Of a stretch of 64,000 bases of DNA, positions 1 to 64,000 are shown one piece after another (the stretch's first letter is position 1; each line of letters begins with the position of its first letter). Source of the stretch: Arthrobacter sp. Leaf234. Lineage in GTDB: Bacteria; Actinomycetota; Actinomycetes; Actinomycetales; Micrococcaceae. The position numbers and the translations under genes are program-made. The DNA lies in contig NZ_LMLU01000001.1 of NCBI RefSeq assembly GCF_001422665.1, positions 91,282 through 155,281 on the forward strand, in the 5' to 3' direction. Below the pieces are notes generated by a model, which did no database searches, had not been told where the DNA came from, and worked only from the letters and a program-made list of their open reading frames with translations.

Positions 1-393
1 CAGGACGTGCTGGGCGGTGAGGCCGCGCCCCTGAACGCCGTCGCCCTGGCCGCCACGGATCCCGCGAACCCCTACGGGGCGGCCCTCAGCTGGCCGCAGG
101 CGGACGGCGGGCACCGTGCCGGGCGGAAGGCCGGCGCGCTGGTGGTACTCGTGGACGGAGCTCTGGCCCTCTACGTCGAACGGGGCGGCAAGACCCTCCT
201 GACGTTCACCGAGGATGCCCTGGTCCTCCGTGCCGCGGCGCTGGCCCTCGTGCTGATCATCCGGCGCGGCGCGGCGGACAAGATGGCACTCGAGAAGGTG
301 AACGGCGGCGAGATCCTCGACACGGACATCGGGCGCGCGCTCGCCGACGCCGGTTTCTACACCACACCGAAGGGACTGAGGATCCGTGCCTGA
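1..393 (+). CDS. lhr: C-terminal end of Lhr-type ATP-dependent helicase (5' partial)
   Basis: The frame is open from the first base, so this is the last ~130 residues of a longer protein. The end of the chain (VNGGEILDTDIGRALADAGF, then TTPKGLRIRA) matches the usual C-terminus of actinobacterial Lhr, a ~1500-residue superfamily 2 helicase of DNA repair. The helicase motifs lie outside the window, so the call rests on this tail and on the neighbour. The stop overlaps the start of the downstream Nei-type glycosylase by 8 bp; lhr-nei2 is a known actinobacterial pair and implies a joint repair role. An unrelated protein with a similar tail is unlikely. Confidence 0.8.
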   Translation, partial: QDVLGGEAAPLNAVALAATDPANPYGAALSWPQADGGHRAGRKAGALVVLVDGALALYVERGGKTLLTFTEDALVLRAAALALVLIIRRGAADKMALEKVNGGEILDTDIGRALADAGFYTTPKGLRIRA

Positions 394-1204
394 GGGGGAC
401 ACCGTCTGGCGGGCGGCCCGTGAACTGCACCGGGCACTCGCGGGCCGGGTGCTGACGCGCTGCGACGTCCGCGTGCCGAAGTTCGCCACCGTCGACTTCA
501 CGGGGGACACCGTCCAGGAGGCCGTGTCCCGCGGGAAGCACCTGCTGATCCGTGGCGGCGGGGACGACGGCTGGGACATCCACTCCCACCTGAAGATGGA
601 GGGGCTCTGGCACGTCTACGCTCACGGCGAGAAGTGGCGGCGCCCCGCCTTCAAGGCGCGGTGCATCCTCGAGACGGAGGACGCCGTCGTCGTCGGCTTC
701 GAACTCGGCTTCCTGCGGGTGATCTCGCGTGCGGAGGAGGACGACGCCGTCGGGTACCTCGGACCGGACCTCCTGGGGCCGGACTGGGATCCGGACGAAG
801 CGCTTCGGCGGCTCCGCGACCAGCCCGAGCGGCCCATCGGGCTCGCCCTGCTCGACCAGCGGAACCTCGCCGGGATCGGCAACGTGTACCGGTGCGAGCT
901 GTGCTTCCTCGCCGGGGTGCATCCGCTGACCCCCGTGGGCGAGGTACCCAATCTGCCGCGCATGGTCGAGCTGTCCAAGAAGCTGCTGGAGGCGAACAAG
1001 GCCCGCAGCACCCGGGCGACCACGGGCCAGCTCCGCGGCAACACGCTCTGGGTCTACGGCCGGTCCCGCCGCGGCTGCCTGCGCTGCGGTACGCCCGTGG
1101 CGCTGGAGCAGCTCGGGGACAGGGAGACCGAACTCCGCGAGCTCTACTACTGCCCGCACTGCCAGCCCCGGGTGGAAGCACCCGCGGGAGCGGCACTACC
1201 CTGA
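386..1204 (+). CDS. nei2: Nei/Fpg-family DNA glycosylase-AP lyase (Nei2-like)
   Basis: Base-excision repair enzyme of 272 residues that removes oxidised bases and cleaves the abasic site. The GTG start is followed at once by PEGDTVWRAAREL; after Met removal the Pro becomes the N-terminal nucleophile and the Glu the second catalytic residue, as in all Fpg/Nei enzymes, which fixes this start. A helix-two-turn-helix region (LLDQRNLAGIGNVYRCE, about residues 152-168) and a C-terminal zinc finger (CLRCG...CPHC, about 231-258) are present. It overlaps lhr by 8 bp and is probably co-translated with it. Nei is favoured over MutM by the sequence around PEGDT and by the lhr neighbour. Confidence 0.93.
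   Translation: MPEGDTVWRAARELHRALAGRVLTRCDVRVPKFATVDFTGDTVQEAVSRGKHLLIRGGGDDGWDIHSHLKMEGLWHVYAHGEKWRRPAFKARCILETEDAVVVGFELGFLRVISRAEEDDAVGYLGPDLLGPDWDPDEALRRLRDQPERPIGLALLDQRNLAGIGNVYRCELCFLAGVHPLTPVGEVPNLPRMVELSKKLLEANKARSTRATTGQLRGNTLWVYGRSRRGCLRCGTPVALEQLGDRETELRELYYCPHCQPRVEAPAGAALP
1197..1202 (+). promoter_or_regulatory. -10 box of a predicted leaderless promoter
   Basis: TACCCT, followed by a 6-nt gap and an ATG at 1209. The box overlaps the end of nei2. It fits the -10/6-nt/start pattern seen at many genes in this window; no clear -35 is visible. Confidence 0.45.
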
Positions 1205-1208
1205 CGGG

Positions 1209-1253
1209 ATGAGTCACCACCGGATGGACCACCACGGGCAGGTCACGCCCTGA
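1209..1253 (+). CDS. Possible 14-codon His-rich leader ORF
   Basis: ATG at 1209 opens a frame encoding MSHHRMDHHGQVTP, four His in 14 residues, which ends in a TGA overlapping the ATG of the pseudouridine synthase (TGATG at 1251-1255). It starts exactly where a leaderless transcript from the TACCCT box at 1197-1202 would begin. That suggests the peptide is translated first and hands ribosomes to the next gene, which lacks a strong Shine-Dalgarno. No homologue is known to me. It could be chance; the arrangement, not the sequence, is the argument. Confidence 0.35.
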   Translation: MSHHRMDHHGQVTP

Positions 1254-2170
1254 TGGCGATGCGCTCTCCCCTGCCCGTGCGCAACGGCGTCAATGCCACG
1301 CGGCTGCGGCTCCCGGCGGAGGGCCCGTGGGAGACGGCCCTCGACTACATTCTCGACCGCTTCGACCATGTCGACCCCGACGGCATCGGCAAGCGCTTCG
1401 ACCGCGGCGAGGTCGTGGCGCTCGAAGGCGAGGTGCTGACGCGCACCACCCCGCTCGGCGAGCACACCTTCGTCTGGTACTACCGCGAACTGCCCGTCGA
1501 GGAACGGCTCCCGGTCGAGCTGTCGATCCTCCACCAGGACGAGCGGCTGCTCGTCGTCGACAAACCACACTTCCTGCCGACCACTCCGGGCGGCATGTAC
1601 GTGGCGGAATCGGCCCTGGTCCGCCTCCGGGTGGAGCTCGGCCTGCCGGACCTGATCCCCATGCACCGCCTGGACAGGATGACGGCGGGCGTCCTGATGT
1701 TCGCCGTCGACCCCGCGACGCGGGGCGCCTACCAGTTGCTGTTCGAGAACCGGCGCATCAGCAAGGAATACCGGGCCGTCGCGCCCGTCCGCCCGGAGCT
1801 GGGCCTGGACACGGCCCCGCTGGACGTCCGGAGCAGGATCGTGAAGTCGCGCACCTACCTCCTGGCGCAGGAGGTGGAGGGACCCGCGAACACGCACACG
1901 ACCGTCAGCCTCCTGGACGAGCGGGCGGGGCGCGGGCTGTACCGCCTGCAGCCGCACACGGGCAAGACGCACCAGCTCCGGCTGCACATGGCCTCTCTCG
2001 GGCTGGGGATCATCAACGACCCGTTCTACCCCGTACTGCATCCGCAGGCTCCGGACGACTACGCGCGGCCCCTGCAACTCCTCGCCCACAGCATCGCGTT
2101 CACCGATCCGGTGGACGGTACCGAGCGGGCCTATGCCTCACGACTGGGCCTCGCCGAGTTCGCCCGATAG
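1253..2170 (+). CDS. RluA-family RNA pseudouridine synthase
   Basis: 305-residue enzyme that isomerises uridine to pseudouridine in rRNA or tRNA. The family signature MHRLDRMTAGVLMF contains the catalytic Asp at about residue 141; the later motif HTGKTHQLRLHMASLGLGI (about 239-257) is the typical RluA C-terminal block. The N-terminal ~80 residues resemble the extension of actinobacterial synthases annotated as tRNA pseudouridine-32 or 23S-746 enzymes, so the target base cannot be decided. The ATG overlaps the stop of the upstream 14-codon ORF, and no good Shine-Dalgarno is seen, which points to coupling. Confidence 0.9.
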   Translation: MAMRSPLPVRNGVNATRLRLPAEGPWETALDYILDRFDHVDPDGIGKRFDRGEVVALEGEVLTRTTPLGEHTFVWYYRELPVEERLPVELSILHQDERLLVVDKPHFLPTTPGGMYVAESALVRLRVELGLPDLIPMHRLDRMTAGVLMFAVDPATRGAYQLLFENRRISKEYRAVAPVRPELGLDTAPLDVRSRIVKSRTYLLAQEVEGPANTHTTVSLLDERAGRGLYRLQPHTGKTHQLRLHMASLGLGIINDPFYPVLHPQAPDDYARPLQLLAHSIAFTDPVDGTERAYASRLGLAEFAR

Positions 2171-2217
2171 CCACGGACCGGGCGCGAGACGGCGGTCCAC
2201 ACAGGGGTGCTGGGCGG

Positions 2218-2223
2218 TAGATT
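2218..2223 (+). promoter_or_regulatory. -10 box of predicted leaderless dedA promoter
   Basis: TAGATT, 6-nt gap, then GTG at 2230. No ribosome binding site lies between the box and the start codon. Confidence 0.5.
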
Positions 2224-2229
2224 TACAGG

Positions 2230-2865
2230 GTGGACCTGCCCGACACGGACATCCCAGCACCGCTCTACCTCCTCGTCATGTTCGCCGTGATCGTCGTGGA
2301 CGTGATCATCCCCGTCGTGCCCTCGGAACTCCTCGTCATCGGCGCCGGCACCATGTCGGCGCACGGCCTGCTCTTCCTCCCGTTCGCGGTCGTCGTGGCC
2401 TTCGCCGGGAGCTGGGTGGGCGACGTCGCCCTCTTCCTGCTCTTCCGCCGCAGGCTGACGCACTTCCTCGACCGGTTCCGCTGGGGACGATCCATCCACC
2501 GCGGGCTGCGCAACGTCATCGAGAAGGCCGGCAGCTCCCCCACGTACGCGGCCGTCGTCGCGGTCCGGTTCCTCCCGGGCGGCCGCACGGCCAGCGTGGC
2601 GGTCGCCGGGATCGCCGAGCTGCCCCTGCGCCCGTTCATGCTCGCTGCCGCCGGCGGCGGCGTGCTGTGGACGGCCTGGCTCGTGGGCCTGGGGTTCGTG
2701 GCAGGAGCGTCCACGGGCCTGCCCGCGGGGGTGAGCGCCCTGCTCGGAATGGCGGTCGGTACGCTGGTGGGAGCCATCACGGCGGCAATCCTCGCCCTGA
2801 AGAAACACCGGAAGGCCAAAACGACGAATGAGCACCCCGAGAAACCCGGGTCCGACGCTCCCTGA
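2230..2865 (+). CDS. DedA-family membrane protein
   Basis: 211-residue polytopic membrane protein of the DedA (SNARE-associated/VTT) family, members of which act in lipid flipping and membrane homeostasis. Hydrophobic segments lie near residues 12-35, 45-70, 132-152 and 165-190. The family core is visible: the acidic/proline loop VIIPVVPSELLVIGAG near the N-terminus, and FLPGGRTASVAVAG (about residues 113-126), where DedA proteins carry the conserved F-x-P-x-x-R. The tail is basic and hydrophilic. The GTG start is chosen because it sits 6 nt after a -10 box. The 3' end overlaps the next gene by 38 bp in another frame. Confidence 0.85.
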   Translation: MDLPDTDIPAPLYLLVMFAVIVVDVIIPVVPSELLVIGAGTMSAHGLLFLPFAVVVAFAGSWVGDVALFLLFRRRLTHFLDRFRWGRSIHRGLRNVIEKAGSSPTYAAVVAVRFLPGGRTASVAVAGIAELPLRPFMLAAAGGGVLWTAWLVGLGFVAGASTGLPAGVSALLGMAVGTLVGAITAAILALKKHRKAKTTNEHPEKPGSDAP

Positions 2866-4438
2866 GAAGCCGGCGGGGCCGCCGAGGATCGTGCAGGAGA
2901 GCCCCGCGCCCGAGCTGCCCTCGGACACCGCGAGCGTCCTCGAACGGCTCAAGGCAGCGCAGCCCCGGGTCGTTCCCGCGACGAGCGACGATTCCGCGGC
3001 TCCACGGTCCGCCGGCTCCGATCCTGCGAAGGGCACATCGGCGACCACCGGCGCAGGAACCCCGGAATCCACGCGCTCCGCCTCCGACGCCGCCTCCGTT
3101 ACCGCAACGGACGCCGGCACTGCCAGGACGGACCGCACCGCTGCCACTGCCGCCAGCGCCGACAAGGACCACAGGCCCGGCAGGCCCGGCAGGCCCGGCA
3201 GGCCCGGCAGGCCCGACAAGGCCGACAAGGCCGGCAAGGCCGACAAGGCCGGCAAGGGGAAGGCGCGGATCCCGGCGGACACGAGCGCCACGGACGGCAC
3301 GTCCTCCACGGCCGCCGGCGAACGGCGGCGGGTCGCGGCAGAGGCGGCACGGGTCGCGGCGGTGAGGGCCCGCCGTGCCGCAGGGGTGACCGGACGGACG
3401 ATCGGTCGCAGCGGTGTCGCTACCGGTAAGGCGATCAGCCAGGGCAGCGCCACGGCCGGCAAGGCCATCGGTCGCGGCAGCAGCGCCGCAGGAATGGCGA
3501 TCGCCGGAGGCAGCAGCACCGCGGGGAAGGCGATCCGCCGCGGCAGCACAGCGACGATCCGGCACATCGGCGCCTGGGACGCCGACGTCGTCCGGCAGGC
3601 AGCCGTGACGCTGTGCGCGATCGCCTGCATCCTGGGTTCGGCGGCCGGGGTCGGCGCCTTCGGCGGCCCGTCGATCAGGGATGCGGCAGGAGGCCTGTTC
3701 TCCCCCGACGCGACGCTCCTGGCGCCGTCGTCGTCGGCCTTCTCGATCTGGAGCGTGATCTACGCGGGGCTCGTGGCCTACACGGTGTTCCAGTGGTTCC
3801 CGTCGCAGCGGCGCACCGGACGCCAACGGCGTCTCGGCTGGACCGTTGCGGCCTCGATGCTGCTGAACCTCGCATGGATCCTGAGTGCCCAGGCCGGCGG
3901 GCTCACGGTGAGCCTCGTCGTCATCATGCTGCTGTTCTTCACGCTCCTGGCAGCCGTGCGCACCCTGAACTCCCATCCCACCCAGACACGGGTGGAGGGA
4001 GCGCTCGTGGATGCGCCGATCGGCCTGTATCTCGGCTGGGTGCTGCTGGCGGCCGGAGCGAATGCAGCGGCGTTCTTCACCGCCGGACGCTTCGACCTCT
4101 TCGAGTGGCAGGGCACCACCTGGGCGATCGTCGGTATCGCCGCGATCCTCCTGACGGCGGCCGTCATCTGCTCCACCGATCGCGGCCGGCTGTCGGTCGC
4201 CGCGGCCACGTCATGGGGTCTGCTGTGGATCGCCGTCGAGCGGGCACTGGCTGAGCCGCCCTCGCTGGCCGTGGCACTCGCCGCGGCCCTCGCGATCTTC
4301 CTGCTCCTCATCACCGCCGGTTCCCGCCGGCACCGCGTCGATCACGCCTACCGACGCTGGTTGCGGGCCGAGGAGGACGCCCTCCGCGACCCGATCGACC
4401 TGCTGGGCGACGACGACTACGAGGACTCACGCTCCTAG
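2828..4438 (+). CDS. TspO/MBR-like membrane protein with long disordered N-terminal extension
   Basis: 536 residues in two parts. Residues ~1-255 are low-complexity, rich in Ala, Ser, Thr, Gly, Lys and Arg, with short repeats: four G-R-P units, then K-A-D/G-K units (near 117-144), then about six G-K-A-I-G-R-G-S-like units (near 190-240). Residues ~256-510 form five membrane spans with AFSIWSVIYAGLVAYTVFQW and a Trp-containing fourth span, the pattern of tryptophan-rich sensory (TspO/MBR) proteins, which bind porphyrins or related ligands. The last ~25 residues are acidic. It overlaps dedA by 38 bp, so the two are probably co-translated. The TspO assignment is by motif only; the N-terminus has no recognised domain. 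Confidence 0.7.
   Translation: MSTPRNPGPTLPEKPAGPPRIVQESPAPELPSDTASVLERLKAAQPRVVPATSDDSAAPRSAGSDPAKGTSATTGAGTPESTRSASDAASVTATDAGTARTDRTAATAASADKDHRPGRPGRPGRPGRPDKADKAGKADKAGKGKARIPADTSATDGTSSTAAGERRRVAAEAARVAAVRARRAAGVTGRTIGRSGVATGKAISQGSATAGKAIGRGSSAAGMAIAGGSSTAGKAIRRGSTATIRHIGAWDADVVRQAAVTLCAIACILGSAAGVGAFGGPSIRDAAGGLFSPDATLLAPSSSAFSIWSVIYAGLVAYTVFQWFPSQRRTGRQRRLGWTVAASMLLNLAWILSAQAGGLTVSLVVIMLLFFTLLAAVRTLNSHPTQTRVEGALVDAPIGLYLGWVLLAAGANAAAFFTAGRFDLFEWQGTTWAIVGIAAILLTAAVICSTDRGRLSVAAATSWGLLWIAVERALAEPPSLAVALAAALAIFLLLITAGSRRHRVDHAYRRWLRAEEDALRDPIDLLGDDDYEDSRS
3172..3257 (+). repeat. Tandem 9-bp coding repeats
   Basis: Four copies of AGGCCCGGC-type units followed by about five GACAAGGCC/GGCAAGGCC units, in frame within the N-terminal extension of the TspO-like protein. 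Units differ by single bases, so slippage could change repeat number without breaking the frame. Confidence 0.75.
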
Positions 4439-4551
4439 GACGCGAGCCCTCCCGCTTGTTGAGCTCTCCGCGCCGGCGTGCTGTGACCGGCCGCGTCCGA
4501 TCAGTCCCACGAGCTCGCGCCCTGCGAGGGACAGGCGATCCCGGCACACCT

Positions 4552-4581
4552 GAGGCGCCGCCCCGACGGGTGCGGCGCCTC
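4552..4581. terminator. Hairpin terminator between convergent genes
   Basis: GAGGCGCCGC and GCGGCGCCTC form a 10-bp perfect stem around a 10-nt loop that can itself pair (CCC/GGG). It lies between the convergent TspO-like and MDR genes and can serve both. There is no T-run. Confidence 0.65.
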
Positions 4582-4609
4582 GACAGGCTGCCTCGGGATG
4601 CCGGCGCGT

Positions 4610-5548
4610 CTACCCCTGGCCCTGCTCACCGACGGTGACGGCGATCTTGCCGCGGATGTGGCCGTCCATGCTGCTGCGGAAGGCATCGGCGGCCCGCTCC
4701 AGCGGGAAGCTCTCCGCGAGCACCGGCGTGACGCTGCCCGCCTCGACGAGTTCGGTCAGGGCGAGGAGATCCGCCGGGTTCGGGCGGACGAAGATGTAGC
4801 GCCCGCCCCGGTCCTTGACCTCGGCGTCGGCGACGGAGGCGATCCGCTCCGGGGATTTCAGGTGCTCCAGGGAAGCGACCCAGTCCTCGCCGCCCACGAA
4901 GTCGACGACGGCGTCGAGCCCTTCCGGCGCTGCCTCGGCGAGGCGCTCCGTGAGCCCTTCCCCGTAGGTCAACGGCTCCGCACCCAGGGAACGCAGGAAC
5001 TCGTGGTTCTTCTCGGACGCGGTGGCCAGCACCCGGGCGCCCCACGCCGTCGCGATCTGGATGGCATAGGTCCCCACGCCACCGGCTCCGTTGTGCACCA
5101 GGACGGTCTCACCCTCACCGACACCGACGGCCTGCAGCGACTGATAGGCGGTGAGCCCGGCCAGCGGCATGGTCGCCGCCTCCGCCCAGGAGATGTTCCG
5201 CGGTTTGCGGGCGAGCGTCCGCACCGGAGCGGCGACCTGCTCGGCGAAGGTGCCGAGCCCCACGGTGTCCATGCGGACGTACCCAATCACCTCGTCACCG
5301 GCCTCGAACTCGGTGACGGATGGTCCGGGCTGCACCACGACTCCGGCCACGTCCCAGCCCGGGATCGCGGGGAAGGAGGTGGGCAGTGCCGCATCCAGAT
5401 ACCCGGCGGTGATCTTCCAGTCCACGGGGTTCACGGATGAGGCCCGCACGTCGACGAGCACCGAGTCCGGCCCCACCTTCGGGTCCGGCTGCTCGCCGTA
5501 CTGCAGGACGTCGGGATCGCCGTACTTCTCGTAAAAGACTGCCTTCAT
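4610..5548 (-). CDS. NADPH:quinone oxidoreductase-like MDR enzyme
   Basis: 312-residue medium-chain reductase. The start is placed at MKAVFYEKYGDPDVLQ, the standard MDR N-terminus, with AGGAGG a few bases upstream; a longer frame exists but has no signal. The GroES-like part (residues 1-125) carries NPVDWKITAG, and the Rossmann part the NADPH loop VLVHNGAGGVGTYAIQIA (about 140-157). No catalytic or structural zinc cysteines are seen, which points to the QOR/zeta-crystallin type using quinones or enones rather than a zinc alcohol dehydrogenase. It is a lone gene downstream of ppc on the same strand. Substrate unknown. Confidence 0.88.
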   Translation of the reverse strand: MKAVFYEKYGDPDVLQYGEQPDPKVGPDSVLVDVRASSVNPVDWKITAGYLDAALPTSFPAIPGWDVAGVVVQPGPSVTEFEAGDEVIGYVRMDTVGLGTFAEQVAAPVRTLARKPRNISWAEAATMPLAGLTAYQSLQAVGVGEGETVLVHNGAGGVGTYAIQIATAWGARVLATASEKNHEFLRSLGAEPLTYGEGLTERLAEAAPEGLDAVVDFVGGEDWVASLEHLKSPERIASVADAEVKDRGGRYIFVRPNPADLLALTELVEAGSVTPVLAESFPLERAADAFRSSMDGHIRGKIAVTVGEQGQG

Positions 5549-5792
5549 GGTGCTCCTCCTGCTCGTCCGGTCGCTGCCGGCGGTGTTCGGGTTCCATGGG
5601 CGGCAACCGGCCACTCCCGGCCGCTATTCCGTCGAGCACGCTGTGCCGGTCGACGAGCACGGGAGGGACCAGGGACGCGGAGGCACCGACAGAGGGGCAC
5701 GCACCGTACACCAGGGGCGCGCAGGCACCGGCAGAGGCACCCACGCCGGGCACGCAGGACCCGACCCACCGGCAGAATCCCGCCGAGCCGGG

Positions 5793-8636
5793 TCAGCCCG
5801 TGTTGCGCATCCCCGCGGCCACACCGTTGATGGTGATGAGCATGGCCCGCTGGAGCCGACCGTCGGGCTGTCCGCCGTCGGCCTCCGCCCGCACGCGGCG
5901 CAGCAGCTCGACCTGGAGATAGGAGATCGGGTCGAGGTACTGGTCGCGCACGGCGAGGGACCGCTTGAGCACCGGCTGGTCGTCGAGGAGCTCCTGCTCC
6001 CCCGTGAGGTGCCGGATCTCGGCGAGCGTCAGCTCGTACTCCGTCCGGATCACGCCGAAGAGGTGCTGGAGTTCCGCCGGGACCAGCGCCTCCACGTAGT
6101 GCGCGGCGATCTCCAGGTCGGTCTTCGCGAGGGTCATCTCGACGTTGGAGACCACGGTGCGGAAGAAGTGCCAGCGCTCCAGCATCTCGGACAGCAGGCC
6201 CTCGCGGCCCGCCTCGCGGGCGGCACGCAGCCCGGACCCGACGCCGAACCAGCCCGGGACGATCTGCCGGGACTGCGTCCAGCCGAACACCCACGGGATC
6301 GCGCGGAGGCCGCCGAGGCCGCTGCCCGAATCGGGGCGCTTCGACGGACGAGAGCCGATGTTCAGCGAACCCAGTTGCTCCACCGGCGTCGAGGCGAGGA
6401 AGTAGGCGGGCAGGTCCTGATGGTCGATCAGCGAGCGGTACCGCGAGAACGCGGCATCCGACACGGTCTCCATGACCTCCGCCCAGCGCCCGCGATCATC
6501 CTCGGACGTGCGTGGTGTCCGGTGCAGCGCCGAGCCCTGCATCACCGCGGCGAGGGAGAGTTCGAGGTTCTCGCGGGCCAGTGCCGGCAGCGAGTACTTG
6601 TCGCTGATGACCTCGCCCTGCTCGGTGAACTTGATCTCCCCCTCGAGGACGCCGTTGGGCTGCGCGAGGATGGCGTCGTACGTGGGACCGCCCCCGCGGC
6701 CCACCGATCCGCCTCGCCCGTGGAAGAGCCGGAGGCGGACGCCGTGCTTGGCTGCGACGTCGCGCAGGCGCCGCTGCGTCTTGTGGATCTCCCAGAGGCT
6801 GGTCAGCACCCCGGACTCCTTGTTGGAATCGGAGTACCCGAGCATGACCTCCTGCAGGTCACCCCGCAGGCGGACCACCTCGCGGTAGGTCGGATCGGAC
6901 AGCAGGGTGTCCACGATCTCGGCGGAGACGCGCAGCTCGTCCACGGTCTCCAGCAGCGGCGCGAAGCCGATCTTCGCGAACGCGCCCGAGTCCGGTCCGC
7001 CGGATCCGTCCCCGACGACGTCGACCAGTCCTGCCTCGCGTGCGAGCACCACGGGCGCCAGGACGTCGTCCGCCCCACGGGTCATGGACACGATGTAGGT
7101 CTCGATGACGTCGGGGCCATAGGTGCGCAGGGCCGAGGCGATCTCACGGAAGACGTCGAAGGTACGGCGTGCGCCGTCGTCGAGCGGTGGGTTGACCGTC
7201 GCGAGCGGGCGCCGGGAGGCGAGTTCACGGGACAGTGCCCGGAGGCGGCCCTCGCGGTCAAGCTCCAGATAGGGCACGTCCAGTTCGCCCAGCCGGTCGG
7301 TCAGCTGCGCGACGACGTCGTGGTGCATGTCGGCGTGCTCACGGATGTCGAGTGTGGCGAGGTGGAGACCCACCGAGGAGATGACGCGCGACGCTGTCGC
7401 GAGGGCGCCGTCGGCCGCGAGGCCCGCCGCGTGCTGCCGCAGCGAGTCCCCCACGAGCGCGAGGTCCGCGAGGATCTGCGCGGCGTCGAGGTAGTCGCGC
7501 CCCGGTTCGTGCGCCGTCTGGTTCTGCACCCGGGCCGCGGTGTTGAGCAGCTTCGCCTTCACGCAGGTGAGCTTCAGCCGGTAGGGCTCCTGCGCGTTCA
7601 GTTCCAGGACGCGCTTGTCGAGCCGCGGGAGGTTCGCGAGGTCGCGCTCGATCGACGCGGTCAGTTCCCCGGACGCCCCGACGATCGCCGTGGACGAGGA
7701 CAGCGACGAGATGAGCCGGTCGATGAAATGGATGGAGATACGGACGGCCTGCTGGTTCTGGATCTGGAGGATCTCGCGGGTCACCGCGGCCGTGACGTTC
7801 GGATTGCCGTCGCGGTCCCCACCGATCCACGAGCCGAATCGCAGCGGCGCCCCAGCGGCCGGCAGGGTGACCCCGTGCTGCGCCAGGAGGTCAGAGAGGT
7901 CCTCGAGCAGTTCGGGCATGGAGGTCGTGAGGATGTCCCCCAGGTAGTACATGGCGTTGCGCGCCTCGTCGATGGGCGTGGGCCGCACCTGCCGCAGCTC
8001 GTCGGTCTGCCAGATCAGGTCGATCACCTCGGCGAGCCGCCGGTCCTGCCGCCGGCGCTGCTGCGATCCCTCCGCACCGGTCTCCGCGAGGACGTCGGAG
8101 AGGCGCCGGAGCTTGTCGAGCACGGAGCGGCGCGAGGCCTCGGTGGGGTGTGCCGTGAAGACGGGGCGGACGTCCAGTTCCTGCACGACGGCGGCGAGCG
8201 CTTCCGGGCCGGCGTCGGAGGCGATGCGCGAGACCGTCTGCGCCAGCCACCCGTCCTCCTCCGACCGCGTGCGGAGTCCCCGTACACGGTGCACCTGCTC
8301 GGCCGCGTTGGCGAGGTGGAAGTAGGCGGCGAAGGCGCGCACCAGCTCCGTTGCCCGGTCGATCGGCAGGGCCGCGAGGAGGTCGCGTACCTGCCCGGCG
8401 AGCGCGGCCCGCTCCCCGGCGTCGCCCACGGTGCCCGATTCCTTCGACTGCTTGGTGAGCAGCCGGACGCGCTCCACGAGATCGAGCAGCTCCTGGCCGT
8501 GCTGCCGGACGAGCGATTCGCCGAGCAGGGTACTGACCCGGCGCACGTCGGCGCGGAGATCGTGGCTGATGTCGCCGTCGGACGCACCGGACGGAGCGGT
8601 GGCACGCACGGAGGACACTTCGAGGGGCACTGTCAC
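5793..8636 (-). CDS. ppc: Phosphoenolpyruvate carboxylase
   Basis: 947-residue anaplerotic enzyme that makes oxaloacetate from PEP and bicarbonate. Diagnostic blocks are [19 protein letters not shown] with the catalytic His near residue 163, [20 protein letters not shown], and the glycine-rich [19 protein letters not shown] loop that closes over PEP. The chain ends in MRNTG, the invariant PEPC C-terminus. Length is typical. The start is a GTG with a modest upstream AAAGCAGG; a second GTG two codons on is possible. A TAGTAT -10-like hexamer (minus strand, 8705-8710) predicts a leader of about 60 nt. Confidence 0.98.
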
Positions 8637-8809
8637 GACAGCCTGCTTTCAGGGCACGGAAAACGAGGCGTATGCGGCACTGGATACGACGGATTGCTGT
8701 TGGGATACTACCCAGTCATGTGGCGTGCGCCTCACCGCGTCCGTCATGTGACCTCCGGGCCGCCCTGCCGCCGCTTCGTGCACGGGGTCCGCTGAGGGGC
8801 CCGGCTACG

Positions 8810-9973
8810 TCAGGCGAAGGCCGAGATGCCGGTCAGCGCCCGCCCGACGATCAGGCTGTTGATCTCGTAGGAGCCCTCGTAGGTGTAGACGGCCTCGGCA
8901 TCCGCGAAGATCTTCGCCATCCCGTAGTCCGTCACGATCCCGTTCCCGCCGAGGATCCCTCGCCCGAGGGCCACGGTCTCCCGCATGCGCCCCGTCGTGA
9001 AGGACTTGGCGAAGGCGGCTTGGGGCATGTCCGATGCGCCCTGCTCCTGCAGCTGGGCGATGCGCGCCATGACACCGAGGCAGGCGGTCGTGTTGCCCAT
9101 CATGGTGACGAGCTGGTCCTGGACGAGCTGGAAGCCCGCGATCGGCCTGCCGAACTGGTGGCGCTCCACGGCGTACTGCCGGGCGACGTCGAACGCGGCC
9201 AGTTGCTGGCCCACGGCCTGCCAGCCGACGAGGATGCGGGAGCCGAGCAGGAGCTGCCGGGTGTCGTTGAAGGTCTCGATGCCGGCGAAGCGGTCGGACT
9301 CGCCGACGCGCACGTCGGTGAGGGTGATGTCGGCGTTCTGGACGGTGCGCAGGGCGGTCTTGTTGGCGATCGTGGTGCGGGTGACGCCGGGCAGGGTGGC
9401 GTCGAGGATGAAGCCGCGTACTCCCCCGGTCTCCGTGTCCCGGGCCCAGAGCAGCATGTAGTCGCAGAACGTGCCGTTGCCGATCCACCGCTTGGCGCCG
9501 TTGAGGATCCAGGAGTCGCCGTCGCGGGTGGCCGTGGTCGCCATGCCGCCGGCGACGTCGGACCCGTGCAGGGGTTCCGTCAGGGCGAACGCGCCGGTGA
9601 TTTTCAGGTCCATGGCGTCCTGCAGCAGCCGGGCCTTCTGCTCCTCGCTGCCGAACATGTGCAGGGCTTCGACGAAGAGGTCGTGGTGCACCATGAAGAA
9701 CGTGGCGATCGAGGTGTCGGCCCGCGTCATCTCGGCGATCACGAGCCCACTGAACAGGTGGCTGTAGCCCTGCTGCACCGGTGTGCTGAGGTTCAGGCCC
9801 GCGAGCTTCGGCAGGATCTCGTGCGGGAACTCGGCCCTGTTCCACCATTCGGCGCATCGCGGAGCCACCTCCTTGACCAGGAAGTCACGGACGTCCTGGA
9901 GCTTCTCGCGCTCGTGACCGGCGAGGAGGGATTCGAAACCGAGGAAATCGGCGGTGGGAAGCTGGCTCTCCAT
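8810..9973 (-). CDS. Acyl-CoA dehydrogenase (glutaryl-CoA dehydrogenase-like)
   Basis: 387-residue FAD enzyme that oxidises acyl-CoA at the alpha-beta bond. FAD-binding blocks FALTEPLHGSDVAGGMAT and WILNGAKRWIGNGTFCDY are clear; the C-terminal YEGSYEINSLIVGRALTG contains the Glu that serves as catalytic base in this family. The RWIGN motif and overall pattern resemble glutaryl-CoA/short-chain dehydrogenases more than long-chain ones. It lies 46 bp downstream of an SDR enzyme of the 3-hydroxyacyl-CoA dehydrogenase type on the same strand, so the two probably form a small beta-oxidation-like operon. A good SD (AAAGGACGG) precedes the ATG. Substrate length is not decidable here. Confidence 0.9.
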   Translation of the reverse strand: MESQLPTADFLGFESLLAGHEREKLQDVRDFLVKEVAPRCAEWWNRAEFPHEILPKLAGLNLSTPVQQGYSHLFSGLVIAEMTRADTSIATFFMVHHDLFVEALHMFGSEEQKARLLQDAMDLKITGAFALTEPLHGSDVAGGMATTATRDGDSWILNGAKRWIGNGTFCDYMLLWARDTETGGVRGFILDATLPGVTRTTIANKTALRTVQNADITLTDVRVGESDRFAGIETFNDTRQLLLGSRILVGWQAVGQQLAAFDVARQYAVERHQFGRPIAGFQLVQDQLVTMMGNTTACLGVMARIAQLQEQGASDMPQAAFAKSFTTGRMRETVALGRGILGGNGIVTDYGMAKIFADAEAVYTYEGSYEINSLIVGRALTGISAFA

Positions 9974-10019
9974 CGAGCCGTCCTTTCAATCGAGCTGAGA
10001 CCGGGAGGACCTGGTGCGG

Positions 10020-10805
10020 CTACTTCGGCGCCATGCGGATGGCACCGTCGAGGCGGATCGTCTCGCCGTTGAGCATCTGGTTCTCGATGATGTGTGCTGC
10101 AAGCGCCGCGTACTCGACGGGCTTGCCGAGACGGGACGGGTGCGGCACCTGGGCGCCCAATGAATCCTGGGCCTCCTGGGGCAGGCCCGCCATCATGGGC
10201 GTCTCGAAGATGCCGGGGGCGATGGTGACCACGCGGATGAGCGACCGCGCGAGTTCACGCGCGATCGGGAGCGTCATGGCTGCGACCCCGCCCTTCGACG
10301 CGGCGTAGGCGGGCTGGCCGATCTGCCCGTCGAAGGCGGCGACCGACGCGGTGTTGATGATGACCCCTCGCTCGTCGGAGCCGCCGGCACCGGTGACCGT
10401 CGCCGTCCGCGCCATGGCATCCGCGGCGAGCCGGATGACGTTGAAGGTGCCCACGAGGTTGACGGTGATGACGCGGGTGAACTGCTCGAGCGGCACGACG
10501 CCGTCGCGTCCGAGGACCTTGCCCGGCGTCGCGATTCCCGCGCAGTTGACCACGATGCGCAGCGGGCCGAGGCCCACGGCGACGTCGACGGCCGCCTGCA
10601 CCTGAGCGGCGTCGGCGACATCTGCGGGGATGAACCTGACCCGCTCGCCCGAGGGGTCGAGGGTACGCGCTGCGTCGGCTCCGGCGGACTGCGGGAGGTC
10701 CACGAGGACCACCGAGGCGCCGTCGTCGACCAGCCGCCGGGCGGTGGCGAGGCCGAGTCCCGACGCACCTCCGGTGACGAGTGCCACCGATCCCCTGATG
10801 TCCAT
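10020..10805 (-). CDS. SDR oxidoreductase, 3-hydroxyacyl-CoA dehydrogenase type 2-like
   Basis: 261-residue short-chain dehydrogenase. It has the cofactor loop [15 protein letters not shown] (about 10-24), Asp at the end of beta-2 (VVLVDLP), which favours NAD over NADP, the NCAG motif (near 87-90), a catalytic Ser in INTASVAAF and the YAASKGG Tyr-Lys pair (near 160-166). The end ([16 protein letters not shown]) is that of HSD17B10/FabG-like hydroxyacyl-CoA dehydrogenases. The ATG at 10805 is chosen because it starts [13 protein letters not shown] and has GGAAGGG upstream; a 31-residue longer frame lacks support. It is likely co-transcribed with the acyl-CoA dehydrogenase downstream. Confidence 0.9.
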
Positions 10806-10936
10806 GCCGACCCTTCCGCCCGGGTGGACCGCCGTTGGTCCGTCCTCGCGCCCAGCGTACTGTGACGTGGCCCACTGCGCACCCGGCAGGGAATCCATTG
10901 CGCATCCTGCCCAATGCCGGGTGACGCCGACGTGGC

Positions 10937-10942
10937 TAGGGT
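10937..10942 (+). promoter_or_regulatory. -10 box of predicted leaderless GH76 promoter
   Basis: TAGGGT, 6-nt gap, then ATG at 10949; no Shine-Dalgarno between. Confidence 0.5.
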
Positions 10943-10948
10943 GGTCAC

Positions 10949-11992
10949 ATGCCCATCCCCGACGACGCCGCTTCGATCACCGCGGCCGGCGTGCGGCAGC
11001 TCTTCGCGCGGCGCAGCCTGCACGTCCCCGGTACCCGGCTCGGATCCATCGCCTTCCCGCCGCCGACGAGCGCCCGCAGCCACTGGCACTACTGGTGGCA
11101 GGCCCACTTCCTGGACTGCCTCCTCGACGAGCACCTCCGAACCTCCGGCGCGGGCGAAGGCGGCGGCGCAGGCGACGGGACCGGCGCGCTGCCCGAGGCT
11201 CGCAAGCTGGCGCGCGGCATCTGGCTCCGCAACGGCGGCCGCTGGCGGAACTCCTACTACGACGACATGGCATGGCTGGCGCTCGCTCTCCAGCGCCTCG
11301 ACGCCGTCGAGGGGCGACGCCGGCCACGGCGTCGGGTGCGGATCCTCGGCGCCGCACTGCGCTCGGCCCACACCGCCGAGCTCGGCGGCGGGGTCTACTG
11401 GAACACCACGCGGGACTACAAGAACACGCCCAGCACCGCACCCGCGGCGGTGTTCTTCGCCCGCGCCGGAGAGACCGCGCGGGCGCAGGACCTGCTCGAC
11501 TGGCTCCGCGACCGCCTGTTCGACGAGGACAGTGGGCTCTTCCTGGACGGGATCAAGGCCGACGGGCGTGTGGACCGGGGCCTCCACACCTACAACCAGG
11601 GCACGGTGCTCGGCGCGCTGGTCGAGGTCGGAGGGGCGGACAACCTCTCCGCCGCCGCCGATCTCGTCGGCGCCATCGCGCGGGAAGTCGCCGACGACGA
11701 CGGCGTGCTGCCGCTGGCCGCGGGCGGCGATGCCGGCCTGTTCACCGGCATCCTCGCCCGGTACCTCGCCGGGGCGGCGGTCGCCGGCATCGGCCCCGTC
11801 GCCTCGGCGACGGCCCGGCGGCTGCTCGACGCGACGGCGCACCACCTGTGGGACGGCCGGCGGAACGCAGGGGGGACGCTCGTCCTCCCGCCGGTGCAGG
11901 ACGGCCCGGTCAGCCTGTCGTCCCAGCTGCAGGCGTGGATGGTGCTCGAGGCTCGGTCCAAGGCCGGGTCCACCGGAACCGCCGGGGACTGA
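10949..11992 (+). CDS. GH76-like glycoside hydrolase (alpha-1,6-mannanase family)
   Basis: 347-residue (alpha/alpha)6-barrel-type protein. [13 protein letters not shown] carries the adjacent Asp pair (about residues 105 and 106) used as nucleophile and acid/base in GH76; [20 protein letters not shown] and [15 protein letters not shown] are further family blocks. Characterised GH76 enzymes cut alpha-1,6-mannan. No signal peptide is present, so this one should be cytosolic, unlike the usual secreted mannanases; a role in trimming imported or internal mannosides is inference. The gene is divergent from the SDR operon and appears to be read from a leaderless mRNA. Confidence 0.8.
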
Positions 11993-12031
11993 CCGGCTGC
12001 GTCCCGGCCCCGGCGGTGCAAGACTGCAGGG

Positions 12032-13264
12032 ATGGAGACCTCAGCGCGCGCCCATGACCTCGTCCTCTTCGGTGCTACCGGCTTCGTCGGCGAACTGATC
12101 GCCGGCTACCTCGCCGACCACGCCCCGGCGGACCTGCGGGTGGGACTGGCCGGCAGGTCGAGGGAGAAGCTCGAGGCCGTGCGGTCGAGGCTGCCCGCTG
12201 CCGCCCACGACTGGTCCCTCATCGAGGCCGATACGGAGCACCCCGACTCGCTAGCGGCGCTGGCCGAGGGGACCCGCGTCCTCTTCACCACGGTGGGCCC
12301 CTATGCGAAGTACGGGCTGCCGGTCGTCGAGGCCTGCGCCCACGCCGGCACCCACTACGGGGACCTCACGGGAGAGGTGTCCTTCGTCCGCGAGGCCATC
12401 GACCGGCACGACGAGCGCGCGAGAACGACCGGCGCGCGGATCGTCCATGCCTGCGGGTACGATTCCGTCCCCTCCGATCTCGCGGTACTCCTCCTGCATC
12501 AGGCTGCCGAGGCGGACGGCGCGGGCGGCCTGACCGAGGTGCAGCTCGTCGCGACCGCCAAGGGCGGCTTCAGCGGGGGCACGGTCGACTCGATGCGCGG
12601 ACAGCTGGACGGCATGCGGTCGGACCCCGTGCAGCGGTCGCTGGCGGCGGACCCCTATTCCCTCAGCCCGGACCGGTCCGCCGAGCCTTCGACCCGGCAG
12701 CCGCGGGACCTGGGCTGGGTCGGCCGGGCGGCGGACGGGCGGCGGACGGCGCCCTTCGTCATGGCATCCGCGAACACGCGGATCGTGCGCCGCAGCAACG
12801 CGCTGCAGGGCTGGGCGTACGGTCGGTCCCTGCGCTACGGCGAGGTCATGGGGACGGGGCGCGGAGTGAGGGGCGCGGTGATGGCCGGGGCGACGGCGCT
12901 CGGCCTGCGGGCGTTCGGTGCCGCGCTCGCCCTCCCACCCACGCGGAAGATCCTCGACCGGGTCCTGCCGGCGCCCGGATCCGGACCGGGTGTGGCTGCG
13001 CGGCAGGCGGGCTGGTTCCGCTCCCAGGTGATCGCGGCCACGGAGAGTGGCCGGCGTTACCAGGCCACCGCCTCGGGCCCCGGCGACCCGGGATATGCCG
13101 CCACCGCGGTGATGGCCGGCGAGACGGCGCTCTCACTGGCCCTCGACGGCGACAGCCTGCCCGTTGCCGCCGGTTCCCTGACTCCGGCGTCCGCCCTCGG
13201 GACCGTCCTGGTGGAACGGCTGAGGGCAGCCGGGCACACCTACGAGGTCACAGCCCTGGACTGA
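12032..13264 (+). CDS. Saccharopine dehydrogenase-like (trans-acting enoyl reductase-type) oxidoreductase
   Basis: 410 residues. The N-terminus LVLFGATGFVGELIAGYLAD is a dinucleotide-binding GxxGxxG fold, followed by a saccharopine-dehydrogenase NAD(P) domain with FTTVGPYAKYGLPVVEAC, GTHYGDLTGEVSFVREA and HACGYDSVPSDLAVLLL. These blocks are shared with mycobacterial enoyl-reductase partners of polyketide synthases and with eukaryotic SCCPDH-like proteins. No lipid or polyketide synthase is nearby, so the substrate is unknown. It starts 39 bp after the GH76 gene and may share its transcript, although an AAGACT hexamer 6 nt before the ATG could act as its own weak -10. Confidence 0.8.
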   Translation: METSARAHDLVLFGATGFVGELIAGYLADHAPADLRVGLAGRSREKLEAVRSRLPAAAHDWSLIEADTEHPDSLAALAEGTRVLFTTVGPYAKYGLPVVEACAHAGTHYGDLTGEVSFVREAIDRHDERARTTGARIVHACGYDSVPSDLAVLLLHQAAEADGAGGLTEVQLVATAKGGFSGGTVDSMRGQLDGMRSDPVQRSLAADPYSLSPDRSAEPSTRQPRDLGWVGRAADGRRTAPFVMASANTRIVRRSNALQGWAYGRSLRYGEVMGTGRGVRGAVMAGATALGLRAFGAALALPPTRKILDRVLPAPGSGPGVAARQAGWFRSQVIAATESGRRYQATASGPGDPGYAATAVMAGETALSLALDGDSLPVAAGSLTPASALGTVLVERLRAAGHTYEVTALD

Positions 13265-13329
13265 CCCGACGGGGGTCGCCCCTGCACGGCGCCCGTGGGA
13301 ACCGACGGAACGGGGACGGCCACGCCGTC

Positions 13330-13359
13330 ATGCCGGCGCCGAGCCAGCACCGCCGGCGT
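13330..13359. terminator. Possible hairpin terminator
   Basis: ATGCCGGCG and CGCCGGCGT can form a 9-bp stem (one G-T pair) in the 175-bp gap between two convergent genes. There is no T-run; the call is tentative. Confidence 0.4.
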
Positions 13360-13439
13360 CACGGTTCCGTCCCTCTCCTGAGAACCGCGGCCTGGGGAGC
13401 TGATGCGACCGGACCCGGCTGGCTACGCTGACCGCAGGC

Positions 13440-14042
13440 CTACCCGCCGCCGCGCGTCCGGCCGCTCTGGGGATAGATCGTCTCGCCGCGCGCGAGCATC
13501 GCGACGAACTTCGCGATGTTCCGCTCCCTCGCCGCCTGCGTCTTCAGCTGGGAGACCCGAAAGATCATGGCGTACCGGTTCTGGGAGGACAGCGTGCCGA
13601 ACATCGCGAGCGCGGCAGGGTCAGCGTCGATCGCCGCCGCGAGTTCGGCGGGGACCTCCGCCGTCGCCGGGCCCGCGTAGGCCCTGTCCCATCTGCCGTC
13701 CGCCTGTGCTGCGGCCACCGCCTGCTCCCCCGCCTCGCGCATCCGGCCCTCACTCCTGAGTCGGTCCACGTAGGTGCGGTTGCGGATCGACCAGATGCTG
13801 CGCGGCCCGCGCGGGGTGAAGCGCTGGAAGTAGCTGCCCTCGTCCCGGGACCGGGCCTGGCCGTCGATCCAGCCGAAGCACAGGGCCTCGTCCAGAGCCT
13901 GTGCGTAGGTGAGCAGGGTCGCCGTGCCGCCCTTCTTGTGCTCGATGAGCCACACGCCGGGCGAGGTCCGGTGGTTGTCCTCCAGCCACCGTCGCCAGGC
14001 GGCAGCGTCCGGCAGCAGGAGTTCGGAGGGCTCGGGCTTCAT
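13440..14042 (-). CDS. YdeI/OmpD-associated family protein
   Basis: 200 residues, recognisable by the start (ELLLPDAAAWRRWLEDNH), the block GVWLIEHKKGG and EALCFGWIDGQARSRDEGS, and the C-terminal region containing AMFGTLSSQNRYAMIFRVSQ. The family (sometimes called bacteriocin-protection protein) has no established biochemical activity. It is divergent from the ribbon-helix-helix gene, with only 56 bp between the two start codons, so the palindrome in that gap could affect both genes. The C-terminus is Gly/Arg-rich. Confidence 0.8.
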   Translation of the reverse strand: MKPEPSELLLPDAAAWRRWLEDNHRTSPGVWLIEHKKGGTATLLTYAQALDEALCFGWIDGQARSRDEGSYFQRFTPRGPRSIWSIRNRTYVDRLRSEGRMREAGEQAVAAAQADGRWDRAYAGPATAEVPAELAAAIDADPAALAMFGTLSSQNRYAMIFRVSQLKTQAARERNIAKFVAMLARGETIYPQSGRTRGGG

Positions 14043-14074
14043 GCGTCAACCGTACGCCGGAGGCAGCCGCCATC

Positions 14075-14092
14075 ATACTAGTTTGCTAGTAT
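14075..14092. promoter_or_regulatory. Palindromic operator overlapping the -10 box of the RHH gene
   Basis: ATACTAG-TTTG-CTAGTAT is a perfect 7-bp inverted repeat with a 4-nt spacer. Its right half contains TAGTAT (14087-14092), which sits 6 nt before the ATG of the RHH gene and so is the likely -10. Binding by the RHH protein would block its own promoter. The site is A/T-rich in a very G/C-rich setting. Confidence 0.65.
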
Positions 14093-14098
14093 CCGGGC

Positions 14099-14242
14099 AT
14101 GCCCGACCCGGCGAAAGTGCAGTTCAACGTCTACCTCCCCCCGGACCTCGTCCGCGAGGTCAAGCACCGCAGCATCGATGAGGCCCTCAGCCTCTCGGCG
14201 TTCGTCGAGCAGGCGCTCCGTGCCTACCTGGAGGAGAACTGA
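14099..14242 (+). CDS. 47-residue ribbon-helix-helix (CopG-like) protein
   Basis: A small gene starting [20 protein letters not shown]. The [12 protein letters not shown] strand-plus-turn, the following helix ([14 protein letters not shown]) and [17 protein letters not shown] are the beta-alpha-alpha layout of RHH DNA-binding domains; the polar residues of the strand would contact DNA. No toxin follows: the TGA overlaps the ATG of a VOC-family gene (TGATG at 14240-14244), so the two are translationally coupled. The promoter carries a perfect palindrome, so autoregulation is likely. It may sense nothing itself and simply set expression of the VOC protein. Length and spacing suit a real gene despite its size. 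Confidence 0.75.
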
Positions 14243-14955
14243 TGCTCCGCGTCCGGCCCCTCGTGTACACAGCGGACCTCGCCCGGGGAACCCGCTTTCT
14301 CACGGCACTCGGGCTCACTCCCGCCCGGGACCGCGAGCCGGACGACTCCTGCGCCGTGTTCGATGCCGGGAGCGGCAGGGTCGCGCTGCACGTCTGCACC
14401 CCGGGAAGCGAGGAGCACGGCACGACGGCGCTCGCGTTCGAGGTCGGTGTCGTGCACGAGTTCGCTCGCCGGACCGCCGAGGCGGGCACCGCCGTCGAAC
14501 TCACCGCGGAGGGCCACGGGCCGGCGGCGCGCATCACGGCGCCCGACGGCCTGAGCTTCCTGGCCCACGCCGGACCGCGGGACACCGGGGCCCCGGCGTC
14601 CCCCCTCGCTGTCCTCGCGCTCTGGTACACCCCCGACGACGCCGCCGCAGCGCGCGTCCTCGCGGATCTCGGCGCTAAGCCGCGCATCGGATCACCTGCC
14701 GGCACCCTGCACGCCTTCCGGGCGAAGAACGGGGGCCTCGTCGCCGCTATCACCGGGCCCGCCGCCGGCTGCGGACTGGCCTTCGACTACGAGGGTGACG
14801 TCCGGGACCTCGTCCCCCGCGTGTCCGGCGCCGGTTTCGACCACGACGTGGTGGAGGAGAGCCACGGACGCTCGCTCCGTACGGCCGCACCGTGGGGCGC
14901 AGAGGTCGTCGTCCATGAGGCGCAGCGTGACGTCGAGAACCCCACGGCGCCCTGA
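14242..14955 (+). CDS. VOC-superfamily (glyoxalase/bleomycin-resistance-like) protein
   Basis: 237 residues with two tandem beta-alpha-beta-beta-beta modules. The first begins RVRPLVYTADLARGTRFLTALGL and ends with ARITAPDGLSFLAHAG; the second begins LAVLALWYTPDDAAAARVLADLG. Such proteins bind a metal or sequester small hydrophobic ligands or antibiotics. A metal site cannot be assigned with confidence. It is coupled to the 47-residue RHH protein by an overlapping stop/start, so its amount is probably set by that regulator. Candidate roles are dioxygenase, glyoxalase-like detoxification or drug binding; the sequence does not choose among them. Confidence 0.78.
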   Translation: MLRVRPLVYTADLARGTRFLTALGLTPARDREPDDSCAVFDAGSGRVALHVCTPGSEEHGTTALAFEVGVVHEFARRTAEAGTAVELTAEGHGPAARITAPDGLSFLAHAGPRDTGAPASPLAVLALWYTPDDAAAARVLADLGAKPRIGSPAGTLHAFRAKNGGLVAAITGPAAGCGLAFDYEGDVRDLVPRVSGAGFDHDVVEESHGRSLRTAAPWGAEVVVHEAQRDVENPTAP

Positions 14956-15049
14956 TCCGCGCCCTGTCCGCACCCTGCCCGTCGCTGCGCCGGATTCAGC
15001 CACGGGCCGAAGAACCGCGCGCCGTCTCCACCGGGGCCGGGGTCTGCGC

Positions 15050-15055
15050 TAGAAC
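15050..15055 (+). promoter_or_regulatory. -10-like box before the NUDIX gene
   Basis: TAGAAC, 6-nt gap (TGGGGT), then ATG at 15062. The last base departs from TAnnnT. Predicted leaderless start. Confidence 0.4.
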
Positions 15056-15061
15056 TGGGGT

Positions 15062-15601
15062 ATGAACGTACGCACCCCTGACCCCAATCCGGGCTGGCTC
15101 TCCGAGGATGATCTCTACGAGGCTCGCCGCCGCCTGCCGATGGTCTACGTCGAAGCGATCCCCGTGCGGTGCGACACCCTCGGGTACGTCAACGAGGTGG
15201 GACTGCTCCTGCAGGCCAATGAGCAGGGCGAGATGGTGCGGACCTTCGTCTCCGGCCGGGTCATGTACCGGGAGACCATCCGCGCTGCCCTGCTGCGGCA
15301 CCTCGAGAAGGACCTCGGCCCGATGGCCCTTCCGCAGCTGGCGCCGTCGCCGCTGCCGTTCACCATCGCCGAGTACTTCCCCTCGCCCTCGGAGACGGGA
15401 CTGACCGATGACCGCCAGCACGCCGTCGCCCTCGCCTACCTCATCCCCGTCACCGGCGAGTGCAACCCCCGCCAGGATGCGCTCGAGCTCTCCTGGCTGA
15501 CACCCGCCGAGGCCCTCAGCCCCTCCATCCAGGCCGAGTTCTCGGGCGGTCGAGCAGATCTGCTCCGCCAGGCGCTCGCGCATGCCGGATGGGGCCGCTA
15601 G
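15062..15601 (+). CDS. NUDIX-hydrolase-like protein (DUF4916 type)
   Basis: 179 residues, beginning NPGWLSEDDLYEARRRLPM and continuing with VYVEAIPVRCDTLGYVNEVGLLL, a NUDIX-like first strand with a central beta-sheet pattern. The classical 23-residue Nudix box is not intact: the region around RVMYRETIRAALLRHLEKDLG aligns in position but lacks the REUXEE core, so catalytic activity is doubtful. The C-terminus (ALELSWLTPAEAL) resembles the usual NUDIX end. This matches actinobacterial proteins annotated as NUDIX family/DUF4916. The gene stands alone on the plus strand with a -10-like box directly before its ATG. Confidence 0.72.
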   Translation: MNVRTPDPNPGWLSEDDLYEARRRLPMVYVEAIPVRCDTLGYVNEVGLLLQANEQGEMVRTFVSGRVMYRETIRAALLRHLEKDLGPMALPQLAPSPLPFTIAEYFPSPSETGLTDDRQHAVALAYLIPVTGECNPRQDALELSWLTPAEALSPSIQAEFSGGRADLLRQALAHAGWGR

Positions 15602-15705
15602 CCGCGACGGGGCTCCGGACCGGACGCCCGGTTCCCGTATCGTGAGACGGGCGCTGGGGAGCAGAGGATGGTCCGGGGCTATTGGCAGAGGTTGGCAGGA
15701 CGCAC

Positions 15706-17890
<2,185 letters not shown>

Positions 17891-17944
17891 TCGCCGGGCG
17901 CCGGAGGCGGACCCTTCGTCGGGAGACCGGGCCTAGGCCATCCA

Positions 17945-17991
17945 TTGAACGTGTTCAAAAAGGGCGTACCCTTCGAATTGAACAGGTTCAA
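17945..17991 (+). promoter_or_regulatory. Promoter with two palindromic operators for the tetR operon
   Basis: Two 14-bp perfect palindromes of the form TTGAACNNGTTCAA lie at 17945-17958 and 17978-17991, centres 33 bp apart (about three helical turns). The first supplies a -35 (TTGAAC); TACCCT at 17967-17972 is a -10 at 16-bp spacing; the second palindrome lies around +1 and just before the SD (GAAGGAG) and ATG 18003. Two dimers on one face would shut the promoter. Confidence 0.8.
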
Positions 17992-18002
17992 GAAGGAGTC
18001 CG

Positions 18003-18668
18003 ATGCCGACGTCGACGGCCAAGAGCGAAGCCACCAGGGAGCTGCTGGTGTCCACCGCACTGCGGCTGTTCCGCGAGATCGGCTACGAGAAGACGACCAT
18101 GCGAGCCATCGCCACTGCCGCGAGCGTCTCCACGGGCAGCGCCTACTACTACTTCGCCTCCAAGGACGACCTCGTGCACGAGCTGTACCGCAGCCTGCAG
18201 GAAGAGCACCGCACCCGCGCACTGCCGCTCCTGCGTGAGGGCCAGAATCTCGGCGAACTCCTGAAGATCGTGCTGAACACGGGGATCGACGTCATGGGCT
18301 CGTACCACGACTTCGGCTCGAACTTCATCGGCATCGTCATCAAGCCCTCCGCGACCACGAGCCCGTTCGGCAGCGAATCGGCCGTGGCCCGGGCCCGCGC
18401 CATCTCCCTCTTCCGGCAGGCAGTGCTGATGTCCCGTCCGCAGCCACCGCTGGCCATCCGGGACGACCTCCCCGAACTGCTCTGGTACGCCTCCATGGGG
18501 GTCACGCTCTTCTGGGTGTACGACTCCTCGCCGGGCCAGGCCCGGACCCGCCGCCTCATCGACCAGGCCGCACCGCTCATGTCGAAGCTGGTGATCCTGT
18601 CCCGGCTGCCCGTGGTCCGCAAGATCGTCGAGGACATCGTCCAGCTCATCCGCGGGACACGGCAGTGA
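18003..18668 (+). CDS. TetR-family transcriptional regulator
   Basis: 221 residues. The N-terminal helix-turn-helix domain is complete: EATRELLVSTALRLFREIGY, then TTMRAIATAASVSTGSAYYYF and SKDDLVHELY (about residues 9-65). The C-terminal ~150 residues form the ligand-binding helices, ending in a hydrophobic stretch (LVILSRLPVVRKIVEDIVQL) that may be a dimer interface. Two identical-form palindromes upstream make autoregulation likely. The downstream membrane protein starts within its stop codon (GTGA) and the next gene again overlaps, so the regulator heads a three-gene operon whose membrane protein and epimerase-like enzyme are probably the regulated cargo. The ligand cannot be inferred. Confidence 0.92.
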   Translation: MPTSTAKSEATRELLVSTALRLFREIGYEKTTMRAIATAASVSTGSAYYYFASKDDLVHELYRSLQEEHRTRALPLLREGQNLGELLKIVLNTGIDVMGSYHDFGSNFIGIVIKPSATTSPFGSESAVARARAISLFRQAVLMSRPQPPLAIRDDLPELLWYASMGVTLFWVYDSSPGQARTRRLIDQAAPLMSKLVILSRLPVVRKIVEDIVQLIRGTRQ

Positions 18669-19168
18669 TCCCGCCACGTGGCCCCGGCGAACCGGACGAC
18701 GGCACGGGCCGTGGCAGCGCGGCGGACGACGACGAAGGCACCCTGGCGGACGCCTTCGCCCTGGCCGACGACGGACGGACGCCCTCCCGGCACCACGTGA
18801 CCTTCGGGGTCGGCGCCGTGGTGGTCGGTTTCCTGGTCGGCGTGGTCACCCTCGCCCTGGTCTTCGCGCTGCGGTGGGGTTCCGGCGGCCTCGGCATCTT
18901 CGTGATCGCCCTCTGGTACGGCCTCGGCATCGGGTTGGTGACCGGCCTGCCCCTCGGCGTCGTCGTCGGATACCTCCTGCGGCCGGTTCGCAACCAGTGG
19001 ATCCATGTCGGCGTCTTCTTCGCCGTCTTCGCGGTGGCCGCCTTCGTGGTCGCCGCCCTGCTGTCCCCGTCGACGGCCCTCGGGGACGGTCTCCCCACGG
19101 CGCTCGTCATCGGAGGTGCGGGCGCCCTGGCCCGCGCCAGTGTCTGGAGGCTGGTCCGCACGCGATGA
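18665..19168 (+). CDS. Small membrane protein of the tetR operon, unknown function
   Basis: 167 residues: a hydrophilic acidic N-terminus of about 45 residues, then four hydrophobic segments (near 46-70, 76-100, 114-135 and 140-157). GTG start overlaps the tetR stop by 4 bp, and its own stop overlaps the next ATG by 4 bp. No family motif is recognised. The position suggests its level is set by the TetR protein, as for many TetR-controlled transport or membrane-stress genes, but it is too short for a classical exporter. Confidence 0.7.
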   Translation: MIPPRGPGEPDDGTGRGSAADDDEGTLADAFALADDGRTPSRHHVTFGVGAVVVGFLVGVVTLALVFALRWGSGGLGIFVIALWYGLGIGLVTGLPLGVVVGYLLRPVRNQWIHVGVFFAVFAVAAFVVAALLSPSTALGDGLPTALVIGGAGALARASVWRLVRTR

Positions 19169-20115
19169 CCATCGTCCCGAACACCGTGCAGACGGCCGTC
19201 ATCGCCGGTGCGTCCGGCTTCATCGGGACGCACCTCGTCCGGCGCTTCACCGAGGCCGGGGTGGAGGTGCGCACCATCGGCCGCAGCGGGTCCGCCGTCT
19301 GGGGGGACACAGCGGCCCTCGCGAGCGCACTCGACGGAGCCGATGCCCTCGTCAACCTCGCCGGCCGGAGCGTCGACTGCCGCTACGGCAAGCGGAACGC
19401 GGACGCGATCTTCTCCTCCCGGGTCGACACCACCGAGGAGCTCGGGCGTGCCCTCGCCCTGTGCAGGGAGAGTGGTGGAACGCCGCCGCGGGTGTGGATA
19501 AACTCCAGCACCGGCACCATCTACCGGCATGCCATGGACCGGCCGCAGACCGAGGACGACGGCGACCTCGGCACCGGATTCTCCGTCGCGGTGGCACGGG
19601 CGTGGGAGCAGGCCCTCGCCGACGCCGCCACGCCCGGCGTGCGGAAGGTCGCCCTGCGCATCGCGATCGTCCTGGGCCCCGGCAGCGTCATGACTCCGCT
19701 CTCCACGCTGGCGCGGACAGGTCTGGGCGGCCGGATGGGGCCGGGCACGCAGAAGTTCAGCTGGATCCACCTCGACGACCTGTACCGCGCCGTCGTCCTC
19801 ATCGCTGCGACCCCGGCCCTCGAGGGTCCCGTCAACCTCGCAGCCCCCGGTGTGGTGACCAATGCCGAGCTGATGGCCGCCGTCCGCGAGCGCCTCCACG
19901 TCCCGGCCGGTCTGCCGACGCCGGCCTGGCTCCTCGAACTCGGCGGCGTGATCACCCGCACCGAGGCCGAGCTGGTCCTCAAGAGCCGGTGGGTCTCCCC
20001 GGGCAAACTCCTCGACGCCGGGTTCACGTTCGACCACCCCACCCTGGGCCCGGCGCTCCAGGAGATCCTCACCCCCGGCGGGGTGGAAGCGCCCGCACCG
20101 GTTCGGGCACACTAG
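19165..20115 (+). CDS. TIGR01777-type sugar-epimerase-like protein
   Basis: 316-residue extended SDR-type protein: nucleotide loop VIAGASGFIGTHLVRRF near the N-terminus, NLAGRSVDCRYGKRNADAI and WINSSTGTIYRHAMDRPQTE, where the Ser/Thr and Tyr of the SDR active site lie, and FSWIHLDDLYRAVVLI, all typical of the TIGR01777/DUF1731 family (YfcH, SulA-like cell-division-inhibitor homologues in old annotations). Natural substrate unknown. The ATG at 19165 overlaps the previous stop (ATGA), which decides the start against a longer frame upstream. Third gene of the tetR operon. Confidence 0.85.
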   Translation: MTIVPNTVQTAVIAGASGFIGTHLVRRFTEAGVEVRTIGRSGSAVWGDTAALASALDGADALVNLAGRSVDCRYGKRNADAIFSSRVDTTEELGRALALCRESGGTPPRVWINSSTGTIYRHAMDRPQTEDDGDLGTGFSVAVARAWEQALADAATPGVRKVALRIAIVLGPGSVMTPLSTLARTGLGGRMGPGTQKFSWIHLDDLYRAVVLIAATPALEGPVNLAAPGVVTNAELMAAVRERLHVPAGLPTPAWLLELGGVITRTEAELVLKSRWVSPGKLLDAGFTFDHPTLGPALQEILTPGGVEAPAPVRAH

Positions 20116-20119
20116 GGGC

Positions 20120-20941
20120 ATGCCCGATACCCAGACCCGCCCTGCCCCCGCCATCACCCTGACGATCGCCGGGTCCGAGGCGACCGGTGGCGCCGGTGCG
20201 CAGGCCGACCTCAAGACCTTCCAGGAGCTCGGTGTGTACGGCATCGTGGCGCTGACCTGCATCGTCTCCTTCGACCCGAAGAGGGACTGGCAGCACCGCT
20301 TCGTCCCCGTGGACCAGCAGGTCATCGCGGACCAGCTCGAGGCCATCCAGTCCTGCTACCCGCTCAGGACCGTGAAGCTCGGCATGCTCGGCACACCTGC
20401 CACCATCGACACCGTCGCCACCGCGCTCGGGAGCCAGGAGTGGGACCACGTGGTCCTCGACCCCGTGCTGATCTGCAAGGGCCAGGAGCCCGGCGCCGCG
20501 CTGGACACGGATCAGGCCCTGAAGGCGAACATCCTACCGCTGGCCACCTTCGTCACGCCGAACCACTTCGAGGCCGAATCACTCTCGGGCATCTCCATCG
20601 ACGATCTCGAGGACCTGAAGGAGGCCGCGCGGATCATCCACCGGCAGAGCGGCGCGGTGGTCCTCGCCAAGGGCGGCGTGCGCATCGAGGGCCCCGACGC
20701 CGTCGACGTCTACTTCGACGGCGAGACCCTTGAGGTGCTGTCCGAGCCCAAGGTCGGCGAGGTCGCCGTCAGTGGCGCGGGCTGCACGCTCGCCGCCGCC
20801 ATCGCTGCGGAGCTCTCCAAGGGCGCGGCTCCGCTCGACGCCGCGCGGACGGCGAAGGCCTTCGTCACGGAGGGCATCCGCAACCGGGTGGCGTCCAACG
20901 CACCGTTCGACGCCGTCTGGCAGGGCGGCGCGCGGGCCTGA
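20120..20941 (+). CDS. pdxK: Pyridoxine/hydroxymethylpyrimidine kinase family (PdxK/ThiD-like)
   Basis: 273-residue ribokinase-fold kinase. ITLTIAGSEATGGAGAQADLKTFQELGVYG is the ThiD/PdxK substrate block (read in two overlapping motifs, TIAGSEATGGAGAQADLK and FQELGVYG); VTPNHFEAESLSG and the anion-hole motif VSGAGCTLAAAIAAELSKG with catalytic Cys follow. The Cys in GAGCT is characteristic of the ThiD-like pyridoxal kinases of Gram-positive bacteria, hence pdxK rather than thiD; no thiamine genes are nearby. It begins 4 bp after the previous gene, so it may be the last gene of the tetR operon, although CACACT 6 nt before the ATG could be its own -10. Confidence 0.82.
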   Translation: MPDTQTRPAPAITLTIAGSEATGGAGAQADLKTFQELGVYGIVALTCIVSFDPKRDWQHRFVPVDQQVIADQLEAIQSCYPLRTVKLGMLGTPATIDTVATALGSQEWDHVVLDPVLICKGQEPGAALDTDQALKANILPLATFVTPNHFEAESLSGISIDDLEDLKEAARIIHRQSGAVVLAKGGVRIEGPDAVDVYFDGETLEVLSEPKVGEVAVSGAGCTLAAAIAAELSKGAAPLDAARTAKAFVTEGIRNRVASNAPFDAVWQGGARA

Positions 20942-20971
20942 CGGACCCGCCGCGCGGAGGATGCGCCCCGG

Positions 20972-21463
20972 ATGAGGAGCCCGGAGGAGGACGACGGCCG
21001 GGGCGAGAGCAGCAACCAGCGCCTGGACCGCAACTGGCAGGAGATGCTGCAGGAGCTGCGCGTGATGCAGACCGGCATCCAGATCCTGACGGGCTTCCTC
21101 CTGACGCTGCCCTTCCAGAGCCGCTTCACCGAACTCGATGACGTCCAGGTCACCGTGTATCTCTGCCTGGTCTGCCTGTCCGCCCTGATCACGGCACTCG
21201 TGCTGACCTCGGTCAACCTGCACCGCGTCCTCTTCGGCCTCCGTGTGAAGGCGACGCTCGTCCGCCACACCGCGGCCCTCATCCGGACGACCATCGCCCT
21301 CGTGGGGCTGGTGCTCGCCGGTACGGCGTGGCTGGTCTTCGACCTGGTGGTGAACCGTGCGGCGGGGCTGACCGTCGGCGCGTCCGTGCTCGCCGTCGTG
21401 CTGGTCCTCTGGGTCGTGTACCCCCTCGGTGTCCGGCGCGCAGCCCTGCGACGGCGGGCCTGA
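20972..21463 (+). CDS. DUF6328-like membrane protein
   Basis: 163 residues: a charged N-terminal 25 residues, then the conserved amphipathic block RLDRNWQEMLQELRVMQTGIQ, followed by four membrane spans (near 37-55, 62-85, 103-125 and 131-152). The block immediately before the first span (ELRVMQTGIQILTGFLLTLPFQ) is what marks the DUF6328 family; its function is unknown. The gene lies 30 bp after the kinase and may be in the same transcript. It ends 12 bp from the convergent LytR_C gene. Confidence 0.75.
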   Translation: MRSPEEDDGRGESSNQRLDRNWQEMLQELRVMQTGIQILTGFLLTLPFQSRFTELDDVQVTVYLCLVCLSALITALVLTSVNLHRVLFGLRVKATLVRHTAALIRTTIALVGLVLAGTAWLVFDLVVNRAAGLTVGASVLAVVLVLWVVYPLGVRRAALRRRA

Positions 21464-21475
21464 CGCCCACGCCTG

Positions 21476-22153
21476 CTAGGGAGCGGCGGGAGTCGGGGCG
21501 GGCGTCTCGTCCCCACCGGCGCACCTGAGCGCCGCGGGGGTGATGTCGACGCCCTCCGGGGGCACGATGCCCGTATAGGAGGACCCGACGATCACGTCCA
21601 CCGTCCGGTCCTCGCGATCGTCGGCCACATAGAGCGAATCGGGGATCGTCCGCTGCACGGTGAACGCGTTGGCTCGTCCGCCCTCGCCCGAGACGATGAT
21701 CGCCGTCATCCCGGTGGATCCGACCTGCCTGTTGCCGATGTCCCGCACCGCGAAGGCGCGCCCGCGCAGCTGGTCGGCCGCCGTCGTCGCCAGGCCGTCG
21801 ATCGTGGTGCTGTTGAAGACGTTGACGGTGATCGCGCTCGGGTCCTGGTAGTCGAACGGCCCGGCCGGGCAGGTGGACGTCGGTTCGGGGGAGGCCTCGG
21901 CCGCACCGACGCTGATGTCACCCCGGGCGATCCCGAGCGCCACGTACACGGCGGCGGCGAGCAAGCCGATCAGGACGACCAGCACCACTCCGTGGCGGAT
22001 GCGCCGCATCGAGGCACGACGTCGACGGGCGGCGTCGTCCTCCTGGAACACCGCGCCGAGATCCGTCTCCGTGACGATCCTGTGCCCGTGCCACTCGGTG
22101 GGATCCCGCTTCGCCTGCGCCCGCTGACGGCGCGGCGAGTCCTCCTCAGTCAT
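21476..22153 (-). CDS. LytR C-terminal-domain membrane protein
   Basis: 225 residues: cytosolic basic/acidic N-terminus (~50), one membrane span (HGVVLVVLIGLLAAAVYVAL, ~57-76), then an extracellular LytR_C (CpsA/LytR C-terminal) domain starting AITVNVFNSTTIDGLATTAADQL, with the expected V-x-V-x-N-x-T and ...RDIGNRQVGSTGMTAIIVSG. The catalytic LytR_CpsA_Psr domain is absent, as in many actinobacterial solo LytR_C proteins. Start at ATG 22153 (MTEEDSPRR); it overlaps the end of the upstream 99-residue gene by 8 bp, so the two are co-expressed. A cell-envelope role is likely but unproven. Confidence 0.85.
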   Translation of the reverse strand: MTEEDSPRRQRAQAKRDPTEWHGHRIVTETDLGAVFQEDDAARRRRASMRRIRHGVVLVVLIGLLAAAVYVALGIARGDISVGAAEASPEPTSTCPAGPFDYQDPSAITVNVFNSTTIDGLATTAADQLRGRAFAVRDIGNRQVGSTGMTAIIVSGEGGRANAFTVQRTIPDSLYVADDREDRTVDVIVGSSYTGIVPPEGVDITPAALRCAGGDETPAPTPAAP

Positions 22154-22445
22154 TGAGGACGAGGACCCTCGCGTGCAGGATGGTCCGCTGGTGCAGCGCG
22201 GTCCGCACGGCGCGGTGCAGGCCGTCCTCCAGGTACATGGTCTCGTTCCACTGCACCACATGGGGGAACAGGTCGCCGAAGAAGGTCGAGTCCTCGGCCA
22301 GCAGCGCCTCGAGGTCGAGCGTCGTCTTGGTGGTCACGAGTTCGTCGAGCCGGACCTGCCGCGGGGGCACCTCGGCCCAGTCCTTGGGGGTCACGTGTCC
22401 GTGGTCGGGGTACGGCCGGCCGTCACTGACTGCTTTGAAGATCAC
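22146..22445 (-). CDS. Conserved 99-residue protein (VapB-antitoxin-like annotation in relatives)
   Basis: 99 residues starting at a GTG (MIFKAVSDGRPYPDHGH). The block PPRQVRLDELVTTKTTLDLEALL followed by AEDSTFFGDLFPHVVQW and LEDGLHRAVRTALHQRTILHARVLVL is highly regular. From memory, close relatives in Arthrobacter are labelled VapB-family antitoxin, but no PIN-domain toxin is nearby and the protein lacks an obvious DNA-binding motif, so I do not adopt that function. It precedes and overlaps a LytR_C gene. A TAGGCT box lies 6 nt before its start. Confidence 0.75.
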   Translation of the reverse strand: MIFKAVSDGRPYPDHGHVTPKDWAEVPPRQVRLDELVTTKTTLDLEALLAEDSTFFGDLFPHVVQWNETMYLEDGLHRAVRTALHQRTILHARVLVLND

Positions 22446-22451
22446 TGCTAC

Positions 22452-22457
22452 AGCCTA
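22452..22457 (-). promoter_or_regulatory. -10 box of predicted leaderless promoter
   Basis: On the minus strand TAGGCT is followed by 6 nt and the GTG start at 22445. Predicted leaderless mRNA for the 99-residue gene and LytR_C partner. Confidence 0.5.
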
Positions 22458-22544
22458 GGTAATTGCGCGGGGCAATGGAACGCGGTCGCCCGGAAGCAGG
22501 CATCTCGTGGCCCAAAGGTTACCCCCGGGCACGGAACGCACACG

Positions 22545-22928
22545 TCAGAAGTCGACACCGCACTGCAGGACGACGTTGGCGTAGGGAGTGGCCTCTCCGG
22601 TCCGGATGATGAGCCGCGCCTCGGACAGGAGTGCCTTCAGGTCCTCGTGGGAGATCCGTGTGGGCTGCAGGCCCCTGTCCTCGAGCCAGGCGTCCACGGC
22701 CGACCCCCGGGCCTCCGCGGCGGCCGTACTGCCCTCCACCACGATCTCGGCGAGCACCGCGTCCAGCACCTGGGTGAAGGACGGGATTCCGCGCACCAGC
22801 GCCAGGTCCAGGACGGACGCCGAATCCGGCAGCGGGAGTCCGCAGTCGGCGATGACCACGAGGTGGCCGTGGCCGAGCGTCGCCAGAGCCCGGCTGAGGG
22901 GTGCGTTGATGATGCCTGACTTCTTCAC
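22545..22928 (-). CDS. rbsD: D-ribose pyranase
   Basis: 127 residues. Interconverts beta-pyranose and beta-furanose forms of ribose so that ribokinase can act. MKKSGIINAPLSRALATLGHGHLVVIADCGLPLP is the family start (here in two motifs: KKSGIINAPLSRALA and GHGHLVVIADCGLPLP, which contains the catalytic His and Asp); the C-terminal TGEATPYANVVLQCGVDF is also conserved. Last gene of the rbs operon; its GTG overlaps the rbsK stop (GTGA). Confidence 0.95.
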   Translation of the reverse strand: MKKSGIINAPLSRALATLGHGHLVVIADCGLPLPDSASVLDLALVRGIPSFTQVLDAVLAEIVVEGSTAAAEARGSAVDAWLEDRGLQPTRISHEDLKALLSEARLIIRTGEATPYANVVLQCGVDF

Positions 22929-23878
22929 GGACTCGATTCCTGCTGGGGACCCGCGATGCGCGGGTGCTGTGGTTCGGGCAGCTCGTCATCGAGCGTGGGG
23001 TAGGAGGGCTGGGCTCCCGGGTGCTGGACGGCGTAGGAGCCGACGCGGACGGCGAAGTGCACGGCATCGTCGAGGGTGCTCCCGGCGGCGAGCCGGGCCG
23101 CGAGCGCGCCCACGAAGGCGTCCCCCGCACCCGTGGTGTCCACCGCGGAGACCGTGGGCGCCGGGACCGGACGCACGGCGGCACCGTCGGACAGCAGCGC
23201 TCCCGCGCCGCCGAGCGTCATCACCACGGAGGCGAAGCCGCAGGCGAGGAGCGCCTCGACCACGGAGCCGTGGCCGCCCGTCGCGGCTCCGCCGAGCTGC
23301 TCGAGGACCAGGGCTCCCTCGTGCTCATTGACCACGAGCGGATCTGCCCGGAGCAGGACGTCGCGCTCGATCCCGATGACGGGCGCCAGGTTGACGACGA
23401 CGCGCCCGGTAGCGGCCCGCACAGCGGCCTCGATGGATGCTGCCGGCAGTTCGCCCTGGACGATGACGACGGCAGCGCCGCGGATCGCCTCCGCGGACGC
23501 CGCAACGAGGTCCGCCGTGACCTGCTTGTTGGCACCGGGCAGCACCACGATGGTGTTCTCCCCGTCGTCGGACACCTCGACGACGGCGACGCCGGTCCCG
23601 CCGTCGAGCCTGCTGACCGCGCCGAGGTCGACGCCCGCGGCCGACAGTGCGGACAACGCGACGTCCGCGTAGGCGTCCGATCCCACGGCACCGATCATCG
23701 CGACGTCCGCGCCCAGCAGCGCGGCCGCCACCGCCTGGTTGGCGCCCTTGCCGCCGGGCAGCACCGTCATCGAGCGCCCGAGCACGGTCTCACCAGGGTG
23801 CGGGTGCCGTGCGAGGGTGACCACGAGGTCCGCGTTGATGGACCCGACGACGACGATGCCCGGCGACAGTGTGCTCAT
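22925..23878 (-). CDS. rbsK: Ribokinase
   Basis: 317 residues; phosphorylates ribose at O5. Ribose-binding N-terminus GSINADLVVTLARHPHPGET, GGKGANQAVAAALLG (signature 1), NLAPVIGIERDVLLRADPLV with the NxxE-like region, and the catalytic block VSAVDTTGAGDAFVGALAA, whose Asp is the general base and Gly-Ala-Gly the anion hole. Directly abuts rbsB (0 bp gap) and overlaps rbsD by 4 bp. The C-terminal ~20 residues are longer than usual and polar. Confidence 0.95.
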   Translation of the reverse strand: MSTLSPGIVVVGSINADLVVTLARHPHPGETVLGRSMTVLPGGKGANQAVAAALLGADVAMIGAVGSDAYADVALSALSAAGVDLGAVSRLDGGTGVAVVEVSDDGENTIVVLPGANKQVTADLVAASAEAIRGAAVVIVQGELPAASIEAAVRAATGRVVVNLAPVIGIERDVLLRADPLVVNEHEGALVLEQLGGAATGGHGSVVEALLACGFASVVMTLGGAGALLSDGAAVRPVPAPTVSAVDTTGAGDAFVGALAARLAAGSTLDDAVHFAVRVGSYAVQHPGAQPSYPTLDDELPEPQHPRIAGPQQESSP

Positions 23879-24823
23879 CTAGGCGAAGTCCGCGACATTC
23901 TCGGTGGTGACGGTCGTGACGGGGACCGGGATGGCTTCCTCGACGGCCTCCTCATCGAGCAGCTGCACGAGGACCTCGACGGAGCGCTTGCCCAGCTCGG
24001 CGGGCTGCTGCGCGATCGTCGCGGTGAGCGTGCCGGCCTCGATGGCGGCCAGGCCGTCGGCCGTGCCGTCGAACCCGACGACCTTCACGTCCTCGCCGGC
24101 CCGGGCGCCGAGGGCCTGGATGGCACCGAGGGCCATCTCGTCGTTCTCGGCGAAGAGACCGGTGACCCCCGGATTCGCCTGCAGGAGATTGGTGGCCACG
24201 TTGAGGGCCTCGGCACGATCGAAGTTGGCGGTCTGCTGGGCGACGATCTCGATGCCGGGGTAGGCCTCCATGCCTTCGGCGAAGCCGGCTCCCCGGTCGC
24301 GGCTGGCGGAGGTCCCGGCGACACCCTGGAGGACGATCACCGTGCCCTGCTCCCCCATCGCCTTCGCGAGCTCGTCCGCGGCCTGCTTGCCGCCGGCCAC
24401 GTTGTCGCTGGAGACGAGGGACTGGACCTCGGCGCCGTTGACAGCGCGGTCCACGGCGACGATCGGCGTGCTGTTCGACACGAGGGGGGCCACCGACGCT
24501 GCTGCGGCGTCGGAGTCCACGGGATTGATGATCACGCCGTCGGTGCCGCTGGTCGCCGCGGTGGCGAGCTGGTTGGTCTGGGTGGCGGAATCGTTCTGGG
24601 CGTCGACCACTTCGAGGTCGACGCCTGCTGCGTCCGCCGCTTCCTGGGCGCCGTCACGCAGTTCGACGAAGAACGGGTTGTTCAGCGTGGAGACGGAGAG
24701 CGTGACGCTCCGGTTGTCCGCGGCGGCGTCGTCACCGCCGCGATTGCACGCCGTGGTGCCGAGGAGCAGGGCGAGCGACATGGTGACGGCCGCGGCCTTG
24801 AGGGGTGTGGAGGAGTTCATCAT
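23879..24823 (-). CDS. rbsB: Ribose ABC transporter substrate-binding lipoprotein
   Basis: 314 residues. N-terminal lipoprotein signal: MSLALLLGTTACN gives a lipobox with Cys near residue 26. The Peripla_BP_4 fold follows: VTLSVSTLNNPFFVELRDGA, DGVIINPVDSDAAAASVAPL, VDRAVNGAEVQSLVSSDN, LQGVAGTSASRDRGAGF and GLFAENDEMALGAIQAL, matching ribose-binding proteins. Two ATGs stand in tandem (24823 and 24820); AAGGA lies just upstream of the first. It delivers ribose to RbsC/RbsA at the membrane. A longer upstream frame is not supported. Confidence 0.95.
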   Translation of the reverse strand: MMNSSTPLKAAAVTMSLALLLGTTACNRGGDDAAADNRSVTLSVSTLNNPFFVELRDGAQEAADAAGVDLEVVDAQNDSATQTNQLATAATSGTDGVIINPVDSDAAAASVAPLVSNSTPIVAVDRAVNGAEVQSLVSSDNVAGGKQAADELAKAMGEQGTVIVLQGVAGTSASRDRGAGFAEGMEAYPGIEIVAQQTANFDRAEALNVATNLLQANPGVTGLFAENDEMALGAIQALGARAGEDVKVVGFDGTADGLAAIEAGTLTATIAQQPAELGKRSVEVLVQLLDEEAVEEAIPVPVTTVTTENVADFA

Positions 24824-24879
24824 CGGATCCTTCTGGAGTGGGGGTGGTGTTTCGGACGGGACGGTGCTGCGGGGTGGGG

Positions 24880-25860
24880 CTAGTGGCCGGTCTTCCGGCG
24901 GAGGGAGTCGATGCCGACGGCGAGGGCGATGACCACGCCGATCACCACCTGCTGCCAGAAGGAGGACACGTTGAGCAGGTTCAGGCCGTTGCGGATGACC
25001 ACGAGCACCAGCGCGCCGATCAGGGTGCCGCTGATCCGGCCGATGCCCCCGGCGAGGGAGGCTCCGCCGATGACCACGGCGGCGATGGCGTCGAGCTCGT
25101 AGCCCGCCGCGGCCTGGGGCTGTGCGGAGTCCAGGCGACCGGAGAGCAGCAGCCCCGCGAGGGCTGCGAACAGGCCGGACAGCGCGAAGACCGTGACGAG
25201 GACCCGGCGCACGGGGATGCCCGAGAGGCGGGCTGCCTCCGTGTTGCCGCCGACCGCATACATGTAGCGGCCGATCACGGTGTAGTTGAGGATCAGGGCG
25301 GCCACGATCCCGGCGATCACGAGGATCACGATCGGCATGGGGACGGGACCCACGTTGCCGCCGAGGAAGGACACGGCGGGCGCCGTCGCGATGGGCCTGC
25401 CGTCGGAGAGCACGAGCGTGAGTCCGCGGGCCACACTGAGCATCGCGAGGGTCGCGATGAAGGAGGGCAGCCTGCCGAAGGCGACCGCGAATCCGCTGAC
25501 GGCGCCGGCGAGCGTCCCGACGAGGAGTCCGCCGATCAGTGCCAGCCATCCCGGCAGGGCCGCGGTGCTGAACATGTAGGCGGACCCCATGGCGCTGAGC
25601 GCGGCGACGGAGCCCACCGAGAGGTCGATCCCGCCGGCCACGATCACGAAGGTCAGACCGAAGGCGAGGACGGCGATGACCGACGCCTGGATCCCGATGT
25701 TCAGGAGGTTCGGCCCGGTCAGGAAGTCCGGAGTCGCGATGAAGAGCGCGAGCCCGAGGACCACGAGACCCACGAGAGCGCCGTTCTCCGCGACGAACGT
25801 CCTGACCCGGGTGGCGCCCGTACCGGGCTTCCGTACGGCTGGTCGGCTTGCGATGCTCAT
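24880..25860 (-). CDS. rbsC: Ribose ABC transporter permease
   Basis: 326 residues with about ten hydrophobic segments. The BPD_transp_2 family blocks are GLTFVIVAGGIDLSVGSVAAL and AVVIGGASLAGGIGRISGTL, both characteristic of RbsC/XylH permeases. The first ~25 residues are polar and basic. It overlaps rbsA by 4 bp and is followed by rbsB after 56 bp. Confidence 0.95.
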   Translation of the reverse strand: MSIASRPAVRKPGTGATRVRTFVAENGALVGLVVLGLALFIATPDFLTGPNLLNIGIQASVIAVLAFGLTFVIVAGGIDLSVGSVAALSAMGSAYMFSTAALPGWLALIGGLLVGTLAGAVSGFAVAFGRLPSFIATLAMLSVARGLTLVLSDGRPIATAPAVSFLGGNVGPVPMPIVILVIAGIVAALILNYTVIGRYMYAVGGNTEAARLSGIPVRRVLVTVFALSGLFAALAGLLLSGRLDSAQPQAAAGYELDAIAAVVIGGASLAGGIGRISGTLIGALVLVVIRNGLNLLNVSSFWQQVVIGVVIALAVGIDSLRRKTGH

Positions 25861-27386
25861 GCCTCGTCCTTCATCTGCTGGTCTTCGAGGTCCCTCTGCA
25901 CGTCACGGACGGCGAGGGACATGACGGCGTCCTGGGTTGCGGTGGTGGCGTCGAGTTCGCCCGAGATGTGGCCGCCGCTCATCACGAGGATGCGGTCCGC
26001 CATCCCGAGGACCTCGGGGAGTTCGCTGGAGACCATCACGACGGCGCCTCCGGCAGCCGTGATGGCATTGATCAACTCGTAGATCTCGACCTTGGCCCCG
26101 ACATCGACGCCGCGTGTCGGTTCGTCCAGCAGCAGGACCGAGGATTCGGCGAGGATCCACCGCGCGAAGACGGCTTTCTGCTGGTTGCCTCCGGACAGGC
26201 TGCCCACGGGCTGATCGAGATCACGCATCCGGATGCGCAGGGTGTCCGCCACGCCCTGCGCACGGGCGCGCTGGCCGGCGAAGTCGACGACTCCCGCCTT
26301 CGCCGTCGAGGCCAGGGTCGCGTAGCCGATGTTGTCGTTGACGCTCGCTCCCAGCACGAGGCCCTGCACCTTCCGGTCCTCGGGAACGTGGCCCACGCCG
26401 GCGCGGATGGCTGCCCCGACGTCGAGCCTCGGCAGCTCCCTGCCGCGGACGGCGACGGAACCCGTGAGGTAGGGATCGACGCCCGCGATGGCCCGCACCA
26501 CTTCGGTGCGTCCCGCCCCGACGAGCCCGGCGAGGGCCACGACCTCCCCGGCGTGCACCTCGAAGGAGACGTCGTTGACCATTCCCTTCGTGGAGAGGTT
26601 CCGGACCGACAGGAGTGTCTCGGGGGCGCCGTCGAACTCACGGCGGCGCGGGAACTGCTGCGCGATGTCGCGGCCCACCATCAGGCGGACGAGCTCGTCC
26701 TCGTCGGTGGTCGCGGGAACCTCGGCGATGAAGGTACCGTCCCGGAGGACGGACACGGAATCCCCGATCGCGGCGATCTCGTCGAGGTGGTGGGAGATGA
26801 AGACCATGCCGACGCCGCGGGCCCGGAGGTCGTCGACGACGCCGAACAGGGCTGCGATCTCGCGCTTGGTCAGTGCCGCCGTGGGTTCGTCGAGGATGAG
26901 CATGCGGGCATCCATGCTCAGCGCCTTCGCGATCTCGACGAGCTGCTGCCGGGCGATGCCGAGTTCACCGACGTGCTGGTCCACATCGAGGTCCAGGCCG
27001 ATCAGGGCGAGGGCCGCGCGGGCGTTCTCCTTCATCCTCCGCCGATCCACGAGCCCGAAGCGCTTCGGCAGCCGTCCCAGCGAGATGTTCTCGGCGATGC
27101 TCATGGAGCCCACGAGGTTGAGTTCCTGGTGGATGGTGGCGATGCCGAGTGCCTCGGAGGCCTTCGTGTCCGGCAGGGTAACGTCGCGGCCGTCGACGAG
27201 GATCCGACCGCCGTCGGGCTGGTACACCCCCGCCATCATCTTGATGAGCGTCGACTTCCCGGCGCCGTTCTCCCCCAGGAGTACCTGGACCCTGCCGGGG
27301 TGGACGTCCACGGAGACGCCGTCGATGACGGTGACCGATCCGAAGGACTTCGTCACGCGCTCGAGGGACAGGATGGGCGTGCTCAT
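25857..27386 (-). CDS. rbsA: Ribose ABC transporter ATP-binding protein (two ABC domains)
   Basis: 509 residues with duplicated ABC modules. N-module: Walker A GENGAGKSTLIKM (near 37-49), signature LGIARQQLVEIAKAL, Walker B MLILDEPTAAL. C-module: degenerate Walker A (GLVGAGRTEVVRAIAG), signature SLSGGNQQKAVFARWIL, Walker B VLLLDEPTRGVDVG. This asymmetry is normal for sugar ABC ATPases of the RbsA type. Overlaps both rbsR and rbsC by 4 bp. Confidence 0.96.
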   Translation of the reverse strand: MSTPILSLERVTKSFGSVTVIDGVSVDVHPGRVQVLLGENGAGKSTLIKMMAGVYQPDGGRILVDGRDVTLPDTKASEALGIATIHQELNLVGSMSIAENISLGRLPKRFGLVDRRRMKENARAALALIGLDLDVDQHVGELGIARQQLVEIAKALSMDARMLILDEPTAALTKREIAALFGVVDDLRARGVGMVFISHHLDEIAAIGDSVSVLRDGTFIAEVPATTDEDELVRLMVGRDIAQQFPRRREFDGAPETLLSVRNLSTKGMVNDVSFEVHAGEVVALAGLVGAGRTEVVRAIAGVDPYLTGSVAVRGRELPRLDVGAAIRAGVGHVPEDRKVQGLVLGASVNDNIGYATLASTAKAGVVDFAGQRARAQGVADTLRIRMRDLDQPVGSLSGGNQQKAVFARWILAESSVLLLDEPTRGVDVGAKVEIYELINAITAAGGAVVMVSSELPEVLGMADRILVMSGGHISGELDATTATQDAVMSLAVRDVQRDLEDQQMKDEA

Positions 27387-28396
27387 GCGGAGGGTCCTTT
27401 CGGGGAATCCATGGTGGAACCGCGGACGATCAGCCGGCTCGGCAGGACCCGGGACTCCGCCGCTTCGCCGGCGATCACGGCCACGAGCATCTCGACCGCA
27501 CCCCGTCCCATCGCATCGACGTCGTGCGCGATCACGGTGAGGGCCGGGTTCAGCAGCGTGAAGGCCTCGATGTCGTCGTAGCCCACGAAGGCCAGGTCCG
27601 CGCCGATGGCGACTCCGCGCTCGTTGCAGACGCCGATGGCCCCGATGGACATGAGGCTGTCGGCCGCGAGGACGGCCGTCGGCGGGTCGGCCAGGTCGAG
27701 CAGCGCATGCGCTCCGGCAGCGCCGCTCGCCGCCTGGAAGTCGCCGACGTGGACCAGGCCGCCGTCGTCGTCCGCGGCGGTTCCGCTGATCGCTTCCTGG
27801 TACGCCCGCAGCCGCTCGCGGCCCGTGGACGTGCTCTGTGGCCCGGCGATGTAGCCGATGCGCCGGTGTCCCAGCCCGAGCAGGTGTTCCACGGCCTCAT
27901 GGATGCCGGTCCGGTTGTCGGGGCTGATGCTCGGCACGTCGGCGCCGTCGATCACCCGGTCCACGAAGACCGTGGGCAGCCCGCTGCCTAGGATACCGGC
28001 GAGGCTCGCCCTGTCACCCTGGGGAGCAGCGATCAGCCCGTCCACGCGCTGCGAGAGCATGACGTCGAAGTAGCGGTCCTGCTGCTCCACACTCTCGTTC
28101 GCGTTGCCGAACAGCGTGAGGTAGCCGAAGTCGCGTGCACGCTGCTCGACGGCATGGGCGAGGTCGGCGAAGAAGGGATTGCGGATGTCGGGCAGGAGGA
28201 GCCCGAGGGTCTGGGTCGTCGTCCTGCGGAGCGACCTCGCCTGCGCATTGGGGCGGAACCCGAGGTCGGCGACGGCCTGCTCGACGGCGGTCCGTGCCGC
28301 GGGGGACGTACTGGGATGACCGGACAGGACGCGGGACGCCGTCGCGGTGGAGACGCCCGCCCTCCCGGCGACATCCTTGATCGTCACTGACCGCAC
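27383..28396 (-). CDS. rbsR: LacI-family repressor of the ribose operon
   Basis: 337 residues. N-terminal HTH and hinge: VTIKDVAGRAGVSTATASRV and NAQARSLRRTTTQTLGLLLP; then the periplasmic-binding-like sensor with FFADLAHAVEQRARDFGY and VPSISPDNRTGIHEAVEHLL. GTG at 28396 is chosen: it gives the normal distance to TIKDVA and has GGGAG 4-5 nt upstream; longer frames run through the operator. As first gene of rbsR-A-C-B-K-D and with a perfect palindrome over its promoter, it should repress itself and the operon until ribose or a derivative binds. Confidence 0.93.
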   Translation of the reverse strand: MRSVTIKDVAGRAGVSTATASRVLSGHPSTSPAARTAVEQAVADLGFRPNAQARSLRRTTTQTLGLLLPDIRNPFFADLAHAVEQRARDFGYLTLFGNANESVEQQDRYFDVMLSQRVDGLIAAPQGDRASLAGILGSGLPTVFVDRVIDGADVPSISPDNRTGIHEAVEHLLGLGHRRIGYIAGPQSTSTGRERLRAYQEAISGTAADDDGGLVHVGDFQAASGAAGAHALLDLADPPTAVLAADSLMSIGAIGVCNERGVAIGADLAFVGYDDIEAFTLLNPALTVIAHDVDAMGRGAVEMLVAVIAGEAAESRVLPSRLIVRGSTMDSPKGPSA

Positions 28397-28414
28397 GCTG
28401 CTCCCTACGCCGTT

Positions 28415-28444
28415 GTGGAATCGATTCCATGGAATCGATTCCAC
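28415..28444. promoter_or_regulatory. Perfect 30-bp palindromic RbsR operator
   Basis: Two abutting copies of TGGAATCGATTCCA (28416-28429 and 28430-28443), each itself a perfect 14-bp palindrome with the central CG of LacI-family sites, extended by one more pair on each side. It covers about -5 to +25 of the predicted rbs transcript. Confidence 0.85.
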
Positions 28445-28445
28445 A

Positions 28446-28474
28446 AGTATGGTGCAGATCACATCGGCTGTCAA
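28446..28474 (-). promoter_or_regulatory. rbs operon promoter
   Basis: On the minus strand TTGACA (28474-28469) and CATACT (28451-28446) are separated by 17 bp, a near-consensus sigma-70-type promoter. The predicted start, about 28439, lies inside the palindromic operator. Confidence 0.8.
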
Positions 28475-28508
28475 ACAGCCGCGGATGGAAGGGCGGCCCG
28501 GGCGGGAA

Positions 28509-28514
28509 CATAAT
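28509..28514 (+). promoter_or_regulatory. -10 box of predicted leaderless HAD-gene promoter
   Basis: CATAAT, 6-nt gap, then ATG at 28521; no SD between. Confidence 0.55.
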
Positions 28515-28520
28515 GGGGAC

Positions 28521-29441
28521 ATGCCTACGGATGCCCCACTCGACCTCCTGCCCGACGCCCCCGCACTGCCCAGCGCAGCTTCGGGGCAGCCCACGGTGGG
28601 ACTCCTGCTCGATGTCGACGGGCCCGTCGCCAGTCCGGTGACGCGCACCGTCCCGGCAGGCATCATCGCGGATCTGCTCACCCTCGCCGCCGCGGGCTGG
28701 CCCGTCGTCTTCAACACCGGCCGCTCGGACGCCTTCATCCGGGAGCAGGTGATGGCGCCCATGATGGCGGCCGGCATCCCGGTCGGCGTCACCTTCCACG
28801 CCGTCTGCGAGAAGGGTGCCACCTGGTTCTCGTTCACGGCCGACGGCGCCGGGGAGGTCTTCGTGGACCGCGACCTCGCCCTGCCGGTGAGTTTCGCCGA
28901 CGACGTGCGCGATCTCGTGGAGGAGAAGTACGCCGACCTCATGTTCTTCGACGAGACCAAGCTCGCCATGGTCTCGGTGGAGCAGCTGCTCACCGCGACC
29001 AACGCGGACTACCTGGTGGGGCAGCAGGGGTTCGACGACGACGCGATGGACATCCTGCACAGCCACGACATGGGTGCGTCCCGCCTCGACCGCGAGGAAC
29101 CGGACAGCAACGGCCACATCGACTACCGCGTGGACCCGACCATCATCTCGACCGACATCGAATCGGTGCGGACGGGCAAGGACGTGGGTGCCGAGCGGGC
29201 CCTCACGCTCGTCGCACCCTTCATGGACCCTCCGCGCGCCTGGCGGACCGTGGGCGACTCCCGGACCGACTACGCCATGGCCGACTACCTGCACGAGCAG
29301 GGGTTCGACGTCGCACACGTGGACGTCCGGCCCGCGGACGGCGTCCCGGCGAAGCCCTACGAGGTCATCACCGAAGGTGCCCTCATCCACGAGGAGGCGG
29401 GCGCCGCCTTCCTCGCCCGGTGCGTGGCCTCGCTCGGCTAG
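28521..29441 (+). CDS. HAD-family hydrolase
   Basis: 306 residues. Motif I is VGLLLDVDGPVASP (DVD, first Asp nucleophile, near residue 32), motif II is VVFNTGRSDAF, the Lys-bearing region TGKDVGAERAL (near 217-227) and motif IV WRTVGDSRTDYAMADYL with the metal-binding Asp pair. The cap region between motifs II and III suggests a HAD-IIB (Cof-like) sugar-phosphate or nucleotide phosphatase. It is divergent from rbsR but has its own -10 box, so a ribose link is not implied. Substrate unknown. Confidence 0.85.
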   Translation: MPTDAPLDLLPDAPALPSAASGQPTVGLLLDVDGPVASPVTRTVPAGIIADLLTLAAAGWPVVFNTGRSDAFIREQVMAPMMAAGIPVGVTFHAVCEKGATWFSFTADGAGEVFVDRDLALPVSFADDVRDLVEEKYADLMFFDETKLAMVSVEQLLTATNADYLVGQQGFDDDAMDILHSHDMGASRLDREEPDSNGHIDYRVDPTIISTDIESVRTGKDVGAERALTLVAPFMDPPRAWRTVGDSRTDYAMADYLHEQGFDVAHVDVRPADGVPAKPYEVITEGALIHEEAGAAFLARCVASLG

Positions 29442-29502
29442 GATCCCTGGGCGCCGGCGCCCTCCGGCCGGTACACGAGGGTTGCTGCCGGGGGCGTCCG
29501 GC

Positions 29503-30006
29503 TCAGGCCGCCTGGGCTTCCAGCACCTTCTCGATGGCGGCGACGACCTCGGGGGCGTCCGGCTCCACCGTGGGGGCGAAGCGTGCGACGATCTCGCCGT
29601 CGCGGTTGACGAGGAACTTCTCGAAGTTCCACTTCACGAGGCCCGGCAAGACACCGTTCTTGAAGGTCGTCAGCTGCTTGTAGAGAGGGTGCTGGTCCTT
29701 CCCGCGGACATCGCCCTTGGCCATCAGCGGGAACGTCACGCCGAACGTGGTGGAGCAGAACTCGGCGATCTCGCCGTCGTTCAGGGGTTCCTGCCCCATG
29801 AACTGGTTGCAGGGCATGCCGAGGACCACGAGGCCCTGCTCGGAGTACCTGCTGTACAGCGCCTCCAGCCCCGCGTACTGGGGCGTGAAACCACACTTGG
29901 ACGCGACGTTGACCACCAGGACGGGCCGGCCGCGGAAGTCGCCGAACGACCTCGGCGTGCCGTCGTTCATGGTGAGATCGATCCCGTACAGGTCCGTCGA
30001 GGACAT
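29503..30006 (-). CDS. Glutathione peroxidase-family thiol peroxidase (Cys type)
   Basis: 167 residues. The peroxidatic site is NVASKCGFTPQYAGLEALY, with Cys where animal enzymes have selenocysteine; the Gln/Trp partners appear in LGMPCNQFMGQEPL (the second Cys may be resolving) and KWNFEKFLV. Bacterial members normally use thioredoxin or mycothiol-linked partners rather than glutathione. ATG at 30006 with AGGGAG upstream fixes the start. Cytosolic, reduces hydroperoxides. Lone gene, convergent with the HAD gene. Confidence 0.94.
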   Translation of the reverse strand: MSSTDLYGIDLTMNDGTPRSFGDFRGRPVLVVNVASKCGFTPQYAGLEALYSRYSEQGLVVLGMPCNQFMGQEPLNDGEIAEFCSTTFGVTFPLMAKGDVRGKDQHPLYKQLTTFKNGVLPGLVKWNFEKFLVNRDGEIVARFAPTVEPDAPEVVAAIEKVLEAQAA

Positions 30007-30159
30007 GGCTGCTCCCTGGTAGGTGGTGTGCTCCTGCTTCGTTCCACCCTGCCATGCGGATGGGCACCACCGCGGTCCCCGGAGCAAACCGGGGCGGGAG
30101 GACGTTGGACAGCTGACGGCCCGCAGGGCCGCGGAAGCACCGACAGGACGGATCGCCGC

Positions 30160-31068
30160 ATGGGAATCATCGCCACGTGGAAGACGCAGCTCCGCACCAC
30201 CTTCACCGACGGCGATCCCACCATCCCGCAGTGGCAGTTCGAGTTCGAGAAGGGCGACGATCCCGGCTACTTCCCGGTCGGATCCGCGGTGTGGACCGTC
30301 CACAGCTCCATCACCCCGACCGTCGCGGGCATCCGCGCCCTCCTGCTCCAGGCTCTGCATCCCGGCGCGATGGCGGGCGTGCACGCGCACTCCAGCTTCC
30401 GCGAGGAGCCGCTCGGGCGCCTGGCCAACACCATCCGCTGGATCTACACCGTCACCTACGGCTCGAGGGTCGCCGCGCAGGAGGGCTCCGCCTTCGTGCA
30501 GCGGCTCCACACGAGGGTGCACGGCACCTACGTCGACAGCCACGGGACCGAGAAGGCCTACTCGGCAGCGGATCCGGACCTCATCCGGTGGGTGCACCTG
30601 GCCTTCACCGACGCCTTCGTGGCGGCGCACCGGGCGTACGGCGGGCCCATCCCCGGCGGTGTCGACGAGTACGTCCGCGAGTGGGCGGCCGCGGGCGAGC
30701 TGATGGGCCTCGAGGACCCGCCGCGGTCCGAGGCGGAACTCCGGGCCCAGCTGGCAGCCTTCGACGACGAGCTGACCGGGAGCGACCAGGTGCAGGAGGC
30801 GCTCGCGTACATCCGGCACCCGCCCCTGCCACGGTCCCAGCGCCTCGGCTACCAGATCCTCCTGGCGGGCGCGGTGTCGACGCTCGAGCCGCGGCACCGC
30901 GAGATGCTCGGGCTGCGCGTCCCGTCGCTCGGGCCCCTCCCGCTGCCCATCCGTCCGGCGGTGCGGCTCGTCCTCGGCGTCATCCGGCTGGGGCTCGGGC
31001 CCGAGGGTCCCGCGGAAGCGGCGGCGAAGACCCGTATCCGCAGGATCGGCGGCGGCTCGCCCGCATAG
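30160..31068 (+). CDS. MpaB/DUF2236-family oxygenase-like protein
   Basis: 302 residues. It contains the family core LLLQALHPGAMAGVHAHSSF (residues ~69-88), RLANTIRWIYTVTYG, HTRVHGTY and DLIRWVHLAFTDAFVAAHRAYG, with conserved His residues thought to bind a haem b cofactor in latex-clearing-protein relatives. Actinobacterial members are annotated oxygenase MpaB family; substrates are generally unknown. The C-terminal third is helical and basic. A 15-bp hairpin follows the stop directly. Confidence 0.85.
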   Translation: MGIIATWKTQLRTTFTDGDPTIPQWQFEFEKGDDPGYFPVGSAVWTVHSSITPTVAGIRALLLQALHPGAMAGVHAHSSFREEPLGRLANTIRWIYTVTYGSRVAAQEGSAFVQRLHTRVHGTYVDSHGTEKAYSAADPDLIRWVHLAFTDAFVAAHRAYGGPIPGGVDEYVREWAAAGELMGLEDPPRSEAELRAQLAAFDDELTGSDQVQEALAYIRHPPLPRSQRLGYQILLAGAVSTLEPRHREMLGLRVPSLGPLPLPIRPAVRLVLGVIRLGLGPEGPAEAAAKTRIRRIGGGSPA

Positions 31069-31069
31069 A

Positions 31070-31105
31070 CAGCAGGACCCCGGCGCGGATGCCGGGGTCC
31101 TGCTG
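31070..31105. terminator. Perfect 15-bp hairpin terminator
   Basis: CAGCAGGACCCCGGC pairs exactly with GCCGGGGTCCTGCTG around a 6-nt loop. It starts 1 bp after the oxygenase stop and ends 11 bp before the convergent tRNA-Ser. No T-run; probably used from both sides. Confidence 0.8.
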
Positions 31106-31116
31106 ATTGCTATGAG

Positions 31117-31201
31117 CGGAGGATGGGGGATTTGAACCCCCGAGGGCGTGAACCCAACACGCGTTCCAGGCGTGCGCCATAGGCCGCTAGGCGAATCCTC
31201 C
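31117..31201 (-). tRNA. tRNA-Ser (GGA)
   Basis: 85 nt. The 7-bp acceptor stem GGAGGAT/ATCCTCC is perfect with discriminator G; the T-loop region GGGTTCAAATCCC-like arm is intact; the anticodon loop reads CTGGAAC (anticodon GGA) between a GCACGC/GCGTGT arm, and a long class II variable arm follows. CCA is not encoded. Confidence 0.97.
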
Positions 31202-31302
31202 TCGTTCGGAGCAGATACCAGAATACCCATACAAGCGGATCCTGCCGAATCGCGCCCCGTTCCGGGCCCAGCCGTCGATTCGGGAGCGGCGCTGTCAGCT
31301 GT

Positions 31303-31308
31303 GTAGAC
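31303..31308 (+). promoter_or_regulatory. -10 box for SRP RNA
   Basis: TAGACT about 9 nt before the G that begins the SRP RNA stem. A poor -35 (TTCGGG) lies 18 bp upstream. Confidence 0.5.
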
Positions 31309-31316
31309 TATTTCCC

Positions 31317-31405
31317 GGCCCCTCATGTGGTGTCATCCTGTGAACTCCCCCAGGACCGGAAGGTAGCAAGGGTAAGCGGGCTCTGGCAGGTGCATGGGGG
31401 GTCTT
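31317..31405 (+). ncRNA. ffs: Small bacterial signal recognition particle RNA (4.5S type)
   Basis: The hallmark apical loop region ACCGGAAGGTAGCAAGGGT is present, with flanking TCATCCTGTGAACTCCCCCAG and CTCTGGCAGGTGCATGGG arms. The ends CCCCTCATG (31319-31327) and CATGGGGGG (31393-31401) can form a 9-bp closing stem with one G-U. The RNA binds Ffh for co-translational targeting. Exact ends are estimated to within a few bases. Its place just before gluQRS-dnaX and next to tRNA-Ser is common in actinobacteria. Confidence 0.92.
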
Positions 31406-31440
31406 CACTTTTAAGCGAGTCCAGCCGAGGAGGGTGCACG

Positions 31441-32394
31441 GTGGCAGACACGGGCGCCGGCCGCTTCGCGCCCAGCCCCTCCGGCCGGCTGCACGTCGGC
31501 AATCTCCGGACCGCCGTCGTCGCCTGGTTGTTCGCCCGGTCCACCGGGCGCCGTTTCCTCCTCCGGGTCGAGGACCTTGACCGCGTCCGGGCAGGTGCCG
31601 AGGCGGATCAGCTGGCGGAACTCGCCGCTCTGGGGATCACCTCCGACTCCGCCGTCCTCCGACAGAGCGACCGCACCGATCTCTACTCCGGGGCCCTCCG
31701 CACACTGATCGAGCGGGACCTCGCCTACGAGTGCTTCTGCACGCGCCGCGATGTCGCCGAAGCGGCCAGCGCACCGCATGCGCGTCCGGGCTTCTACCCC
31801 GGCACGTGCCGTGACCTCACCGCGGAGGACCGGGCACGACGGCGCCGCGAGCGCCCGCCGGCGCTCCGGTTGAGATCCGCGGTGGACGCCTGGACCGTCG
31901 ACGACGTCCTCGCCGGGAGTGTGACAGCGCCGGTCGACGACGTCGTGCTGCGGCGGAACGACGGGGTGATCGCCTACAACCTCGCCGTCGTCGTCGACGA
32001 CGCCGCGCAGGGCGTCGACCAGGTGGTGCGCGGGGACGACCTGCTCACGTCCGCGCCGCGCCAGGCCTACCTCGCCTCCCTGCTCGGCCTGCCCGCCCCG
32101 GCATACGCGCACGTCCCCCTGGCGGTCACGGCCGAGGGGCGCCGCCTCGCCAAACGGGATGGAGACGTGACACTGGAGGACCTCGCCGTTCAGGGGCGGA
32201 CGCCCGGTGCGGTCCTCGCGCTCCTGCTGTCCTCCCTCGGGCTTCCGGAGGGATCGCTCCAGGCCGCGCTCGGGGCGTTCGACCCGGCGCGCCTCCCGCG
32301 GCAGCCGTGGGTCGTGGACCCCTCGGACCTGTTCTCCACCCCCGCCGGCCCGGCATGCAAACCGTCAGCATCAACCGATAAGGTTCTTCCGTGA
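31441..32394 (+). CDS. gluQ: Glutamyl-Q tRNA(Asp) synthetase
   Basis: 317 residues, a catalytic-domain-only glutamyl-tRNA synthetase paralogue that attaches Glu to queuosine-34 of tRNA-Asp. Class I HIGH-type motif RFAPSPSGRLHVGNLRTA at the N-terminus, Glu-binding RFLLRVEDLDRVR, a zinc-site region CFCTRRDVAEA...PGTCRDL, and the KMSKS equivalent RRLAKRDGDVTL. It lacks the anticodon-binding domain, which separates it from GltX. GTG at 31441 has GAGGAGG upstream; a frame reaching back over the SRP RNA is spurious. It overlaps dnaX by 4 bp. Confidence 0.92.
   Translation: MADTGAGRFAPSPSGRLHVGNLRTAVVAWLFARSTGRRFLLRVEDLDRVRAGAEADQLAELAALGITSDSAVLRQSDRTDLYSGALRTLIERDLAYECFCTRRDVAEAASAPHARPGFYPGTCRDLTAEDRARRRRERPPALRLRSAVDAWTVDDVLAGSVTAPVDDVVLRRNDGVIAYNLAVVVDDAAQGVDQVVRGDDLLTSAPRQAYLASLLGLPAPAYAHVPLAVTAEGRRLAKRDGDVTLEDLAVQGRTPGAVLALLLSSLGLPEGSLQAALGAFDPARLPRQPWVVDPSDLFSTPAGPACKPSASTDKVLP
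32379..32384 (+). promoter_or_regulatory. -10-like box for a possible dnaX promoter
   Basis: TAAGGT inside the 3' end of gluQ, 6 nt before the GTG of dnaX at 32391. It could give dnaX its own leaderless transcript. Confidence 0.4.
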
Positions 32395-35300
32395 GTACAG
32401 CCCTCTACCGTCGCTACCGTCCGGAGACCTTTGCGGACGTCATCGGTCAGGAGCATGTCACCGACCCCCTGATGGCGGCGATCGACAAGGACCGCATCAA
32501 CCACGCCTATCTGTTCTCCGGGCCGCGCGGCTGCGGCAAGACCACCTCCGCGCGCATCCTCGCCCGATGCCTGAACTGCGCGCAGGGGCCCACCTCCACG
32601 CCCTGCGGCGTCTGCGACAGTTGCGTGGAACTCGCCCGCAACGGTTCCGGGAGCCTCGACGTCATCGAGATCGACGCCGCCAGCCACGGTGGCGTGGACG
32701 ACGCCCGGGACCTCCGTGAGCGCGCCACGTTCGCGCCCGTCCGCGACCGCTTCAAGATCTTCATCATCGACGAGGCCCACATGGTCACGTCCGCCGGGTT
32801 CAACGCCCTCCTGAAGATCGTGGAGGAGCCACCGGAGCACATCCTCTTCATCTTCGCGACCACCGAACCGGACAAGGTCATCGGCACCATCCGCTCGCGG
32901 ACGCACCACTACCCCTTCCGGCTCGTTCCGCCTGAGCCCCTCATGGGGTACCTCGAACTGCTGTGCCGGCAGGAGAACGTGCCGGTGGCGCCGGGCGTCC
33001 TGTCGCTCGTCATCCGAGCGGGCGGCGGCTCCGTCCGCGATTCGCTCTCCGTGCTCGACCAGCTCATGGCAGGCGCCGGCGAAGCAGGCCTCGACTACGA
33101 GCTCGCGGTCTCCCTCCTCGGGTACACGCACGCCACCCTGCTCGACGACGTCGTCGAGTCGATCGCGGCAGGAGACGCCGGGACGGTGTTCGACGCCGTG
33201 GACCGCGTCATCCAGACCGGTCACGATCCGCGGCGTTTCGTCGAGGACCTGCTCGAGCGCTTCAGGGACCTGATCGTCATCAATGCGGTACCCGAGGGTG
33301 CCTCCTCGATCCTCCGGGGTGTCCCGGACGACCAGCTGAACCGCATGCGGACGCAGGCGACGCAGCTCGGCGGCGGGGAGCTGTCCCGCTCGGCTGACAT
33401 CACCAACACGGCGCTGACCGAGATGACCGGCGCCACCTCGCCACGACTGCACCTCGAACTCCTGTGCGCGCGGCTCCTGCTGCCCGCCGCCGACACATCG
33501 GTCCGGGGGACCCTCGCCCGCGTGGACCGCATCGAGCGGCGCCTCGAGTACGCCGGCGGCGCCCCGGCCACGGCGTCACCCACTGCATCGCCCGAGGCGT
33601 CACCCGAGACGGAATCCGATGCAGCGCCCGCGCGCCCGGCGCGGCCGCGGCTGGACGTCCCACGCAACGCCGAAGAAGCGGCGGCGCGCTGGTCGCTTCC
33701 CGCAGCCGATCCCGCCGCTCCGGCCATCCCCGCAGCAGTACGGTCGGCCGATTCCCCCGCCGTGCCGGCCGTCCCTGCAGCCGCGCGCGCCGATCGTGCC
33801 GGGCAGGGCTCCGCGCCGGCGGACTCGTCACCCGACTGGGGTGGCGCTTGGGGCGTCTCCACCGATTCGGCCTTCAACGACGGTCCGGCGGACCGGAGGA
33901 AGCCCGGCGATGGTGCGGCTCCGGTTTCATCCGGTGCCGGGACCGATCCAGGTGCCGCCGGTGCCGGTGCCGGATCTGGCGCCGCCGGTGCCGGTCCCAC
34001 GTCAGGCGGCACGGGTTCTGCTCCAGCTGCAACCGCAGCCGCAGCCGAGGAACCGTCCGGGCCTATCGCAGCCGGTCCCGCCGCATCCGGCCCTACCCCT
34101 TCCCGCCCCGCTTCGTCCGTCGCACCGAGCGACGCACACCCCGGCACCTCGTCATCCGATCACGGCGCCCAGGGTGCCGCGGAGGACAGGCAGTCGACGC
34201 AACCTGCGGTGTCCCGCGGTGACGCCCAGGGACGCCGTCCCGAGGAGGACGACCGTGGTCCAGCCACCCGTCCAGCGGACGTCCACGGTTCTGGTCCGGA
34301 AGCCCGGCCGACCCCCACTGCAGAGCCGGGTGCATCTGCAGATGTGCAGGGCGCTCCGCCAACGGCCCGCGGTGGCGGGAATGTGGAGATGGTGCGGCGA
34401 GCTTGGCCGGAGATCATGGACGAGGTGGCCAAGATCAAGCGGGCCACCTGGCTGATCGTGAACGTGTCCGCGAAACCGCGCTCCTTCGAGGGCAACCAAC
34501 TGGTCCTCGCTTTCGCCAACCAGGGAACGGCCATCGGGTTCCAGCGCGGTCAGCACATGGACAACGTGAAGCAGGCCATCCACAAGGTCCTCGGATTGAC
34601 CTGTTCCATCGAAGCGGTCCATGACGCCGACGGGGCGGGTGAGTCGGGCCCAAAAGTACCGGCTAGCCAGAACGGTCCGGGGAGCCCGGACCCGGGCTCC
34701 ACCGTGCCCACTCCTGGGCCTGCAGAGCGGCCCATGAGCGCCGGCGCAGCTGCTGCAGCCGGCCCTCCTGCACCGCCCGCCGAGAGCCCCTCGTCCGGCG
34801 CCGCCGGATCCCGCCCTGGTGGAACGCCGGGCGTCGGTGCACCCGCTGCTCCAGGCCCTGCTGCTCGCACCGCACCGGGCCCCGCTGCACCCTCGTCCGA
34901 CAGCGCCTCCTCGCCCGCTGCTGCCGCACCCGGCCCCGTCGCACCCTCGTCCGACAGCGCCTCCTCGCCCGCTGCTGCCGCATCCGGCCCCGTCGCACCC
35001 TCGTCCGACAGCGCCTCCTCGCCCGCTGCTGCCGCATCCCGGCGCGGTGGGACGCCGGGCGTCGGTGCACCTGCTGCACCTGCTGACCCCGGCCCGGCTG
35101 GGTCTTCGGCCGATAGTGACCCCATGCCAGCTGGGACGGCATCCCCGAGGGATGACGCAGACGCCCCAGGAGCCGTCGCATCCCCACCCTCGGTCACGTC
35201 GCCCGGGACGGGTGCGGAGGCTCCACGACGTGGTCCTGCCAGCACCGGCCCGTCGCGCGATGCCGCACCTGCCTCATCGGGCACGCCAGCGTCCCGCAAC

Positions 35301-36515
35301 GCCGCAGCCGGCACAGGAGCTCTCACCGATCACCAGGGTCGACCTGCCGCGCAGCGCCTGAAGGGCACGACCGGACCGGGCACCCGTGACGAGACTCGGC
35401 AGGAGGCGGTCGGCGCCTGGGATCCGTCCATGTCCGACGATTCCTGGGCTCTGGTGGAACCACCGGAGGAAGCCTTCGACCCCGGCCCCGGCTGGGGATC
35501 CGTCCCCGCGGATCCCTACGACCGTCGATCGCCGTCGCCCGGCGTCGACCAGGCCTCCCGCCCGGACCGTGGCGGCGGACAGCGGGGCGGACGTGCAGCG
35601 CAGGCGAGTGGCAGCCATCCGCCCGAGCGGTCCGGCTCACACGCCGCCGCCGGAGGAGTGGGCCAGCGGTCAGGTGGTCCTGTCCGCCCGGGCCCCCGCA
35701 CCTCAGGACACTCCGGCAGTGCCGATCCAACGGCCCAGGCCCCGCGCGCACCGGGCTCCGCTCCGTCGGGACAAGCCGATCAGCACAGCCTCCCGCCCGC
35801 CGGCGGATCACCTCGGCAGGCGCCCGCCCCGGCGGGGCGAGCCGATCAGCAGGCATCCGAGCGGACCGCCTCACGCAGTGTCGTGTGGAGCCCTCCCGCC
35901 CCTACGCCGGACCGATCGCCCGACCGATCGCCCGACCGATCGCCGGACGGCGACGCAAGGACCGTCGACCGGGCCGATCCCGGGGACGGACTGTCGCCGC
36001 AGGCGCAGCCTGCCCAGCGCCCACCCGAGGCCGGTGGACCGGACGCATCGCCTCAGGCCGATGGACCGCGGGCATCACCTGCCGGCGCACGTCCCCCCGG
36101 CCCCGTCATTCCGAGCTTCATCCGCAGGGACGCTCCTGCGGTGGACAGCAGTTCCGGTTCCGCGCCCGCCACCCAGGGCCCACCCGCACCGGCACCGATG
36201 GCAGGAGGATCCGCTGCCGTCGTCGCGCCCGGCGACGCAGCGGAGAGGATCGGTTCACCGTCCGACCGACCGGCCGATCCCGGCAACGCGCTGCGCAAGC
36301 CGGTCAGCCGCTACCAGAAACTGCTCGATGAGGCCGAGCGGAAACGGGCTGAGGAAGCAGCCGCTGTGCGCAGTACGGTCGACCTCCGCTTCGTCGAGGA
36401 CGAGCCGAGCGCCGATGACGAGACGATCGAGGAGTCCGGCCTCGTGGGCAGGACCGCCATCGAGCGGATCCTCAACGGGCGGCTCGTCGAGGAGCGGAGC
36501 CTCGACGGTCAGTAG
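32391..36515 (+). CDS. dnaX: DNA polymerase III subunits gamma and tau, unusually long
   Basis: 1374 residues. Clamp-loader AAA+ module at residues ~1-370: Walker [10 protein letters not shown] (44-52), zinc Cys cluster (60-78), DEAH Walker B, sensor region. Residues ~665-745 are the conserved tau domain [20 protein letters not shown] with [20 protein letters not shown]. Between and after these lie very long Ala/Pro/Ser/Gly-rich segments, including three 18-residue repeats (34878-35039) and SPDR repeats (35912-35945). The last ~75 residues ([20 protein letters not shown] ... [16 protein letters not shown]) are again conserved. Actinobacterial DnaX is often long but usually well under this. 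GTG overlaps the gluQ stop. No DnaX frameshift signal was seen. Confidence 0.95.
34878..35039 (+). repeat. Three tandem 54-bp repeats in dnaX
   Basis: Units at 34878-34931, 34932-34985 and 34986-35039 encode G-P-(A/V)[14 protein letters not shown](P/S). Copies two and three are almost identical at DNA level. They are flanked by related [12 protein letters not shown] segments at about 34820 and 35047, so a larger duplication preceded the small one. Confidence 0.9.
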
Positions 36516-36763
36516 GCTGCCCGCTCCCGCCAGGACGGCGTCGCCCGCTGCCGGGTGGAGTCGATGGGGGCGCGCGATTCTGGACGCCGGGCGCCCCGAC
36601 AGGGCGGACAATGGAAGCAGTGCCGAGACCTCGTGTGGCGGCCGGCCTGGACGGCGGCGCACGGACACCGCGGCGCCGACGCCGACCATCCCATCACCGG
36701 AGGCAGCCGCCGTCGACCGGCGCCCGCACGACCACCACCGAAGCAGTGCAGAGAGGGAACAGC
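36516..36763 (+). other. dnaX-recR spacer without ybaB
   Basis: 248 bp. Many bacteria carry ybaB/ebfC here; no reading frame resembling it exists. A GACAAT hexamer (36607-36612) could be a -10 for recR with a ~145-nt leader. Nothing else is recognised. Confidence 0.5.
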
Positions 36764-37360
36764 GTGTACGAAGGAGCAGTGCAGGAGCTGATCGACGAGC
36801 TCGGACGCCTGCCCGGGGTGGGGCCGAAGTCCGCCCAACGCCTCGCGTTCCACATCCTCGAGGCGGACAGTGACGACATGAAACGGCTCGTCACGGCCAT
36901 CACGACCGTCAAGGAACGGGTGAAGTTCTGCATCGTCTGCGGCAACGTGGCGGAGCAGGACAAGTGCGCCATCTGCCGCGACCCGCGCCGAGATCCGACC
37001 ATGATCTGCGTGGTCGAGGAGTCCAAGGACGTCATCGCCGTCGAGCGGACCCGGTCCTTCCGGGGCCGGTACCACGTCCTCGGAGGTGCCATCAATCCGA
37101 TCGCCGGTGTCGGTCCGGACCAGCTGCGCATCCGGGAACTGCTCGCGCGCCTCTCGGACGATCAGATCCAGGAGATCATCATCGCCACGGACCCGAACCT
37201 CGAAGGTGAGGCGACGGCGACCTACCTGGTGCGCATGCTCAAGACCATCGGCATCCCGGTGACCAGGCTCGCCTCGGGCCTGCCGGTCGGCGGGGACCTC
37301 GAGTACGCGGACGAGGTCACCCTCGGCCGCGCCTTCGAGGGCCGCCGCGTCATGTCCTGA
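36764..37360 (+). CDS. recR: Recombination mediator protein RecR
   Basis: 198 residues, normal for RecR. HhH region [20 protein letters not shown], zinc finger [16 protein letters not shown], Toprim start [20 protein letters not shown] and [18 protein letters not shown]. It acts with RecF/RecO to load RecA at gaps. GTG at 36764 ([13 protein letters not shown]) is chosen since it gives the standard N-terminus and has GAGAGGG upstream; a longer frame is unsupported. It follows dnaX after 248 bp that hold no ybaB gene. Confidence 0.96.
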
Positions 37361-37376
37361 GCCCCGCACACCTGCG

Positions 37377-38510
37377 TCAGGCGATGCGCGTCCCCTGCGT
37401 CAGCCGTCTGGCCGGCATGGTCAGTCTCCGCCGGCCGATCAGGAGGAGTCCGCCCGCCAGCAGGAGCTGGATCCCCAGCCCGAGCGGCCAGATCGGCACC
37501 CCCTGCGGGAGTGGCTGCATGCCGCCCATCGACTCCTCGCACGTCACCTCGAGGTCCGGGCCCGCCTGGGCAGAGCGGACTCCCTGGCTGATGGTCTCCA
37601 TGACGCCGGGTGTGTAGAACGGGCCGGTGGAGTACCCCATCGGCTGACCGCCGGTACTGCCGGGTTCGGGCAGGGTGTACGGGACGGCGTCGGCGACCAC
37701 CACGAACGGATTGGCCGCGAGGATCCAGGTGATGTACTGCGTGTCCGGCAGGTCGGTGGTGTACGTCTGGGCCACGCATTCCATTTCGGCGTCCGGAGCG
37801 GGAACTCCGAGGCCGTCGATGCTGCTCTCCGGATAGGTGTAGTACGAGGACCGCACCGTCCGCTCCTCCATCACCAGCAGGGTGCTCAGCCCGAAGACGA
37901 TCACCGTGCCGACGGCGAGCAGCGCCACCAGCATGTAGGTGCTCACGATGGAGAAGAGCGGACGGGTAGCGAGTGAGGAGACGCCCACACCGATGGCGCA
38001 GGCCACCCCGAGCTCGACGGCGAGCATCACCAGCGAGACCAGGGCCTCCGGCAGGTTGACGCCCCCGAGGGCCAGTGCCCAGAAGATGAACGGGCAGCTG
38101 AGGACGAGGAACGCGAGGGACCCCACCCAGGACGCGAGCCACTTGCCGGCCAGGAGCTGCCCCGGGGTGATGAGGGTGACCTGCAGGATGGCGAGCGTAC
38201 CGCCCGCGCGGTCCCCATTGACGGCGTTCGCGGACAGACCGGGGGCCACGAGCAGGCCGAACAGCAGCACGAATCCGACGATCAGGTCGAACAGGATGCC
38301 GCCCTGGTTGTCCATGGTGCCGATCACCCCCGTTCCGAGGACGAAGATGAAGCCGATCACCACGAACCAGATACCGAGCATCCAGTACCAGCCCTTGCCG
38401 CGGAGCCGCTGCTTCATCTCCAGGACGAAGATGGTGCGGACGGCGGACCGGAAGGGGAGGGCCACCGTGCGGACGGGCTGCGGGCTCGAGGGTTCAGTCA
38501 CGGTGCTCAT
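37377..38510 (-). CDS. ABC-2-type exporter permease
   Basis: 377 residues with a polar N-terminus, an amphipathic stretch (FVLEMKQRLRGKGWYWMLG) and six membrane spans, plus a ~120-residue extracytoplasmic region between the fifth and sixth (about 225-340) containing two Cys. LQVTLITPGQLLAGKWLASW resembles the ABC-2 permease core. The ATG overlaps the stop of the ATPase gene (ATGA), so both form one exporter. Cargo unknown. Convergent with recR. Confidence 0.85.
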   Translation of the reverse strand: MSTVTEPSSPQPVRTVALPFRSAVRTIFVLEMKQRLRGKGWYWMLGIWFVVIGFIFVLGTGVIGTMDNQGGILFDLIVGFVLLFGLLVAPGLSANAVNGDRAGGTLAILQVTLITPGQLLAGKWLASWVGSLAFLVLSCPFIFWALALGGVNLPEALVSLVMLAVELGVACAIGVGVSSLATRPLFSIVSTYMLVALLAVGTVIVFGLSTLLVMEERTVRSSYYTYPESSIDGLGVPAPDAEMECVAQTYTTDLPDTQYITWILAANPFVVVADAVPYTLPEPGSTGGQPMGYSTGPFYTPGVMETISQGVRSAQAGPDLEVTCEESMGGMQPLPQGVPIWPLGLGIQLLLAGGLLLIGRRRLTMPARRLTQGTRIA

Positions 38511-39439
38511 CGTCGATCCGTATCCAGACTCATGTAGGTCTCCTCGAGCGCGCCGCCGGCGGGCGCGAAAGCGGTGACGATGACGTCGCTCATCACCAGG
38601 GTGCGCAGCAGCCAGGACGCTTCCGCGGTGCTGCCGAGTTGGACGAGGAACTCCTCGCGCCGCGAGTCACCGCGCGTCTCGAACCGCACGCCGTAACTCT
38701 GCAATGCCTCGGCGAGGGCGGACATGGGCTCGGCCTGGACGTAGTAGCGGCGCGTCTGGCTGCCGGCTTCGTCGAGCGTCTGGCTCTTCACCGACTGTCC
38801 GCGGCTCACGAACACCGCCCGGTCGGCGATCTCGTCGAGTTCCGAGAGGACATGGCTGGAGACGACGACGGTCTTGCCGTCGGCGGCCAGGGAGCGCAGG
38901 AGCGACCGGAGTTCCACCCTGGACCCGGGATCCAGGCCCGAGGCCGGCTCGTCGAGCAGCAGCACCGCCGGGTCGTGGATGAGCGCCCGCGCAAGGCTGA
39001 GCCGTTGCTGCTGACCGCGGGACAGGACGCGGGCGGGCTGCCGACCGAACTCGGTGAGGTTCACGGAGACCAGGAGTTCCTCCGCCCGCCGGGCAGAGTC
39101 GGCCGCGCTCATCCCGTAGAGCGCCCCGAGCGTCTTCAGCACCTCGAGCGAGGTGAGCGAATCCCAGACGCCGAGGGTGTCCGGCATCCAGCCGACGCGG
39201 CTCCGCACCTCGGCCGGGTGGCTGACGGGATCGAATCCTGCCACCCGGACCGTGCCGAGATCGGGAGCCAGGAGGCTCGCGAGGATCAGCATCAGTGTGG
39301 TCTTGCCGGAACCGTTGGGACCGATCAGTGCGGTCACTTCTCCGGGCGGAGCTTCGAAATCGATGTCGCGGATCGCCTGCACGGTGCCGAAACGCCGCGC
39401 AACCCCCTCGACAACTATTCCCCCATAGTCGTTGGTCAT
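38507..39439 (-). CDS. ABC exporter ATP-binding protein
   Basis: 310 residues: Walker A ALIGPNGSGKTTLMLILASL (near 36-55), signature VLSRGQQQRLSLARALI, Walker B AVLLLDEPASGLDPGSR and H-loop VVVSSHVLSELDEIADRAV, as in CcmA/YhaQ-like exporters. The C-terminal ~85 residues (beta-rich, ends EETYMSLDTDRR) are the usual accessory domain. Predicted leaderless: TACCCT sits 6 nt before the ATG. It heads a two-gene operon with the permease. Confidence 0.92.
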   Translation of the reverse strand: MTNDYGGIVVEGVARRFGTVQAIRDIDFEAPPGEVTALIGPNGSGKTTLMLILASLLAPDLGTVRVAGFDPVSHPAEVRSRVGWMPDTLGVWDSLTSLEVLKTLGALYGMSAADSARRAEELLVSVNLTEFGRQPARVLSRGQQQRLSLARALIHDPAVLLLDEPASGLDPGSRVELRSLLRSLAADGKTVVVSSHVLSELDEIADRAVFVSRGQSVKSQTLDEAGSQTRRYYVQAEPMSALAEALQSYGVRFETRGDSRREEFLVQLGSTAEASWLLRTLVMSDVIVTAFAPAGGALEETYMSLDTDRR

Positions 39440-39445
39440 GGTATG

Positions 39446-39451
39446 AGGGTA
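39446..39451 (-). promoter_or_regulatory. -10 box of predicted leaderless ABC-exporter promoter
   Basis: On the minus strand TACCCT, 6-nt gap (CATACC), then ATG at 39439. Confidence 0.5.
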
Positions 39452-39656
39452 TGCGACGGAACTCCGTCTGCACCGGTGCGGGTCCCTACTTATTCGGACC
39501 CAGACTTTGGGAGCGCAAAGAGGGCGCCGCTACACTTGCACCGGCGCCGGGCCCACGCCCGCCGCCCGCCGAGGCGCCGATGCTGCCGCCCCTTTCGCAA
39601 CCATCCGTGCGGCCGGGTCCACCGCCGTCGTCCGCCCTTCACCAGTGAGCGAGTGC

Positions 39657-40946
<1,290 letters not shown>

Positions 40947-41134
40947 CCTCCCGGATCCACCTGCAGCGCGATCGGCCCGGCGGAGCAGAGGCTGCGGAAG
41001 TGACGGCTGTCGGGCGGGCGTCCGACGCCGCCCCTCCCATCGATGACCTCCGCAGGGTGGGCAGGAGCGGACATTCCCGCGGATGGGGCCCGGTCGGTGG
41101 GAGGGAAGCCCGCCCCGATCGGGGCGGGGCGCGA

Positions 41135-41168
41135 AGAAGGCCGGCGGATCAGGATCCGCCGGCCTTCT
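41135..41168. terminator. 16-bp hairpin terminator between lysC and subtilase
   Basis: AGAAGGCCGGCGGATC pairs with GATCCGCCGGCCTTCT around a 2-nt centre. A second palindrome (CGCCCCGATCGGGGCG) lies at 41111-41126. The genes are convergent, so it can serve both; no T-run. Confidence 0.75.
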
Positions 41169-41195
41169 ACGTGTCGTCGATCAGTCAGGCATGGC

Positions 41196-44100
41196 CTACT
41201 TGTTGCCCGTGGGAGTGATCGCCTCGCGGGGACCGGTCACGAGCTTGTCCGCAGGACTGACGGAGGGGAGCTCGGCCGCCGGTGCGACCGCGACCTCGCC
41301 CGCTCCGCCGACCGCGACGCTCACATACGTGATGGCCGAGGATCCTGCGTAGCTGACGCGGCCCACGTAGGAGCCGGCGGTGAGGCCGGTCCAGTTGAGG
41401 GTCACGGCGCCCGTGGTGCCGTTCGCCAGGGCGAGCGGGTTCGGGGTGAGGGTCGCGTTGTCCTCGTTCGCGCCGAGGGCCACACCTTCGATGGTGCCGG
41501 AGGTGGCCCTGTTGTCGACGCTCGAGTACAGGTTCGCGATGATGCGGTAGGTGCCGGGAGCCGGATCCTCGAGGACGAACGTCTCACTGGCGTCGGAGGT
41601 CGCGACCTGCTCGACCGTCCCGGCGGGCGTGATCAGGAACATGTCGAAGTCAGCCGTGGGATCGTCCGAGCGCACCGAGAACCTCGCGGCCGTCGCGCCT
41701 TCGGGGACGACGACGTCCTTCACGGCGTTGCTCGCGTTGTTCGCGTTGGCGGAGCCACCGGGCACGAGCTCGATGTCCGCGGTCTCCGCCTTCGAGAGGC
41801 CCTCGAGCGTCATCTGGATGGGGGTGTTGGTCCCCGAGATGACGTCGTAGCTGCCGGACCCGTCAGGGCCCGCCGAGGTGAACGCGGCGTCAGCGGGAGC
41901 GTTCAGGGCCTGGGGGCGGACCGCCACCGGGGAGGTGACCTTCTTGCCCTGGCCGGACCAGGTGAGCGAACCGGCGGCGAAGGACCCGAAGGGCGCGCTC
42001 TGGTTCTCGAAGGAGACCTTGAACGTCCGGGTCTCGCCCGCCGCGCTGAAGTTGAGGATCGACGGCGTGACCGTGACCTTCACTCCGGGCACGTTGGACG
42101 TGGCGCGGTAGATGCCGGGCGTGACCGCGGTGACCGTTCGGGTCACTTCGGTGCGGCCGGTGAGGTTGCCGAGCGCGAAGGACGGCACGTTGGTGTCCTT
42201 CGCGGCGACGGGCTCGATGCCGTCGATACCGAGCGCGACGCCGGTTCCCTCGATGAAGCTGAGGTAGTCGTCCTCGTTCTGGTCGTAGACCAGGCCCGGG
42301 CTGAGGACGGTGGCCGGGTTGATGTGGCCGGCGCCCACGGCGAGGACGTCGGTCTCGACGCCGCCGGTGGCGGTCTTCAGCGGGTAGGCGGTGGTCATCA
42401 TGGCCGACTTGACGGCTGCGGGCGACCACGTGGGGTTCTTGCCGAGCACGAGTGCTCCGAGACCCGCCACGTGGGGCGATGCCATCGAGGTGCCGGACAG
42501 GAAACCGAACTGTGCGCCATTGGAACCGACGGTGGAGACGCCCGCGAGGACGGCGACACCGGGAGCCGTGATGTCCGGCTTCAGCAGGTCGGAATCGGTG
42601 GCGAGCAGCGGACCGCGCGAGGAGAATCCTGCGATCTGCGGGGTGGGAGGCAGGGGCTTGCCCGTGGTGTCCGTGGCCTTCAGTGCGACGGTGATGGCCG
42701 GGTTGGCGGCGACCTTCGCCTTGAGCTCGAGCGCCTCGGGGGCGTTCACGTGCACGGTGGGGATGGCGTGCTGGTCCGTGTCCGTGGAGGAATCGACCAG
42801 GTTCACGAGGATCATGCCCACGCCGCCGCCGCGTGCAACCTCTGCACTCTTGGCGGTGCGGTCGACGACGCCGCGGTCACAGACCACGATCTTGCCGGCG
42901 ACCTTCGCGGGATCCAGGGTGTTGGGGCCGCACAGGTTCGGGTTGGCGGCACCGGCTGCTGCTGCGTTCACGGCCAGCACGACGGGGCTCGCCGCAACGC
43001 CGTTGCGCATGATCGACGCGCCACGGTACTTGGTGCCGTCGGAGAACTCGGCGGTGCCCTGCAGTTCGTAGTTGAACGTGCTGGCGGCGACCGTCGTCAT
43101 CCACGGAGCACCGTGGTTGACGGTGCTGGCGGTGGGGCCGGAGTTGCCCGCCGAGGCGGCCACGAAGATCCCGGCCGAGGTGGCCGAGAGGAAGGCCAGG
43201 GACACGGGGTCCGTCGTCGTCGTCGCGCTGCCGGAGATCGAGTAGTTGAGGACGTCGACGCCGTCGAGGATCGCCTTGTTGATCGCATCGATGGCGGCCG
43301 AGGAGTAGCAACCGCCGGTCTCGGGATCGTTGTCCTCCCAGCAGGTCTTGTAGACGGAGATCTTGGCGGCGGGGGCGACGCCGGAGGAGACGCCGAAGTC
43401 GCGGCCGTCCACCCGCTGGGTCACACCGGCGTTGCCGGCGGCGGTGCTCGCGGTGTGCGTACCGTGGTTGTCGATGTCGACCGGGGAGATGACTTCCTGG
43501 GGTGCACGGTCCGCTTCGCCGACACTGTCGAGGAAGGTGTCGGCGAAGTACTGGGCGGAGAGGACCTTCGAGTTGCAGAGGCTGCCGTCGAAGTCCTCGC
43601 CGACCTGGCATTCACCGATGAAGGTGCTGCCGTCGGTCTTCAGCATCGCGATCTTGCCTGCGGCGTTCAGGTAGGGCTGGCCCACCTTGGGCTTCGAGTT
43701 GCCCTTGAGCGGCTTGACCGGGGATCCGGCGAAGAAGGGGTTGTCGGGGGCGTAGCCGGTGTCGATCACGCCGACCACCGTGCCCTTGCCGGCATTCTTC
43801 TCTCCGCCGAACTGGGTCTTCCAGGACCCCTTGTTGCCGTTGAGGCCGAGGAAGTCGATGCTCGAGTAGTCGGGTGCGTTCTCGACGTCCGGAGCGACGA
43901 ACAGGACGTCGTCGCTCTTGGCGAGCTCCACGGCCTGGTCGGTGCTGAGGTCGGCGGCGAAGCCGTTGATCGCAGCGGTGTAGGTGCGCTTGATCTCGAC
44001 GTCGCCCTCTGCGGCGACCTCCTGCTGCTTGGTCTCGAGGAACTCCGAGTACTGCTGGACGTTCCCGGCGGTGGCGTCCAGCTTGGCGCCTTCCTCGGGC

Positions 44101-44369
44101 TTGGTCGGGGCGATTCCCTCGACGCCGCCCTCGTACGTGGCCACCGGCTTGTCGGCGAGTACGACGATGTACTTGCCGTCCGGGTACTGCGCGGGGTCGA
44201 GCTGCTTGGCGGGTGCCTTCTGGGGTAAGACCGTGGTGGCGGGCAGGGGCGCTGCGAAGGCAGCAGGCGCCACGGCCGTCGACGTCACCAGTAGCGGCAG
44301 ACCCAGAACGATAGCCGTGGCAGTGCGCAGGGTGCTGCGCCCCTGCCCGGCTTTTCTCCGTTGTGTCAT
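41196..44369 (-). CDS. Secreted subtilase (S8) with PA domain and C-terminal repeats
   Basis: 1057 residues. A Sec signal peptide (~1-40, ending AAFAAP) is followed by an I9 propeptide (KYIVVLADKPVATYEGG ... TAAINGFAADLSTDQAV, ~55-155). The catalytic triad is Asp203 (VVGVIDTGY), His302 (IDNHGTHTAS) and Ser628 (SGTSMASPHVAGLGALVL). A PA domain is inserted between His and Ser (~475-590). The C-terminus has an Fn3-like and a PPC-like module (DPTADFDMFLITPAGTV). No LPXTG or membrane anchor, so it is released or wall-associated. It resembles plant-type cucumisins of actinobacteria. ATG 44369 starts MTQRRKAGQ; the SD is poor. An SSI-like inhibitor lies 1.2 kb away. Confidence 0.95.
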   Translation of the reverse strand: MTQRRKAGQGRSTLRTATAIVLGLPLLVTSTAVAPAAFAAPLPATTVLPQKAPAKQLDPAQYPDGKYIVVLADKPVATYEGGVEGIAPTKPEEGAKLDATAGNVQQYSEFLETKQQEVAAEGDVEIKRTYTAAINGFAADLSTDQAVELAKSDDVLFVAPDVENAPDYSSIDFLGLNGNKGSWKTQFGGEKNAGKGTVVGVIDTGYAPDNPFFAGSPVKPLKGNSKPKVGQPYLNAAGKIAMLKTDGSTFIGECQVGEDFDGSLCNSKVLSAQYFADTFLDSVGEADRAPQEVISPVDIDNHGTHTASTAAGNAGVTQRVDGRDFGVSSGVAPAAKISVYKTCWEDNDPETGGCYSSAAIDAINKAILDGVDVLNYSISGSATTTTDPVSLAFLSATSAGIFVAASAGNSGPTASTVNHGAPWMTTVAASTFNYELQGTAEFSDGTKYRGASIMRNGVAASPVVLAVNAAAAGAANPNLCGPNTLDPAKVAGKIVVCDRGVVDRTAKSAEVARGGGVGMILVNLVDSSTDTDQHAIPTVHVNAPEALELKAKVAANPAITVALKATDTTGKPLPPTPQIAGFSSRGPLLATDSDLLKPDITAPGVAVLAGVSTVGSNGAQFGFLSGTSMASPHVAGLGALVLGKNPTWSPAAVKSAMMTTAYPLKTATGGVETDVLAVGAGHINPATVLSPGLVYDQNEDDYLSFIEGTGVALGIDGIEPVAAKDTNVPSFALGNLTGRTEVTRTVTAVTPGIYRATSNVPGVKVTVTPSILNFSAAGETRTFKVSFENQSAPFGSFAAGSLTWSGQGKKVTSPVAVRPQALNAPADAAFTSAGPDGSGSYDVISGTNTPIQMTLEGLSKAETADIELVPGGSANANNASNAVKDVVVPEGATAARFSVRSDDPTADFDMFLITPAGTVEQVATSDASETFVLEDPAPGTYRIIANLYSSVDNRATSGTIEGVALGANEDNATLTPNPLALANGTTGAVTLNWTGLTAGSYVGRVSYAGSSAITYVSVAVGGAGEVAVAPAAELPSVSPADKLVTGPREAITPTGNK

Positions 44370-44540
44370 AGGAAGGTAGTGCCTCTCGTAAAAGTGCGGG
44401 CCGGCCACAGCCGTTCCCCCGGTGCCGCGGTCTCCTGGATAGGACCCCCGACCTGTGATGATGCTCACAGACGCCACGGCGTGCACAAACTTACCCGAGG
44501 CAACACACGCTTGCCACCGCATCGGGGCCGCGTCACGCAG

Positions 44541-44568
44541 AATTTACACAGGGTATTTACCAATTCAA
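44541..44568 (-). promoter_or_regulatory. Predicted subtilase promoter
   Basis: On the minus strand TTGAAT (44568-44563) and TAAATT (44546-44541) at 16-bp spacing; leader about 165 nt. It overlaps the upstream region of the divergent gene at 44589. Confidence 0.5.
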
Positions 44569-44576
44569 GTCGGGGT

Positions 44577-44582
44577 GATAAT
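44577..44582 (+). promoter_or_regulatory. -10 box of predicted leaderless promoter
   Basis: GATAAT, 6-nt gap (AGGTCA), ATG at 44589. Confidence 0.55.
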
Positions 44583-44588
44583 AGGTCA

Positions 44589-45473
44589 ATGCGTGCCGAC
44601 CTCCTGACCCGCCGTACAGAAGCGGACTGGCAGGACCAGGCGCACCGTCACCACGAGCGGGTGTCCCGATTCTCCGACCCCTACCTCGAGCGCCGGTCGC
44701 GTGGGGCCAAGCACCCCGTGGAGGACTTCCTCTTCACCTACTACAACCAGAAGCCCGGCCGGCTGCTGCGGTGGCACCCGGGTGCGGGCGTGCTCCTCGA
44801 AGGCCCGGCGGCCCGGGAGCGGGCGGACTGGAAGTACTACGTCGTCGAGGGTGACGGCGTCCGCGTGGACGCCCGCCGGTTCGCTGAGGAGCGGCGTGAG
44901 GCGATCGACTTCGCCCGCCACATCCTCGCCAGGACCGCCGCGCGCCCCGCGCAGTTCGGCTGCTTCGGCCTCCACGAGTGGGCCATGGCGTACCGCTCCG
45001 CTGTCAACGGCATCCGCCACGAGTACCTCCACCTCAGGCTCGGCGCCGCGGGCACGGACGACGTCGTCGAGGCCGCCCGCATCCGCTGCACGCACTTCGA
45101 CGCCTTCCGCTTCTACACGCCGGAAGCCGTCCCGCTGAACGAACTCACGCCCACGCGTGAGACGCAGCGCGACCTGGAGCAGCCCGGGTGCCTGCACGCC
45201 AACATGGACCTGTACAAGTGGGCGTACAAGCTCACGCCGCTGCTGCCCAGCGGGATCGTCATGGACTGCTTCGAACTGTCCTGGCGCATCCGCACCATGG
45301 ACATGCGTGCGTCCCCCTATGACCTCGCCGAGTGGGGGTACGAGCCCATCGAGATCGAGTCGGCGCAGGGCAAGGCCGAGTACGTCCGGCTGCAGCGGGG
45401 CTTCGCCGAGGAGTCGCAGATCCTCCGCGTCCGCCTCCTGGAGCACCTCGAGCGCGCGCTCGTTGACACCTGA
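44589..45473 (+). CDS. Putative 3-methyladenine DNA glycosylase (actinobacterial type)
   Basis: 294 residues with HPVEDFLFTYYNQKPGRLLRWHPGAGV, AIDFARHILARTAARPAQFGCFGLHEWAMAY, HFDAFRFYTPEAVPLNELTPTRETQ, PGCLHANMDLYKWAYKL and ELSWRIRTMDMRASPYDLAEWGYEPI (named here by motif starts HPVEDFLFTYY, FGCFGLHEWAMAY, HFDAFRFYTPEA, PGCLHANMDLYKW). These match a conserved actinobacterial family carried in databases as 3-methyladenine DNA glycosylase, but I see no HhH-GPD or MPG motif, so the biochemical claim is weak. Invariant His, Glu, Asp and Cys suggest an enzyme. Leaderless start predicted. Confidence 0.6.
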   Translation: MRADLLTRRTEADWQDQAHRHHERVSRFSDPYLERRSRGAKHPVEDFLFTYYNQKPGRLLRWHPGAGVLLEGPAARERADWKYYVVEGDGVRVDARRFAEERREAIDFARHILARTAARPAQFGCFGLHEWAMAYRSAVNGIRHEYLHLRLGAAGTDDVVEAARIRCTHFDAFRFYTPEAVPLNELTPTRETQRDLEQPGCLHANMDLYKWAYKLTPLLPSGIVMDCFELSWRIRTMDMRASPYDLAEWGYEPIEIESAQGKAEYVRLQRGFAEESQILRVRLLEHLERALVDT

Positions 45474-45484
45474 ACCGTCCGGGC

Positions 45485-45510
45485 ACGACGGCGGGACGTG
45501 CCGCCGTCGT
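45485..45510. terminator. Hairpin terminator
   Basis: ACGACGGCGG and CCGCCGTCGT form a 10-bp perfect stem with a 6-nt loop, starting 11 bp after the preceding stop and followed by a modestly T-rich CCTTCGTTGTCCTT. Confidence 0.7.
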
Positions 45511-45565
45511 CCTTCGTTGTCCTTCGACCAGCGGTTACGCTGGTGAGCCAGCCGAGGGGGACGCC

Positions 45566-46186
45566 ATGAACATGATCGGTCCGACGACCGCACCGCACGG
45601 ACCGCGCCGAAGGATCGTGGCGCTCGTTCCGCCCCTCGTCGCGTTGTCCCTCGCCCTGACGGCATGCAGCCAGGGCGGTCCGGCCGCAGAACCGACCCAG
45701 CAGGAGACCACCGTGCAGTCAGCCACTCCCCAGCCCTCGCCGTCGTCCGGAGCGCCGGAGCCGACGCCCGCGCCGTCCGCCCCCGCCACGGGTCCGACGA
45801 CTCCGCCCACCCGTCCGGCGACGGCGCCAGCCACCACGGCCTGGGGCACCAACGCCAGGCTCACCATCTCCTTCAAGCAGGACGCAGCGGCCGAACCCGT
45901 GCAGTACGTACTCGAGTGCGTCGACGGCACCCCCGGGCCGGCGTCGACCCTGCCCGATGCGGAGGCAGCCTGCTCACGCCTGGGAGAACTCGGCGCGCAG
46001 TTCTTCACCGCCCGCCCGAACAAGGACGTCATCTGCACCCAGCAGTACGGCGGCCCGCAGACCGCGAGCATCACCGGCGACATCGACGGGACCTCCGTGG
46101 TCGCGGCGTTCGCGCTGACGGACGGCTGCGAGATCTCGCGCTGGGACCGGGTGAAGGACATCCTGGGCACGCCCGGCGCGCAGTAG
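45566..46186 (+). CDS. Lipoprotein with SSI-like (subtilisin inhibitor) domain
   Basis: 206 residues. Lipobox LALTACS puts the lipid-bearing Cys near residue 34; a Pro/Thr/Ser linker follows to ~92; residues ~93-206 match the Streptomyces subtilisin-inhibitor fold: LTISFKQ...VLECVDGTPGPAS, two Cys pairs (VLECVDG with AACSRLGE; VICTQQYGG with DGCEISRW), and the late GCEISRWD motif. The reactive loop by alignment is CTQQYGG, with Gln at P1. Anchored outside the membrane, it could protect the cell from its own or foreign subtilases. A GGGGGAC SD precedes the ATG. The assignment is by cysteine pattern and motifs. Confidence 0.75.
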   Translation: MNMIGPTTAPHGPRRRIVALVPPLVALSLALTACSQGGPAAEPTQQETTVQSATPQPSPSSGAPEPTPAPSAPATGPTTPPTRPATAPATTAWGTNARLTISFKQDAAAEPVQYVLECVDGTPGPASTLPDAEAACSRLGELGAQFFTARPNKDVICTQQYGGPQTASITGDIDGTSVVAAFALTDGCEISRWDRVKDILGTPGAQ

Positions 46187-46249
46187 CGGCGCTGCGTCAT
46201 CGCGCGGCGGTGCGCGCACCGGCGGCCCAGGGCGCCCTCCGGTTCCCGG

Positions 46250-46255
46250 TAGACT
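46250..46255 (+). promoter_or_regulatory. -10 box of purSQL with ~140-nt leader
   Basis: TAGACT; predicted start near 46262. The leader holds a small hairpin (TGCTGG/CCAGCA, 46356-46372) shortly before the purS SD (AGGAG). No known purine riboswitch motif was recognised. Confidence 0.45.
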
Positions 46256-46400
46256 TGTCGGGCAAGCTCGCGGAGCGCCGGTGTCATCCCGGACAGTCCT
46301 CAGGACGGTCCCTCGGACACGGCGTGAGACGGCACTTCCGGGCTCCTGCATTCAATGCTGGAACCCCCAGCACTTGCCGCTCACGCACAGGAGTTGCCGG

Positions 46401-46661
46401 ATGCCCCGGATCGTTGTCGACGTCATGCCCAAGCCCGAGATCCTCGACCCGCAGGGTAAGGCGATCGCGGGAGCCCTTCCCCGTATCGGCCTCACCGGCT
46501 TCGCCGGCGTCCGCCAGGGCAAGCGCTTCGAACTGACCGTCGACGGCGAGGTGACAGAAGAGATCCTCGAGCAGGCGCGCCACGCCGCGACGACGCTGCT
46601 GTCCAATCCGGTCATCGAGGATGTCACCCGCGTGGAGGTCATCGAGGAGAACGGCCAGTGA
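46401..46661 (+). CDS. purS: Phosphoribosylformylglycinamidine synthase subunit PurS
   Basis: 86 residues, the small bridging subunit of the three-part FGAM synthase. [20 protein letters not shown] and [17 protein letters not shown] are standard; the C-terminus [13 protein letters not shown] overlaps purQ. ATG 46401 has AGGAG at good distance. Forms a complex with PurQ and PurL in purine synthesis step 4. Confidence 0.97.
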
Positions 46662-47455
46662 CCGCCGCAGGCCTCGAGACGCCCCTCATCGGCGGGCCGC
46701 AGCCCGTCGCCTCGACCAATGGTGACAGCCCGCTGAACGGCGTGACCGTCGGTGTGGTCACCTTCCCGGGCTCGCTCGACGACCGCGACGCCGTCCGGGC
46801 CGTCCGCCTCGCGGGCGGCAGCGCCATCCACCTCTGGCACGGCGACCACGACCTCCGGAACGTGGACGCCGTCATCATCCCCGGTGGTTTCTCCTACGGC
46901 GACTACCTCCGCGCCGGCGCGATCTCCCGCTTCGCCCCGCTGATGGAGCAGATCACCTCTGCTGCCTCCGGCGGCGCCGACGCCCTGCCCGTGCTCGGCA
47001 TCTGCAACGGATTCCAGGTCCTCACCGAGGCGCACCTGCTGCCCGGTTCCATGATCAAGAACAACCACCTCCACTTCATCTGCCGGGACCAGCGACTGCG
47101 CGTCGAGAACGCCGGTACCTTCTGGACCTCCGACTACGGCCAGGGTGAGGAGATCGTCATCCCGCTGAAGAACCAGGACGGGCAGTTCGTGGCCGACAAC
47201 CGCACGCTCGACGAGCTCGAGGGCGAGGGCCGCGTGGTGTTCCGGTACGTCGACGGCAATCCGAACGGCTCGCGCCGCGACATCGCCGGCATCTCGAACG
47301 CGGCAGGCAACGTCGTCGGCCTCATGCCGCACCCCGAGCACGCCGTCGAGGCGGGCTTCGGCCCCGACTCCTCCGCACGCGGCGAGGTCGGCGTCCGCGG
47401 GGGCACCGACGGGCTGGGCATCTTCACCTCGGTACTCAAGAAACTGGTGGGCTAA
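46658..47455 (+). CDS. purQ: FGAM synthase glutaminase subunit PurQ
   Basis: 265 residues, class I glutamine amidotransferase that supplies ammonia to PurL. Catalytic Cys in [13 protein letters not shown], His-Glu in MPHPEHAVE, and the start of the domain [20 protein letters not shown]. The GTG at 46658 overlaps the purS stop (GTGA), which favours it, although it adds ~25 non-conserved residues before the domain; a start nearer 46740 is possible. Confidence 0.96.
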
Positions 47456-49741
47456 GTGACTGCAGAGACGTCCCGTAGATTCAACATCGACACCGTCGCG
47501 AACGCCGAGGCCACGCCCGGCCAGGCGCTCCCGTGGGCCGAGCTCGGCCTGAAGGAGAACGAGTACCAGCGGGTCGAGGAGATCCTCGGCCGCCGTCCCA
47601 CCGGCGCCGAACTCGCCATGTACTCGGTGATGTGGAGCGAGCACTGCTCCTACAAGTCCTCCAAGGTGCACCTGCGGCAGTTCGGGGAGAAGGTCACCGA
47701 CGCCATGAAGGAGCACCTCCTCGTGGGCATCGGCGAGAACGCCGGCGTGGTCGATATCGGTGACGGCTGGGCCGTGACGTTCAAGGTGGAGAGCCACAAC
47801 CACCCCTCCTTCGTGGAGCCCTACCAGGGTGCGGCCACCGGGGTCGGCGGGATCGTCCGCGACATCATCTCGATGGGCGCCCGCCCGGTCGCCGTCATGG
47901 ATCCGCTGCGCTTCGGCGCGATCGACCACCCGGACACCGCGCGCCTCGTCCACGGGATCGTCGCGGGCATCGGCGGCTACGGCAACTCCCTCGGCCTGCC
48001 GAACATCGGCGGCGAAGTGGTCTTCGACTCCGTCTACCAGGGCAACCCGCTGGTCAACGCCCTTGCCGTCGGCGTCCTGCGGCACGAAGACATCCGCCTC
48101 GCCAACGCCTCCGGCGCCGGCAACAGGGTGGTCCTCTTCGGCGCCCGCACCGGCGGCGACGGGATCGGTGGCGCCTCCGTGCTCGCGTCGGAGTCCTTCG
48201 ACTCCTCGAAGCCGTCCAAGCGCCCGGCCGTGCAGGTGGGCGATCCGTTCGCCGAGAAGGTGCTGATCGAGTGCTGCCTCGAGCTGTTCAAGGCCTCCGT
48301 GGTCGAGGGCATCCAGGACCTCGGCGCCGCGGGGATCTCCTGCGCGACGTCCGAGCTGGCCTCCAACGGCGACGGCGGCATGCATGTCGAGCTCACCAAC
48401 GTGCTGCTGCGTGACCCCTCCCTGACCCCCGGCGAGATCCTCATGTCGGAGTCGCAGGAGCGCATGATGGCCGTCGTCACGCCCGGGAACGTCGCGGACT
48501 TCGAGGCCATCATGGACAAGTGGGCCGTCGAGTACTCCTGGCTCGGCGAGGTCACCGACACGGGCCGCCTCATCATCGAGTGGGACGGCGAGAAGATCGT
48601 CGACGTCGATCCCCGCACCGTGGCCCACGAGGGCCCCGTCTACGAGCGGCCCTACCACCGCCCCGAGTGGCTCGACGGCGTCCAGGCGAACGGCTTCGCC
48701 GCCGAGCGGCCCACGGACCTCCGCGCGGCCGTCCTCGAACTCATGGCATCACCGAACATGTGCTCGAAGGACTGGGTGACCGACCAGTACGACCGCTACG
48801 TGCAGGGCAACACGGCTCTCGCCATGCCCGACGACGCGGGCGTGGTCCGGGTCGACGAGGAGACCGGCCTGGGCGTCGCGATCTCCACGGACGCCAACGG
48901 ACGCTACTCCTACCTCAACCCCTACGAGGGAGCGCGCCTGGCCCTCGCGGAGGCGTACCGCAACGTGGCGACGTCGGGCGCCGAGCCTCTCGCCGTCACC
49001 GACTGCCTGAACTTCGGGTCCCCCGAGGACCCCGAGGTCATGTGGCAGTTCGCCGAGACGGTCCGCGGCCTCGCCGACGCCTGCCAGGAACTCGGCGTCC
49101 CGGTGACCGGCGGGAACGTCTCGCTGTACAACCAGACCGGCGGCATCGCCATCCACCCCACCCCGGTGGTGGGCGTGCTCGGCGTGTTCGACGACGTCGC
49201 CCGCCGCACGCCCTCCGGCTGGCGTGAGGACGGCCAGGCCGTCTACCTGCTGGGGACGACGGCGGATGAGCTCGACGGCTCCGAGTGGGCCAACCTGCGC
49301 GGGCACCTCGGCGGCCAGCCGCCGGTCCTGGACCTCGCGGCGGAGAAGACCCTCGCGGCGATCCTCGTGAACTGCTCGCGCGACGGCATGATCGACGGCG
49401 CCCACGACCTCTCCGAGGGCGGGCTCGCGGCAGGACTGAGCGAGATGGCGCTGCGCTTCGGCGTCGGTGCGCGGATCGGCCTCGACGAACTGTGCGAGCG
49501 CGACGGGATCGACGCCTTCACGGCACTGTTCAGCGAGAGCCAAGCACGCGCGGTCGTCGCGGTCCCCCGCTCGGAGGAGGTCCGCTTCAACGACATGTGC
49601 ACGGCGCGGAACTTCCCGACCATCCGGATCGGCGTGGTGGACACCGAGAATCAGGCGCTCGACGTGCAGGGCTACTTCAACCTGCCGATCGACCAGCTCC
49701 GCGAGGCGCACGAGGGCACACTGCCGAAGTACTTCGGCTAG
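47456..49741 (+). CDS. purL: FGAM synthase subunit PurL (small type)
   Basis: 761 residues, the ATP-dependent synthetase of the PurSQL complex. [59 protein letters not shown] and [21 protein letters not shown] are typical. Length fits the Gram-positive small PurL, not the 1300-residue proteobacterial fusion. The GTG follows the purQ stop directly (TAAGTG). A hairpin terminator follows. Confidence 0.98.
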
Positions 49742-49746
49742 GGTCC

Positions 49747-49772
49747 CGGCCGGCGGGGAGTCCCGCCGGCCG
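49747..49772 (+). terminator. Hairpin terminator of purSQL
   Basis: CGGCCGGCGGG and CCCGCCGGCCG form an 11-bp stem with a GAGT loop, beginning 6 bp after the purL stop. No T-run. The rest of the gap to 49980 shows no gene. Confidence 0.75.
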
Positions 49773-49980
49773 CCCCGGAGGTGGCCGGCCGAGCCGGACG
49801 ACGACCGGTGCGGGAGCCGTCGAAGGCGTCGAAGGAGTGGAGATGGCTGTCGGCGTAACCGGCGCGTAACGCGAGCGCGGCGCTCCTGAAACGCGGCCCT
49901 GCTGGGATGACAGGACTGCTCGGAGCGCTCCCACAGCGTCGTTCCGGGCCGGATCCATCACTCCGACAGAGGACACCAGA

Positions 49981-51606
49981 ATGCCCTTCACGATCCCCTC
50001 CGCACGGCCCCGTACCCGGCGCGTCACCGCAGGCCTCGCCACCGGGCTGCTCGCCGCCGCCGTCGTCGCGGGACCCGGTCCGGCGGTCGCCGCGCCGAAG
50101 CCGCTTCCCCTCGACCTCAGCACCGCCGGTGTCGCCGAGGTGCAGGCAGGACTCGCGGCGCGCAGCTTCACGTCCGAGACGCTGACCCAGGCCTACCTCG
50201 ACCGGATCCAGGCCCTCAGCATCGACGGCCCGCACCTCAACTCCGTGCGGTCGATCAACCCCTCCGCCCTGGCGGAAGCCAAGGCCCTCGACCAGGAGCG
50301 CAAGAAGGGCACCGTGCGCGGCCCCCTGCACGGGGTGCCCGTCCTCGTGAAGGACAACATCGACGTCGCCGGCATGCCGACCACCGCGGGATCGGTCGCC
50401 CTCGCGAACTCCTATCCGGCTGCGGACGCCCCGCTGGTCACGGAACTGAGGAAGGCCGGTGCCATCATCATCGGCAAGACGAACCTCACCGAGTTCGCGA
50501 ACTTCATGACCAGCGGGATGCCCGCCGGGTACAGCTCCCTCGGCGGCCAGGTCCTCAACCCCTACGACGTGAGCCAGACGCCGAGCGGCTCGAGCGCCGG
50601 ATCGGGCTCGGCAGGCGCCACCGGCCTGGCCACCCTGACCATCGGCACGGAGACCTCCGGCTCGATCCTCAGTCCCGCTCGCGCCAATTCGCTGGTCGGC
50701 GTCAAACCGACCGTCGGCATCGCCAGCAGGACCGGCATCATCCCGATCTCGGGGACGCAGGACACCGCGGGACCCATGACCAGGTCCGTGTACGACGCCG
50801 CGGCCCTCCTGACGGCCATGACCAGCATCGATCCCGAGGACCCCGCGACGGCGGCGAACCCGAGCGACGACGTCGACTTCACGGGGGCCCTCAGCGACAC
50901 CGCGCTCGAGGGTCGGCGGCTCGGTTACGTCGCGAGCACCACCGACCCCGTCTACACCGCTGCGCTGGACCAGCTCCGGGCGCAGGGTGCCACCCTGGTA
51001 CCCGTGACGGTCGGCGGCAGCGCGGCACCCAGCATCCTCACCCTGGAGTTCGAACGTGACCTGAACGCCTACCTGGCGCGCCTCCCCGAGGATGCTCCGA
51101 TGGACACGCTGAGCGACATCATCGCGTACAACACCGCGAATGCTCCGGCGGCGCTGAAGTTCGGGCGGACGCTGCTCACCGCCTCCGAGGCCGTGGACCT
51201 GGACGACCCGGTGCAGGAGGCGCAGTACGTCGCGGCGAGGGACACAGGACTGGCAGAGAGCCGCGCGGCCATCGACACGGTCCTCACCACGAACGACCTC
51301 GACGCGATCGTCTCCAACTCGGCGACCGTGGGGGTCGGCGCGCGGGCCGGCTACCCGTCGGTGATCGTGCCGTCCGGCTACACCGAGGCCAACCGGCGCC
51401 CCTCCGGCGTCGTCTTCCTCGGGACCGCATGGAGCGAGGAGGACCTGCTGGGCTTCGCCTACGACTTCGAGCAGGCCGTCAAGGCCTGGCAGTCGCCCCA
51501 GAACCTCAACCCGTCGTTGTTCCGGTGCACCTCGGTGGTTCCGGTGACAGAGTGGGACGCCTCGTGCACGACGACAGCGGTCAAGCCGGGCAAGGGCAGG
51601 AAGTAG
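49981..51606 (+). CDS. Secreted amidase-signature-family hydrolase
   Basis: 541 residues. Basic N-terminus then a Sec-type signal (TAGLATGLLAAAVVAGPGPAVAAP), with cleavage near residue 40. Amidase-signature core: catalytic Lys in GVPVLVKDNIDVAGMPTTAG, cis-Ser in TPSGSSAGSGSAGAT and the Ser nucleophile in TIGTETSGSILSPARANS, all present in correct order. Substrate unknown; similar exported amidases hydrolyse peptide or aryl amides. GAGGAC precedes the ATG. It is monocistronic and ends in a 15-bp hairpin. Confidence 0.93.
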   Translation: MPFTIPSARPRTRRVTAGLATGLLAAAVVAGPGPAVAAPKPLPLDLSTAGVAEVQAGLAARSFTSETLTQAYLDRIQALSIDGPHLNSVRSINPSALAEAKALDQERKKGTVRGPLHGVPVLVKDNIDVAGMPTTAGSVALANSYPAADAPLVTELRKAGAIIIGKTNLTEFANFMTSGMPAGYSSLGGQVLNPYDVSQTPSGSSAGSGSAGATGLATLTIGTETSGSILSPARANSLVGVKPTVGIASRTGIIPISGTQDTAGPMTRSVYDAAALLTAMTSIDPEDPATAANPSDDVDFTGALSDTALEGRRLGYVASTTDPVYTAALDQLRAQGATLVPVTVGGSAAPSILTLEFERDLNAYLARLPEDAPMDTLSDIIAYNTANAPAALKFGRTLLTASEAVDLDDPVQEAQYVAARDTGLAESRAAIDTVLTTNDLDAIVSNSATVGVGARAGYPSVIVPSGYTEANRRPSGVVFLGTAWSEEDLLGFAYDFEQAVKAWQSPQNLNPSLFRCTSVVPVTEWDASCTTTAVKPGKGRK

Positions 51607-51625
51607 GCACGCACCGGGTGAGCAC

Positions 51626-51660
51626 AGGAGGCCCCCACCCTTCGCGGGTGGGGGCCTCCT
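51626..51660. terminator. Perfect 15-bp hairpin terminator
   Basis: AGGAGGCCCCCACCC and GGGTGGGGGCCTCCT with loop TTCGC, between the convergent amidase and sortase genes. Serves both strands. Confidence 0.85.
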
Positions 51661-51680
51661 CCGTGCCGGGGAGAATCCTG

Positions 51681-52418
51681 TCAGGCAGCTTTCGGCATGG
51701 CCGTGACCACGACGTTCTTGCCCCAGGGGTCCTCGGTGTAGCAGCTGATGAGCACCACCCGATTGGGCACGATGTTCCAGATCTCGCTGTCCTTCAGGGT
51801 GTCCTTGTCGTGGGTGATGACCGAGTCCACCACGTAGGTCATGCTGCCTGTCTGCGTGGCGAGCGTGAACTCCTGGCCCACGAGCGACTCGTCGCTGAGC
51901 CGGTTGAAGGGTGCGTCCTTGCCGTCCCAGCTGTGGCCGGCGATGTACGTGGTGTTGACCGATCCGGCACCCGGGACACCGTATGAGCTGATCCAGTAGG
52001 CGTCGGTCGTCAGCGGCGGCACGAGGCTCTGGGACGAGAGGTCCTCCTCGCTCGGGGTGAGCGGGAGAACGGCCATGTCGATCGCGGCTGCAGGGAAGGA
52101 CAGGCCGGTAGGCTGGGCGGCCGCCGGTCCAGGATCGACGGCAGGAGGTGACGTCTCGACGGGGGCCGGCGCGGGAACGATGGCCGATGGCGCTGCCGAT
52201 GCCGATGCCGAGAGGGAAGGAGCGGCCGTGGACGACGCCGCTGCGGTCGGGGCTCCGGCGGATTCCGGGGGCATGACCGAGACGGCGATCGCCAGGCCGG
52301 CAGCCGCGACGAGCGGCAGGGCGAGCCAGCGCTTCCCGAACGTCCGCCTGGCGGGTTCCGGTGCGGGGGCGCCGGGCTCGTCACCGGGGGCTACGTCGGG
52401 ACTGCGGTGCTGGACCAT
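51681..52418 (-). CDS. Sortase (class E/F-like)
   Basis: 245 residues: short cytosolic N-terminus, one membrane anchor (KRWLALPLVAAAGLAIAVSVM, ~30-50), a Pro/Ala/Ser linker to ~105, then the sortase beta-barrel. Catalytic His162 in YIAGHSW and Cys226 in VVLISCYTEDPWGKNVVV; the expected Arg after Cys is not evident (Lys234 stands in the region). It joins surface proteins to peptidoglycan. The gene just upstream encodes a protein with a C-terminal sorting signal, its likely substrate. ATG 52418 is preferred; a GTG at 52457 lies inside a large hairpin. Confidence 0.85.
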   Translation of the reverse strand: MVQHRSPDVAPGDEPGAPAPEPARRTFGKRWLALPLVAAAGLAIAVSVMPPESAGAPTAAASSTAAPSLSASASAAPSAIVPAPAPVETSPPAVDPGPAAAQPTGLSFPAAAIDMAVLPLTPSEEDLSSQSLVPPLTTDAYWISSYGVPGAGSVNTTYIAGHSWDGKDAPFNRLSDESLVGQEFTLATQTGSMTYVVDSVITHDKDTLKDSEIWNIVPNRVVLISCYTEDPWGKNVVVTAMPKAA

Positions 52419-52456
52419 GTGCTGCGCTGTCCTGGGGTTGGAAGAGGGAGGGTGCA

Positions 52457-52508
52457 CTGTCCCGGTGCGGGAGGCGCGGTCGGAAGACCGCGACCCGCAC
52501 CGGGACAG
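52457..52508 (-). terminator. Large two-tier hairpin between surface protein and sortase genes
   Basis: Outer stem CTGTCCCGGTGCGGG/CCCGCACCGGGACAG (15 bp) encloses an inner CGCGGTC-GGAA-GACCGCG (7 bp with a GNRA-like loop). It starts 9 bp past the surface-protein stop. As terminator or attenuator it would lower sortase expression relative to its substrate, or stabilise the upstream mRNA. Confidence 0.8.
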
Positions 52509-52516
52509 CCAGTGTA

Positions 52517-53611
52517 CTAGCGCTGTGCGCGCTCCAGACGACGCATGCGGGCCGCGGTCGCCACGGGAACCGCGACACCGACCGCCAGCAGTGCCGCGAT
52601 GAGTGCGACAGCCGGGCTGTTGTCCTCGGTGGTGACGGCGGTCTGCACGTTGAGGCCCTTGTTGGTGCCGGTAGGACCCTTGACGCCGGGAGCCGGGGTG
52701 GTGGGCGCGGACACGCCGACCGGGGCGACCGGGGCGACCGGGGTGACGCCGATGGCACCGGCATCACAGGCAGCGAGGAACGCCTTGAACAGTTCGACGA
52801 GCTCCGCCGCAACGGCCGGATCGCTGCTCAGCTGAAGCGCGAGGCGCTCGGCTTCGGCGCTGGCTTCTTCGAGGTTCGCCTCCGCGGCGAGCAACGACGA
52901 GTCGTTCAGCGCGGCGTCCGCTGCAGCAGCAGCGACGATCGCGGCCTCGACGGCGGCGGTCTCCGCAATTGCTGCCGCGTCGAGCGCGACGCCGGCTTCG
53001 GCAAGAGCGGTGCCGGTCGTGACGACTGCGCTATCAGCGTCGACGACTGCAGCGTCAGCAGTGACGAGCGCGGCCTCGGCGGTTTCGAGGTCGGCGCGGG
53101 CAGCGATGACCGCGGGGTCCGTCGCCACATCCGGGTAGGCCACCGGATCGGATGCGTCGATCGCAACACCGACAGCAGTCACTGCGGCATCGACATCGGC
53201 CTGGGCGTCGCCGGCGGCCACGAGTGCGGCGGCGGCGGCAGCCGAAGCAGCGTCTGCGGCGATCTGCGCTTCCGAGACGGCGACCTGTGCGAGCTCGACG
53301 GCGACCTGTGCGTCCTCGGCAGCGATGTTCGTCGTCTCGGCATCCGCGAGCAGGGCGTCGATGTTGAGGGACTGGGCGATGGCTTCGTACTCCGCCGCCG
53401 TGGTCACGACGGCGGCCGTCGCGGCTTCGAACTGGTTGACGAAGGTGACGTCGATCCCGGCGAGGCCGAGAGCAGCGTTGAACTGCGTGGACGCCTGCAG
53501 GCAGGCGGCATCACCGGGTGCGGCTGCTGCCATCGGAGCGCCGAGGAACAGTCCACCGGCGAGAAGGGTGGCCGTCGATCCGGCAGCAACCCATTTTTTT
53601 GCAACGATCAT
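52517..53611 (-). CDS. Ala-rich cell-surface protein with C-terminal sorting signal
   Basis: 364 residues. Signal peptide ~1-31 (WVAAGSTATLLAGGLFLGAPMAAAA). Residues ~60-275 are a long Ala/Val/Asp/Glu-rich helical, probably coiled-coil, rod with almost no Lys or Arg (AAVDAAVVDADSAV-type stretches). A Pro/Gly/Thr linker follows (~285-318), then motif LNVQTA (320-325), a hydrophobic span (ALIAALLAVGVAVPVATAA) and RMRRLERAQR. This is a sorting-signal layout but not LPXTG; NVQT resembles the class B motif NPQT. Likely substrate of the adjacent sortase. Function may be adhesive or a spacer. Start ATG 53611 with CAGGAG ~11 nt upstream; codons 5-6 lie in an A7 run. Confidence 0.8.
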   Translation of the reverse strand: MIVAKKWVAAGSTATLLAGGLFLGAPMAAAAPGDAACLQASTQFNAALGLAGIDVTFVNQFEAATAAVVTTAAEYEAIAQSLNIDALLADAETTNIAAEDAQVAVELAQVAVSEAQIAADAASAAAAAALVAAGDAQADVDAAVTAVGVAIDASDPVAYPDVATDPAVIAARADLETAEAALVTADAAVVDADSAVVTTGTALAEAGVALDAAAIAETAAVEAAIVAAAAADAALNDSSLLAAEANLEEASAEAERLALQLSSDPAVAAELVELFKAFLAACDAGAIGVTPVAPVAPVGVSAPTTPAPGVKGPTGTNKGLNVQTAVTTEDNSPAVALIAALLAVGVAVPVATAARMRRLERAQR

Positions 53612-53954
53612 GTGTGCGCGTCTCCTGAAAACACGTAGATTCCCCCGGGCCATTCCCGACGGCGCAGCCTGCGGCGCCACAAGCAGGCGGCGTCCTCCGG
53701 GGAGGGCGCCGCCTGCAGAAAACCGTGGTCCGCCGATCGGGTGGTCCTGCCCCAAGCCCAGAGGTTCCTGAGGATGGGCTGGGCGATCGCTGTACTTTTC
53801 AACCTAGGCGTGATCGGTGCCGTGGGCAATGGACCGGGTGGTCCTGGATGTAACGGTTTGGCATCGGGCGTAACGTCGGCCGATTCCGTTGCAGCGCGGC
53901 ACGCCGGAGGGACAGGGGTACCGCCCTCCGGCGCCTCCCGTCGCGCCACCGGTG
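53612..53954 (-). promoter_or_regulatory. Promoter and structured ~183-nt leader of the surface-protein gene
   Basis: The only gene-free stretch above 300 bp. On the minus strand TTGCCC (53829-53824), 17 bp, TAGGTT (53806-53801) predict a start near 53794. The leader folds into a strong 15-bp hairpin (53683-53716) and a smaller GGCGC/GCGCC stem (53661-53677) before the SD. No known riboswitch consensus was recognised. The part from 53830 to 53954 holds a short GC-rich inverted repeat and no gene. Confidence 0.55.
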
Positions 53955-55355
53955 TCAGCCGAAGTGCGCCTTCGCGATCAGTCCGTGGACGCCGACGGTG
54001 CGGTCGACCACCTGCGAGATGGCGAAGTCCGCCGCGGCGGACAGGTACGCGTAGGCGATGGCCCGGTCCATGCCGCGATCGTGCTCGAGGAAGTCCAGGG
54101 CATTCACGACGGCGCGGCGCATCGCGACGTCCAGGTCGCTCGACACTCCTCCGCCGGCGAGACCGTCCGGATCGGACAGGCCGATCGGGATCCACGCGTC
54201 CTTGGTCTCCGCGAAGGGATAGGAGTAGGCGACGGACGGCGCATCGCCCGAGCCCGGCTTGCAGACCGTCAGGCGGAAGGTCCCGCGGAGGGACCCTTCC
54301 ATCGCAGTGAGGGCCACCTCGCCGTCGCCCATGCCCATGTGCGGATCCCCGACGTAGAAGAGTCCGCCCGGGGCCCGCACCGGAAGGTAGAAGGTGGAGC
54401 CTGCACCGAGGTGCCGGATGTCGATGTTCCCCCCGCCGAGGGTGGGGGGAACCGAATTCGCCTCGGGGGCCGTCAGTCCCTCGGCCTCGGCGAAGGCGAC
54501 GCCCATCATCCCCATGAAGGGCCGCAGGGGGAACCGGACCTCCATGTCCCCGCTCGTCATCACACCCTTGCCCTTCTCGATCCTGGTGAACACCGAGACG
54601 TTCCCGTAGTCGGTCGGCACACCCGATGCGCGGTTGTCGGTCGCCACCGGTGGCATGACCTCGTCGAGGGTGATGCCGGCGGGTGCGGCGGGGCCCGGGA
54701 GTGATGCCAGGCCGCCCTTGCCGTGCCTGCTGGAGACCACGCCGTACGGGACGCGTGGCACCACGTCCAGGGTCTCGATCTTCAGCACGTCCCCCGGTTC
54801 GGCACCTTCGACGGCGATCGGACCCGTCACGATGTGCGGCCCGTCCACGTCGAACCGCCGCTGGGTCCGCCGGTAGCCCGCCGCGATCTCGACGGCGTCC
54901 GTCAGCACGGAGGATCTGTCCACGCCCAGCGACCCGAAGTACTCCAGCGGATCACGCCCTTGGTCCTCGAGGATCCCCTCGTGCGAGAGCGCGTCGATGG
55001 TCACGGTCCTCCCGGACCGGATGGTCATCACCGGCGTGGCGTGCACCGTGGGCACGTACCCCCACAGCACCTCGTCCGGCGTGGACGAGAGGTAGCTGTC
55101 CCCCGTGATCCGCCCCCGTCCGGGCTGCAGGACGTCGGCGCCGGGCCCACCCTTGCCAGGCGGCTTCCCCGGGGCGTCAGGAGCCTTGGCAGGCACGACG
55201 ACGCCGCCTCCGGGAGCGGTTGCGAGCGCGGAGGGTGCCCCCGCGACCGACGCCGCGGACAGGGTGCCGAGCGCCGCCACCACCCTCATGAATCTCCGCC
55301 TGCCCAATCCGTCGGCGAGTACCTCGGCCGCTTGCTGCCCCACTGCGTCATCCAT
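53955..55355 (-). CDS. Tat-exported acetamidase/formamidase-family protein
   Basis: 466 residues. N-terminal twin-arginine signal GRRRFMRVVAALGTLSAASV, an Ala/Pro/Gly-rich linker, then an FmdA/AmdA fold: VTIDALSHEGILEDQGRDP, DGPHIVTGPIAVEGAEPGDVL, MEVRFPLRPFMGMMGVAFAE, GGNIDIRHLGAGSTFYLPV, GDPHMGMGDGEVALTAMEG (all family blocks with the metal-binding His/Asp/Glu). Normal FmdA is cytosolic and hydrolyses formamide or acetamide; a Tat leader, implying export of a folded metalloenzyme, is uncommon. AAGAGG at 7 nt precedes the ATG. A lone gene upstream of the surface-protein cluster. Confidence 0.88.
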   Translation of the reverse strand: MDDAVGQQAAEVLADGLGRRRFMRVVAALGTLSAASVAGAPSALATAPGGGVVVPAKAPDAPGKPPGKGGPGADVLQPGRGRITGDSYLSSTPDEVLWGYVPTVHATPVMTIRSGRTVTIDALSHEGILEDQGRDPLEYFGSLGVDRSSVLTDAVEIAAGYRRTQRRFDVDGPHIVTGPIAVEGAEPGDVLKIETLDVVPRVPYGVVSSRHGKGGLASLPGPAAPAGITLDEVMPPVATDNRASGVPTDYGNVSVFTRIEKGKGVMTSGDMEVRFPLRPFMGMMGVAFAEAEGLTAPEANSVPPTLGGGNIDIRHLGAGSTFYLPVRAPGGLFYVGDPHMGMGDGEVALTAMEGSLRGTFRLTVCKPGSGDAPSVAYSYPFAETKDAWIPIGLSDPDGLAGGGVSSDLDVAMRRAVVNALDFLEHDRGMDRAIAYAYLSAAADFAISQVVDRTVGVHGLIAKAHFG

Positions 55356-55491
55356 ACTGAACCTCTTCCGGGTCGTGGAGCTTCACAAGCTATGCGCCGG
55401 TGGTTACGTTCCCGTTTCGGGTCCGATTCGGCCAGAAGTCCTGCGCCCTCCGCCCGCTCGAAAGCCGATCAGGCCACGTACGCTCTGACGC

Positions 55492-55899
55492 ATGGAACCC
55501 CTGCCGCTCCCGCCCCTGACCGCCGTGGCCGCCGTCGTCGCCGCGCTCGTCCACGTCCTGATCTTCGTCCTGGAGTCGGTCCGCTGGCGGCTGGAGCGGA
55601 CGTGGCGCGTCTTCGGGATCGCGAGCCAGGAGGATGCGGAGACCACGCAGCCGCTCGCCTTCAACCAGGGCTTCTACAATCTGTTCCTCGCGGTCGGCGC
55701 GCTGGCCGGCGTCGTCCTCATGCTCCTCGGCGGAGTGACAGCCGCGGCGATCGGGCTCGGGTTCATCGTCCTGTCCACGGGCTCCATGCTCGCTGCGGCG
55801 CTCGTGCTGATCCTCGGCAACAGGAAGCTCGCCCGCCCGGCGGCGATCCAGGGCCTGCCTCCCCTGATCGCCCTGCTCGGGCTCCTCGTCCTGGTGTGA
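55492..55899 (+). CDS. DUF1304 membrane protein
   Basis: 135 residues, four membrane spans (near 9-28, 61-82, 86-107 and 115-134). The first loop contains LESVRWRLERTWRVFGI and FNQGFYNLFLAVGAL, the DUF1304 signature. Function unknown. TACGCT lies 7 nt before the ATG, and there is no SD, so the mRNA may be leaderless. Confidence 0.85.
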   Translation: MEPLPLPPLTAVAAVVAALVHVLIFVLESVRWRLERTWRVFGIASQEDAETTQPLAFNQGFYNLFLAVGALAGVVLMLLGGVTAAAIGLGFIVLSTGSMLAAALVLILGNRKLARPAAIQGLPPLIALLGLLVLV

Positions 55900-55951
55900 T
55901 TGCGGCCCGGCCGCCGGACGGGTTGCCGGACAAGCCCGGGGCAGGTCCGGC

Positions 55952-56518
55952 CTAGCCGAGACGGGCCAGTGCCCGTGCCGCCGCGACGTAGCGCGAGAGG
56001 ACGTAGCGCTGCGTCAGACGGGTGACCGGCGCGGCGAGCCGGAACAGGGGGCCGGCCGGGACACTGTAGGCGGAGCAGATGAACAGCAACCGGTTGTCCG
56101 CCGTCAGTTCGGCGTAGAAACCCTCCTCGCCCCGCACGGGGTGGCCCGGCAGCGTTCCGTACCCGAAGCCGCCCCGCTGGCCGGGTACCGCCCTGCCGGC
56201 GCCGTCGAGCTGGGGTGCCCTGGACCAGATCACGCGGCACGGCGCCTTGATGCGCGCTCGCCCGAGGCCGAATCCGGAGATGACGTGCGCCCCGGGCTCG
56301 GCCCGTTCGACGGGCGAATCCATGGTGAGCCCGGCACCCCGGTGCAGTTCCCACGCCAGGATGCCCTCGGTCAGCGCGATGAACGATGCGGACGGATCGT
56401 CGGTGGCGATCTCGCGGGACTCGACCATCACGGTGTACCCGGAGGGCCAGCCGCCCTCCAGCGAGTCGGGGAACGGCCGATCGGTCGCGCCGCGCTCCTC
56501 GTACGTGAACTGCTCCAT
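55952..56518 (-). CDS. DUF1990 (UPF0548) family protein
   Basis: 188 residues, starting MEQFTYEERGATDRPFPDSL. The family blocks AWELHRGAGLTMDSP, FGLGRARIKAPCRVIWSRA, FGYGTLPGHPVRGEEGFY and VTRLTQRYVLSRYVAAAR are intact. Function unknown; seen in actinobacteria and plants. ATG 56518 has GGAAGAGG upstream, which settles the start against a longer frame. Confidence 0.88.
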   Translation of the reverse strand: MEQFTYEERGATDRPFPDSLEGGWPSGYTVMVESREIATDDPSASFIALTEGILAWELHRGAGLTMDSPVERAEPGAHVISGFGLGRARIKAPCRVIWSRAPQLDGAGRAVPGQRGGFGYGTLPGHPVRGEEGFYAELTADNRLLFICSAYSVPAGPLFRLAAPVTRLTQRYVLSRYVAAARALARLG

Positions 56519-56729
56519 GGCATCCTCTTCCGTCGGTGTGCGGTACCGTGCCGGCCGCCGCCCCGGACCCAACCTAGTGGACCACCGCGCCGGTCGCGGG
56601 CCGGACGGCCCGGGGGCGGACCACCCGCCGTGGCTCCCCATCCCGGGGAAGCAGTGGCAGGATGAGGTCCGGACCGGCGGGACTCATCCGAGACATCCCC
56701 CGCCGCGCCACCAGGAAGGCGGGACCACC

Positions 56730-57590
56730 ATGGCATCAGGGACGACGTCGGGCAGGAGCGCGGGGGGCGGGAACGGTGACGCGATGGACCGGGCCTCGGA
56801 CGCCGCGGAGGAAGCAGCCGACTCGAAGGGCTTCGAACTCGCGGCCCGCGCCGGCTACGTCGCTGCGGGGATCCTGCACGTCGTCATCGGCGTGATCGCG
56901 CTGGGACTCGCGGCGGGCGGATCGGGGAGCGCCGACCAGAGCGGAGCCATCGGCCAGCTCGCCGGCAGTCCCGGGGGCACCGCACTGCTGTGGTTCTGCT
57001 TCCTGGGCTGCATCGCGCTCGCCCTCTTCTTCCTGAGCGAGATCTTCTTCGGTGTCCGCGCGCTCAGCGGGAAGGAGAAGCTGACGGCCCGCGCGAAGAA
57101 CGGTGGCCAGGCCGTGGTGTACGCGGTCATCGGTGCGACCTTCGGGCAGTTCGCGCTGGGCGGGTCGAGCGACAGCAGCAGCTCCAGCAGTTCACTCAGT
57201 GCGACCCTCATGGCGCAGCCGGCCGGCGTGGCACTCCTCTTCGCGGTCGGTGTCGGTGTCCTCGTCGTCGGCGGCTATTTCATCTACAGCGGGGCGACGC
57301 GCCGTTTCCGCAGGAAGCTCTCCGGCCTGCCCACCGGAGGGATCGGCACCGCGGTCACAGCGCTCGGCACCGTGGGCTATGTGGCGAAGGGTTTCGCGCT
57401 CGGGGTCCTCGGCGTGCTGATCCTCGTCGCCACGGTCACGAACAACCCGGAGCAGTCCACCGGGTTGGACGGCGCACTGAAGTCCCTGCGGGACCAGCCC
57501 TTCGGGACGTGGCTGCTCGGCGCCGTCGCACTCGGGCTCATGGCCTACGGCGTGTTCATGGTGGTGCGCTCGAAGTACCAGCGCATGTGA
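56730..57590 (+). CDS. DUF1206 membrane protein
   Basis: 286 residues. After a polar ~35-residue N-terminus come three copies of a two-span module: ARAGYVAAGILHVVIGVIAL, KNGGQAVVYAVIGATFGQFAL and GYVAKGFALGVLGVLILVAT, as in DUF1206. A run of Ser (SSDSSSSSSS) lies in the loop after the second module. Function unknown. AGGAAGG precedes the ATG. Confidence 0.9.
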   Translation: MASGTTSGRSAGGGNGDAMDRASDAAEEAADSKGFELAARAGYVAAGILHVVIGVIALGLAAGGSGSADQSGAIGQLAGSPGGTALLWFCFLGCIALALFFLSEIFFGVRALSGKEKLTARAKNGGQAVVYAVIGATFGQFALGGSSDSSSSSSSLSATLMAQPAGVALLFAVGVGVLVVGGYFIYSGATRRFRRKLSGLPTGGIGTAVTALGTVGYVAKGFALGVLGVLILVATVTNNPEQSTGLDGALKSLRDQPFGTWLLGAVALGLMAYGVFMVVRSKYQRM

Positions 57591-57600
57591 GTCAGGGGCG

Positions 57601-58017
57601 CTACAGCCCCAGGGCGGGGGCCTCCATGACGGGGCAGGTGTCCATGACGACCTCGAGCCCGGCGTCCGCGGCCCGACGGGCGGCGTCCTCGTCGATGACC
57701 CCCAGCTGCAGCCACACCGCACGCGCCCCCACGGCGATCGCCTGATCGACGACGGCGCCGACCCGGCTCGAGTTCACGAAGCAGTCGACGACATCGATGC
57801 TTCCCGGGACGTCCGCGAGGCGCGTGTAGCCCTTCTGCCCGTGGACGTCGTCGCCCTTGAGGCTCACCGGGACCACCTCCATCCCGAGCCTGTCCATCAG
57901 GAACCTCGACACCCCGACGGCGGCCCTCCGCGGATTGTTCGACAGCCCGACGACGGCCCACCGCCCGTGCTCGCCCAGGAGCCTGCCGATCACGGCTGGA
58001 TCGTTCCAGTGTGCCAT
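57601..58017 (-). CDS. CoA-binding-domain protein (YccU-like)
   Basis: 138-residue Rossmann protein: WAVVGLSNNPRRAAVGVSRFL gives the nucleotide loop, followed by VVPVSLKGDDVHGQKGYTRL, VDVVDCFVNSSRVGAVVDQAI and AVWLQLGVIDEDAARRAADAG, the CoA_binding_2 pattern. Such proteins bind CoA; activity unproven. ATG 58017 with AAAGAGG upstream. Divergent from the riboswitch-led operon. Confidence 0.88.
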   Translation of the reverse strand: MAHWNDPAVIGRLLGEHGRWAVVGLSNNPRRAAVGVSRFLMDRLGMEVVPVSLKGDDVHGQKGYTRLADVPGSIDVVDCFVNSSRVGAVVDQAIAVGARAVWLQLGVIDEDAARRAADAGLEVVMDTCPVMEAPALGL

Positions 58018-58052
58018 GTGCCTCTTTCCGATGCGTCGAGCCCGCGCGGGGA

Positions 58053-58083
58053 TTGTTACAGCCTTTGTTACATGCCCTATTTT
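58053..58083 (+). promoter_or_regulatory. Promoter of riboswitch-led operon, with direct repeat
   Basis: TTGTTACA occurs twice (58053-58060 and 58065-58072), 12 bp apart; TATTTT at 58078-58083 may be the -10. Predicted start near 58090. The repeated octamer could be an activator site or contain the -35. Confidence 0.45.
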
Positions 58084-58116
58084 GCTCCTGCCGTGCAGCG
58101 GGCGTTTCATGGGAGT

Positions 58117-58282
58117 GACCATCCCGAGCGGCCGAGAGACCTGGATCAGTGAAGCCGCAGCAACCCTGGTCGTCGTGCATCCCCCGGACGCGCGGCGATA
58201 GCGAGGTCCGAGCCCTGGGAACCACCGCTCCGCGGTGGCGAAGGCCCGGTCCGTAGGGTGCTACCGCCAGGACCGATGGAGA
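58117..58282 (+). promoter_or_regulatory. SAM-class (S-box, SAM-I/IV type) riboswitch
   Basis: The 5' half follows the S-box core closely: P1 5' strand CCATC (58119-58123), GCGGC pairing with GCCGC around GAGAGAC and CAGTGAA, then AGCAACC (58158-58164). A CGTCGTGC/GCGCGGCG stem follows as P3, an inserted hairpin (CCACCGC/GCGGTGG), then GGTGCTACCGCC and the P1 3' strand GATGG (58275-58279). The normal P4 of SAM-I is not clear, so it may be a SAM-I/IV variant. The SD (GGAG, 58278-58281) overlaps P1, suggesting that SAM binding blocks translation of the downstream ABC ATPase. Confidence 0.75.
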
Positions 58283-58286
58283 CACC

Positions 58287-59111
58287 ATGACTGCAGTTCT
58301 GGCACCCGGCACCACCCGCACCACCTCCAAGCAGGCCCTCGGCGTGCACTTCTCCGGCCTGGGTCGGAGTTTCGGCGCCGCAGGCAGCCGCCGCGCGGTC
58401 CTTCGGGACGTGTCGGTGGAGGTGGAGCCGGGCGAGATCCTGGCCATCCTCGGCACGAGCGGCTGCGGCAAGTCCACGCTCCTGCGGGCAGCCGCGGGAC
58501 TCGACGTGCCGGACAGCGGTGAGGTCCTGATCGACGGCACGCCCGTCTCCGGGATCGACGAACGCTGCGCCGTGGCCTTCCAGGAACCGCGCCTGCTGCC
58601 CTGGCACACGCTGCAGGCCAACGTGGCGATCGGACTGCCCAAGTCCTCGAGTGCCAGCGCGGGAAAGGCGAAGGTCCTCGAACTGCTGAAGCTCGTGGGC
58701 CTCGACGCCTTCGCGAAGCACCGTCCGCGGGAAGTCTCCGGCGGCATGGCGCAGCGCACCTCCCTGGCACGGGCCCTCGCCCGCAATCCCGGCGTCCTGC
58801 TGCTGGACGAACCGTTCGGGGCACTCGACGCGCTGACGCGCCTCCGGATGCAGGACCTCCTCCTCGACGTCCACAGCGCGCAGCCCACCACGGTGCTGCT
58901 CGTGACGCACGACGTCGACGAGGCCCTCCAGCTCGCGGACCGCATCCTGGTCCTCGGGCGCGACGACGACGGCCACGACGACGCACGCGAGGGCTCCACG
59001 ATCACGGAGCTCGTCACCGTCCCGGGCGCCCGGCCACGGGACCGCAACTCCGCGGATCTCGGCGCGCTCCGCAGCTCGCTGCTCTCCCTGCTCGGCGTCA
59101 CCGGGCACTAG
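58287..59111 (+). CDS. NitT/TauT/SsuB-type ABC transporter ATP-binding protein
   Basis: 274 residues. Walker A LGTSGCGKSTLLRAAAG, Q-loop VAFQEPRLLPW, signature VSGGMAQRTSLARALA, Walker B GVLLLDEPFGALDALTRLRMQ and H-loop LLVTHDVDEALQLADRI. PRLLPW and FGALDALTR are typical of sulfonate, taurine and nitrate importers. First gene after the SAM-class riboswitch; SD GGAG 5-6 nt upstream. Works with the next two genes. Confidence 0.93.
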   Translation: MTAVLAPGTTRTTSKQALGVHFSGLGRSFGAAGSRRAVLRDVSVEVEPGEILAILGTSGCGKSTLLRAAAGLDVPDSGEVLIDGTPVSGIDERCAVAFQEPRLLPWHTLQANVAIGLPKSSSASAGKAKVLELLKLVGLDAFAKHRPREVSGGMAQRTSLARALARNPGVLLLDEPFGALDALTRLRMQDLLLDVHSAQPTTVLLVTHDVDEALQLADRILVLGRDDDGHDDAREGSTITELVTVPGARPRDRNSADLGALRSSLLSLLGVTGH

Positions 59112-59195
59112 CCCGCCCTCCGCCGCACTGCCCGCCGGGGACTTCCCGGGCGCCCTCGCTCCCTTTCCGCACCTCCCTTTCGATGAAGGACCACC

Positions 59196-60236
59196 ATGAA
59201 CCGCCGCGCCCTCCTGCCCACCCTCGCCCTCGCCTCCGCGCTCTCGCTCAGCCTGAGCGGGTGCCTCGCAGGTGAGAACGCCTCCGATACCGCCCCTGCC
59301 GCAGCGGACGGCGGCACGCAGGGCGGCACCCTGAACATCGACTTCGCCACGTACAACCCCCTGAGCCTCATCATCAAGGAGCAGGGCTGGCTCGAGGAGG
59401 AACTCGCCGACCAGGACATCACCGTCACCTGGGTGCAGTCCGCGGGCTCCAACAAGGCGAACGAGGCCCTGCGCGCCGGAGCGATCGACGTCGGCTCCAC
59501 GGCGGGATCGGCAGCGCTCCTCGCCCGGTCCAACGGGTCCCCCATCAAGGCCATCGACATCTACTCGCAGCCCGAGTGGTCCGCCCTGGTGACGCTGCCG
59601 GACTCGGGCATCACGAGCGTGGAGGACCTGCGCGGCAGGTCCATCGCTGCGACCAGGGGTACCGACCCCTACTTCTTCCTCCTGCAGGCGCTCGAGGCGG
59701 CGGGCGTGGACCAGTCCGAGGTGACCATCGAGAACCTGCAGCACGCGGACGGCCGCGCGGCACTCGCGAGCGGCGCCGTCGACGCGTGGGCCGGCCTCGA
59801 TCCGATCATGGCCGCGGCGGAGCAGGACGGCGCGCAGCTGTTCTTCCGCGACATCGACTTCAACAGCTACGGGTTCCTCAACGCGACGGAGGACTTCCTC
59901 GCGGAGAAGCCCGACGTCGCCCAGACCGTGGTGAACGCCTACGAGAAGGCGCGGGAGTGGGCCAAGGAGAACCCCGAGGAGACGGCAGCCATCCTCGCGG
60001 AGGTCGCTGCCATCGACCCGGCGGTCGCGAACTCCGTCATCATCGAGCGCACCAACCTCGACGTCGACCCGGCCCCGGGTGACGCGCAGCGCGCCGTGCT
60101 CGAGAAGATCGGCCCCGTGTTCGTCGAGACCGGCGACGTCCAGTCGCAGGAGCAGATCGACGAGGCCCTCGGGTCCCTCCTCGATCCCTCGCTGGTCGAG
60201 AAGGCCGATCCCGCCTCGATCGGCGCCGGCTCATGA
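59196..60236 (+). CDS. Aliphatic-sulfonate-type substrate-binding lipoprotein
   Basis: 346 residues. Lipobox LSLSGCLA, Cys near residue 24. SsuA/TauA-type fold: YNPLSLIIKEQGWLEEEL, VQSAGSNKANEALRAGAIDV, GSPIKAIDIYSQPEWSALV, EDLRGRSIAATRGTDPYFFL and WAGLDPIMAAAE. The ligand is not fixed by motif; the riboswitch makes an organosulfur compound likely. It ends 4 bp into the permease gene (ATGA). Confidence 0.9.
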   Translation: MNRRALLPTLALASALSLSLSGCLAGENASDTAPAAADGGTQGGTLNIDFATYNPLSLIIKEQGWLEEELADQDITVTWVQSAGSNKANEALRAGAIDVGSTAGSAALLARSNGSPIKAIDIYSQPEWSALVTLPDSGITSVEDLRGRSIAATRGTDPYFFLLQALEAAGVDQSEVTIENLQHADGRAALASGAVDAWAGLDPIMAAAEQDGAQLFFRDIDFNSYGFLNATEDFLAEKPDVAQTVVNAYEKAREWAKENPEETAAILAEVAAIDPAVANSVIIERTNLDVDPAPGDAQRAVLEKIGPVFVETGDVQSQEQIDEALGSLLDPSLVEKADPASIGAGS

Positions 60237-61126
60237 GCTCCGAGGTGGGGCAGCGGGCCGTCCCGATCAGCCGGGCCGGGTTGGCGGCCATCGGCTCTCC
60301 CGTCACAGCCGAGGACGCCGTCGGCCGGGGCGATGTCCCGGCAGGGTCCGGCAGCGGTGCCCGGCGCAGCACGGGACGCCGCATCGGCATCATCCTCCTC
60401 GGCCTGATTGTCCCCGCCCTCCTGCTGCTCGGCTGGCACCTCAGCACGGCGTCGGGCTTCTTCAAGCCGTCGCAGCTGCCCTCCCCCGCCTCGGTCCTCG
60501 CGGCCGCCGTCGACCTCGTGGACCGCGGCCAGCTCGCCACGCACATCCTCATCTCCACCCAGCGCGTGGTCCTCGGCTTCCTGATCGGGTCCGTGCTCGG
60601 CGTGGTGGCTGGCGCGGTCCTCGGCCTCTCCCGCGTCGCGGACATCCTGCTCACCCCGACGGTCGGCGCCCTGCGCGCCGTCCCGTCGCTGGCCTGGGTG
60701 CCGCTCCTGGTCCTGTGGATCGGCATCAACGAGGACTCGAAGGTCACCCTGATCACCATCGGCGCCTTCTTCCCCGTCTTCACGACGCTCTACCTCGGAC
60801 TGCGCCACGTGGACCGGAACCTCGTCGAGGCGGCCCGGGCCTTCGGGGTCAACGGCCTGCGCCTGCTGACCACGGTGCAGCTCCCCGCCGTCGTGCCCGC
60901 CCTGTTCTCCGGCCTGCGGCTGGCGCTCGCCCAGTCGTGGCTGTTCCTCGTCGCGGCGGAGCTCATCGCCTCGTCGATGGGGCTCGGGTTCCTGCTCGTC
61001 GACTCCCAGCAGAACGGGCGCGTGGACCGCATCCTCCTCGCCATCATCCTGCTGGCGATCATCGGCAAGACCACGGACGCCCTGCTCGGGATCGCCGAGC
61101 GCTGGGCGGTGCGCCGGTGGGCCTAG
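60233..61126 (+). CDS. SsuC/TauC-type ABC transporter permease
   Basis: 297 residues: polar N-terminal ~45, then six spans. The ABC-permease EAA-type loop is EAARAFGVNGLRLLTTVQLPAVVPALF; RAVPSLAWVPLLVLWIGI and WLFLVAAELIASSMGLGFLL are characteristic of the sulfonate/nitrate family. Its end overlaps the start of the CoA ligase by 10 bp. Confidence 0.93.
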   Translation: MSSEVGQRAVPISRAGLAAIGSPVTAEDAVGRGDVPAGSGSGARRSTGRRIGIILLGLIVPALLLLGWHLSTASGFFKPSQLPSPASVLAAAVDLVDRGQLATHILISTQRVVLGFLIGSVLGVVAGAVLGLSRVADILLTPTVGALRAVPSLAWVPLLVLWIGINEDSKVTLITIGAFFPVFTTLYLGLRHVDRNLVEAARAFGVNGLRLLTTVQLPAVVPALFSGLRLALAQSWLFLVAAELIASSMGLGFLLVDSQQNGRVDRILLAIILLAIIGKTTDALLGIAERWAVRRWA

Positions 61127-63084
61127 GCACGACGACGCACGCCGCGGCACCCGCGCAGGACGAGGCGGCGCGCCTGGCCTTCTGGGCCGAGCAGGCGGCC
61201 CGGCTCGAATGGACCGGACCCTGGGACACACTGCACTCCTTCGCGAAGGCAGAGCCCCGGGCGGACGGGACGCTGAGCGTCCCCGTCATCGAATGGTTCG
61301 CCGGCGGAACCCTGAACGTCGCCGTCAACTGCGTGGACCGGCATGTCCGTGCCGGTCGCGGGGACCGCGTGGCCCTGCACTTCGAGGGTGAACCCGGTGA
61401 CCGCCGGACGGTGACCTACGCGGACCTGCAGGACGAGGTGTGCCGTGCGGCGAATGCGCTGCTCGCCCTCGGGATCGGGAAGGGCGACCGCGTGGTCGTG
61501 TATCTCCCGGTCCTCGTCGAGACCGTCGTCATCACCCTCGCGTGCGCGCGGATCGGCGCGGTCCACTCGCTCGTCTTCGGCGGGTTCTCCGCCGAGGCGC
61601 TGCGCTTCCGCGTGGAGGACACCGGAGCCAGACTCCTCGTCACCACGGACGGCCAGTACCGCCGCGGAACGGCCGTGCCGGTCAAGGCGAACGCGGACGC
61701 CGCCGTGGCGGGCAGCAGCAGCATCGAGCACGTCCTCGTGATCCGGCGCACCGGCTCGGACGTCCCGTGGACGGACGGCCGCGACGTCTGGTGGCACGAC
61801 GCCGTCGACGCCGCGCCCAGCGACCATGAGCCGGAGGCGTTCGACGCCGAGACGCCCCTGTTCATCATGTACACCTCGGGGACCACGGGCAGGCCGAAGG
61901 GTCTGGTCCACACCGCGGGCGGTTACCTCACGCAGGCGTCGTGGAGCTTCGAGCACCTGTTCAGCCACCCCGATCCGGCGCAGCGCGACGACGACGTGCA
62001 CTGGTGCACCGCCGATCTCGCCTGGGTGACGGCACACACCTACGAGATCTACGGTCCGCTCTCCAACGGCGCCACGCAGGTGATCTTCGAAGGCACACCC
62101 GACACGCCCCACCCCGGCCGCCACTTCGAGATCATCGAACGCTACGGCGTGACGAGCTACTACACGGCGCCCACCCTGGTCCGTTCCCTCATGGGCTGGT
62201 TCCCGGACGGTGTCCCGTCCACCTGGGACCTCTCGAGCCTCCGCGTCCTCGGGACGGTCGGCGAGGCCGTGAACCCCGAAGCCTGGCGCTGGTTCCGCCG
62301 GAACCTCGGCCGCGACGAGCTCCCCGTCGTCGACACGTGGTGGCAGTCCGAGACCGGCGCCACGATCCTCTCCCCCAGCCCCACGGACTCCTCGTTCAAG
62401 CCGGGCTGCGCGGCGCGGGCCCTGCCGGGGGTCTCCACGCGGATCGTCGACCGGCACGGCGCGGCGGTGCCGGCGGGCGAGCAGGGCCTGATCGTCGTCG
62501 ACCGTCACGGCCCCGCGATGGCCCGGACCGTCTGGGGCGATCCCCAGCGCTACCTCGACTCCTACTGGCGGATGTTCGCTGCCGAGGGCTGGTTCCTCGC
62601 CGGCGACGGCGCGCGGTACGACGACGACGGCGACACCTGGATCCTCGGGCGCGTGGACGACGTGATCAACGTGTCCGGTCACCGGCTGTCGACGATCGAG
62701 ATCGAGTCGGCCCTCGTCGCCCACCCGCTCGTCGTCGAGGCGGGCGTGTGCCCGATCGCCCATCCGGTGACGGGCCATGCCATCGCGGCCTTCGTGGTGC
62801 TGGCCACCGGTACCGATCCGTCGATCGACGTCTCCGGGACGCTGCGGGCCCAGGTCGCCGAGGCGATCGGCCCGATCGCACGCCCCTCGGCCGTCGTGGT
62901 CGTCGAGGACGTGCCGAAGACGCGCTCCGGCAAGATCATGCGGCGCCTGCTCACGCAGCTCTTCGAGGGCACGGAGCTGGGGGACACGACATCCCTGCAG
63001 AACGAGGGGTGCATCCCCGGGATCCAGGACGTCCTCCGCCTCAGCGTCCGAGGCGCTACTCCGGCAGGTCTGCCCCGCGGTTAA
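61117..63084 (+). CDS. Acetyl-CoA synthetase-like AMP-forming CoA ligase
   Basis: 655 residues. Acs-family N-terminus (VIEWFAGGTLNVAVNCVDRH), ATP loop YTSGTTGRPKGLVHTAGGY, TADLAWVTAHTYEIYGPLSNGAT, VLGTVGEAVNPEAW, WWQSETGATILSP with the Trp that limits the acyl pocket to small acids, and the acylatable Lys in KTRSGKIMRRLL. Differences from typical Acs (WVTGHSY to WVTAHTY, VGEPINP to VGEAVNP, TETGG to SETGA) lie at the pocket, so the acid may not be acetate. GTG at 61117 overlaps the permease; the SD is weak, suggesting coupling. Probably activates the imported compound or a product of it. Confidence 0.88.
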   Translation: MGLGTTTHAAAPAQDEAARLAFWAEQAARLEWTGPWDTLHSFAKAEPRADGTLSVPVIEWFAGGTLNVAVNCVDRHVRAGRGDRVALHFEGEPGDRRTVTYADLQDEVCRAANALLALGIGKGDRVVVYLPVLVETVVITLACARIGAVHSLVFGGFSAEALRFRVEDTGARLLVTTDGQYRRGTAVPVKANADAAVAGSSSIEHVLVIRRTGSDVPWTDGRDVWWHDAVDAAPSDHEPEAFDAETPLFIMYTSGTTGRPKGLVHTAGGYLTQASWSFEHLFSHPDPAQRDDDVHWCTADLAWVTAHTYEIYGPLSNGATQVIFEGTPDTPHPGRHFEIIERYGVTSYYTAPTLVRSLMGWFPDGVPSTWDLSSLRVLGTVGEAVNPEAWRWFRRNLGRDELPVVDTWWQSETGATILSPSPTDSSFKPGCAARALPGVSTRIVDRHGAAVPAGEQGLIVVDRHGPAMARTVWGDPQRYLDSYWRMFAAEGWFLAGDGARYDDDGDTWILGRVDDVINVSGHRLSTIEIESALVAHPLVVEAGVCPIAHPVTGHAIAAFVVLATGTDPSIDVSGTLRAQVAEAIGPIARPSAVVVVEDVPKTRSGKIMRRLLTQLFEGTELGDTTSLQNEGCIPGIQDVLRLSVRGATPAGLPRG

Positions 63085-63089
63085 ACGAA

Positions 63090-63128
63090 GGAGACGGCAG
63101 GCGCCCCGTCCAAGCGCCTGCCGTCTCC
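63090..63128. terminator. Perfect 15-bp hairpin terminator
   Basis: GGAGACGGCAGGCGC and GCGCCTGCCGTCTCC with a 9-nt loop, 5 bp after the CoA-ligase stop and before the convergent NlpC gene. Serves both. Confidence 0.85.
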
Positions 63129-63148
63129 CGTGCGTGGTCCGTCCGGTA

Positions 63149-64000
63149 TTAGCCCACCCGGACGAAGGATGCTCCCGGAAGATCCGAGAGAGGGTGCTGC
63201 ATGGTGGCGTTGATGCCGTTCATGCCGCTGCTGATGACCTGGCCACCGCCGACGTAGACGGCCACGTGGCCGCCCGTGATGACGAGGTCACCGGGAGCGG
63301 GGGTGGACACCTGGGCGCCGAACTGGAAGAACTGCGAGGGGCCGAGGTCTCCGACGGAAATACCTGCCGCGCGCAGGGCCTTCTCGACCAGCACTGTGCA
63401 GTCCTGCACGGCACCGGCAGCGAGCTGCGCCCGGGCGGAGCCGAGGATGGCGCCCGCGGCGTTGCCCGAGGGAGCGGTCTCGGCGGCGACCGGGGTGATC
63501 GCTGCCGAGGCCAGGTAGACACCCGATCCGGCTTCCGTGGACACGGCCGGAGCCGGAGCGATTGCGGCGGCCTGCTGGACGGCAGGAGCAGCTGGTGCTG
63601 CGGCGACCGGGGCGGACACCGTCTGGGCCGGCGCCGCGACAGCAGCACCGGCGGCGGGGATGACGATCGTCTGTCCGGGGAAGATGACCGATGCGAGCGA
63701 GAGGCCGTTGGCGGTCAGGACCGTGGTGAGCTCGACGCCGTAGCGGGCCGAGATGGCACCCAGGGTGTCGCCGGCGGCGACGGTGTAAGCGGTGCCCGCG
63801 GCGCTTGCTGCGGCAGCGGGGGCGACCGCGGCGGTCGGAGCCGTCGTGCCCTCGGCGGTGTAGGTGCCGGCGTGTGCGGTGCCGACGGCGCTGAGGGCGA
63901 GGCCCGACGTCACGGCGACGATGGCGACCGGGCGGCCCACGGCGGTGGCTCCGCTCTTCGCGGCGCGGGACAGGCCCTGCAGCGCGAGGTTTCCGTCGAC
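63149..64000 (-). CDS. Secreted LysM-NlpC/P60 cell-wall hydrolase (5' partial)
   Basis: 283 residues are visible; the frame stays open to the window edge, so the true start lies beyond 64000. Signal region VGRPVAIVAVTSGLALSAVG with cleavage after AHA; one LysM domain (YTVAAGDTLGAISARYGVEL ... FPGQTIVIP); an Ala/Pro/Val-rich linker; then NlpC/P60 with catalytic Cys in VQDCTVLVEKALRAAG and His in PGDLVITGGHVAVYVGGG. Predicted D,L-endopeptidase that binds and trims peptidoglycan. Confidence 0.92.
   Translation of the reverse strand, partial: VDGNLALQGLSRAAKSGATAVGRPVAIVAVTSGLALSAVGTAHAGTYTAEGTTAPTAAVAPAAAASAAGTAYTVAAGDTLGAISARYGVELTTVLTANGLSLASVIFPGQTIVIPAAGAAVAAPAQTVSAPVAAAPAAPAVQQAAAIAPAPAVSTEAGSGVYLASAAITPVAAETAPSGNAAGAILGSARAQLAAGAVQDCTVLVEKALRAAGISVGDLGPSQFFQFGAQVSTPAPGDLVITGGHVAVYVGGGQVISSGMNGINATMQHPLSDLPGASFVRVG

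Follow-up and report, generated by a model that had tools for sequence, protein, structure and literature searches.

Introduction

The described systems that most resemble the locus studied here are the SsuABC importer of aliphatic sulfonates, the SAM-I (S-box) riboswitch (RF00162), the Sfn/Msu pathways of organosulfur scavenging, and acetyl-CoA synthetase, represented by S. enterica Acs (PDB 2p20) and by the AcsA of the same genome. In the acetylation route to methionine, acetate is released by the sulfhydrylase reaction. Sfn/Msu in Acinetobacter is reported to lead from DMS to sulfite (PMC13352529), Trp414 to determine the acyl range of Acs (PMC10455477), and acetate feeding to increase O-acetylhomoserine in engineered Corynebacterium (PMC8922893). 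Among open-licence papers, none was found that treats, by its title or the start of its abstract, a link between a SAM-switched Acs and the O-acetylhomoserine sulfhydrylase MetY.

In the window, a stretch of 64,000 nucleotides from Arthrobacter sp. Leaf234, a SAM-I aptamer is followed by the genes of a sulfonate-type ABC importer and of an Acs-family ligase, all tightly packed. The ligase belongs to sulfur metabolism, and its closest partner is MetY, not the importer. We consider it fairly probable that this acetyl-CoA synthetase paralogue, derepressed at low SAM, reconverts MetY-derived acetate to acetyl-CoA, which MetX can then use. If so, an acetyl-CoA synthetase under a methionine-pathway riboswitch would make the acetylation route to methionine a closed loop for acetate, and the scavenging of organosulfur compounds would be connected with methionine synthesis and with the economy of acetyl-CoA in a widespread soil-bacterial family.

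Results and discussion

Operon and importer

The sequence-only reading of this DNA had described four genes that overlap or nearly so, and the coordinates bear this out. All on the forward strand, the gene of an SsuB/TauB-like ATPase (58287..59111; ABC_tran PF00005) is separated by 84 nt from that of an SsuA-family substrate-binding protein (59196..60236), which overlaps by 4 nt the gene of an SsuC-like permease (60233..61126; PF00528), and this in turn overlaps by 10 nt the ligase gene (61117..63084), which starts with GTG at 61117. The sulfonate-type importer proposed earlier is also supported. The binding protein exceeds the TIGR01728 cut-off (211.8 bits versus 163.5); its nearest solved structure by sequence is the aliphatic sulfonate-binding protein 2x26 (E 1.6e-22).

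The three components are shared with SsuABC. In contrast to that system, the ATPase and the permease fall under the SsuB and SsuC equivalog cut-offs (192.8 bits versus 395 for the aliphatic sulfonates model PRK11247, the best NCBIfam match of the ATPase; 170.4 bits versus 347 for PRK11365), and no SsuD is found over cut-off in the genome, where the best match to the alkanesulfonate monooxygenase model TIGR03565 among the seven candidates, all scored, is SfnG, with 152.4 bits versus 518.2.

Beyond the window edge lies a sister operon, sfnG-metY-CoA_binding, headed by its own SAM-I aptamer at a distance of 0.7 kb from that edge. Its SfnG, a dimethylsulfone monooxygenase, reaches 620.2 bits with TIGR04021 (cut-off 382.95). 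An SfnG in the neighbouring operon is what the locus has in common with Sfn/Msu; the SAM aptamers, the joining to metY and Acs, and again the absence of an SsuD-type enzyme over cut-off set it apart.

SAM-I aptamers

The aptamer of the window (58116..58282, forward strand), recognized from RF00162, a lineage model and its sequence, scores 34.9 bits with RF00162 (E 1.3e-5), which is below the gathering score of 44.4, and for this reason it is missing from the gathering-threshold listing. A lineage model (R1) of 39 relatives, among them the sister aptamer from this genome but not that of the window, gives it 84.3 bits (E 1.5e-19, such E-values being rough) with the conserved aptamer core present. 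The SAM-class switch of the sequence-only reading is supported. The sister aptamer, with 49.3 bits, is above gathering. By the lineage model the genome holds these two SAM aptamers, heading the importer-ligase and sfnG-metY-CoA_binding operons, and no third among the 150 of 9668 first-look candidates that were scored.

The P1-P3 core and the conserved loop motifs are those of SAM-I, whereas the P4 hairpin is missing, with the P4 columns also deleted in the sister aptamer and ~13 nt separating P3 from P1 in the alignment, and the window copy carries an insertion of ~80 nt in one hairpin. P1 is formed by CCATC (58119-58123) and GATGG (58275-58279), and its 3' strand overlaps the Shine-Dalgarno GGAG (58278-58281). 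P1 thus runs straight into the Shine-Dalgarno, leaving no space for an expression platform of its own. The aptamer is predicted to bind SAM, and P1 formed over the Shine-Dalgarno would act as a translational off-switch. When the sister leader was folded without ligand, the minimum-energy structure lacked P1, with a z-score of -1.2 and 20 of 200 shuffles equally good, a fold that speaks neither for nor against the switch. P1 has no covariation support because it is invariant in the 39 aligned aptamers and its 3' strand was a selection criterion.

The ligase and its pocket

TIGR02188, the pocket residues and the tree assign the ligase to an acetyl-CoA synthetase clade of its own, which is sulfur-regulated. 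It passes the cut-off of the NCBI acetate--CoA ligase equivalog (788.5 bits versus 724.95) and shares 55% identity with the AcsA of this genome (G000:C1:1024292). In the tree, its clade is separated from AcsA by a branch of 0.43 with a split support of 1.0. The full-length Acs architecture, the acetate pocket and the Lys609 motif are shared with AcsA. Val310, Val386 and Trp414 occur in 112 of 112 clade sequences and Thr311 in 111 (counts that are not de-duplicated), and the same residues are found in 20 of 20 AcsA; from the S. enterica structure, we take Val310, Thr311 and Val386 to line the acetate pocket. Given that these four residues, Trp414 included, equal those of canonical Acs, an organosulfur acid is an unlikely substrate, and the residues point to acetate.

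Unlike AcsA, the clade carries G308A, G312A and T416S in all 112 sequences and L316E in 110, besides the SAM riboswitch and the linkage to metY/sfnG. These pocket-adjacent changes may alter the substrate and count against acetate. The altered pocket motifs noted earlier are therefore real for the neighbours of the pocket, while its four residues are unchanged. There is a slender chance that such second-shell changes have retuned the clade to a small non-acetate acid of the sulfur regulon, giving a CoA-dependent organosulfur route alongside MetY.

The sequence-only reading had the importer bring in a small organosulfur acid, such as sulfoacetate or a methylthio acid, from which the ligase would make a CoA ester for sulfur assimilation. 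The operon and switch common to importer and ligase in the window favour this, as do the conserved substitutions beside the pocket and the sulfur-scavenging monooxygenases close by in relatives; the equivalog match argues against it, as does the AcsA-like pocket, in which a sulfonate or methylthio group should not fit, and together with the counts given below this makes it very improbable. Among the best 25 of 103 NCBIfam matches, none is named sulfoacetate--CoA ligase (SauT type).

The equivalog match would also suit an ordinary acetyl-CoA (or propionyl-CoA) synthetase, the second of the genome, captured by a sulfur operon, used for general acetyl-CoA supply and linked to MetY by history. Lys609, presumably the site at which Acs is controlled by acetylation, is retained in 112 of 112 sequences, suggesting ordinary Acs control. 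This origin is unlikely in view of the inheritance pattern and of the several different placements of the gene, each under a SAM aptamer.

Co-inheritance across the family

The ligase clade is present in 112 of 149 family genomes, and every one of these carries the MetY orthologue, which is found without the ligase in 3 of 115 genomes. Neither is present in 34 of the 149, and these manage without both, which counts against recycling. Eleven genera are variable for ligase and MetY, eight of them fully concordant in all genomes examined; this joint loss, with the 112/112 association, is what speaks against a merely historical linkage. Of the 112 genomes with the ligase, 35 have no binding protein of the importer and 75 no SfnG. 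Phi with the ligase reaches 0.95 for MetY, against 0.55 for the binding protein and 0.24 for SfnG (raw counts over the 149 genomes that ignore phylogeny). The importer as obligate partner of the ligase and SfnG as its partner were both rejected on these counts.

Of the 79 genomes that carry the binding protein, all but 2 have the ligase too, so that the ligase may be linked to the importer, and this favours the imported-acid proposal. Homologous operons lacking the ligase had been named as evidence that would tell against that proposal, and since the binding protein so rarely occurs alone, no refutation comes from this side. Nonetheless, activation of the imported compound by the ligase is not supported, in view of the genomes without binding protein, the constant presence of MetY, the equivalog match and the retained pocket, and the loci in which the ligase has its own aptamer. 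A conserved pocket and co-inheritance can in this way set right what the order of genes in an operon had suggested.

Presence was set at >700 bits for MetY and >340 bits for the binding protein, with all 40 hits taken for SfnG; no more than 11, 14 and 12 candidates, respectively, were scored in each genome, so that single misses are possible. The 51 genomes initially scored ligase-negative were searched with a fragment of 231 residues; 14 of them proved to have the clade, each with its signature residues, and are counted in the 112, while 17 others with inspectable matches had the AcsA signature only. Around the ligase/AcsA cut, the seven matches just above and the seven just below were sorted correctly by signature and tree. 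With five fragmented or incomplete genomes removed, 144 are left, 109 of them with the ligase, all with MetY and 35 without the binding protein. Eight further genomes outside the 149, picked for having the ligase (Leifsonia, Cellulomonas, Kocuria, two Rathayibacter, two Frigoribacterium and one other Microbacteriaceae), all have this MetY, 68-80% identical.

Probable acetate recycling

What computation shows is the genes with their aptamers, the almost invariable joint inheritance of MetY and the synthetase within the family, and the conserved acetate pocket; a recycling flux may be proposed on this basis. Low S-adenosylmethionine would turn on both neighbouring operons through their SAM-I riboswitches, and the importer and monooxygenases would collect organic sulfur. 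MetY would then convert sulfide (or methanethiol) and O-acetylhomoserine to homocysteine (or methionine), with one acetate released each time, which the synthetase would return to acetyl-CoA, for use by MetX in making further O-acetylhomoserine. The genome has a MetX-family protein; the best match, with 431.2 bits, falls short of the curated cut-off (500), as do those of all 14 control genomes. The genome also has AcsA and a second MetY-like match, and both count against recycling. Paralogous MetY proteins (~49-54% identity) are common, with no comparable partner noted.

The synthetase might instead use acetate or a C2 acid from the breakdown of the imported organosulfur compound, for example a C2 sulfonate remnant after sulfur loss, or acetate from N-acetylated S-alkylcysteine salvage intermediates. 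Either source is doubtful. Importer and synthetase share an operon in many loci, and NtaA/DmoA-family and SfnB-like monooxygenases are found near the ligase in relatives, several under SAM aptamers; however, co-inheritance is tighter with MetY than with the importer or SfnG, and an SsuD-type enzyme over cut-off is missing from the genome.

Gene arrangement in relatives

The best 80 of 560 relatives were kept, and 111 non-redundant loci were compared (121 minus four without a full ligase gene call, L081, L095, L134 and L152, and minus six near-duplicates). In 43 of the 111, sfnG or metY is immediately 3' of the ligase gene, 32 of these without a preceding permease. The permease is immediately before the ligase in 51, an arrangement that fits an imported substrate. 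Of the 98 loci that extend 6 kb or more in both directions, 19 have no metY in the available stretch, which counts against recycling.

Among 80 named loci, the SAM aptamer is directly before the ligase in 26, the count that weighs against a ligase serving the importer, at the head of an importer-ligase operon in 31 and one gene away in 5. It is absent before the ligase unit in 18, and in 7 of these the available upstream sequence is shorter than 3.5 kb. Neither Rfam at gathering nor the lineage model found a SAM aptamer in six loci, five of them from Microbacteriaceae and one from Cellulomonas, which counts against recycling. Direct aptamers were above Rfam gathering in 5 of the 7 loci given to Rfam.

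Divergent from the operon of the window, on the reverse strand, lies a CoA_binding_2 protein (57601..58017; PF13380), whose longer frame (57601-58119) matches with 116.4 bits against a cut-off of 22.8. Divergent copies of this protein are a recurrent neighbour at many related loci.

The importer-ligase operon and its SAM-I aptamer

The four genes that the sequence-only reading had placed one after the other, encoding the ATPase (58287-59111), binding protein (59196-60236) and permease (60233-61126) of a sulfonate-type importer and an Acs-family CoA ligase (61117-63084), were confirmed in the window in that order. Upstream of the four genes lies a SAM-I aptamer (58116-58282), to which Rfam gave 34.9 bits, below its gathering score of 44.4, and a lineage model built from 39 relatives with the window copy left out gave 84.3 bits (E 1.5e-19). 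The 3' strand of its P1 (GATGG, 58275-58279) overlaps the Shine-Dalgarno sequence (GGAG, 58278-58281), which is five bases upstream of the ATPase start codon. This overlap leaves no space for a terminator and, therefore, translation is the likely target of the aptamer. With a loose pattern used without a chance control, 155 aptamers were found by pattern and 124 of them share this arrangement, including 55/57 ahead of the ATPase gene and 21/22 ahead of the synthetase gene. These actinobacterial SAM-I aptamers are devoid of the P4 hairpin (related locus L002:11016-11119; window 58116-58282; alignment A1), their P1 continues directly into the Shine-Dalgarno sequence, and in many of them the P2 loop and the segment preceding P1 are complementary (CUGGC/GCCAG).

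A second SAM-I aptamer (49.3 bits) is found at G000:C1:156015 in the source genome, approximately 0.7 kb beyond the end of the window. It heads sfnG (TIGR04021, 620.2 bits), metY (TIGR01326, 601.8 bits) and a gene whose product resembles the domain that binds CoA in acetate--CoA ligases, although its 43.1 bits fall far below the family cut-off. Across the 3.5 Mb genome, the lineage model (E threshold 0.1) gave these two leaders and no third aptamer among the 150 of 9668 first-look candidates scored. The genome also encodes a MetX-family protein (431.2 bits, below a cut-off of 500 that is also unreached in all 14 control genomes) and, elsewhere, two NtaA/DmoA-family monooxygenases. No SsuD-type alkanesulfonate monooxygenase exceeded the cut-off in the genome, the top match being SfnG itself.

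Identity of the ligase

The ligase passed the NCBI acetate--CoA ligase equivalog (788.5 bits versus a cut-off of 724.95) and forms a separate clade in the tree (split support 1.0, branch 0.43). Residues, numbered from the alignment to S. enterica Acs, were counted over 112 ligase sequences (not genomes), which were not de-duplicated and include the window gene twice. The acetate pocket is kept in the clade (Val310, Val386 and Trp414 in 112/112, Thr311 in 111/112), as it is in 20/20 AcsA paralogues. Trp414 determines the acyl range (PMC10455477). Beside the pocket, however, the clade differs from AcsA by G308A, G312A and T416S in 112/112 and by L316E in 110/112. The simplest reading is that the ligase would be an acetate enzyme.

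Co-occurrence with MetY and the importer

Among 149 Micrococcaceae genomes, tallied one by one regardless of shared ancestry, the ligase clade is present in 112, a MetY orthologue in 115, the importer binding protein in 79 and SfnG in 40. No genome has the ligase without MetY (0/112) and only three have MetY without the ligase (3/115; G097, G098 and the fragmented G148), which makes the two nearly inseparable. The binding protein lacks the ligase in 2/79 genomes, whereas the ligase lacks the binding protein in 35/112, and thus the importer is nested inside the ligase-bearing genomes; SfnG is missing from 75/112. In 8 of the 11 genera where the ligase is variable, every genome examined has both ligase and MetY or neither, and the remaining three have one discordant genome each. 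A further set of 13 genomes shares five with the 149; in the other eight, which were selected for holding the ligase, the MetY orthologue was found in 8/8.

These counts bear on the earlier proposal that the importer takes up a sulfur-containing acid which the ligase then activates as its CoA ester. The altered residues next to the pocket throughout the clade, and an importer that seldom occurs without the ligase, would suit it, but the intact acetate pocket and a ligase distribution broader than that of the importer oppose it, and we consider it improbable.

The most likely working mode, we infer, is acetate recycling from MetY through the synthetase to MetX. At low SAM both leaders would allow translation, and the importer and monooxygenases would gather organic sulfur. 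MetY would then combine sulfide or methanethiol with O-acetylhomoserine; this reaction frees one acetate per product. The synthetase would convert that acetate to acetyl-CoA and supply it to MetX. Such recycling would account for the synthetase tracking MetY more closely than the importer, for its shared SAM switch and for its acetate-enzyme pocket. There is a precedent in engineered Corynebacterium, where acetate addition can raise O-acetylhomoserine (PMC8922893). Against recycling stand the 34 of the 149 genomes with neither ligase nor MetY, and the ordinary AcsA and second MetY-like match that this genome also carries.

Gene order and aptamers in relatives

Gene order gives a picture similar to that of the genome counts. 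Over 111 non-redundant ligase loci, the permease is immediately 5' of the ligase gene in 51, sfnG or metY immediately 3' in 43, and both in 11. In Pseudarthrobacter sulfonivorans (L059) a single run encodes ATPase, binding protein, permease, ligase, SfnG, MetY and the CoA-binding protein. In Nesterenkonia (L104) the genes are divided between two aptamers, one ahead of the importer and the other ahead of a flavin-reductase-like gene, the ligase, MetY and the CoA-binding gene. Two distinct CoA-binding-domain proteins flank the module as recurrent neighbours, one divergent from the importer (window 57601-58017, minus) and the other after metY (L002:13667-14170, plus).

Of 560 relatives, the 80 best were used as named loci; the closest of these is Arthrobacter bussei, with a 97% identical ligase. 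Among the 80, the aptamer heads the importer-ligase operon in 31, immediately precedes the ligase in 26, lies one gene upstream of it in 5 and was not found in 18, seven of these with shortened upstream sequence. Aptamers immediately before the ligase exceeded the Rfam gathering score in 5/7 loci tested. Neither Rfam nor the lineage model gave a SAM aptamer at five Microbacteriaceae loci and one Cellulomonas locus.

Two loci, including one from Sinomonas, carry SAM-IV riboswitches on the minus strand (L089:6440-6551, 94.1 bits; L127:6665-6776, 89.1 bits), divergent from the adjoining SAM-I aptamers and approximately 130-140 bases apart from them. Many relatives (including L125, L104, L154 and L089) have NtaA/DmoA-family monooxygenases close to the ligase, along with SfnB-like oxidoreductases that stay under the SfnB cut-off; several of these genes are directly under SAM aptamers, and together they would make up a larger organosulfur regulon. 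A record titled Sporosarcina beigongshangi, a Firmicute label (L081), holds a ligase-SfnG-MetY-CoA-binding run 75-81% identical to that of Arthrobacter; a contaminating contig or wrong labelling of the genome is the likely explanation.

Among open-licence papers searched in full text, none was found that, judged by its title and the opening of its abstract, deals with a SAM-controlled acetyl-CoA synthetase or with SAM aptamers in Micrococcaceae sulfonate operons. In passages of a 2013 survey of riboswitch regulons, Corynebacteriaceae and Mycobacteriaceae are the sole Actinobacteria mentioned, and its main text contains none of the words sulfonate, Micrococc or Arthrobacter (PMC3766115).

Elsewhere in the window, the sole Rfam match at gathering is a bacterial small SRP RNA (31314-31409, plus, 68.5 bits), and the product of 53955-55355 (minus) weakly resembles a formamidase (72.8 bits versus a cut-off of 500).
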